Under the pieces are notes generated by a model. It was not told the origin of the DNA and searched no databases. It saw only the letters and a list, made by a program, of their open reading frames with translations. Shown one piece after another: positions 1-28,290 of a DNA stretch of 28,290 nt; positions within the stretch are counted from its first letter, which is position 1, and every line of letters starts with the position of its first letter. Both the position numbers and the translations under genes were made by a program. The stretch lies in IMG/VR virus record IMGVR_UViG_3300022907_000072, positions 1-28,290 of that record. The stretch is one strand, 5' to 3'. The DNA is from a virus.

Positions 1-549
1 TTTTCCAAGTTGCGCCGCGTTATAATTTGCCGTTTCTAAAAATGCTCGCCCGCAATTTGTCCCAAACCACTGAACAATAGTGGCCACCAATTTTCTCTCG
101 CGGTTAGTCAGAAACTTGTCGGTGATTTCTTTTCGGCTATTAATTAAGCTTTGAAGGAGGCCAGTTTTGTCCATTTTCCATGGTTCGTTTTCGGCGTTTT
201 CTTCTATCCAAAGATTGTGCAAAGCTTGTTCGCATCTTCCAGTATAGTCGTCTATGCCTAATCGCTCTTGAGAGTAGGAAGAATTGTCGGGCAAAATTCT
301 TTTAAATGAATCTCCCCAGTATTCCAGTTTGTATCCGCCGTCAACTTTAATTACTTCATGAATATAGGCTGGCCCTAAAATGTCGCCCTTGCACTCAAAA
401 ACAATTTCTTTGCCGCCGAAACTTTTAATTGTGCCATTAAAAGTGCAATCGTTTGGCCGCGCCGCAATGAATAATTGTTCAGTATGTTCTTCGTTTCTGT
501 CATTGCGAATAAGCTGAAGAGCTTCGGAAGATGTTAAGTCAAAGGTCAT
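1..549 (-). CDS. Hypothetical phage protein, 3' end outside window
   Basis: Reading frame open from an ATG at 549 to the window edge (183 codons, no stop), so the C-terminus is missing. The protein begins MTFDLTSSEALQLIRNDRN and later holds a motif close to WFGTNCGRAFLE, suggesting a folded globular protein; I do not recognise the family. Its ATG overlaps the stop of the preceding gene by four bases (ATGA), which supports both the start and translational coupling. No signal peptide or membrane segment is visible. Confidence 0.8.
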   Translation of the reverse strand, partial: MTFDLTSSEALQLIRNDRNEEHTEQLFIAARPNDCTFNGTIKSFGGKEIVFECKGDILGPAYIHEVIKVDGGYKLEYWGDSFKRILPDNSSYSQERLGIDDYTGRCEQALHNLWIEENAENEPWKMDKTGLLQSLINSRKEITDKFLTNRERKLVATIVQWFGTNCGRAFLETANYNAAQLGK

Positions 550-950
550 TTTCTCTGTAAGTGTTCTCTGATTCCAGTTTCGTACGCCTCAATTACCAAC
601 CTAGACACGCCATCATAAAGGTTTAGCATTTCGCCGCGATCATCTCCATTCTCACGGACATAATTGTGGATATTTTGTTTTAAATTTTCAGGTAGGTTGT
701 TAAAACCATACTCAGCTTCTTGAGTTTTTGCCCATGCTTGTTGAGCCTCGTATTCAGAATAAAGCCACAAGCGATGTTCTTCTTTGTATCGTTCGCTAAC
801 CATCTCCGCGACCCAAGGTTTTGAGTCTAGAACTCTATTTTGCGGAATTTTTAATTCGCCGTTTGTAATTTGGTTATCTACTCGTTCCCTAATTTTTGAC
901 CTATCAGGAAACGGATAAAGATTTTGAAATGTTTCAGGGTCGTATGGCAT
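546..950 (-). CDS. Hypothetical protein, 134 aa
   Basis: Soluble, charged protein starting MPYDPETFQNLYPFPDRSK, with many Glu, Lys and aromatic residues and no membrane segment. Function not recognised. It sits one base after the upstream gene (952-1392) and overlaps the downstream start by four bases, so it belongs to the same translationally coupled run. Confidence 0.75.
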   Translation of the reverse strand: MPYDPETFQNLYPFPDRSKIRERVDNQITNGELKIPQNRVLDSKPWVAEMVSERYKEEHRLWLYSEYEAQQAWAKTQEAEYGFNNLPENLKQNIHNYVRENGDDRGEMLNLYDGVSRLVIEAYETGIREHLQRK

Positions 951-951
951 A

Positions 952-1392
952 TTAGTAAATCAGGTTTTTGTCTTGCATAGCTTCTTTAAGAAGGTCAACT
1001 GATTTTCCCGCCTCTTCCGAAAGATTCCCCATATAGCCGCGAAAACTTCCCCATTTGAGTTTAAGTTGGTAAATTTCAAAGTCGGGCGAATCTTTTTCTA
1101 ATTCAGTCAAAAATTCTTCCAAGGCATCAATCCAATTAACGGGCCAACAATCAATTTCAAAACCATACCAATTTTCGGGAACCCTGTTTTGGTATTTGTT
1201 TTGGAGGTTTGTGGCTTTTAAATATGAATCCTTGAATTGTGGGGTGTCGCAAAAACCAACGATTCCATCTCCCTCCCAGCCAAGCCCGCCGCTTTTTGAT
1301 TCGCGCCGAAGTTTGAATGGGTTAAAGGGTAGCGAATTGGCTACAACTTTGTGTTTGGCGATGATTTGTTTGGTTTTTTCGATTATGTCCAT
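952..1392 (-). CDS. Hypothetical protein, 146 aa
   Basis: The C-terminal half (a Trp-containing helix, then a Glu/Leu-rich helix, then QLKLKWGSFRGYMG) resembles, from memory, a small protein common in phages in which a motif like QVKEKFGGLRFY follows an amphipathic helix. This is pattern resemblance only and the function of that group is unknown to me. It overlaps the end of the upstream gene by ten bases. Confidence 0.75.
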   Translation of the reverse strand: MDIIEKTKQIIAKHKVVANSLPFNPFKLRRESKSGGLGWEGDGIVGFCDTPQFKDSYLKATNLQNKYQNRVPENWYGFEIDCWPVNWIDALEEFLTELEKDSPDFEIYQLKLKWGSFRGYMGNLSEEAGKSVDLLKEAMQDKNLIY

Positions 1393-1823
1393 AAGTGTTT
1401 GCGGTATTTGATTATATTCTTCAAGTGAAGGTTGTCAAGAATTTCTTTTTTAGCGGCGAAATCGTAATACAAATCAGCTCTAAATTCTTGAAAAGATGAA
1501 TGTTTCTCCAGCAAAGAAGCCTCAAAATCCCTACCTTCTTTTTCTTCTAAGGATTTTCGCTGCCACTTGAACCAGTGGTAAGCGCTATTGAGCTTATGGT
1601 AAGTGTCTAATTTTTCTGGCGTATCGTCCCAGACAGTTTCTTCAAAGCCTTTTTCTTCATCAACAAAATGAATAATCGCGGCACTTAAAGTTTCCTCAAT
1701 TAGCCAGTCTTTGTCGCGCCAACTATTGGGGATGCGATCTGTCAGCCATTTGTTTCGCGGCCAAAAGAAATCCCTAATATCTCTATAAAAATCGCGCCAA
1801 AAATATTTACTAAGAATTCTCAT
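1383..1823 (-). CDS. Conserved hypothetical phage protein (FWPRxKWLT type)
   Basis: I place the start at the ATG at 1823 (MRILSKYFWRDF) because GGGAG lies seven bases upstream; the longer frame to 1868 needs a TTG start and lies inside another small gene. The segment with FWPRNKWLTDRIPNSWRDKD and a following acidic helix (HFVDEEKG) matches a pattern I recall in many unrelated phage genomes, where a Trp/Arg-rich N-terminus is followed by a conserved acidic helix. Function unknown. The 14-base overlap with the upstream small gene suggests coupled translation. Confidence 0.78.
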   Translation of the reverse strand: MRILSKYFWRDFYRDIRDFFWPRNKWLTDRIPNSWRDKDWLIEETLSAAIIHFVDEEKGFEETVWDDTPEKLDTYHKLNSAYHWFKWQRKSLEEKEGRDFEASLLEKHSSFQEFRADLYYDFAAKKEILDNLHLKNIIKYRKHLWT

Positions 1824-1965
1824 CAGACAGCTCCCAGTCTTGAACTTTAATTGTTTCAAATTCTTCAATTGCGGCGGTCAAATATTGGTGGGCAGTTTTT
1901 AATTCTATTTGGGCCGCTTTAATTTCTTCTAGAGCGGGGTTAAGGAGTAGGGATGGGTTGATCAT
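1810..1965 (-). CDS. Small hypothetical protein, 51 aa
   Basis: Starts one base after the TAA of the radical SAM gene, in the TAA-C-ATG arrangement seen at several junctions of this block. The product is mostly one predicted amphipathic helix (ALEEIKAAQIELKTAHQYL) with an acidic tail ending WELSDENS, so a short coiled-coil or adaptor protein is possible. Its last 14 bases overlap the next gene and supply that gene's ribosome binding site (GGGAG). No family recognised. Confidence 0.65.
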   Translation of the reverse strand: MINPSLLLNPALEEIKAAQIELKTAHQYLTAAIEEFETIKVQDWELSDENS

Positions 1966-1966
1966 G

Positions 1967-2836
1967 TTAAAATGTCGCAAAGTTTTTCAAAAAGTCAACC
2001 TTTTTATCGTAAATACTGCTTGGCATTGGCAAACCTTCTTCGTCTGAGAAACTGCTGGAATACATTTTCTGTTTTACCGCATCAACATAACAAGTCGATT
2101 TCCCCTCTGTCCCGACAAGGTAATAATCTTTGATGCCGAAATTAATTAATTTTTCGCGCCAATTTTTTACCATTACGGAGTCGATTCCAATGTTCAATCG
2201 GGTTTTATCATGTATTTCTTTAATGAAACCGATCCACTCATTAGGATAATTGTACTTTTGACCGTTTTTCCCGAAACCAAAGTCTTTGTATCCAAGAAGT
2301 GTAATGTTTCGATTGTGTCTTTCGGCTACGGCAACAATAAATTCCTTAAATTGCTCATAAGACACCAACTCAAAAACGCACTGATAATAAACAGGCGCTC
2401 GACCATCTGCGTTAATAGCTTTTTCAAGTTTTTCCGCAGCCTTTAATTCATCTAGAGAGTTGACTGAAATAGCCACCGAATCAACTAATTTAATTTGTGC
2501 TGCAAAATTCTTGTCTTTGTGCCAGTTGTAGTTTTTTGTAGTAATTCCAACCTTAAACCTTTTGCTTTTAAAGGCGCGAAGGACATATTCTAGTGTTCCA
2601 TAGCCCTCCCCTTTGTAAAGAGTTGGTTCGCCGCCACCAAAATTAACCTCAAGAACACCAGCATTCATCAAAACCTCTGGCAAAGTTGAAGATAAGAAAT
2701 ATTGTTCGGCGTGTTTTCCCTCCTTCGTTGAAGACTGATAGCAAAAATTGCAGTTATATGGGCAGAACTCTGAAATTTTAACATCAACAAGGTATGGAAA
2801 CCCAGATTTGGCCGCGAAGTTTTGTGGTAGGTGCAT
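1967..2836 (-). CDS. Radical SAM domain protein
   Basis: 289 aa. The classic CxxxCxxC cluster motif is present (CPYNCNFC, Cys25, Cys29, Cys32), which in radical SAM enzymes holds a 4Fe-4S cluster that cleaves S-adenosylmethionine to a radical. FGGGEPTLY (residues 66-74) is the usual GGEP SAM-binding motif. There is no C-terminal Cys-rich SPASM/Twitch extension (only one Cys, in GKSTCYV, near the end), so no auxiliary cluster is evident. The spacing is CX3CX2C, unlike the QueE insertion type, so a queuosine role is not indicated. It shares one base (TAATG) with the end of the upstream gene 2836-3507, so the two are probably co-translated. Substrate unknown. Confidence 0.9.
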   Translation of the reverse strand: MHLPQNFAAKSGFPYLVDVKISEFCPYNCNFCYQSSTKEGKHAEQYFLSSTLPEVLMNAGVLEVNFGGGEPTLYKGEGYGTLEYVLRAFKSKRFKVGITTKNYNWHKDKNFAAQIKLVDSVAISVNSLDELKAAEKLEKAINADGRAPVYYQCVFELVSYEQFKEFIVAVAERHNRNITLLGYKDFGFGKNGQKYNYPNEWIGFIKEIHDKTRLNIGIDSVMVKNWREKLINFGIKDYYLVGTEGKSTCYVDAVKQKMYSSSFSDEEGLPMPSSIYDKKVDFLKNFATF

Positions 2837-3507
2837 TAGAATTTGATTTTGGTGATTGAGCCGTTATAGTTTTGTCCATCTACATTACTCAAGACATACT
2901 CGTTTGTCAACTGGTCTTTGACACACATAATATCTCCAGTATCGGTTAGGAACCTCCAGACGGCACGGAAATCTTCAAAATCACCCTTTTCGTCATTGGT
3001 TGGGGGGTCGCTACGATCCTCATTGTCATTGCCGCCGAAAACATACCAGTTTCCAGACCAAACGAACTCATTAATAAAGTCTTTGGCAAATTCATAATGA
3101 ATTTTTTTGCCGCCTCGATCACATGGGAAGCTAATCCTTGATTGGTGGTCAACATAACCGCTCACATTAAAATCCTCGAATCCAAGGTAGATTTTCACCC
3201 AAGTCTTAAACATTGAGCTTTCTAAATTATTTAAAGTTTTCCTGGAAGATTCCACGTAAGAGTGCCACTTGTCATTCTTATAGTCATCAATCTCGTAAAG
3301 ATACGGAAAATTTAATTGGCTCGAAAACTTTTCGTGCAGACAAGTCAATAAATAGTTCAACTTGTCTTGTTTGCTTGAGCAGGTGAAAGATTGCCAGCCA
3401 AATTCAGAACTCTCGTCGGAGTTTGGCAGTTCTTGCCTTGTGAAAATAAGAGAATGGCTAGATGAAGAGTTGTTAGAGTGTCCGTGGCGGAGGAAGGTAA
3501 TTTTCAT
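2836..3507 (-). CDS. Hypothetical protein with N-terminal NNSSSSHS motif
   Basis: 223 aa. It opens MKITFLRHGHSNNSSSSHS. A short N-terminal NSSSSHS-type motif following a beta strand recurs in phage proteins of unknown function, as far as I remember. The RHGHS stretch superficially resembles the phosphatase RHG motif of histidine phosphatases, but the rest does not follow that family. The remainder is rich in Asp, Trp and Phe and looks soluble. It directly precedes the radical SAM gene with a one-base stop/start overlap, so it may be that enzyme's partner or substrate; that is inference. Its ATG is only 18 bases from the ATG of the divergent APS-kinase-like gene. Confidence 0.8.
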   Translation of the reverse strand: MKITFLRHGHSNNSSSSHSLIFTRQELPNSDESSEFGWQSFTCSSKQDKLNYLLTCLHEKFSSQLNFPYLYEIDDYKNDKWHSYVESSRKTLNNLESSMFKTWVKIYLGFEDFNVSGYVDHQSRISFPCDRGGKKIHYEFAKDFINEFVWSGNWYVFGGNDNEDRSDPPTNDEKGDFEDFRAVWRFLTDTGDIMCVKDQLTNEYVLSNVDGQNYNGSITKIKF

Positions 3508-3525
3508 ATTGTTGTTATTATTGTT

Positions 3526-3957
3526 ATGATTAAGATTCTAATTTGCGGGCTCTCGTCAAGCGGAAAAACTTTTTTTGCCAATTATTTGCGAGGTTTCTTT
3601 GATTTTACTCATTTTAATGGTGATTTTATGAGGGAATTGACTAGCAATAATGACTTTACCATGAATGGGAGAAAGCGTCAAGCAGAAACTATGAAACTTT
3701 TGGCCAAAAAATGTGGGTCGCGAGTTGTGGTTTGTGATTTTATTTGCCCCACAAAAGAGTTGAGAAAAATATTTGCGCCCGATGTGGTTGTTTATTGTTC
3801 GCATCTTGGATCGGGCAAATACAAAGACTCAGACTCCTTGTTTGAAGAGGTATCAGAAAATGAAGCGCCGCATGTTTTTATTTTAGAGCGCGGCAATGAA
3901 AAGTTTGTGGCTAAGCAGCTTTTAGCTCTTCTAGCAGTTTTTTCGCCCCGTTTATGA
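3526..3957 (+). CDS. Adenylylsulfate (APS) kinase-like P-loop protein
   Basis: 143 aa from the ATG at 3526; an in-frame extension to 3478 would overlap the divergent gene and lacks an ATG. Walker A GLSSSGKT is at residues 8-15. NGDFMRE (31-37), DFTMNGRKRQ (43-52) and CDFICPTKE (70-78) follow the order of APS-binding motifs in APS kinases (GDxxR, F-x-x-x-x-R, ISP), and GKYKDSDSLFE (97-107) matches the tail of the phage-type members. APS kinase phosphorylates adenylyl sulfate to PAPS, the donor for sulfotransferases. It is shorter than typical CysC (about 200 aa), so another small-molecule kinase role is possible. It is the only plus-strand gene left of 20486; its end overlaps the tail-to-tail gene 3911-4075 by 47 bases. 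It may be a late insertion. Confidence 0.85.
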   Translation: MIKILICGLSSSGKTFFANYLRGFFDFTHFNGDFMRELTSNNDFTMNGRKRQAETMKLLAKKCGSRVVVCDFICPTKELRKIFAPDVVVYCSHLGSGKYKDSDSLFEEVSENEAPHVFILERGNEKFVAKQLLALLAVFSPRL

Positions 3958-4075
3958 CATTTTTGGCCGATTCTATATGGGAGTCGTTTTTAGGATAGCC
4001 GCTTTTGCGAGCCTTGAATTTATCGAGGTCGTTTTGTGCCAAAATGATTAGTTGTTCGAGAGCAATTATTTCCAT
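3911..4075 (-). CDS. Small hypothetical protein, 54 aa
   Basis: Starts MEIIALEQLIILAQNDLDKF and is mostly helical and charged, ending GAKKLLEELKAA. The ATG at 4075 lies inside the last codons of the upstream gene (10-base overlap). The frame can be extended upstream only from a TTG. Its 3' end overlaps the convergent APS-kinase-like gene by 47 bases, so one of the two C-termini may be non-essential. No family recognised. Confidence 0.6.
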   Translation of the reverse strand: MEIIALEQLIILAQNDLDKFKARKSGYPKNDSHIESAKNVINGAKKLLEELKAA

Positions 4076-4401
4076 AGCGGAAGTTGATAAATATGAAGAC
4101 CTCCTCTTGCTGACATATACCAACAAAAAGCTTGAACGATAGGATTCTTTTCCAAGGCCGCAATAATTGATTCGTTGCCTGACCACCCTCCAGTTGCTAA
4201 TCTCAACCACTTGCAATGGCGCTCTCCGAAAAGCAGCGGCTTAACTTCATCTGGCGGCTCATCCAATGGGTCGCTAAAATAACCAGCATACGCCCACGCC
4301 TTTTTAATTTCAGCAAAAAGAGTTTCAAGGTTTTTGTAATCGTCAAATTCTTCAATGCTTTTGAGGAATTCTTCTGTGGGATAGTCGTCTTGGTCTAACA
4401 T
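4066..4401 (-). CDS. Conserved hypothetical phage protein (GGWSGNE type)
   Basis: 111 aa. The motif ATGGWSGNESIIAAL followed by CWYMSARGGLHIY matches a pattern I recall from many phage small proteins (TGGWSxNE...W/F...CWxxSxRGG); their function is unknown to me. The start is well supported by a near-perfect ribosome binding site AAAGGAGGT at 4413-4405. It overlaps the upstream gene by seven bases. Confidence 0.82.
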   Translation of the reverse strand: MLDQDDYPTEEFLKSIEEFDDYKNLETLFAEIKKAWAYAGYFSDPLDEPPDEVKPLLFGERHCKWLRLATGGWSGNESIIAALEKNPIVQAFCWYMSARGGLHIYQLPLWK

Positions 4402-4817
4402 TTTACCTCCTTTGCTCCTGTTGTCAGTAGTTTCCAGCGGCCATTCTCGTTCTTAAAGCCAGTGATTTGAAGATTGTGTTCTGGCAAGACGGATACATGT
4501 TTTTTGAACTTTGAGCCGATTTCTAAAAAAGGTCCACCATCGGGGTCAATAAAGGTTGGGTTGCTTGGACTATCCTTGTATCCCACGCGGATATAGTCAT
4601 TCAACTTTTCACCGTCAAAAAACCATTCGTTGTTTTCTAAGATAAAATAACGCCTTTTATTATAGCGGCTCCAAAAAGAGTAGCGATTATTTTCAAACTT
4701 CGGGTCGGGTTCTGGTAGGCTGTTAATCCAATCCCTATATTCCCGCATTTGTTTGTCTGAGGCATCTAGGATTGACTGCAAACCTGTGCACCATTTTGGG
4801 CGGCGGATTTTTTTCAT
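4395..4817 (-). CDS. Hypothetical protein, 140 aa
   Basis: Basic N-terminus (MKKIRRPKWC) then a Trp/Tyr-rich, apparently beta-rich body. No membrane segment and no known motif. A GGGAGG element lies about eleven bases before the ATG. It overlaps both neighbours by a few bases, as expected in the coupled block. Confidence 0.75.
   Translation of the reverse strand: MKKIRRPKWCTGLQSILDASDKQMREYRDWINSLPEPDPKFENNRYSFWSRYNKRRYFILENNEWFFDGEKLNDYIRVGYKDSPSNPTFIDPDGGPFLEIGSKFKKHVSVLPEHNLQITGFKNENGRWKLLTTGAKEVKC
4405..4413 (-). promoter_or_regulatory. Strong Shine-Dalgarno site
   Basis: AAAGGAGGT four bases before the ATG at 4401. It is the clearest ribosome binding site I found in the left part and indicates that the host uses the standard anti-Shine-Dalgarno CCTCC. 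It lies within the final codons of the upstream gene. Confidence 0.75.
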
Positions 4818-5224
4818 GCTTTAACTTCCTCCCAATTGCCCTCTTTGTCAACATTAATTTTCACAGAGATTGGTTGAACGTTTTTCACGCTATAAAAGTT
4901 TGGCTGATTGTTGGTAAGGTTGGCCCAATTTTCTAATGCAGCGCTCAAGGTTTTTTGTATTTCGGCGGAATTTTTCTCTATTCTTTTGCACCAATGCTTG
5001 GCATAATCATCACTTTCTCCATAGGCCCTGTCTTCGATGTATTCGCTGATTTTGGGTAGGAATGCTGAGATGCTTTTGTAGTCTTTTTCGCCCTCAAATA
5101 ATTCAATTTCAGTTTCTCCCTCAAAATCTGGACTGCATCCTAAAAAATCTTCAACAGCTAATTGTAGGGCTGTTTCCATGTTAGAATGAAAGTCTTCTTC
5201 GTTTTGAGAGTAGCATTTGGTCAT
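4814..5224 (-). CDS. Hypothetical protein, 136 aa
   Basis: Acidic, helical, soluble protein (MTKCYSQNEEDFHSNMETA at the start). No recognised domain. The start has AAAGGT about eight bases upstream and overlaps the preceding gene by four bases; its own stop overlaps the next start by four bases (ATGA). Confidence 0.75.
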   Translation of the reverse strand: MTKCYSQNEEDFHSNMETALQLAVEDFLGCSPDFEGETEIELFEGEKDYKSISAFLPKISEYIEDRAYGESDDYAKHWCKRIEKNSAEIQKTLSAALENWANLTNNQPNFYSVKNVQPISVKINVDKEGNWEEVKA

Positions 5225-5463
5225 AATGTTTTACCTTTCTTGATTGCCGCTTTTGCTTTATTTTTGGCCCAATTACCAATATTGTCAAAACCTTTGGCGT
5301 TGGCTATTTCAGTTAGCTCTTTTTCGTAGAAAGAAATTAAATCGGCAGCTCTGGATATTTCTTGACTTGTTGCGTCAAGCATATCTCTCATGTCTCTAAC
5401 GATTTTTGACAGCCCACCCGAGAATCGAATCGCTTCGCTGATATTTTTTGGCAGTTTTTCCAT
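5221..5463 (-). CDS. Hypothetical helical protein, 80 aa
   Basis: Composition suggests two or three amphipathic helices (for example GGLSKIVRDMRDMLDATSQ and ISFYEKELTEIANAKG) with a Lys-rich end. No motif recognised. It follows 5473-5676 with nine intervening bases and overlaps the next gene by four. Confidence 0.7.
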   Translation of the reverse strand: MEKLPKNISEAIRFSGGLSKIVRDMRDMLDATSQEISRAADLISFYEKELTEIANAKGFDNIGNWAKNKAKAAIKKGKTL

Positions 5464-5472
5464 ACTAATTTA

Positions 5473-5676
5473 TCAATCTTCAAGGTTGTCTGGCGGCCCG
5501 TCAATTAGTTCATTTCCATAGGAAAGAGCTTCGGCGGCGCGATCTTTTAGTTTTTTCGGGAGGTTGCTTTTTGAGATTTCTAGCAAGACATCCTCATACT
5601 TTTCAAGTAAGTCAACAAAATCTGAGATCAAATTCATAGCCTCGTCTGAGGCTAAACGGTTTTCAAAATTACTCAA
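5473..5676 (-). CDS. Small hypothetical protein, 67 aa
   Basis: Helical, acidic protein (LISDFVDLLEKYEDVLLEIS) similar in size and character to its neighbour 5221-5463; both could be small coiled-coil proteins. No family recognised. It overlaps the end of the upstream gene by eight bases. Confidence 0.68.
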   Translation of the reverse strand: MSNFENRLASDEAMNLISDFVDLLEKYEDVLLEISKSNLPKKLKDRAAEALSYGNELIDGPPDNLED

Positions 5677-5893
5677 GCGGCCCTCCTTCTTCGTCGCACC
5701 AACATTGAACTTTTCCTGGGCGGACTACATGCAATCCACAGTCTTGTCTTTTACAAGACTGCCATTCGTTGCCGCATCCGTCTTTGACAACTTTTGGGCG
5801 GCGAAAAATATTGTCGTAGTTTTGCCAATAGGCATTTAGATTCGCACCCTTTCTTAAATTTGGACCTTTGCCTGCTCCTGTGTTATTCGACAT
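5669..5893 (-). CDS. Small Cys-containing hypothetical protein, 74 aa
   Basis: After a Gly/Asn-rich basic N-terminus the second half carries five Cys (CGNEW, CKRQDC, CWCDE), a spacing that could bind zinc, although no standard zinc-finger family is evident. It overlaps both neighbours (11 and 8 bases), supporting coupled expression. Confidence 0.68.
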   Translation of the reverse strand: MSNNTGAGKGPNLRKGANLNAYWQNYDNIFRRPKVVKDGCGNEWQSCKRQDCGLHVVRPGKVQCWCDEEGGPLE

Positions 5894-6164
5894 AGTGAAT
5901 TGCTGATTTTTTGTATTCTTGTCTTTTGTCCTGTTCTACTTTATTTTTATGGTTTTCAACAGCTTTTTGGGCGAATTCTATGGTAAGAAATGAAGAGGCC
6001 CACTGCTTCCAATACAAATCTCCACTTGCTTCAACGAATATATTAAAACCAATAAAAGAAAACAACCTTTCTAAAAGGCTTGCGTAAATTACAGTGTATC
6101 TTACTTTCCCGTCTAGGTTTTTATATTCAATAATTTGGTAGGTGCGTTTAAAAGGATTAACCAT
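5883..6164 (-). CDS. Hypothetical protein, 93 aa
   Basis: Begins MVNPFKRTYQIIEYKNLDGK, looks like a small beta-rich domain followed by a Lys/Glu-rich helix. The hydrophobic stretch RLFSFIGFNIFVEA is too short and broken for a clear membrane span. Function not recognised. It overlaps the upstream gene by eight bases. Confidence 0.7.
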   Translation of the reverse strand: MVNPFKRTYQIIEYKNLDGKVRYTVIYASLLERLFSFIGFNIFVEASGDLYWKQWASSFLTIEFAQKAVENHKNKVEQDKRQEYKKSAIHYVE

Positions 6165-6465
6165 AAATTTTTACTGCTTTTTGTTTTAGTTGTTCGTAAT
6201 TTTCTTTTTCAACGCTCCAAGAGTCACTTTCTCTTAGAACGATGAATTCGCCAATTTCTTTCGCGGCGCAAATTAATTTTTCATCGCTGCGGGTTAAATC
6301 TATGTCGCACATTGAAACTTTTTCGCCCGATTTAAGCAAAATTGTTGCGTTGAAAACGACAGTATTATTTGGGTATAGGTGGCGGTAACTGCTTTTGCTT
6401 AGGGATATTAATTTGCCACTAGAAAACCCATGAGATTTAAGAATTTGTTCGGCGGTCATTTTCAA
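6157..6465 (-). CDS. Hypothetical protein, 102 aa
   Basis: Starts MKMTAEQILKSHGFSSGK; the second Met (6459) is an equally possible start. The body alternates beta-type segments (NTVVFNATILLKSGEKV). No domain recognised. It overlaps the upstream gene by 29 bases, more than usual in this block, which leaves the exact start uncertain. Confidence 0.7.
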   Translation of the reverse strand: MKMTAEQILKSHGFSSGKLISLSKSSYRHLYPNNTVVFNATILLKSGEKVSMCDIDLTRSDEKLICAAKEIGEFIVLRESDSWSVEKENYEQLKQKAVKIYG

Positions 6466-6658
6466 TTTTCTTTTCTACGCTTATTGCCAGCATCTCGGTT
6501 AGCTTTTTCAGCACTTCGTTTGAGCTTACATTGTAAACTTCAAGAACTCCTTTGTCAAGGTTGTTTTTATCAACGCCGTAAATAATATAGTCTGTGACTA
6601 GGGTGTTTAGGTGTTCTTGCGAGCAAACTAGGGCGAATTTTTTAGAGATGTCGGTCAC
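6437..6658 (-). CDS. Small hypothetical protein, 73 aa
   Basis: Soluble protein with a mixed beta/alpha pattern (DYIIYGVDKNNLDKGVLEVYN) and a charged C-terminus (EKKIENDRRTNS). No family recognised. Its start overlaps the stop of the membrane protein upstream by four bases. Confidence 0.68.
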   Translation of the reverse strand: MTDISKKFALVCSQEHLNTLVTDYIIYGVDKNNLDKGVLEVYNVSSNEVLKKLTEMLAISVEKKIENDRRTNS

Positions 6659-7044
6659 TTGACTAGAGAAGAGATTTTTTCGAGGATATAGAGGCGTGGA
6701 GCAATGAGTGGATATAAAACATCAATTATTTGAACAGCGAAGCAGACAAAGAAGAAAATAAATACCACCAAATTAAATGGCCAAACTGGAGGATCGCCAT
6801 TTCTTTCATCAAGTGTTCCTTTGATGTACCATTTTGCCTTTAAAAGAATAAAGTGAAAGGTAATGCAAATAAACATAAGAAGTATAAAAGATAGTGGCGC
6901 GGCGCTTTCTGAAATAGCGCCCCAACGAACAATTTCGCTCGCTAGTTCTGGTGTTTGAGTTTCAATGAATTTTGCGGCCTCTTCAACGGTTTTTGCGCCC
7001 GAAGAAAGTAGTTTTTCAATGTATGGTTTTAGTGTTTCGTTCAT
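6655..7044 (-). CDS. Predicted membrane protein, 129 aa
   Basis: An amphipathic N-terminal helix (residues 1-40) precedes two strongly hydrophobic segments, about 49-68 (PLSFILLMFICITFHFILL) and 90-112 (around VVFIFFFVCFAV), separated by a charged loop KGTLDERNGDPP. This is a two-span inner-membrane protein. A holin-like or superinfection role is possible but nothing specific supports it. It follows the small membrane protein 7090-7269. Confidence 0.75.
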   Translation of the reverse strand: MNETLKPYIEKLLSSGAKTVEEAAKFIETQTPELASEIVRWGAISESAAPLSFILLMFICITFHFILLKAKWYIKGTLDERNGDPPVWPFNLVVFIFFFVCFAVQIIDVLYPLIAPRLYILEKISSLVK

Positions 7045-7089
7045 GTGTTTTTAATATTTGGATTATTTTGGTCGCTTATCAAGGTTATT

Positions 7090-7269
7090 TTAACCACAAT
7101 CAGGAAAATTTTTTGTTGCAATAACAGACAACGATAAAGCTGTGATTAGAAAGATGACACCTATTTCAGCAAATCCATTATTAATAAATAATGCAGCCGC
7201 AAATGCAAGAACGCATGAGATTAAAAAAACAATCCAAAAAGTTTTTTCAAATTTATTGTGATTTTGCAT
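7090..7269 (-). CDS. Small two-span membrane protein, 59 aa
   Basis: Short frame found by direct reading: MQNHNKFEKTFWIVFLISC... ending IATKNFPDCG. Two hydrophobic segments, residues 11-29 and about 35-51, are joined by a short turn (NNGFAE). The N-terminus is short and basic. It lies two bases after the sigma-factor stop codon and fills an otherwise empty 227-base gap. Candidates are holin, antiholin or an unrelated membrane peptide; I cannot choose. Confidence 0.65.
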   Translation of the reverse strand: MQNHNKFEKTFWIVFLISCVLAFAAALFINNGFAEIGVIFLITALSLSVIATKNFPDCG

Positions 7270-7271
7270 AT

Positions 7272-7754
7272 TTATTTAATCAGCTTACTTTTCAGTTTCT
7301 TGAATATCCTACATTTTAGCAGATAAACCCCTTGGTTGTCAAGATTTAATTCCGCCCCGATTTCAGAAACTTTTTTGCCCGCCATGAATCTGTCGAAGTA
7401 AATTTTTTCTCTTTTTCTTAAATTATTTTGGGCGCAAGAAATGATTTCATTTAAAATGACCGAATCGTCTTCTTTCTCGGGCGCGGGGATAAATTGAGAA
7501 AGGTCGTCTGTTAAGCTTACTGGTTGAAAAACCTTTTTGCTCCTGAGAAAATCTTTTGCCCGCCAGCGAACAAATTGACAAAAATAAGCTTCAACATTTT
7601 GGGCCGAATCAATTTTTTTGGCCGCTAATTTTTTCCAGAAATGAATCGCAGCGTCTTGAGTCAAGTCTTCTGAGTCTTCTTTTGAAAGACCCAAAGAGAG
7701 AGCGACACTTCTCATTTTTGGGATGGATGGGGCGAAAAGTTGTTCAAAGGTCAT
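7272..7754 (-). CDS. ECF-like RNA polymerase sigma factor
   Basis: 160 aa from the ATG at 7754, one base after the thymidylate synthase stop; the frame can be extended to 7787 only from a TTG. The N-terminal part (RSVALSLGLSKEDSEDLTQD, then FWKKL) looks like sigma-70 region 2, with its acidic helix DSEDLTQD in the place where ECF sigma factors have EDLVQE, and AYFCQFVRWRAKDFLR as the core/-10-binding helices. The C-terminal part (RKREKIYFDRFMAGKKVSEI then a helix-turn-helix ending KCRIFKKLKSKL) looks like region 4. The protein would bind host core RNA polymerase and direct it to phage promoters, possibly those of late or structural genes; that target is inferred. It is the only likely transcription regulator in the window. 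Confidence 0.82.
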   Translation of the reverse strand: MTFEQLFAPSIPKMRSVALSLGLSKEDSEDLTQDAAIHFWKKLAAKKIDSAQNVEAYFCQFVRWRAKDFLRSKKVFQPVSLTDDLSQFIPAPEKEDDSVILNEIISCAQNNLRKREKIYFDRFMAGKKVSEIGAELNLDNQGVYLLKCRIFKKLKSKLIK

Positions 7755-7755
7755 A

Positions 7756-8649
7756 TTAAACGGCAACTGGCATACTGATTTTATCAAGGCTATTGTAATT
7801 AATCAACTTTGTTTGATAATGCGACCAATTAAAAATCGAATCAAGCTTTTCTGTCTCAACTTGTGGTAAGCTGTAAGTAGAATGTCTCTCTAAAATTTCA
7901 TCAACGCCGTCCATTTGATTTTCGTAAAAATGAACATTTGATAAGAAACCAGTAAGAACGCCCTCTCTAAATCCATAAATCCGCGCCAAAAGGTGAAGCA
8001 AAAGACCATAAGATGCAATATTTATTCCAAGCCCAAGGGGGGTATCAACGCTACGCTGAAACCAGCAGAGATTTAGTTTGTTATTGATCACTGAAACCTG
8101 CCAGAGAGCATGGCAAGGAGGAAGAGCCATTTGGTCCAAGGCTAAAGGGTTCCATGCGGAACAAATCATTCGCCGATCCTGTGGATTCTCTTTGAGCGTA
8201 TTAACAATGATTTGCAACTGATCAACTCCATTAGGAGAATTACCATGCGAGTCAGTATAAATGCCATCTTTGTCGGGGAAACAAAAATCTCTCCACTGGC
8301 TACCGTAAATTAATCCAAGATCATCTTCTAACAGCATTCTTGCTTTGCTCAATTTATCATTGCCATAAGGAACTTTTTGAGGATTGCACCACTCGTTCCA
8401 AATTTTACATCCACGTTCTTGAAACCATTTCTTAGAGGTGATTCCTTTGATGAAACCCTCAAGTTCAACGGCCATTGTTTTAAATGGCGTTCTCTTGATC
8501 GTAAGTAGTGGAAATCCACTACTCATATCATGAGTAATCATTGCGGATGGAATTATTTTGGCGCGGATTCCTGTTCTATTGTTTTCCCATTCGCCATATT
8601 GATGAATGTCGCGTAGGATTTGTTGGTAAGATGTGTCTAGAGTGCTCAT
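7756..8649 (-). CDS. thyA: Thymidylate synthase (ThyA type)
   Basis: 297 aa, full length. Converts dUMP to dTMP using methylene-tetrahydrofolate. Visible motifs: RTG (25-27) at the phosphate-binding loop, IWNEW (83-87), IYGSQWR (114-120), DRRMICSAWNP (158-168), catalytic Cys179 in PPCH, FQRSVD (197-202), the dUMP-reading Asn210 in NIASY, HFYENQ (240-245) and the C-terminal PVAV. The Asn at position 210 argues for uracil, not cytosine, substrates, so a dCMP hydroxymethylase is unlikely; a dUMP hydroxymethylase cannot be fully excluded. The segment VELEGFIKG replaces the usual ELLWFLxG, a variation I associate with phage-type enzymes. It supplies dTTP for phage replication. Confidence 0.95.
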   Translation of the reverse strand: MSTLDTSYQQILRDIHQYGEWENNRTGIRAKIIPSAMITHDMSSGFPLLTIKRTPFKTMAVELEGFIKGITSKKWFQERGCKIWNEWCNPQKVPYGNDKLSKARMLLEDDLGLIYGSQWRDFCFPDKDGIYTDSHGNSPNGVDQLQIIVNTLKENPQDRRMICSAWNPLALDQMALPPCHALWQVSVINNKLNLCWFQRSVDTPLGLGINIASYGLLLHLLARIYGFREGVLTGFLSNVHFYENQMDGVDEILERHSTYSLPQVETEKLDSIFNWSHYQTKLINYNSLDKISMPVAV

Positions 8650-8916
8650 TTAACAGTCGTTCTTTAGTGAGTTTTTGTAGTCTGTTTGGTCGGATAAATC
8701 ATCGCTGTATTCTACCTTAAATTTAAACCCATCTTCTGCCACTTCTGACAAAATGTTTGGAGCCTCAATGTAAGTTTCATCGCTTTGCCCCAAACATTCG
8801 CCGCTAAACATATCAACTTGCTTAAAAAAGTCAAGCATTAAGTCAAAAACCCTATCCTTTGCTTCTGGCGAATCGTCGAAAGTGATGGTTCTGTCTGTTG
8901 TTGTAATTGTTTGCAT
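8650..8916 (-). CDS. Hypothetical acidic protein, 88 aa
   Basis: Very acidic (many Asp and Glu, ending KNSLKNDC). Starts MQTITTTDRTITFDDSPEAK. Its TAA is followed directly by the ATG of thymidylate synthase (TAAATG), and its own start lies one base after the upstream stop (TAACATG). A DNA-mimic type anti-defence protein is conceivable from the acidity and size, but nothing specific shows it. Confidence 0.7.
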   Translation of the reverse strand: MQTITTTDRTITFDDSPEAKDRVFDLMLDFFKQVDMFSGECLGQSDETYIEAPNILSEVAEDGFKFKVEYSDDLSDQTDYKNSLKNDC

Positions 8917-8917
8917 G

Positions 8918-9208
8918 TTAGTCTGTTAATTCTACAATGTCAATTAGTTTAAAGAGTTCTTCGCCAAATTGTTTTCGGCGGTCATTGTAATTTTCATAAT
9001 CGCGGCCACTATAAACAAAACTACGCTCTTCGCTTGAAAAATGATTTCTTACGGCGGCCTTCGCATGATTCACTGCTTTCCACGATGATTTGCCGCTTCG
9101 CATAATTAGATTCTTATCTTTATAGCGGGCAACAAAAGTTTTGGCGCGTTTTTCTTTTTGTTTGGACACCATTTCGTCCAAGATTTGGGGGAGGTCGGTT
9201 AGTTGCAT
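8918..9208 (-). CDS. Hypothetical protein, 96 aa
   Basis: I take the ATG at 9208 (MQLTDLPQILDEMVSKQKEK), just after the stop of the upstream gene; an ATG at 9250 would overlap that gene by 38 bases. The protein is strongly basic in the middle (ARYKDKNLIMRSGKSSWKAV) and could bind nucleic acid. No family recognised. Confidence 0.72.
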   Translation of the reverse strand: MQLTDLPQILDEMVSKQKEKRAKTFVARYKDKNLIMRSGKSSWKAVNHAKAAVRNHFSSEERSFVYSGRDYENYNDRRKQFGEELFKLIDIVELTD

Positions 9209-9212
9209 ATTG

Positions 9213-9386
9213 TTAAGCTGGAACCCCTTCTTTCCATGCAAATTGATCATATAATGCGGCGTATTCTGATTCGCCCAAGATAATTTTTAGGGCCGCGCCA
9301 AGATAATATTGTTTATGATGTGCTCCATCAAAAGTTAGGCCATCTAATAAAACTTCAATGAGTTTGTCTTGTTTTTGTTGATTCAT
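9213..9386 (-). CDS. Conserved small phage protein, 57 aa
   Basis: Translated by hand: MNQQKQDKLIEVLLDGLTF, then DGAHHKQYYLGAALKII, ending WKEGVPA. The motif FDGAHHKQWYL followed by an acidic Trp-containing tail is one I recall from many small phage proteins; its function is unknown. It begins five bases after the end of the split lipoprotein frame. Confidence 0.75.
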   Translation of the reverse strand: MNQQKQDKLIEVLLDGLTFDGAHHKQYYLGAALKIILGESEYAALYDQFAWKEGVPA

Positions 9387-9391
9387 GGTTT

Positions 9392-9608
9392 TTAAAAATT
9401 TGACAGTTTAGCTTCTAAGTCTTCTACCTTCTTGGCGGGATACCACCTTTCAATAGAATCAGAACTTGTATATACGCCTTCCGTGGTCTGGACCTCGGTT
9501 AGCGGGGGGAAGCAACAAAAGCGCTGGTTGATAAATTCTTTGATCAACTTTTGACTGGCAACTGGTTAGCAGGAGGGTTGTTAGTAGGACGTATTTGCTC
9601 ATGAGCAT
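9392..9608 (-). pseudogene. Small lipoprotein gene split by a frameshift at a G6 run
   Basis: The ATG at 9608 (TAATG overlap with the preceding stop; a second ATG at 9602) opens a frame reading MLMSKYVLLTTLLLTSCQSK: a short signal peptide with a lipobox ending in Cys. That frame stops at 9459 (49 aa). At the run of six G on the plus strand (9504-9509) the adjacent frame continues sensibly as LTEVQTTEGVYTSSDSIERW and so on to a stop at 9392, and its codons fit the phage. Removing one base of the run gives a continuous lipoprotein of about 71 aa. The downstream motif (VQTxxGVYT..., then Trp) resembles small phage lipoproteins I remember. It may be a real mutation, a programmed +1 shift on CCC-C, or a homopolymer sequencing error. 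An outer-membrane spanin-like role is possible. Confidence 0.6.
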
Positions 9609-9856
9609 TAGGATCGGTAAACGAGTAGGTGTGTTGCTTTCTTCGGAATCTTTGACAAGTCAATTAGCCAGCCGCCGTATTCTTCTTCGGTTTCTTCAAT
9701 ACAGGATTCTTCGCCGTCAACTGGTTTTCCTGGTCGCAAATCAAGCGGCCCATATTCATCCTCCCACTCCTCCATCTCTTCTGGAGAACCGTTTTTGGCC
9801 GTGAGATATTCTGGGTCTTTTTGGTCTAGGAATTTGAATTGTGTGTAAAGTCCCAT
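9608..9856 (-). CDS. Hypothetical acidic protein, 82 aa
   Basis: Acidic protein with EEMEEWEDEYGPLDL and EESCIEETEEEYGG, closing with IPKKATHLLVYRS. The C-terminal pattern (a Gly-Gly-Trp strand, a Lys-rich turn, a beta strand ending the protein) looks like a small folded domain. No family recognised. Its stop overlaps the first ATG of the lipoprotein gene. Confidence 0.72.
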   Translation of the reverse strand: MGLYTQFKFLDQKDPEYLTAKNGSPEEMEEWEDEYGPLDLRPGKPVDGEESCIEETEEEYGGWLIDLSKIPKKATHLLVYRS

Positions 9857-9860
9857 GTTT

Positions 9861-10067
9861 TTAATGTTGTTCTGTGATGATTCCGATTACTTTAGGTTCG
9901 CCAACTATTGTGAATTTTTGCTTGGATAACTGGCAAGCATGTTTGATTTGGTTGATGGCGCTTTCTCCTGCTTGTTTATAGAGTTGACTGATTGAACAAT
10001 CGCCGCCCCATGCAGATGCTTCTACTTCGATTGTCGCTTGAACGCGGGCTTTTGCTTGAACTTTCAT
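9861..10067 (-). CDS. Conserved small phage protein, 68 aa
   Basis: Starts MKVQAKARVQATIEVEASAWGGD and continues with a helix (KQAGESAINQIKHA) and a final strand (FTIVGEPKVIGIITE). This beta-alpha-beta layout with a WGxD turn is one I recall in many phage genomes, without a known function. It starts 13 bases after the upstream gene. Confidence 0.75.
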   Translation of the reverse strand: MKVQAKARVQATIEVEASAWGGDCSISQLYKQAGESAINQIKHACQLSKQKFTIVGEPKVIGIITEQH

Positions 10068-10079
10068 GGTTTTACTATA

Positions 10080-10445
10080 TCAGCTTTCTTTCGACCCGTC
10101 AATTACTTTTTGATCTTCTAGGAACAATTTCTTTTTCTTCTGTTCTTCCAAGATTTCGTCCATGATTTTATCGGCGCGTTGTTGGTCGGCTGTGTTGGTT
10201 GATTTGCGGAGTTTTTCGCGCTGTTGGTCCAATTTGTCAAGGCGCTCGTCAAATTTTTCCAAAATGTCATAGGTTGACGTTTTGATTTTGAGGCGCAAAA
10301 ATTGAACAGCGAGTTGTAGGAGTAAGTTGATGGTTGTTAGGAGGATCATAATTATCCAAATAGTTGCCCCGAAAGTGTTTTGTGATAGCCTGCATGACCT
10401 TTTTCCAAGCAGCAAAATTAAAGGTCCATCCATTCTACGCAGCAT
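10080..10445 (-). CDS. Membrane-anchored coiled-coil protein (possible i-spanin)
   Basis: 121 aa from the ATG at 10445, or 117 aa from the ATG at 10433. A basic N-terminus is followed by one long hydrophobic segment (about residues 26-50, ATIWIIMILLTTINLLLQL), then a highly charged coiled-coil region (FDERLDKLDQQREKLRK and EILEEQKKKKLFLEDQK). N-terminal anchor plus long coiled coil is the layout of inner-membrane spanins, and a lipoprotein gene lies about 0.5 kb downstream, but the pair is not nested as usual, so this is a weak functional guess. Confidence 0.65.
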   Translation of the reverse strand: MLRRMDGPLILLLGKRSCRLSQNTFGATIWIIMILLTTINLLLQLAVQFLRLKIKTSTYDILEKFDERLDKLDQQREKLRKSTNTADQQRADKIMDEILEEQKKKKLFLEDQKVIDGSKES

Positions 10446-10597
10446 TCAGTCTTTGGGTTGGTTGCGGGATTAGATTTATTGATAGCCGCTTTCAAATCTA
10501 CAATTTCTAGAAGCGCCGCATGATGTTCGTCCACTAATTTCCAGTATAGGGATTGCCAGTCAGTGTTTTCTGGGATATTGTGTAGGTCTAGGTACAT
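10418..10597 (-). CDS. Small hypothetical protein, 59 aa
   Basis: Hand-translated: MYLDLHNIPENTDWQSLYWK, then a helix (DEHHAALLEIVDLKAAINK) and a Cys-Cys tail (TECCVEWMDL). Overlaps the start of the membrane-coiled-coil gene by 28 bases if that gene begins at 10445. No family recognised; supported mainly by position, sensible codons and tight packing. Confidence 0.6.
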   Translation of the reverse strand: MYLDLHNIPENTDWQSLYWKLVDEHHAALLEIVDLKAAINKSNPATNPKTECCVEWMDL

Positions 10598-10600
10598 GAG

Positions 10601-10750
10601 TTATAGTTTCTTACGTTGGAATTGAGACGGCAATGCCCATTTGCACTTTATGCATACGCTTAAATTTGAATCGCCGCAATCCCATTTAACATAACTATCG
10701 TAGCGAATGCAATCAGTTTTTCTGCATTGTTTTCCAGTTGGGTATTTCAT
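10601..10750 (-). CDS. Small Cys-rich (zinc-binding-like) protein, 49 aa
   Basis: Hand-translated: MKYPTGKQCRKTDCIRYDSY... with Cys at 9, 14, 25, 33 and 36. The CxxC at 33-36 with the earlier pair could hold one zinc ion. Strongly basic end (QFQRKKL). Its ATG overlaps the upstream stop by four bases (ATGA), which supports it as a real gene. Function unknown. Confidence 0.65.
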   Translation of the reverse strand: MKYPTGKQCRKTDCIRYDSYVKWDCGDSNLSVCIKCKWALPSQFQRKKL

Positions 10751-10983
10751 AATTTAATTGAGTCGTTCCAGTTACTAAGGGTGTCGAGGTAGTAGTCGTC
10801 TTTTGGACCTGGGCCGATAGAAATTAATTCATCCGCCGCTTCCTTGAGGGCATTTGCGGCTAATTGTCCAGCTTTCATGACCGCAAGAAATTTTCTCAAT
10901 TCTGACCGAGAGTAGTAATTAGGAATTCCGCCGTATTCAGCAGCTTGGGAAATATCGGATTCGAGTTTTTGGATTAGGTTCAT
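10747..10983 (-). CDS. Hypothetical helical protein, 78 aa
   Basis: Alpha-helical protein (MNLIQKLESDISQAAEYGG, ALKEAADELISIGPGPKDD). Similar short helical proteins ending in a GPxxD loop are frequent in phages, but I do not know a function. Four-base overlaps on both sides. Confidence 0.72.
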   Translation of the reverse strand: MNLIQKLESDISQAAEYGGIPNYYSRSELRKFLAVMKAGQLAANALKEAADELISIGPGPKDDYYLDTLSNWNDSIKL

Positions 10984-11888
10984 GGTGCGACAACTCCTCT
11001 ACCTTTGCAATGCGGACAATCTTGCACTGGTTCGTTGATTTTTTCAATAAGTTCTGCCAAGTAGTTATTGATATTGTTCTCCAAGTCTTCGTAGTTCGCG
11101 CCTTCAAATTTTGGAGCTAACTGAGAGTTTTGGTATTCTCGGTTGTTTTTTTCGTTTGGAGTTAAGTTATAAACTTCAATGCTGCGGTTAACTCGGTAGT
11201 CATCGACATACTTTGGCCGCTTAGCGAAAATGTTTAAGCACTTTCGATATTTTTCTTTTTCGTGTAGAGGGATCTTTTTAGAAACTACAAAATGAAAATT
11301 ATAATCAGAACTCACATAAGCAACCCGTGGATTAATATTTAACTTTACAAAGTCTCTGATGCGGCAATAACTTTCTTCCGAAGATAAGAAGCAATGCTCA
11401 TCTTGCAAAAGTTCTGGCAACTTAATGATTTCGTCAACTAAGAGATGTTGAACATTTTTTGGGGCCGCGAGGAATTTCCAGCTTGAGCCTTTGTGAGCAA
11501 TTGTTTCAATCTCAAATTCTACGTTTTCAAAGTATGGCTCCTTTTGTTCGTAAACTGGATCATATAAGCCTTTGATTTCGGCATTGTTGTATTCTTCTTC
11601 ATCGCCGTCCCAATTGAAGAAGTATTCTGGAAGGCGTTCTGGAAGTTTTTCTGTTGCAACGAATCCTTCTTTGAGCTTATAAAAAGAAATAATTTTGGGC
11701 GGCGCAATTAATTTCTCCACTTTCTTTGGAAGATTTGGCAATTCGTACCAGCCCTTCTTTAAAGTTGGTAGTGCATTTCTTCCGTCAAAAAGAAAATCTT
11801 TATCTAGGGCTACTGCGCACCAATCCTTATTAAGGGAGTCTGCGATAAAAACTTTTTCGGGTAGGATGATTGCTTTGTATTTAGTCAT
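10980..11888 (-). CDS. Conserved hypothetical phage protein with C-terminal CxxCxGxG
   Basis: 302 aa from the ATG at 11888 (MTKYKAIILPEKVF); the frame can be extended to 11915 only from a TTG. The middle holds FHFVVSKKIPLHEKEKYR and NRSIEVYNLTP; the protein ends CPHCKGRGVVAP, a half zinc-binding knuckle like that in DnaJ cysteine-rich repeats. I recall phage proteins of about 300 aa with the same order of segments and a similar final CxHCxGxG; their role is unknown. With only one CxxC, zinc binding would need dimerisation or another partner. Confidence 0.8.
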   Translation of the reverse strand: MTKYKAIILPEKVFIADSLNKDWCAVALDKDFLFDGRNALPTLKKGWYELPNLPKKVEKLIAPPKIISFYKLKEGFVATEKLPERLPEYFFNWDGDEEEYNNAEIKGLYDPVYEQKEPYFENVEFEIETIAHKGSSWKFLAAPKNVQHLLVDEIIKLPELLQDEHCFLSSEESYCRIRDFVKLNINPRVAYVSSDYNFHFVVSKKIPLHEKEKYRKCLNIFAKRPKYVDDYRVNRSIEVYNLTPNEKNNREYQNSQLAPKFEGANYEDLENNINNYLAELIEKINEPVQDCPHCKGRGVVAP

Positions 11889-11918
11889 GTGTGAATATAG
11901 TGGATAGCCTGCCAACTG

Positions 11919-12119
11919 TCAAACTGAATATTCAATTGTTGCCGTTAAATTTAAACGCGCGTTTTTGTCGCAACTCTTAAAGTAATCAATGATTCGCTTA
12001 ATGCTGTTAGCGGTTTTTTCCCCGCCATGCTCAAAACGAACCCAGAATTCGTTATGGTCGTATTCGGCAACTACATCTTCTCCGTCGAGAACGAATTCGA
12101 TGTGTGTCCATGTACTCAT
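11919..12119 (-). CDS. Conserved small phage protein (MSTWTH type), 66 aa
   Basis: Start chosen at the ATG at 12119 (MSTWTHIEFVLDGED); an upstream in-frame ATG at 12170 lies inside the tRNA-like RNA and is unlikely. The N-terminal MSTWTHxxxxI strand and the ferredoxin-like pattern of strands match a small phage protein type I remember. It lies just downstream of the RNA region. Function unknown. Confidence 0.72.
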   Translation of the reverse strand: MSTWTHIEFVLDGEDVVAEYDHNEFWVRFEHGGEKTANSIKRIIDYFKSCDKNARLNLTATIEYSV

Positions 12120-12143
12120 ATTGTCGGCGAATTGGTGGTTGTT

Positions 12144-12241
12144 GAGATACGGGGAGAATCGAACTCCCATCTAGCATTTGCATACCTACTCCACCTTTCG
12201 GCGTCTCGGATTTCTATGTTCTACCATTGAACTACGTTCTC
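12144..12241 (-). ncRNA. tRNA-like RNA A (long non-standard anticodon region)
   Basis: Minus-strand RNA with three tRNA hallmarks. The T arm is GGGAG-TTCGATT-CTCCC (12168-12152). The D arm is GTTC-AATGGTA-GAAC (12232-12218). The acceptor is GAGAACG (12241-12235) pairing with CGTaTCTC (12151-12144) with one bulged A. Between the D arm and T arm are 49 bases where a class I tRNA has about 23, and I find no 5-bp stem with a 7-base loop there. Instead a CGCC-GAAA-GGTG hairpin is present. A sequence ATGCAAA resembles a Cys (GCA) loop but its flanks pair at only three positions. Either a decayed tRNA or a tRNA-shaped RNA with another job. Confidence 0.5.
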
Positions 12242-12248
12242 AAATTGT

Positions 12249-12334
12249 TGGCGAGCACAGAAGGGGTTGAACCTTCACTTGTAGAGGCTATTTCTAGCCC
12301 GACATACCATTCCGCCTTTATCTACCATGTGCTC
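12249..12334 (-). ncRNA. tRNA-like RNA B with encoded CCA and tetraloop in place of anticodon loop
   Basis: Minus-strand RNA. The acceptor GAGCACA (12334-12328) pairs perfectly with TGTGCTC (12259-12253), followed by G and an encoded CCA (12251-12249). The T arm is GAAGG-TTCAACC-CCTTC (12276-12260). Inside, GTAGA (12325-12321) pairs with TCTAC (12285-12281). They enclose a D-arm-like GGC-GGAATGGTAT-GTC and a perfect 5-bp hairpin GGCTA-GAAA-TAGCC (12299-12286) with a GNRA tetraloop. No U33-type 7-base anticodon loop can be drawn. It is separated from RNA A by only seven bases, as in tRNA arrays. It could be charged or processed like a tRNA at the CCA end but could not decode. Confidence 0.55.
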
Positions 12335-12344
12335 GTTAAAAATT

Positions 12345-12556
12345 TGGCGGTCTATTTTGCCCCTATCGAAGTCGAGAATCGCTTCATTGAATCGGGGATT
12401 GACTCGCAATCTCGAAATTTAATTCGCCGCTCTAAAGTTCTCCGCAAGGAGTGGATGTTACGCTACTTTAGACTTTCTGTATCTATCGGCCACTCTTTTC
12501 CCCGAACGAACGGGTCAGGGCATCCTTCCAGATCGGCCAGCGGAGGCACGGCGAAA
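12345..12556 (-). ncRNA. Structured non-coding region upstream of the tRNA-like RNAs
   Basis: No plausible gene; several strong inverted repeats. A 7-bp helix TTCGCCG/CGGCGAA (12423-12429 with 12549-12555) closes a domain of about 133 bases. This domain contains TCTAAAGT/ACTTTAGA (12431-12438 with 12465-12472) around CTCC/GGAG (12440-12443 with 12448-12451), and CCCG/CGGG near 12500-12513. A second part has TCGAGA/TCTCGA (12372-12377 with 12410-12415), competing with CCCC/GGGG (12360-12363 with 12394-12397). The strand is inferred from the neighbours. It may be one or two further RNAs, or the structured leader of the tRNA-like pair. Confidence 0.42.
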
Positions 12557-12561
12557 ATTGT

Positions 12562-12756
12562 TCACACAAAGGAACTAACAGTCCTTCGATATTGACCTTT
12601 ACTCATAATACCATCGTATCGGCGGTTGTTTTTCTTTTGGTCAATGAGCGTTTCGGCGATTGCGGCATCACTTGTTGCGCCGCGATCACACATTTGTTTG
12701 CGGGCGTTTGCGAGGCGGGTTTCTTGGTAGGACCAGTTGTTGAGGAGGGATTTCAT
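12562..12756 (-). CDS. Small hypothetical protein, 64 aa
   Basis: Basic, hydrophilic protein: MKSLLNNWSYQETRLANAR, then a Cys and GATSDAAIAETLI, ending RRTVSSFV. Last gene before the RNA region. No family recognised; the amino-acid composition is protein-like and the gene fits the tight packing of the block. Confidence 0.65.
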   Translation of the reverse strand: MKSLLNNWSYQETRLANARKQMCDRGATSDAAIAETLIDQKKNNRRYDGIMSKGQYRRTVSSFV

Positions 12757-12774
12757 ATTGTTTTAGGGGTTGGA

Positions 12775-12969
12775 TTAATTTTCGTCGTCTTTTTCTTGTT
12801 CTGGTTTAAAATCTCCATCTGCGTCGCAGTGGGGAGGTGGCCAGCCATGTTTTCGGATATTAATTACTCTCATTAAACGATTCCACGCCTTAAATGACAT
12901 ATTGGTTGTCATCCAAAAGAGAAAAAAGGTCAACAACGGGCTTTCGGCCATGAATTGGAAAATGTTCAT
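12775..12969 (-). CDS. Small membrane protein with HGWPPPHCDADGD motif, 64 aa
   Basis: A hydrophobic N-terminal segment (SPLLTFFLFWMTTNMSF, about residues 10-26) is followed by a basic stretch (RLMRVINIRKHG) and the motif HGWPPPHCDADGDF, with an acidic tail. The combination of one N-terminal membrane helix and an RGWPPxHxDADGD-like cytoplasmic tail is one I recall from many small phage proteins; function unknown. Confidence 0.75.
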   Translation of the reverse strand: MNIFQFMAESPLLTFFLFWMTTNMSFKAWNRLMRVINIRKHGWPPPHCDADGDFKPEQEKDDEN

Positions 12970-12977
12970 GTTTTATA

Positions 12978-13148
12978 CTACAGTGGAATCTCGTCAATGT
13001 CAAGCAAAAACTTTTGCCCGTCTGTTTCTTTTACTACAGACCCGCCAATTAAATCTGCCGCTTGTTTTGCAAGATTTTCAGCGTTTGGAATTGACCCATC
13101 GTATGTGGCCGTCCAAATAGTTTCAAGGTAAACGTGGAATTTAGTCAT
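12978..13148 (-). CDS. Small hypothetical protein, 56 aa
   Basis: Hand-translated: MTKFHVYLETIWTATYDGS, then a helix (NAENLAKQAADLIGG) and a strand (QKFLLDIDEIPL). A compact beta-alpha-beta fold is likely. Its start overlaps the end of the upstream membrane protein gene by eight bases. No family recognised. Confidence 0.65.
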   Translation of the reverse strand: MTKFHVYLETIWTATYDGSIPNAENLAKQAADLIGGSVVKETDGQKFLLDIDEIPL

Positions 13149-13464
13149 TTGGCCAAATGAAAGGGTTACGGATTGATGGGAGCTTATTTTTGAACCAATT
13201 TAAGGTCGAAACTTTGCCAAAATCGAAATATCCACCAATGCACGCCCAAATAAAACCAATCATCATAATTGGACCTAAAATAGCCGCCACATAATTCATC
13301 CATGGCTCCGCCCCCTCTGAAGCGAGAAAATCTCCAACTTTTAAGATAATGATTCCAGAAGCGGCCCAAACAATCGGCAAAACCATCCACCCTAACAGCC
13401 AGAGGGAAAAATTAACCGCCAAACAAGTTGCGGCGCTAACTAGGATTGTGTTTTTTGTTGTCAT
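13141..13464 (-). CDS. Predicted membrane protein, 107 aa (holin candidate)
   Basis: Three hydrophobic segments, about residues 6-24, 27-42 and 57-79, with a basic C-terminus (WFKNKLPSIRNPF). Size, number of spans and position one gene away from the amidase fit a class I holin, but there is no sequence motif to prove it. Other membrane roles remain possible. Confidence 0.72.
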   Translation of the reverse strand: MTTKNTILVSAATCLAVNFSLWLLGWMVLPIVWAASGIIILKVGDFLASEGAEPWMNYVAAILGPIMMIGFIWACIGGYFDFGKVSTLNWFKNKLPSIRNPFIWPND

Positions 13465-13468
13465 GTGT

Positions 13469-13711
13469 TTATTTATGAGGCGTTAAAGTGATTGGATGCT
13501 TGATCTTTTTAAATTCGCCAAAAGTGTTTGCAAATAATTCCTCTTTGGTCTTTTTGAAGCCGTTATAGGTTGAGCCGCTTTCTAAATTTACAAGAAAAAA
13601 TTTATTATCAAACTCCCCAAGGATGTAAATCCCAAGTTCATTTTTGAAAAGCTCTCCATCTTGAGGGTCGAAGGGTTCTGCTGGAGGTTCGGATTCTATT
13701 ATTGTATTCAT
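13469..13711 (-). CDS. Hypothetical protein, 80 aa
   Basis: Acidic Pro-rich start (MNTIIESEPPAEPFDPQDGE) followed by a beta-rich region (GIYILGEFDNKFFLVNLESG) and a basic end. Lies between the amidase and the membrane protein and is coupled to the amidase by an ATGA overlap, so it could belong to the lysis group. No family recognised. Confidence 0.7.
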   Translation of the reverse strand: MNTIIESEPPAEPFDPQDGELFKNELGIYILGEFDNKFFLVNLESGSTYNGFKKTKEELFANTFGEFKKIKHPITLTPHK

Positions 13712-14460
13712 GGTTTGATATTTTCTAATTCTGAAAGTGGGGCCATTGTGGCTTCCATCTTGGAGTCATAATAAGCGAACTCTAGGTAGTCGTCAAGCCA
13801 AAAGAAATTTTTTCCTTCGCGGCGCAAAGATTTTTTGATTTGTTGGTCGGTAAAACCGCGAGATTTAAGAGTCGAGGCAACGGGAACAAAGACCTTTAAT
13901 TGGTTGGGCACTTTTAAGACGGGGTTTTTATTTTGGAGTTCGTTATTGACCATATCAACAACCCAATCGTGAGAAACCTTGTTTCCTGGGCATGACTTGC
14001 TCGTAACTTTATCGAGCCTGTGTAGGGTCACGGTGTCCTTATTTGCTGGCAAAGATAGCCATTTTAAGAGTTCGGCAGTTGTTTTGGCTGTTGTCTTCCA
14101 TACTTCTAGTCCTCGGCCTGTTTTTGGGTCTTCTTTGTCGTAATCTCCTAGAGCCTCAATTCCAATGGCCGAAGAGTTCCAACCTACAGAATGAATACCG
14201 CGAATTGTTGGCGGCGTCATCCCCCAAATTTGATCTTCGTCAGTGAAAAAATGCGGCCCCTTGGTCCATCCCATTCCTTGGTAAAAGGATTTTAGGTTTT
14301 CAAGATGTTGTGCTTTAAATCCTTGAGGTCTTTGTTCAAGACTTGGCGCTGAACAATGATGTAAACATACTCGCTTAACCCAATCAGGGCGCTTTAATGT
14401 TTTTAGATATTCCCCGAAAGAATCGGGCGTCCAGACTTTTCCAACATTATTGTAGCTCAT
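13708..14460 (-). CDS. N-acetylmuramoyl-L-alanine amidase (endolysin)
   Basis: 250 aa. Residues about 25-170 form an amidase_2/PGRP domain of the T7-lysozyme kind: the first zinc-binding His in LHHCSAP (34 or 35), GPHFFTDEDQIWGM (68-81), GIHSVGWNSSAIGIE (88-102), and HRLDKVTSKSCPG (147-159) with zinc ligands His147 and Cys157 and catalytic-type Lys155. It cleaves the amide bond between muramic acid and L-Ala in peptidoglycan. Residues 185-250 form a separate small C-terminal region with a helix (TLKSRGFTDQQIKKSLRRE) that may bind the wall. No signal peptide, so a holin is needed for export. Main lysis enzyme of this phage. Confidence 0.92.
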   Translation of the reverse strand: MSYNNVGKVWTPDSFGEYLKTLKRPDWVKRVCLHHCSAPSLEQRPQGFKAQHLENLKSFYQGMGWTKGPHFFTDEDQIWGMTPPTIRGIHSVGWNSSAIGIEALGDYDKEDPKTGRGLEVWKTTAKTTAELLKWLSLPANKDTVTLHRLDKVTSKSCPGNKVSHDWVVDMVNNELQNKNPVLKVPNQLKVFVPVASTLKSRGFTDQQIKKSLRREGKNFFWLDDYLEFAYYDSKMEATMAPLSELENIKP

Positions 14461-14463
14461 TGT

Positions 14464-14661
14464 TTATTGATTGTAGGTGTTTAACTCAGGAAAATACAAC
14501 TCCCCGCCGAAAAAGTGCAAATTATAACTCGCGCCGTCTAGTTTTACCAAGTAGCTCTTTTCATCGTCGAACATGCGAGTTTTGATTTCGCGCAAAATTG
14601 TTCCTGTTCGGCCCACTGGTAGGTTGTATTGGTTGTTTTTTAGGGAGATTCTTTTACTCAT
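14464..14661 (-). CDS. Small hypothetical protein, 65 aa
   Basis: Basic, beta-rich protein (MSKRISLKNNQYNLPVGRTG, then KSYLVKLDGASYNLHFFGG) resembling a small SH3-like or barrel domain. Similar short proteins with a GRTGTI turn are seen in phages, but no function is known to me. Overlaps the upstream gene by eight bases. Confidence 0.7.
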   Translation of the reverse strand: MSKRISLKNNQYNLPVGRTGTILREIKTRMFDDEKSYLVKLDGASYNLHFFGGELYFPELNTYNQ

Positions 14662-14857
14662 AACTTATGAAGCCTTTCTCTGTTCTCTTCAAGGAGTAAT
14701 CTAGCCAAGACATTCGCTCTGTCAAGGTGATTTTTTGGCCGCAAAATTCTTTTGTATATTTGGCGGTTGTTTTAACACAATCAGTGACTACAAGCGTTGC
14801 GGCAAAAAGCAAACACGCCCAAATAAAATTTTCGAGGCAAAAAACAAGTTTTAGCAT
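14654..14857 (-). CDS. Small single-span membrane protein, 67 aa
   Basis: A hydrophobic segment at residues 11-25 (FIWACLLFAATLVVT) near the N-terminus, then a hydrophilic Lys-rich remainder. Four genes' distance or less from the endolysin, so a role in lysis is possible but unproven. Overlaps neighbours by seven or eight bases. Confidence 0.68.
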   Translation of the reverse strand: MLKLVFCLENFIWACLLFAATLVVTDCVKTTAKYTKEFCGQKITLTERMSWLDYSLKRTEKGFISYE

Positions 14858-15081
14858 AATTCAATTACGACATTTCCCAAGCAATCTTTCGATGAAAAGA
14901 ACCCTGATAGGCGGATTTTCTCATAGACTTCTATTTTCTTTGGCTGGAAGAAAAAGTTTTCGCCGCCAAAAGTAATTAGTAGCGTATCTTCTGTGTGAGA
15001 ACCAATGAATGCCTCGGTTTTGAGGTCGTGGAAACGCTGTGTAGCAGGGTTTGTGGCGATGAAGTGGATTGTTGTGGTCAT
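14851..15081 (-). CDS. Hypothetical protein, 76 aa
   Basis: Start chosen at the ATG at 15081 (MTTTIHFIATNPATQRFHDL), which follows the preceding stop as TAA-C-ATG; the frame could extend to 15108 but would overlap. Beta-rich pattern with GGENFFFQPKKIEVY. Function not recognised. Confidence 0.7.
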   Translation of the reverse strand: MTTTIHFIATNPATQRFHDLKTEAFIGSHTEDTLLITFGGENFFFQPKKIEVYEKIRLSGFFSSKDCLGNVVIELC

Positions 15082-15082
15082 G

Positions 15083-15652
15083 TTATTTTTTATCAACGTA
15101 TCTATCAAAGAGAAGCTTTAAAAAGAAGGTAAACGTATAAGAAAAAACAAAACTATTTATAATTAAATATACGAAAAGCACTGTTTTCCGAATTGCCGAA
15201 TTTCCACCCCAAAGATTTAAAACAAATACCGCATAATAAAAGCAGAAAGGAAAAGTAATTAACCAAACGATAGAAACAAGTTTCTCGTACGGCTCTAGTT
15301 TCAACCACATCTCAACAATTTTTCTTGGAACACCAGACAGATCCTTCCAGATTCCAGACGAAATCTTACCAAAAGCTCCATTCAGCTTTAAAAAAGGGGC
15401 TTTTTCATCAACTAATTGTTTGGCGGCTAAAAATCCTTCCTCGTCAACAAGTTTATCTTTTACCTCGATTACTTTAGCAACTTCAACCTCTTGAATTTGC
15501 TTGCGCCGCTCAATTTCTTCCAGAACGGCGCGTTCTTTTTCTTCGATTTGTTCCAAAGATAGTACGACATTAATAATCGGCGCATCGCTTTGGTCTTCTT
15601 TGATTTTTTCGGCCTTTTGTTTGGCTCGTTGGATGGTTTGTGGGGTTATCAT
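15083..15652 (-). CDS. Membrane protein with N-terminal coiled coil, 189 aa
   Basis: Residues about 33-75 form a charged coiled coil (IEEKERAVLEEIERRK and so on); two membrane helices follow at about 121-147 and 157-182 (LIINSFVFSYTFTFFLKLL), with a short basic tail RYVDKK. Cytoplasmic coiled coil plus C-terminal membrane hairpin suggests a scaffold or membrane-remodelling protein. No family recognised. Confidence 0.75.
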   Translation of the reverse strand: MITPQTIQRAKQKAEKIKEDQSDAPIINVVLSLEQIEEKERAVLEEIERRKQIQEVEVAKVIEVKDKLVDEEGFLAAKQLVDEKAPFLKLNGAFGKISSGIWKDLSGVPRKIVEMWLKLEPYEKLVSIVWLITFPFCFYYAVFVLNLWGGNSAIRKTVLFVYLIINSFVFSYTFTFFLKLLFDRYVDKK

Positions 15653-15656
15653 GTTG

Positions 15657-16019
15657 TTACATTCTGTAGTTGCCGTAAAACTTTTCTTCGCGCAGGTTTC
15701 GCAATTCGTCTGTTTTCTCTTTCAGGGCTTTTTCTAGTTTTTCGATTGTCTCTTTGGCGATTTCGCTAGAGCGTTTAGAGATTTCTCGTCTCGCTTTGTC
15801 TAGAGCGCAATGAGGATTTGCAGATGCACCGCACTCAGTTGACCCACTATAAGAGTTTTCTGTCCAGCCGTGTAAAATTTGATCAACTACGTGCTGGATA
15901 ATCGCTTCGTCGCAAGACAAGTCTTCGATTAGTTTAACCTTGTCTTCTGCCTTTACAGCAGGAAGAAGGTCGTGCAATTCAAACTCTAGTTTGCCGTCTT
16001 TGTTGTAGGTTAGTGTCAT
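15657..16019 (-). CDS. Conserved hypothetical phage protein (LEFELHDLL type)
   Basis: 120 aa. The N-terminal half LEFELHDLLPAVKAEDKV, LIEDLSCDEAIIQHV and QILHGWTE follows closely a pattern I remember from many phage proteins (LDLHDLLDEVP..HKxxLIExLSCDDxIIKHVxDQILxGWTE). The C-terminal half is a charged helix ending EKFYGNYRM. The function of this group is unknown to me. Coupled to the sulfotransferase by a four-base overlap. Confidence 0.8.
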   Translation of the reverse strand: MTLTYNKDGKLEFELHDLLPAVKAEDKVKLIEDLSCDEAIIQHVVDQILHGWTENSYSGSTECGASANPHCALDKARREISKRSSEIAKETIEKLEKALKEKTDELRNLREEKFYGNYRM

Positions 16020-16675
16020 ATTTTTAAACTATACTCAAGAGCCGAGAAATCACAAGCGAAAATTTCGCGAATAATGTCGGCGTCTTTTTCTGTGATTATT
16101 TCCTGCCAAGGCTGGTGTTTTGACTTATTTTCGTGCGGGAGATGTTCTGGTAGTCCACTGATTTGATTGTCTTTTAACATAGAAGACCAATCTTTATTTA
16201 GTGTCTCAAATTTGAGAATGCAGTTTAGTGGAAATTCGTGAGAGAATTTTGTTTGAGGTATAACGGGCCAAAATGTTTGGTCTTTCCGTTTTTTCCAAAG
16301 AGCTTCGCACCATTCGCTAAAACTTCCATCATCAGGCAATCCATACAAGCGGCCCCAATTTTTTGCCCGCGAAAAACTCCATTGTGAGACTTGCTTGCAG
16401 AAAGGATTTCTCACGCAAGTAAAAGAAAAGAAATTATCCAACCCACGGCCAAACAATTTTCGAGCTTCTGATGGAAGAACGTGAGATGGATCAAATACTC
16501 CACCGTATTTCTTGTCCTTAGAAAGGGCCGAATCTAAAAACTTTTTTTCGCGCCAAAATAAATTTCTTGGGCCGAGAGCGGAGAAAATGCTCGAACTCGC
16601 CGATTTTGGATTTCTATAATAAACCAACGTGTAGTGTAGTTTCTTGCCTATGAGTTGGTTGAGGGGGTTAAGCAT
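16016..16675 (-). CDS. PAPS-dependent sulfotransferase
   Basis: 219 aa. PKSASSSIFSAL (23-34) is the 5'-phosphosulfate-binding loop and FTCVRNPFCKQVSQW (85-99) the 3'-phosphate-binding motif of the carbohydrate-type sulfotransferase family; Arg89 and Ser97 sit in the expected positions. FETLNKDWSSML and LPHENKSKHQPW followed by DADIIREIFACDF (near the end) also follow that family, so the enzyme looks complete. It would transfer sulfate from PAPS to a sugar or other hydroxyl group in the cytoplasm. The phage also has an APS-kinase-like gene 12 kb away that could supply PAPS. The acceptor (host polysaccharide, phage protein or nucleic acid) is unknown. Confidence 0.88.
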   Translation of the reverse strand: MLNPLNQLIGKKLHYTLVYYRNPKSASSSIFSALGPRNLFWREKKFLDSALSKDKKYGGVFDPSHVLPSEARKLFGRGLDNFFSFTCVRNPFCKQVSQWSFSRAKNWGRLYGLPDDGSFSEWCEALWKKRKDQTFWPVIPQTKFSHEFPLNCILKFETLNKDWSSMLKDNQISGLPEHLPHENKSKHQPWQEIITEKDADIIREIFACDFSALEYSLKI

Positions 16676-16678
16676 GGT

Positions 16679-17002
16679 CTATTTACTCCTCAGTTTATTT
16701 AGCAAAGCCTCTCTTTCGAGAGCGTGTTGATCAAAAGCTTCGCTCCAATCAATCAAATCTTCAGTCTCAAGTTTGAATTGTTCAATGTCGATGTATCCGT
16801 CAAAATTTTCTCCGATTTTTTCTCTGAAAATAGATTCGCCGCTAACAGCCGCGTCTTCTGATGCGTCATCTTTTGCGCCAATTCTCACTTCTATCCAGCC
16901 GTGCCTGTATCGACCATAGATCATCCTATCATCATTTGTTAATGCGTCAAGCTGAAAGGGGCAAACGCCGCCGTAGTGGATGATTGTTTTGATTTTGATC
17001 AT
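16679..17002 (-). CDS. Hypothetical protein, 107 aa
   Basis: Start placed at the ATG at 17002 (MIKIKTIIHYGGVCPFQLDA), which overlaps the upstream stop as ATGA; the longer frame to 17029 starts at TTG. The first 45 residues (HYGGVCPFQLDALTNDDRMI then RYRHGWIEVRIG) resemble a small phage protein type with a GGxCPxQ strand. The C-terminal half is helical and acidic. Function unknown. Confidence 0.75.
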   Translation of the reverse strand: MIKIKTIIHYGGVCPFQLDALTNDDRMIYGRYRHGWIEVRIGAKDDASEDAAVSGESIFREKIGENFDGYIDIEQFKLETEDLIDWSEAFDQHALEREALLNKLRSK

Positions 17003-17211
17003 GGTTTTTCGTAATGGCAAATTTTGCAATAAACTCTTCTCTTGTAGCCAATGAAATTTTCACCGCATTTAATACAGTTACAAAAATAATTGCCATTCTT
17101 AAGGTGAGAGTCTTCGCCCCAATTTTTAGGATTATTCTTGTCACAAAAGAATAAGTACACGTCAGGATTCAAGGTTTGACCTGCGAAGGAGTGCTGTTTA
17201 GTAGTTGACAT
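16999..17211 (-). CDS. Zinc-ribbon-like small protein, 70 aa
   Basis: C-terminal part has CNCIKCG and, 11 residues later, CKICH, so two CxxC pairs in the arrangement of a zinc ribbon (Cys at about 46, 49, 62, 65). The N-terminal 40 residues are hydrophilic. Such proteins often bind nucleic acid or other proteins. ATGA coupling to the downstream gene. Confidence 0.75.
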   Translation of the reverse strand: MSTTKQHSFAGQTLNPDVYLFFCDKNNPKNWGEDSHLKNGNYFCNCIKCGENFIGYKRRVYCKICHYEKP

Positions 17212-17214
17212 GGT

Positions 17215-17448
17215 TTATTCTGAGAAAATGCCGTTTTTCTTGTTATACTCATCAACAATAGCCTCTACTTGCTCGTTTGTCAAAAACAAATCGTAAACAA
17301 CGTTAATACCAGACTCGTCAATCAACCTATGCCCTCTGAAAGAAACGGGGAAAAACGAAATCATATAATCTTTCTCACAGCGAGTTAAACCGATGGTTGA
17401 TTTGGTTGTAGAGACGGTTAATTTGTCGGCGGCGAATTCTGTTGTCAT
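17215..17448 (-). CDS. Hypothetical protein, 77 aa
   Basis: Soluble protein with a beta-rich N-terminal half (KLTVSTTKSTIGLTRCEKD) and an acidic helical end (NEQVEAIVDEYNKKNG). No family recognised. It begins one base after the upstream stop (TAACATG). Confidence 0.7.
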   Translation of the reverse strand: MTTEFAADKLTVSTTKSTIGLTRCEKDYMISFFPVSFRGHRLIDESGINVVYDLFLTNEQVEAIVDEYNKKNGIFSE

Positions 17449-17449
17449 G

Positions 17450-17701
17450 TTATTTCTGATTAGCTATCCACTCGAACATTGTTAAATGAAAAGGGTGATC
17501 AAACTCAACCTCTTCAAGCCAGATTCCGCACCATGAACTATACACCTCGCATTTTTTAACAGTATATTCGCGGCCACAGGTTAGATTCTTTTTGGCAAAA
17601 TCAATAATGTTCGTGAAGTTCGGAAAAAACCTACCTTCGGCGCTTAAAAATTTTACTTTGTCGCCAGCTTTTGGCCAGTCATTGGGGTCGTATGGAATCA
17701 T
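17450..17701 (-). CDS. Hypothetical protein, 83 aa
   Basis: Trp-rich, beta-type protein (MIPYDPNDWPKAGDKVKFLS, CEVYSSWCGIWLEEVEFDH). The arrangement KAGDKVKFL...YTVKKCEV resembles small SH3-like barrels, but this is only a fold guess. Its start overlaps the stop of the 24-aa gene by four bases. Confidence 0.7.
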   Translation of the reverse strand: MIPYDPNDWPKAGDKVKFLSAEGRFFPNFTNIIDFAKKNLTCGREYTVKKCEVYSSWCGIWLEEVEFDHPFHLTMFEWIANQK

Positions 17702-17772
17702 GTTGTTTCTAAGATTTCAATTTCTTCTTCGTCAAGGCAGACTTTTCCGATGGCGAATTGGGATAGGTTCAT
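17698..17772 (-). CDS. Very small peptide gene, 24 aa
   Basis: MNLSQFAIGKVCLDEEEIEI then LETT. Its start follows the preceding stop as TAA-C-ATG and its stop overlaps the next start as ATGA, so it exactly fills the gap between two genes with both coupling types seen elsewhere in the block. Either a real micropeptide or a translational relay keeping ribosomes on the message. Confidence 0.5.
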   Translation of the reverse strand: MNLSQFAIGKVCLDEEEIEILETT

Positions 17773-17773
17773 G

Positions 17774-18094
17774 TTAAAATCTAGGAAACGGCTCAACAAA
17801 TTCTGCGCGGATTCTGGTTAGTTCTTCTTTGATGATTTTTTGTAGGTTTTTAATTGAGGATTTGACGGTTTTCCCCGTTGAGTAGAATCTTCCCATTTTT
17901 GAGCAAAAACAACTCTCAGACCACTTTTTAACGGTGACTCTCTGGCATTTTGACAAAATTGTCCAAATAAAAGTGTCGCTAAAGATGAAATCTTGAAATT
18001 CAGCCTCCCATTCTCCATTTAAAGTGGCTAAATGTTTTTCGGCGTCTTGTTTGCAGAGAAGTTTGGCCGTTTTTATTGCTTTCTTTGTGCTCAT
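17774..18094 (-). CDS. Hypothetical protein, 106 aa
   Basis: Basic helical protein (MSTKKAIKTAKLLCKQDAEK; later SSIKNLQKIIKEELTRIR). Three Cys in the centre do not form a zinc motif. No family recognised. Its start overlaps the upstream stop by one base. Confidence 0.7.
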   Translation of the reverse strand: MSTKKAIKTAKLLCKQDAEKHLATLNGEWEAEFQDFIFSDTFIWTILSKCQRVTVKKWSESCFCSKMGRFYSTGKTVKSSIKNLQKIIKEELTRIRAEFVEPFPRF

Positions 18095-18459
18095 TAGTTA
18101 CTCTCCCATGTTTTTTGCTTGTTGTTAATTATTTTTAGGAAGTTTTGTTTAGATTCTTCAAATTCTTTGTCTAAGGCGGCGCGGTTTTCTAAAATTTCTC
18201 GCAAGGTTTTCCATTGTTTGCAAAAACTTACGGCCTCTTCAAAATCGGCGAAGATGTTTTTTCTCCTATTTTCCCAGAGTCGCAAGTTGTCAAAGTGCAT
18301 CCAGTTGTTGGTGAATGGAACCCACTTCCCTTTGTAGAAATACTCTGGAAGATAATATGGGTCGGAGGTTTTTGTGAATGGCCGAACCCTCATTTTTGGC
18401 GGCGCATCTAAATTTTCTTTTGGCGCTAGCTGTAGGAGTTTTTTGAGTAATTTAATCAT
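18094..18459 (-). CDS. Hypothetical protein, 121 aa
   Basis: Begins with a basic amphipathic helix (MIKLLKKLLQLAPKENLDAP), then an aromatic segment (DPYYLPEYFYKGKWVPF) and a long charged helix. A similar layout (a short F/Y-rich central module followed by a helix in which FADFEEAVSFCKQW occurs) is familiar to me from phage proteins that have no known role. Four-base overlap with the upstream gene. Confidence 0.72.
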   Translation of the reverse strand: MIKLLKKLLQLAPKENLDAPPKMRVRPFTKTSDPYYLPEYFYKGKWVPFTNNWMHFDNLRLWENRRKNIFADFEEAVSFCKQWKTLREILENRAALDKEFEESKQNFLKIINNKQKTWESN

Positions 18460-18746
18460 GCAACAAATTTATCTCTGTTAACCTTCTTTGTCAAGTCAAA
18501 TTCAAAAATGTTTTCGCCGTTTTGGTTTTCGTTATGGTCAATTCCCATGTTTGCCCACCAAGTAAGAACGCAATTTGCGGCCAATAAATCTTTGTTTGAC
18601 GATAAATTACAGGAAAATGACGACCGTTCGGTTTCAAATAGAATCCAATGCTCCCCCTCTTTGCTGTAAACCGCATTGTGCCGAACCTTTCCATCAAAAA
18701 AGTTGAGCCACGAAAAGATGTTCCAGATTAGTTGTGGTTCAATCAT
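18456..18746 (-). CDS. Hypothetical protein, 96 aa
   Basis: Trp- and Phe-rich soluble protein (MIEPQLIWNIFSWLNFFDGK). No signal, membrane span or motif identified. It overlaps both neighbours by four to eight bases. Confidence 0.7.
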   Translation of the reverse strand: MIEPQLIWNIFSWLNFFDGKVRHNAVYSKEGEHWILFETERSSFSCNLSSNKDLLAANCVLTWWANMGIDHNENQNGENIFEFDLTKKVNRDKFVA

Positions 18747-18939
18747 GGCTGACTTCCTTCCATGTTTTCGACTCTAAGGATTCCGCACTTAAAAGCCTTG
18801 GATTGGAATTTCCCTGCTTCCATTCTTTGACCGCCTTACGAAAGCAGGCGTCTATAGAATAGCCTTTTTGTTCTACAACTTCTTGATTAACTTGGGAGAA
18901 GTAGAATCGGTAGGTTTTTAGTTGTTTTGTTTGGGCCAT
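18739..18939 (-). CDS. Small hypothetical protein, 66 aa
   Basis: TKQLKTYRFYFSQVNQEVVE followed by a helix (YSIDACFRKAVKEWKQG) gives a beta-alpha pattern of a small domain. Overlaps the nuclease-like gene by 22 bases, a longer overlap than usual. Function not recognised. Confidence 0.68.
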   Translation of the reverse strand: MAQTKQLKTYRFYFSQVNQEVVEQKGYSIDACFRKAVKEWKQGNSNPRLLSAESLESKTWKEVSHD

Positions 18940-19445
18940 ATTGATATTTTTAATTTTCGCACTTCTGCCATGAGAATACAGGCAATTTCGTCCTTTCTCC
19001 CAAATCGGCGATATGACACGTTAAACGCTTTTTCAGCACGGTCAACAACTTTTTCTCGGTTCACCAACTTTTCAGCTAATTTTAGCAGCGCTTTTCTCTC
19101 AACAATGAGAAATTCGTCCTTTTGCTCCAAAACAACAAAATCAGCATCGCCAAAAATCCATCCATCGCGACCATCCGTTCTCTTGAATTCGATCCAACAA
19201 TAATCATCATTAGGTTCAGAATCAGCACGGCGAATCTTTTTTCGGCTCTTACACTCAAAATTCCATTGCTTATCATCTTTTTTGAGGATAAAATCAACAT
19301 GGCAGAACTGAAGATTTCTTCCTGCTACTAAAACCTCGTATCCTTTGGACTCTGCAAGTTTTTTGAACTGTTCCTCGCATGAGAACCCTGAATTTGCACA
19401 TTCGCCCGTTTTGTCTTTGCTGTGTTGGTATTTTTGATGCTCCAT
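18918..19445 (-). CDS. PD-(D/E)xK nuclease-like protein
   Basis: 175 aa. Residues 24-66 match the core of PD-(D/E)xK nucleases: Glu25 in an N-terminal helix (EEQFKKLAESKGYEV), Asp51 in HVDFIL, and Glu64-Cys-Lys66 in FECKSRKK; this is followed by conserved-looking CWIEFKRTDGRDGWIFGDAD. I recall phage proteins with the same order (VDYIL, ExK, WVEFKNVxGxxGWLYG), annotated as unknown. The active residues are present, so DNA cleavage is plausible; whether it is a free nuclease or a repair/degradation enzyme is open. It shares one base with the methyltransferase stop (TAATG), a pairing that could suggest a modification-linked role. Confidence 0.78.
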   Translation of the reverse strand: MEHQKYQHSKDKTGECANSGFSCEEQFKKLAESKGYEVLVAGRNLQFCHVDFILKKDDKQWNFECKSRKKIRRADSEPNDDYCWIEFKRTDGRDGWIFGDADFVVLEQKDEFLIVERKALLKLAEKLVNREKVVDRAEKAFNVSYRRFGRKDEIACILMAEVRKLKISIWPKQNN

Positions 19446-19960
19446 TATTTTTCAATTCTTACAAAGATTCCATCCACGTTTTTAATTTTATTGAACGCTT
19501 GTTCTCCAAACGCGATTAAACAACTCGGGGCATTCCCATTGCTTTTCTCAATTCCGTCTTTCGAGAGAAATTTAATGCGCCTCTTTATTAAATTAATTCC
19601 TGTCGCTTGATTCACGTTTTCTTGCCAAGCCTTTGTTTCCGTTCTGGCAAAGCATAAGACTGTTATGGATTCTGCATTGCCAGATAAAAACTCGTTTTTA
19701 CACTTTTCCAGCCAATTAAATGAGTCTGAATATGGAAAATTAACAAAAACATTTCCAAACCACGGCTGAATTAATCCGTTTTCCAGTTCTGTGAAGTAAT
19801 TTTCTGCTGTTTTTACAATGGGCCGACCATTTGGTAAATGACCGCATGGATCTAAATCAAAAGGGCCAATCTTGTCAATTATCCACTGAGGAGTAAGCCA
19901 AATATCTGTTTCGGTATTTTGAGGCCCGAATTTAGTAGCGTTTGTAAAGTTTTTACTCAT
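19445..19960 (-). CDS. Phage Dam-family DNA N6-adenine methyltransferase
   Basis: 171 aa. WLTPQWIIDKIGPFDLDPCG (21-40) is the start of the phage DNA N-6-adenine methyltransferase family; AENYFTELENGLIQPW then VFVNFPYSDSFNWLEKC (71-87) follows in the family order, and RIKFLSKDG with APSCLIAFG closes it. The catalytic motif IV reads N-F-P-Y instead of the usual N-P-P-Y, so activity should be tested. It would methylate adenine in phage DNA, often to avoid host restriction. It overlaps the next upstream gene by four bases and the nuclease-like gene by one base. Confidence 0.87.
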   Translation of the reverse strand: MSKNFTNATKFGPQNTETDIWLTPQWIIDKIGPFDLDPCGHLPNGRPIVKTAENYFTELENGLIQPWFGNVFVNFPYSDSFNWLEKCKNEFLSGNAESITVLCFARTETKAWQENVNQATGINLIKRRIKFLSKDGIEKSNGNAPSCLIAFGEQAFNKIKNVDGIFVRIEK

Positions 19961-20454
19961 ATAATAAATAATCCTTGGTTTTCCTGAAATCCTAGTTTAA
20001 GGCAATAATTCTTGAATTTCGCCCTCTTCCATTCTCTATTGATGTTCATGCCCACAATGTCTCGGCCTTTGTAATTTTTATAGGCCGCGATTAAAATTTT
20101 AAAATCTTTTTTGTCTCGCCATGGATTTTTTTGCAAACTTGCTGCGATGACTAATTCAATGGTAGAATTGGCCACTTCTCCTTCTAAGCTCCAATTTTGA
20201 GGGTCGAAAAGCGCTAATCCCGTTAAAGAATTTCCTTCGGCGCGAAGAATTAAATCTTTTTCCTCGGTGAAAGTGTCTAGGAAGTATTTCTTGATTTGAT
20301 CTTGTCTCTCTGCTAAACCCCCAGTGAACCATGGAAGCGGATTTCTTTGTAGGCAAAACTCCAAGAAGAAAGGGAAGACCTGCTGGCGAGCTTGTTTTAG
20401 CTCTTTGCCGCTGATTAGGAGTAATTCTGGGTCTAGGGTGTGTAAATTAGTCAC
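19957..20454 (-). CDS. Hypothetical protein, possible GNAT-like fold
   Basis: 165 aa from a GTG at 20454 (a TAG lies four codons upstream, and no ATG precedes). The C-terminal part resembles the end of GNAT acetyltransferases: a central strand pair (ELVIAASLQKNPW), a helix, then AKFKNYCLKLGFQENQGLF, like the GF motif after the last helix. The acetyl-CoA loop (Q/RxxGxG/A) is not clear, so the enzyme activity is uncertain. First gene of the minus block, next to the divergent gap. Confidence 0.65.
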   Translation of the reverse strand: MTNLHTLDPELLLISGKELKQARQQVFPFFLEFCLQRNPLPWFTGGLAERQDQIKKYFLDTFTEEKDLILRAEGNSLTGLALFDPQNWSLEGEVANSTIELVIAASLQKNPWRDKKDFKILIAAYKNYKGRDIVGMNINREWKRAKFKNYCLKLGFQENQGLFII

Positions 20455-20485
20455 TGGTTGCTAATATACATTACTAAAAAACTTC
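20455..20485. promoter_or_regulatory. Divergent intergenic gap between minus block and tail genes
   Basis: Only 31 bases separate the GTG of 19957-20454 from the ATG of the tail gene L. The gap is A/T-rich (CTAATATACATTACTAAAAAA). Promoters for both directions are expected at or beside it, but I see no convincing -35/-10 pair and no Shine-Dalgarno site before L. A phage-specific promoter read by the encoded sigma factor is one possibility. Confidence 0.35.
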
Positions 20486-21466
20486 ATGGCTCTTTCCGAA
20501 AAATTTATTGCAGGACTACTTTCCATTAACGACCCTGGAAGTCAGCAGGTGGAGTTTTTTCGCCTTTACTACGATCCCGTAAATGAGCCAAGTAGCTTTT
20601 ACCCTATGTGCTCGTCCACAAATGGGTATGGCAACACTATTTACTGGCAAGGCGTTCAATATAACGCTCTTCCTATTGAAATCGAGAATCTTGAATATGG
20701 TTCGCTAGGAAGAATCCAACGGCCAAAACTCCGCATCAGCAATGAAAACCTGCTAATCTCCCAGATTCTCCGCAAAAAGAACGACTTGAAAGATGCGAAA
20801 ATTGCTCGCATTCGCACTCAAATGAGATTCTTGGATGATCGAAATTTTGATGGCGGCGAAAATCCTTTTGGAACTCCTGACCCAACTCAAGAGATTGTTG
20901 ATACGTTCGTTTTGTCTCAAAAACTCGGCGAAAACCGAGACATGGTAGAATTTGAATGCACGGTTCCCTACGATTTGAGCGACTACACAATTCCTGGGAG
21001 GAAAATCTCTAGTAATTATTGCTCTTTTCAGTATCGCGGATGCGGATGCAATTATTGGGGGCCGCTTGTTGAAAAAGAAGATGGAACGCCGTTTTCAGTT
21101 GCTCCTACAGGTAAATTTAATTTTCAAGACGCTGAAAAAGAATGGAAATACGGCCATAACTATTCTAGCGGCGACCACTGCTTTGTTCCTTTGGGCAAAG
21201 ACCCTTATAAAACTTACTACGTTTCAACAGTTGATCATGTTTCCAACGAGACAAACTCTCCTACGCAAAGTCCAACTACTTGGGAAAAAGAAGGATGCTC
21301 AAAAAAGGTTTTTGCTTGCGATAAAAGATTTCTTCAAACAGGAATTTCATACATTGACGGATCAACAATCGCTAACCCATTGTGTTTTGGTATCCCAGAA
21401 GAAGATAGAAGTATGTCTTTTGGCGGCTATCCAGCAGTTGATCGTTACTCGAAAGGCTCGCAATGA
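20486..21466 (+). CDS. L: Minor tail protein L (lambda gpL homologue)
   Basis: 326 aa. C-terminal Fe-S domain signature: NYCSFQYRGCGC (178-189) and CSKKVFACDKRF (271-282), then SFGGYP (311-316); in lambda gpL four Cys bind a 4Fe-4S cluster, here probably Cys179, Cys186 or 188, Cys271 and Cys278. Between the Cys pairs, about residues 205-270 form an insertion with a YxxGD...YY...SPTxW pattern like small carbohydrate-binding-type modules. gpL helps assemble the tail tip beneath the tape measure. It is the first gene after the strand switch, coupled to K by an ATGA overlap. It is longer than lambda gpL (232 aa) because of the insertion and a larger N-terminal half. Confidence 0.93.
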   Translation: MALSEKFIAGLLSINDPGSQQVEFFRLYYDPVNEPSSFYPMCSSTNGYGNTIYWQGVQYNALPIEIENLEYGSLGRIQRPKLRISNENLLISQILRKKNDLKDAKIARIRTQMRFLDDRNFDGGENPFGTPDPTQEIVDTFVLSQKLGENRDMVEFECTVPYDLSDYTIPGRKISSNYCSFQYRGCGCNYWGPLVEKEDGTPFSVAPTGKFNFQDAEKEWKYGHNYSSGDHCFVPLGKDPYKTYYVSTVDHVSNETNSPTQSPTTWEKEGCSKKVFACDKRFLQTGISYIDGSTIANPLCFGIPEEDRSMSFGGYPAVDRYSKGSQ

Positions 21467-21843
21467 CTATAAAAGACTGTTTAGAGCTTTTTAAAACTAG
21501 CGCGATTTCCGACAATAATAAGGAAATTATTGCATTCTTGGGCTTGAAAGAAGAAAGCGCCGAATTAAAATTAATTAAAAACCGCTCGCCCGACCCTCAA
21601 AATTATTTCGCCGTTGATCCTCTTGAGTTTTTAGAATTTAAAAGTAATTATTTATTTTTGGCCGTTCTTCATTCCCATATTTATGGGGATTCGCAGTTTT
21701 CAGCTTTTGACGAGGCGACTTCTGAGAACTGTTGTTTGCCGTTCGTTGTTTATTCCGTGCCAGAAGGAAAATTTGCACTGTATGTTCCAGAGTCTAATGA
21801 ACTAGACAGTGTAAATCTAAGCAGGTTAAAGGATGCGCTATGA
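21463..21843 (+). CDS. K: Tail assembly protein K, JAMM/MPN domain only
   Basis: 126 aa. LHSHIYGDSQFSAFDE holds the metal-binding JAMM motif H70-x-H72-x7-S80-x2-D83, with Glu21 as a possible general base. Lambda gpK (199 aa) carries a JAMM domain followed by an NlpC/P60 cell-wall peptidase domain; here only the first domain is present, since the frame ends soon after it. The protein probably acts in tail-tip assembly or cleaves a peptide bond there; it does not show the peptidoglycan-cutting half. Overlaps L and I by four bases each. Confidence 0.9.
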   Translation: MTIKDCLELFKTSAISDNNKEIIAFLGLKEESAELKLIKNRSPDPQNYFAVDPLEFLEFKSNYLFLAVLHSHIYGDSQFSAFDEATSENCCLPFVVYSVPEGKFALYVPESNELDSVNLSRLKDAL

Positions 21844-22541
21844 CAACTGTTTATGTTCACGGACTTTTAGGAAAGGAATTTGGGCGAAAGTTTAAATTTT
21901 CGCTTTCCCGTGCCAGCGATGCGTTAAAAGCTATTGATGCAAACAAAACTGGATTCTGCAATAGGATCATTGAATTAAGCAAAAAAGGCGCTCACTATTC
22001 TTTAGTTGTTGATGGAAAGTTAGAGCATTCTCCATTGTCTATCAAGAATATCAAGGAGGTTCATGTTGTTCCTTCTATCATTGGTAGCGCTGGAGTGGCG
22101 GCTGTTATTGGTGTTGTAGCCACAGTAGGGGGTCTTTATGCTGGAACCCTTGGGACAAGTTACGCTTTATTGTCAACTATTCTGATAACCGTGGGATCGG
22201 CAGCTCTTTCTTATGGTATTTCAAATTTGCTAATGAAGGATTCTGGTCAAACAGCCAAAGACGCTGGCTCTGCTTCTGCCAGAGCAAATGCCCTAAATAA
22301 ATCCTTTCTTTTCTCAAATGGCGAAAATGTTGCTGAACAAGGGAACCCCGTGCCTCTTGGATATGGCAGACTAAGAATCGGTTCTGCCGTGATTCAATCA
22401 ACCATTAAAAGTTTCCCTGCCAAATTTGACGAGAAGAACGGTCTGCCAATCTTTAACGAATTTACCCAAACAGCCACAAAAAAAGGCGGTTCATACATGG
22501 CTTACGTTGACAACCAAGACGAAATTCAAACAAACAATTGA
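21840..22541 (+). CDS. I: Tail assembly protein I (lambda gpI homologue)
   Basis: 233 aa. N-terminal ubiquitin-like region (MTTVYVHGLLGKEFGRKFKF), a Gly/Ala-rich hydrophobic segment (about 80-133, including VAAVIGVVATVGGLYAGTLG), and the C-terminal motif NKSFLFSNGENVAEQGNPVP then LGYGRLRIGS typical of gpI. In lambda it is needed for tail tip assembly and is not kept in the virion. Expected neighbours: K before, J after (TTGA overlap). Confidence 0.92.
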   Translation: MTTVYVHGLLGKEFGRKFKFSLSRASDALKAIDANKTGFCNRIIELSKKGAHYSLVVDGKLEHSPLSIKNIKEVHVVPSIIGSAGVAAVIGVVATVGGLYAGTLGTSYALLSTILITVGSAALSYGISNLLMKDSGQTAKDAGSASARANALNKSFLFSNGENVAEQGNPVPLGYGRLRIGSAVIQSTIKSFPAKFDEKNGLPIFNEFTQTATKKGGSYMAYVDNQDEIQTNN

Positions 22542-25500
22542 AACACTTTTTAACCAGAAACTTCTCCTTAATTCATGGCGCTGGCGGCGGCAAAAAACAA
22601 GACCGTCCTGATCCTCCGCCTCCAGCCACCCTTTTGCCCCCAAAGCTCGGGAAACTGCGTTCCTTGTCGTCGTATTCCTATAGTGAGAGTATTGACATGC
22701 TTGGAGAAGGTCCAATTGAAGGATTAGTCAATCAAAACGGCGAAATTGTTGATGGGTACAGAATCTTTGAAAGCATTTATATTGATGACGTTCCCGTTAA
22801 AAAGACAATCAATCCTTTTGATGAGAGTATTGAAAAAGCAAGCGTTTCTTTGGAAAATTTAGCTGCCGCTATCTCGAACGTTTGGAAAAATGAAAGCGGC
22901 GAAACAATTGACAAAAGCTTGTCTTCGTTAAGTCTTCAAGACGGCTCTTACCAAAGCGATAGAAATGTAAGCGACCCTTATAAATTTCACTTTGTAGATT
23001 CTGGGAATATTTCAGCAGAAATAGTTAGCGGCAAAACAAATATTGCTAAATGCATACTTCGCGGGATTAACGACCTAAAAAGAGTATCCGTTGATAAGAA
23101 ACAAGACAGTACTTGTAAATCAATTTCGCGCCAAAAACTTTTAAGGTTTGATGGTTACTCTACTTTTTCGTCAATAGAGACAAGCTTACTGAAAGATTTT
23201 CCATCGTCAACGGATTATCCGTTTTTTTGCATCAAGATTAACCTTGGCGATTTCTACTCTCAATCATCCAGACCAGTTCAGGATGCTGGGGAATTCGGCG
23301 TTAATAAATTTTGCTCAGCTTACTTAGATTCTGATATTTCAAGTTATGTTTTTGAGAAGCTAGAAATTTCTGAAATTGGTAAGCGTCGAGTTTTAAGACC
23401 TCTTAGGTGGCTAGACATGTCGTATTTAAGTCTTGGAGCTTCTACAAGCGACGTTAAAATTTGCGGCAGCATTTATATCTTTGGCGTTCAGGAGAATGGT
23501 TATCCAACCCATGAAACAGTCGAGGCCATTTCTTCTAATGTTAAGAATTTTTACATGATTGACTTTTCTTCGGAAAAGTATAATTACTATAATATTCTCG
23601 CTGAAATAAAAAACGGCGAAGAACTTCAGTCATCTCTCGGGTTTTTTGATAAAACTTACCTTGACAAAAACTACGGGATCAAGTTGCTTGGCCCTTTCTC
23701 TACTCAGGGTCAAACTCCTAGAATTAAAAATTTTGCGCCAAAAATACCTAAAAATGGCGTCATTGACATTTTTCCATCTCCATTTGAATACACATCTTTC
23801 CAAGAAGGAGCTTACATTTCAGAAGAAGATAGAAATTTTCTAGCTGAAGAATGGAATTTGCAAGAATTTCTCTTGAAAAATGGAAAGTTCTATAAGGCGG
23901 CGCGAAATTATAGAAACAGGGGCCTAAGAAAGCTTAAACAGGTCTATTTGAACGACAACGGCAACTTTCAAGTAGAGGTTTTATGGCCAAAAAAAAGAAA
24001 AGACGGCGCAATCAAATTATCCGAAAACGAATTCCTAACAACTAAGCCTGACACTTTTTACAAGTTTATTTTTACAAAAACTGGAGATGTATTCACTCGT
24101 TCATTAAAGAAGTATGAGTACAAGTCTGAAATCCAAATGGCATTTGATCGACAGAGCAATCCATTTGAAGAAAACGTATCGGACGAAAAGATTACGGATG
24201 TAACTTATAAGATAGATAGCTTTAAAAAACAAATCGCAGCATCTCTTATTGCCGTTGGTGATTTTGAAGGTTCAAACGACACTCGCGGCGGAAAAAGCTA
24301 TTCAAATTGGAGTGCTGGATCATATTCTCAATTTGACGAAGAACCTAATGCTGTTACTCATGTAATTAAAAACCCTAACGTTTCATCTGTTTACGTAACA
24401 ATGGGCGTGCGCGTTTTAAGTGACACTGTTGAAAAAACAAAAGACATTAAAGGTATCGGCGAAAACATTGACGCTGGAACAAGAATCCCAACGCTTGTTA
24501 AGTTTCGCATCGAAATGGGTCTTCAAGATTTAAATGGCGTAGAGCGAGACCCCACAGAAATCCTTGATTTTCAGATTACTGGGTTAACAGAATCGCCCGT
24601 TTTAATTGATATTGGGCGCACTGAAAATGCTAATAGTTTGGCGTCTTACTCTCGGTTTATTCAGGGGCCAGATAATGTGGCGTCTGCTTTAGCTATTCCT
24701 CAGTCAACTGATGGATCGTTTCGTTATATTCGAGTCACACGACTAACACCAGAGACGTATTCTTCTTTGATTCGGCGCGAAATTTCTCTTGAAAAAGTTA
24801 CTGAGATTATCAATGCTAAATTTTCCTATCCTAACTCGGCTATTGTTGGCGTCAAATTAGACTCAAGAACACTTTCGAGCCTGCCTCCTCGTTCTTACGA
24901 CGCTCGCTTAAAAAGGATTCTTGTTCCTAGCAACTACTATCCTCTTCGCACAAATGGAACAGATAAAAGGCTATACAAAACGACCTCAGAATTTATTGCC
25001 GCGCCTGAATCTGATAAAATTATCTACAATGGAGAATGGGACGGAACATTTAAAGAAGCGTGGAGCGATAACCCTGTGTGGATTGTTTTTGATCTTTTGA
25101 CCAACAAGAGATACGGGCTTGGCAATTTCATTGAAGCGAGCGATGTGAACGTTTGGGAGCTTTATAAAATCGGTCGCTTTTGTGATGCTGTAAATGATGA
25201 TGGCGTTTTTACTGGTGTTCCTAGTGCAACTGGTGGATTAGAACCAAGATATTCTTGCAATATTATCATTGGCGACAATGTGAATGTTTTTGACGCGATT
25301 CAAAATATTTCGGCGGCATTCCGTGGTAATGTTTTTTACTCAAATTCTTATATTGACTTTACTGATGACCGAGTAAAACTTCCTAAAGCGTTTTTCAATA
25401 ACCAAAATGTTCGTGAGGGAATTTTCAATTACACAAACTCTCGTAGAGACGAGCAGTATAACACATTGGAAGTCAACTACTTTGACCGTGACGACTCTTT

Positions 25501-26620
25501 TAAAGCAAAGGTTGAATACATTGAAGACTCGGAAGACATTAAGAAGCGCGGCGTTTTAAGAACTGAAATTGATACTTATGGAATAACCTCGCGTGCTCAC
25601 GCTAACCGCATTGGTAAACACGTAATTTACTCTACAGTTAATGAGAATCAGGCGGTATCATTTGTTTGCGGCCCCGAAATTTTATCTTGCAAGCCAGGAG
25701 ATTTGATTAGTGTCGAGGATGATCTTAAATCGTTGCAAAAAAACATTGGCCGTGTTTTGGATATTGATTATTCCAATAGAATTTTGAGAGTCGATGATTC
25801 GTTTGATTCGGCCAAATTTTTCAACGAAGTTTCTTTGTTTATTCCTACTGGGCAAAATACTTACGCGGATTACTACAATCGCGCCGTTAGTCCTTCTAAA
25901 CTCAGTATGAACTACTTGTATGCGAATGACGTTCCGCAAATCGCGACGTTTTCAATTACTGGGCACGAAAATCTTTCTTTTGGATCAAAATTATATTTAA
26001 ATGCGACGGGCGAAAACATTGCTTTGCTAGACAAAGCTAAAATTGGCGGCATTTACTCGGTTACTCTAAGCGGCCTTCAACAGGAAATTTACAAACTCAC
26101 TACAGTTAAAGAATCTTCTTCTGTAGAATATGAAGTGGCGGCGATTAAATTTGACACTGGCAAGTTCGGACAAATTGAAAGCGGCCAAAGTTTAGTTGAT
26201 TTTTATAATAATTATCCTAACGTCACTTCTCCTACTCAGGGTTCCGAAACTATTCGGCAGAGCTTCTTGTATCAGCTTGGATACCCTGTTATAAATTCTG
26301 TAACTACTGGAAACTACGACCAACAAGCGGACTCTATAGACATTTCTGGAAGTTGGCAAGCAGCTTCTAATGCCACGAGCTATGATTACGAATTAATCAC
26401 GCCAAAGTTCAATTCGATTACAGGAAGAACAACTGGAAACCATGCAGTTTTCACGGATCAAACTCAAGCGGGCCGATTTGTTTTTAAAGTTTCGGCACGA
26501 AATGAGGAATCTATTCCTAATCCTATTGGGCCAACCAATTCTTCAGGTATTGTAGTGTTATCTTACTCAGCACCAATCAGAAACAACAGCATTTTCGCGG
26601 GAATAAAAATTAAGCAGTGA
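22538..26620 (+). CDS. J: Tail tip attachment protein J (host specificity)
   Basis: 1360 aa. The start is a TTG whose four bases TTGA overlap the stop of I, in line with the other junctions; no in-frame ATG precedes the conserved region. N-terminal part: a Gly/Pro stretch (RPDPPPPATLLPP) and SIDMLGEGPIEGLVN, the classical start of gpJ. Centre (about 760-1010): RYIRVTRLTPETY, KTTSEFIAAP, VWIVFDLLTNKRYGLG and SAAFRGNVFYSN as in phage tail-tip proteins. C-terminal fibronectin-type domain at about 1248-1348 (WQAASNATSYDYEL, FVFKVSARNEES). It forms the tip that contacts the host receptor; specificity is expected towards the C-terminus. The stop overlaps the next GTG by four bases. Confidence 0.95.
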   Translation: MKHFLTRNFSLIHGAGGGKKQDRPDPPPPATLLPPKLGKLRSLSSYSYSESIDMLGEGPIEGLVNQNGEIVDGYRIFESIYIDDVPVKKTINPFDESIEKASVSLENLAAAISNVWKNESGETIDKSLSSLSLQDGSYQSDRNVSDPYKFHFVDSGNISAEIVSGKTNIAKCILRGINDLKRVSVDKKQDSTCKSISRQKLLRFDGYSTFSSIETSLLKDFPSSTDYPFFCIKINLGDFYSQSSRPVQDAGEFGVNKFCSAYLDSDISSYVFEKLEISEIGKRRVLRPLRWLDMSYLSLGASTSDVKICGSIYIFGVQENGYPTHETVEAISSNVKNFYMIDFSSEKYNYYNILAEIKNGEELQSSLGFFDKTYLDKNYGIKLLGPFSTQGQTPRIKNFAPKIPKNGVIDIFPSPFEYTSFQEGAYISEEDRNFLAEEWNLQEFLLKNGKFYKAARNYRNRGLRKLKQVYLNDNGNFQVEVLWPKKRKDGAIKLSENEFLTTKPDTFYKFIFTKTGDVFTRSLKKYEYKSEIQMAFDRQSNPFEENVSDEKITDVTYKIDSFKKQIAASLIAVGDFEGSNDTRGGKSYSNWSAGSYSQFDEEPNAVTHVIKNPNVSSVYVTMGVRVLSDTVEKTKDIKGIGENIDAGTRIPTLVKFRIEMGLQDLNGVERDPTEILDFQITGLTESPVLIDIGRTENANSLASYSRFIQGPDNVASALAIPQSTDGSFRYIRVTRLTPETYSSLIRREISLEKVTEIINAKFSYPNSAIVGVKLDSRTLSSLPPRSYDARLKRILVPSNYYPLRTNGTDKRLYKTTSEFIAAPESDKIIYNGEWDGTFKEAWSDNPVWIVFDLLTNKRYGLGNFIEASDVNVWELYKIGRFCDAVNDDGVFTGVPSATGGLEPRYSCNIIIGDNVNVFDAIQNISAAFRGNVFYSNSYIDFTDDRVKLPKAFFNNQNVREGIFNYTNSRRDEQYNTLEVNYFDRDDSFKAKVEYIEDSEDIKKRGVLRTEIDTYGITSRAHANRIGKHVIYSTVNENQAVSFVCGPEILSCKPGDLISVEDDLKSLQKNIGRVLDIDYSNRILRVDDSFDSAKFFNEVSLFIPTGQNTYADYYNRAVSPSKLSMNYLYANDVPQIATFSITGHENLSFGSKLYLNATGENIALLDKAKIGGIYSVTLSGLQQEIYKLTTVKESSSVEYEVAAIKFDTGKFGQIESGQSLVDFYNNYPNVTSPTQGSETIRQSFLYQLGYPVINSVTTGNYDQQADSIDISGSWQAASNATSYDYELITPKFNSITGRTTGNHAVFTDQTQAGRFVFKVSARNEESIPNPIGPTNSSGIVVLSYSAPIRNNSIFAGIKIKQ

Positions 26621-26952
26621 CAACTACTCTTCCTCCTACCACCACTTTACCACCTACGACGACGTTGCCACCTACGACAACGCCTCCTCCAACTACTACA
26701 CTTCCGCCAACGACTCCGCCTCCCACGACAGAGCCACCCACAACCCCACCACCAACGACTCCTCCGCCGACAACGCCACCCCCTACGACGACGCCTCCGC
26801 CGACCACAACTCCACCTCCGACTACTACACTGCCGCCCACGACGACGTTGCCGCCGACTACCCCGCCGCCAACGACGCCTCCTCCCACAACTACTCCCAC
26901 GCCAACCACGCCACCCCCGACAACACCAGCGCCAACAACTACTCCCGCGCCA
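26617..26952 (+). repeat. Pro/Thr codon repeat region
   Basis: About 112 codons of C-rich imperfect repeats encoding PPTTT, TTLPP and TTPPP units. Synonymous codons vary (ACG, ACT, ACA, ACC with CCT, CCA, CCG, CCC), so the protein pattern is kept while the DNA is not an exact tandem repeat. On the other strand this creates a long Gly/Val reading frame that is not a gene. Confidence 0.85.
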
Positions 26953-28290
26953 TTTGTTTTCGAGAGTCCTCCTGATATTGGTTTTCCTTCTTCTTTTGTT
27001 CCTTCTGACGGATCAAATGGAACGGGCATTGGCTATTCTGTAGCGCTGAAAAAAGATGTGCCGTTCGATTTTCAATTCGAGGATCGGTTTGGGAACGCTA
27101 TTTCTAATGATTTTGATTTGGCGAATAGTTTTGTTGACGTTTCCATTGGATTTGATGTTTATCACACGGGAGGAAGCGTTGCTCCTAGCGGCTCTAATTT
27201 TAGAAGCGGTATTTCTTCTACGAACTATGTTTTCACTTACGAGCAAAACAAGGAGGCTTTTGCTGGCGAAGCTCATCGTTATTATCAATTAAATTTTAGG
27301 CTTCAAGAAAACGCAGAAATTAATTTTAGCAATTTCACAATTTATCATTTGCCCGCGCAAATTAATGCGGCGCAAGTTTCTGGATATTCAGAGGGTCAAA
27401 CGGGCGCTGTTAGTTTATTTTTAAGTGTTCCAGATAATGGGACGAAGTTTTTGGTCAGGCAATTTGATGTTTTCACAGGCGCAAATTCTTCTTTCTCTCC
27501 TAATAGCGGAAACTTACTGAAAAGTGTTCCTATTTTTGATTCAGATATTTCTTATTCTTTACAAATAGATAAAGAGGAGCAGCCCAAAGGAGAAATTTTA
27601 TACTACAAGGTTCTTCCATATGATGATTTTTCGACGGGACTATTTTGGACGGGACAACTAACAGGCGTTCTAGACTATCCTCAAGAGGCCAAAACTTTCA
27701 CAGAAGGTATTCCGCCGTTTGGTTCTAGCGGTCAAAGGAGTGGTATTTTTACTGGTTACTCAGTTCCGCAGATTAGCCCTTTTGATGGAATCACGTTTTA
27801 TCAAACAGGAAGCGGCCAAAATCTTTATGTTTGTCACAGTGGTCAGTGGACTCCTTTATTGACTGATGTAACGGGCGCAAATGTTTCTGGTTCGTCTTCT
27901 AAAACATTGTCTCTTTACAAGAGAGACGGCTCAACTGTAACCACCACTTTCACAGATTTACAAGGAACAGGAGAAAGTGTTTCGGGCGAAAATTGGTTTG
28001 TTTATTCGGGCCAATTCAATACTGGCAACGGCGTTTTAACTTTAAACAGAAGCGGCGACAACGGAACAATCCTCGTTAATTTTGATGGACGGTATTTAAC
28101 TGGTGTTGATCTTTCGTCTTATGCTTCGATTTCTTATGTTTCTGGTATTAGTGGATATTTTAGCGGCCAATTCAATCTTCTAAACTCTCAGACTGGTAAT
28201 TATGTTACTGGCTCTGTAGTTAGGCCGTCAGAAACAGGTTCTTTTGTTGTTGGTGATGTGGTGCGCCCATCTGAAACTGGCGGATTCGTA
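26617..28290 (+). CDS. Tail fibre protein with Pro/Thr-rich N-terminus, 3' end outside window
   Basis: Open from a GTG at 26617 to the window end (558 codons, no stop). A TAA two codons upstream and the absence of an in-frame ATG make GTG the only good start; it overlaps the J stop (GTGA). Residues 1 to about 112 are almost only Pro and Thr (TTLPPTTTLPPTTTPPP-like), an extended stiff linker. Beyond that the protein is beta-rich with many Gly/Ser/Thr turns (SGxxTG, YxSGQFNTGNG, TLSLYKRDGSTVTTTF), typical of tail fibre shafts and adhesins. It is a candidate receptor-binding fibre attached to the J tip. Confidence 0.88.
   Translation, partial: MTTTLPPTTTLPPTTTLPPTTTPPPTTTLPPTTPPPTTEPPTTPPPTTPPPTTPPPTTTPPPTTTPPPTTTLPPTTTLPPTTPPPTTPPPTTTPTPTTPPPTTPAPTTTPAPFVFESPPDIGFPSSFVPSDGSNGTGIGYSVALKKDVPFDFQFEDRFGNAISNDFDLANSFVDVSIGFDVYHTGGSVAPSGSNFRSGISSTNYVFTYEQNKEAFAGEAHRYYQLNFRLQENAEINFSNFTIYHLPAQINAAQVSGYSEGQTGAVSLFLSVPDNGTKFLVRQFDVFTGANSSFSPNSGNLLKSVPIFDSDISYSLQIDKEEQPKGEILYYKVLPYDDFSTGLFWTGQLTGVLDYPQEAKTFTEGIPPFGSSGQRSGIFTGYSVPQISPFDGITFYQTGSGQNLYVCHSGQWTPLLTDVTGANVSGSSSKTLSLYKRDGSTVTTTFTDLQGTGESVSGENWFVYSGQFNTGNGVLTLNRSGDNGTILVNFDGRYLTGVDLSSYASISYVSGISGYFSGQFNLLNSQTGNYVTGSVVRPSETGSFVVGDVVRPSETGGFV
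28216..28290 (+). repeat. Start of a 14-residue repeat (VVRPSETGSFVVGD) in the fibre
   Basis: VVRPSETGSFVVGD at 28216-28257 is followed directly by VVRPSETGGFV at 28258-28290. The DNA differs at several synonymous positions, so selection on the protein is likely. The array may continue beyond the window. Confidence 0.7.

Follow-up and report, generated by a model that had tools for sequence, protein, structure and literature searches.

Members of phage tRNA arrays are usually regarded as translation helpers or as tRNA replacements. The locus described here raises the question whether a tRNA-shaped phage RNA that appears unable to decode is a functional RNA of another kind or a worn tRNA gene. 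The window, that is, the whole stretch of DNA analysed, comprises 28,290 nt of the virus record IMGVR_UViG_3300022907_000072. The initial annotation had described at 12249-12334 a tRNA-like RNA with an encoded CCA but a GNRA tetraloop in the place of the anticodon loop, and had proposed a mimic that cannot decode. All the parts named there are present, on the minus strand, where the RNA (element 1) reads from 12334 to 12249 as GAGCACA-TG-GTAGA-TAAA-GGCG(GAATGGTA)TGTC-G-GGCTA(GAAA)TAGCC-TCTAC-AAGT-GAAGG(TTCAACC)CCTTC-TGTGCTC-G-CCA. A second tRNA-like gene (element 2), absent from that annotation, occupies 12241-12144 (-), 7 bases downstream of element 1. The features of this stretch are as follows.

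12425..12553, minus strand: family C, a conserved upstream non-coding RNA, GCCGTGC..GCTGGC..AGCGGC (homologues in other contigs)
12252..12334, minus strand: element 1, tRNA-like RNA, 83 nt without CCA (Rfam tRNA 26.7 bits, fold)
12328-12334 with 12253-12259, minus strand: acceptor stem of element 1 (sequence, fold)
12281..12325, minus strand: composite arm of element 1 replacing D and anticodon arms (single-sequence fold only)
12321-12325 with 12281-12285, minus strand: helix GTAGA/TCTAC of element 1, enclosing both inner hairpins (single-sequence fold only)
12301-12316, minus strand: D-arm-like hairpin of element 1, GG in loop (single-sequence fold only)
12286-12299, minus strand: GAAA hairpin of element 1 (single-sequence fold only)
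12260..12276, minus strand: T arm of element 1, GAAGG-TTCAACC-CCTTC (pair probabilities 0.94-0.96)
12252, minus strand: discriminator G of element 1 (sequence)
12249..12251, minus strand: encoded CCA of element 1 (sequence)
12242..12248, minus strand: spacer ACAATTT, 7 nt, between elements 1 and 2 (sequence)
12144..12241, minus strand: element 2, family A member (Rfam tRNA 31.3 bits; R1 91.3 bits, as one of the model's own sequences)
12218..12232, minus strand: canonical D arm of element 2, GTTC-AATGGTA-GAAC (sequence, Rfam tRNA alignment)
12172..12216, minus strand: insert of element 2 at the anticodon position (covarying stem TAG/CTA around conserved parts)
12203-12213, minus strand: insert part AAATCCGAGAC (sequence)
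12185-12192, minus strand: insert part GGAGTAGG (sequence)
12175-12184, minus strand: insert part TATGCAAATG (sequence)
12152..12168, minus strand: T arm of element 2, GGGAG-TTCGATT-CTCCC (sequence, Rfam tRNA alignment)

The fold given in the initial annotation is the minimum-energy fold of element 1. All pairs of the acceptor (7/7) and of the T stem (5/5) are Watson-Crick, with base-pair probabilities of 0.8-1.0 and 0.94-0.96, respectively, and the GAAA hairpin reaches 0.95-0.99. The tRNA half is not a matter of chance, because 1.83 Mb of shuffled DNA contained no 7-bp acceptor combined with a 5-bp T stem and a TTCRANN loop. For the GTAGA/TCTAC helix the probabilities are 0.77-0.78, falling to 0.37 at the inner A-U pair. 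The whole fold has a z of about -2.4 (p 0.02); the interior alone has a z of -1.7 (p 0.06), and the inner helices, taken by themselves, are therefore not significant. As to decoding, the Rfam tRNA model (RF00005) gives element 1 26.7 bits, below its 29-bit cut-off, and ARAGORN at default settings does not call it. A 5-bp anticodon stem with a 7-nt loop and U33 is absent, the 7-nt loops on stems of at least 4 bp being only weak ones such as TGGT-ATGTCGG-GCTA. Thus, the earlier statement that element 1 has no normal anticodon is borne out. A search of 0.68 Mb of phage loci with a single-sequence covariance model of element 1 found no homologue; the next best score, 29.5 bits, belongs to a class of generic acceptor/T-arm matches. 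Moreover, the core pattern met only nine matches among all viral contigs, none tRNA-like and all apparently coding. Since no homologue was found, the inner helices of element 1 have no covariation behind them. The compensatory changes that the initial annotation had asked for in homologues are thus missing for element 1, and are strong in the family of its neighbour.

Element 2 has normal D and T arms and about 44-45 nt where the anticodon arm is expected. This insert contains the hairpin CGCC-GAAA-GGTG between AAATCCGAGAC and GGAGTAGG, and no anticodon-type stem with a 7-nt loop was found outside the D arm. The Rfam tRNA model gives 31.3 bits, barely above the cut-off of 29. The corresponding family (family A) is defined by an insert of the form AARTCCGAGAC-hairpin-GGRGTAGG that separates the D arm from the T arm, together with at least 59 bits in the R1 covariance model. 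Element 2 has the insert in this place and scores 91.3 bits, although it is among the 21 sequences that make up the model. Family A comprises 64 matching loci, about 50 of them distinct, in IMG/VR phage contigs; 60 came from the first searches and four from a later scan with the 3' motif left free. Scanning the viral contigs with the pattern AAGTCCGAGACN{7,17}GGAGTAGG gave 59 loci, all tRNA-like at the match, one of them (L290) cut off by its contig end. Each of these has a tRNA frame in which a short stem encloses AAGTCCGAGAC-hairpin-GGAGTAGGCANNCAAATG or something very close to it. Members score 59-105 bits in R1 and one cut-off copy 39.5, compared with at most 42.6 for ordinary tRNAs.

In family A, the insert is more conserved than the tRNA frame. 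The anticodon position contains a short covarying stem around a near-invariant core, AAGUCCGAGAC-hairpin-GGRGUAGGCA, with NNCAAAUG after it in most cases, and the acceptor, D, and T stems vary in sequence with massive compensatory change. In an alignment of 21 diverse members, 96.4% of the cells pair, compared with 66.5% after shuffling and 33-46% in slid controls. Compensatory cells number 156 versus 46 in shuffled alignments (0/500 shuffles as high), and double changes occur in 21 of the 26 pairs. The acceptor and T-arm helices (helices 1 and 6) are among those that covary. The copy in the window has an inner A-U pair where all other rows have G-C. The retrieval patterns had fixed some 5' and 3' motif positions; a second scan freed the 3' half only and kept the 5' motif and the T loop fixed. 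All 45 of its 45 matches are family A members, and the 3' motif is GGAGTAGG in 41 and GGGGTAGG in four. In these four the downstream CAAATG is altered as well (CCCATG, CACATG, GAGATG), a co-change that hints at a possible tertiary contact between the two internal loops, although four cases are too few to claim it. The terminal hairpin loop varies and is of the GNRA type in only 20/43; the GNRA loop is thus not the key feature that the initial annotation took it for, the invariant part being the internal-loop motif. Since GAGTAGG is common to 5S loop E, 23S, and the family A motif, the internal loop may be loop-E-like. Complementarity to, or mimicry of, rRNA by the conserved motif was also considered and dropped, as E. 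coli rRNA yielded only unconvincing runs of 7-9 nt.

Family A belongs to tRNA arrays but does not share the features needed for decoding. Ordinary tRNAs lie within 3 kb in 44 of 60 loci and within 300 nt in 30. Because they adjoin most family A loci, the contrast in CCA is one between neighbours: the ordinary tRNAs of these loci encode it in 405/480 cases (84%), family A in about 2/46 at the exact NCCA place and in 7/46 with a loose window. Selection for CCA has been lost in family A, though a different way of forming the 3' end might be all that lies behind the missing CCA. Family A has no 5-bp anticodon stem with a 7-nt loop and U33, since the short stem encloses the invariant insert, and its genes have no uniform discriminator (A 23, C 11, T 7, G 5). 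The family of element 2 is thus a conserved, non-decoding structure located in tRNA arrays. The proposal of a tRNA mimic unable to decode therefore holds in kind, for a conserved and widespread phage family, and is not supported in detail, neither for the decoy role nor for element 1 itself, for which no homologue was found. No neighbour gene is shared by more than five of 47 loci, and the GC content of the contigs ranges from 0.32 to 0.65; family A therefore looks like a stand-alone, trans-acting RNA useful in many hosts. By blastn it is absent from 50,697 named phage records and from E. coli genomes, and the exact pattern has no match in 1,188 bacterial genomes of several phyla. A looser pattern tried on genome contigs returned chance matches only. 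Within the sets searched, family A is phage-only. Rfam has no family for it in the windows searched beyond the weak tRNA match, and the literature covered, outside which lie bioRxiv and most subscription journals, describes no natural tRNA-shaped RNA family with a conserved insert at the anticodon position. Within Rfam and this part of the literature, family A is unlisted. It has probably been overlooked, because tRNA finders and Rfam miss such RNAs or call them weak tRNAs.

The surroundings of the two elements are conserved in a relative, G002 (locus L019, a 148-kb contig), which has the same layout as the window; named phages yielded no nucleotide relatives of the window. In G002, a 64-aa ORF is followed by non-coding DNA containing several tRNA-like modules, then by a homologue of element 2, and finally by Gad1. 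The inner hairpin CGCC-GAAA-GGTG of the window corresponds to CGGC-GAAA-GCTG in G002, which is a compensatory change. The Gad1-family (anti-Gabija) protein lies downstream of the tRNA-like genes in both (10980-11915 (-) in the window, 55525-56439 in G002) with 66% identity; the matched stretch in G002 was reported with one TGA stop inside. Spacers similar to ACAATTT, of the form (C)CAATTT, occur in the relatives L306 and L019. Homologues of the structured family C RNA, which belongs to the same island as elements 1 and 2, were found in L019 (~4692-4805), L020 (two copies, ~11283-11373 and ~11684-11825), L324 (~4204-4320), and L049/L097; a search with the pattern GCCGTGCYTNNGCTGGC gave mostly noise, L049 and L097 excepted. 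Elsewhere in the window, a low-complexity frame rich in GGGVV repeats (26610-27029 (-)) lies opposite the end of the tail-tip gene; it may be a spurious frame or a repeat read in reverse.

Whether element 1 is itself functional has to be weighed separately. The family A motif is absent from it, and it is not among the listed R1 model matches. Because its CCA is encoded, unlike in family A, and it has no homologue, element 1 may be of another kind than family A. It might be a decayed or rearranged tRNA gene in which the D and anticodon arms have been disrupted and the acceptor/T half is not yet worn. This would agree with the failure of both the covariance model and the core pattern to find a homologue, with the non-significant interior fold (p 0.06), and with the encoded CCA and the D-loop-like AATGGTA, which resemble tRNA remnants. 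Such decay, excluded by covariation for the family of element 2, is somewhat unlikely for element 1. It is opposed by the full 7/7 and 5/5 Watson-Crick pairs with a canonical T loop, discriminator, and CCA, by the conserved non-decoding family member 7 nt away in the same orientation, and by the syntenic place in G002, likewise occupied by a tRNA-like gene (L019 5189-5291), in which acceptor-UG is directly followed by a helix. Judged by its perfect acceptor and T arm, the CCA-ACAATTT-next-gene spacing, its non-decoding neighbour, and this counterpart in G002, element 1 is likelier a second tRNA-scaffolded RNA than a rearranged tRNA. It would then be an orphan member of the same kind of RNA island as the family A gene, and we infer that it is functional.

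Several arrays use one and the same tRNA frame repeatedly. L275, L282, L283, L285, L289, and L291 each contain two to seven RNAs sharing the acceptor AGTCAGG..CCTGACT. The T arm, too, is mostly identical and the D arm Leu-like, but the inserts (~20-100 nt) differ, and one RNA of each set is family A. The sets extend over 690-4122 in L285, 486-4735 in L291, and 6120-6770 in L289. In a tRNA-frame scan, 60 of 425 genes were not called tRNAs by ARAGORN. Other observations were made in and around such arrays. A recurrent second type of insert in the AGTCAGG..CCTGACT arrays begins TTTGGTACAAGGTCGGTT. Still other inserts occur in tRNA-framed RNAs (92-149 nt) of L306 (minus 1423-1571), L019 (4901-4992 and 5189-5291), and L020 (11382-11473). 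A hairpin-rich conserved non-coding element, AACAATGAGAGCC..GGCAATTCTCATT, occurs in L019 (~5300-5390), L020 (~11840-11930), and L299; in L019 and L299 it immediately precedes the family A gene. A gene resembling tRNA-Arg(ACG), seemingly without a D arm, was seen in L319 (502-577) and L278 (6478-6565; scanned-strand coordinates) as well as in records of Streptomyces, Microbacterium, Stenotrophomonas, and Xanthomonas phages; the named phage records listed annotate nothing at this position. Additionally, a putative peptide chain release factor-like phage protein was noticed by eye near the tRNA arrays of L273, L287, L314, and L321.

The explanation that we favour, by no wide measure, is that elements 1 and 2 are non-decoding, tRNA-scaffolded RNAs in a small tRNA-array-like island on the minus strand, with the tRNA frame as handle and the insert as payload. 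The acceptor stem, the T arm, and in element 2 also the D arm would be kept as the handle, by which tRNA-processing enzymes would release the RNA from a longer transcript, and the fold, being stable, would protect it. The payload would occupy the place of the anticodon arm. In element 2 it would be a near-invariant hairpin that contains a pair of asymmetric internal loops (AAGUCCGAGA / GRGUAGGCANNCAAAUG), is shared by unrelated phages, and may bind a conserved host factor, e.g., an RNA-binding protein, a nuclease, or a part of the ribosome. A putative binding site of this sort is the most likely role, because invariant internal loops within variable helices are the usual mark of one. Both the processing from the tRNA frame and the binding of a partner are what we infer. 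Element 1 would follow the same plan, most likely with a different, lineage-specific payload. More tentatively, the tRNA fold might be an interchangeable phage chassis, in which a shared acceptor/D/T frame bears differing payloads; family A would be the most widespread of these and aimed at a common host component, and element 1 would bear another.

Other readings of these RNAs account for less of the evidence. That they are decoys or resistant mimics occupying host enzymes that target tRNAs in defence (anticodon nucleases, effectors of the PARIS or retron type) would suit the phage tRNAs for which a role against such defences is established or proposed (PMC10264068, PMC11555353), and the position of the anti-Gabija protein Gad1 as the next annotated family downstream is suggestive. 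However, these RNAs lack the anticodon loop that such nucleases read, the invariant insert does not resemble an anticodon arm, the Gad1 linkage was seen only in the window and G002, and no neighbour gene is common to family A; a decoy role is rather improbable. The location in arrays, the tRNA-like ends, and a CCA that is not needed would also fit folds that serve mainly as punctuation, offering RNase P and RNase Z/E sites for cutting a polycistronic transcript around an insert with no role of its own. Since it is the insert and not the tRNA frame that is most conserved, and an invariant core is needless for punctuation, we consider this improbable. Real tRNAs with a small intron in the anticodon loop, removed before use, would explain why the insert sits at the anticodon position, and phage tRNA arrays do sometimes carry introns, such as the group I intron in L319. 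Nevertheless, self-splicing introns are much longer than this insert of ~45 nt, Y-U33 is missing after the covarying stem, and neither the mixed discriminators nor the lack of CCA suits a real tRNA, so that this reading is very improbable. Read as handle and payload, these RNAs suggest that the tRNA shape serves phages as a carrier of other RNA parts. Some members of phage tRNA arrays cannot translate and hold instead a conserved RNA module, across very different base compositions. Such a small module offers a directly testable handle on what tRNA islands do for phages.

Among known systems, tmRNA likewise has a tRNA-like end with another domain replacing the anticodon arm, but it codes for a tag peptide, and its CCA end has to be charged; the RNAs described here leave no room for a tag frame, family A lacks CCA, and the ARAGORN tmRNA search reported none. 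With the Rfam tRNA family (RF00005) they share the 7-bp acceptor, the TTCRANN T loop, the D arm with GG (element 2), and the location in tRNA arrays. They differ from it in that neither element has an anticodon arm and in that family A has a near-invariant insert and rarely encodes CCA. GOLLD and ROOL, large ornate RNAs that form cages (PMC12286853), are also non-coding RNAs of phages or prophages beside tRNA arrays and without known function. However, the elements here are ~83-100 nt long and tRNA-shaped and match neither model; the GOLLD and ROOL models of Rfam have no match in the window, and GOLLD occurs on two family A contigs (L291 and L314) without overlapping the family A genes. Phage tRNAs that evade defence (PMC10264068, PMC11555353) are similarly phage-encoded, tRNA-folded, and located in arrays, but their anticodon still works and they stand in for the tRNA that has been depleted, whereas the RNAs here cannot decode. 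A further parallel is the engineered tRNA scaffold, in which the acceptor, T, and D arms are kept and a foreign hairpin-based insert replaces the anticodon arm; cellular factors recognise it, and it builds up when expressed in E. coli (PMC3753655). That scaffold is man-made; family A, natural and with a conserved insert, would be its natural counterpart.
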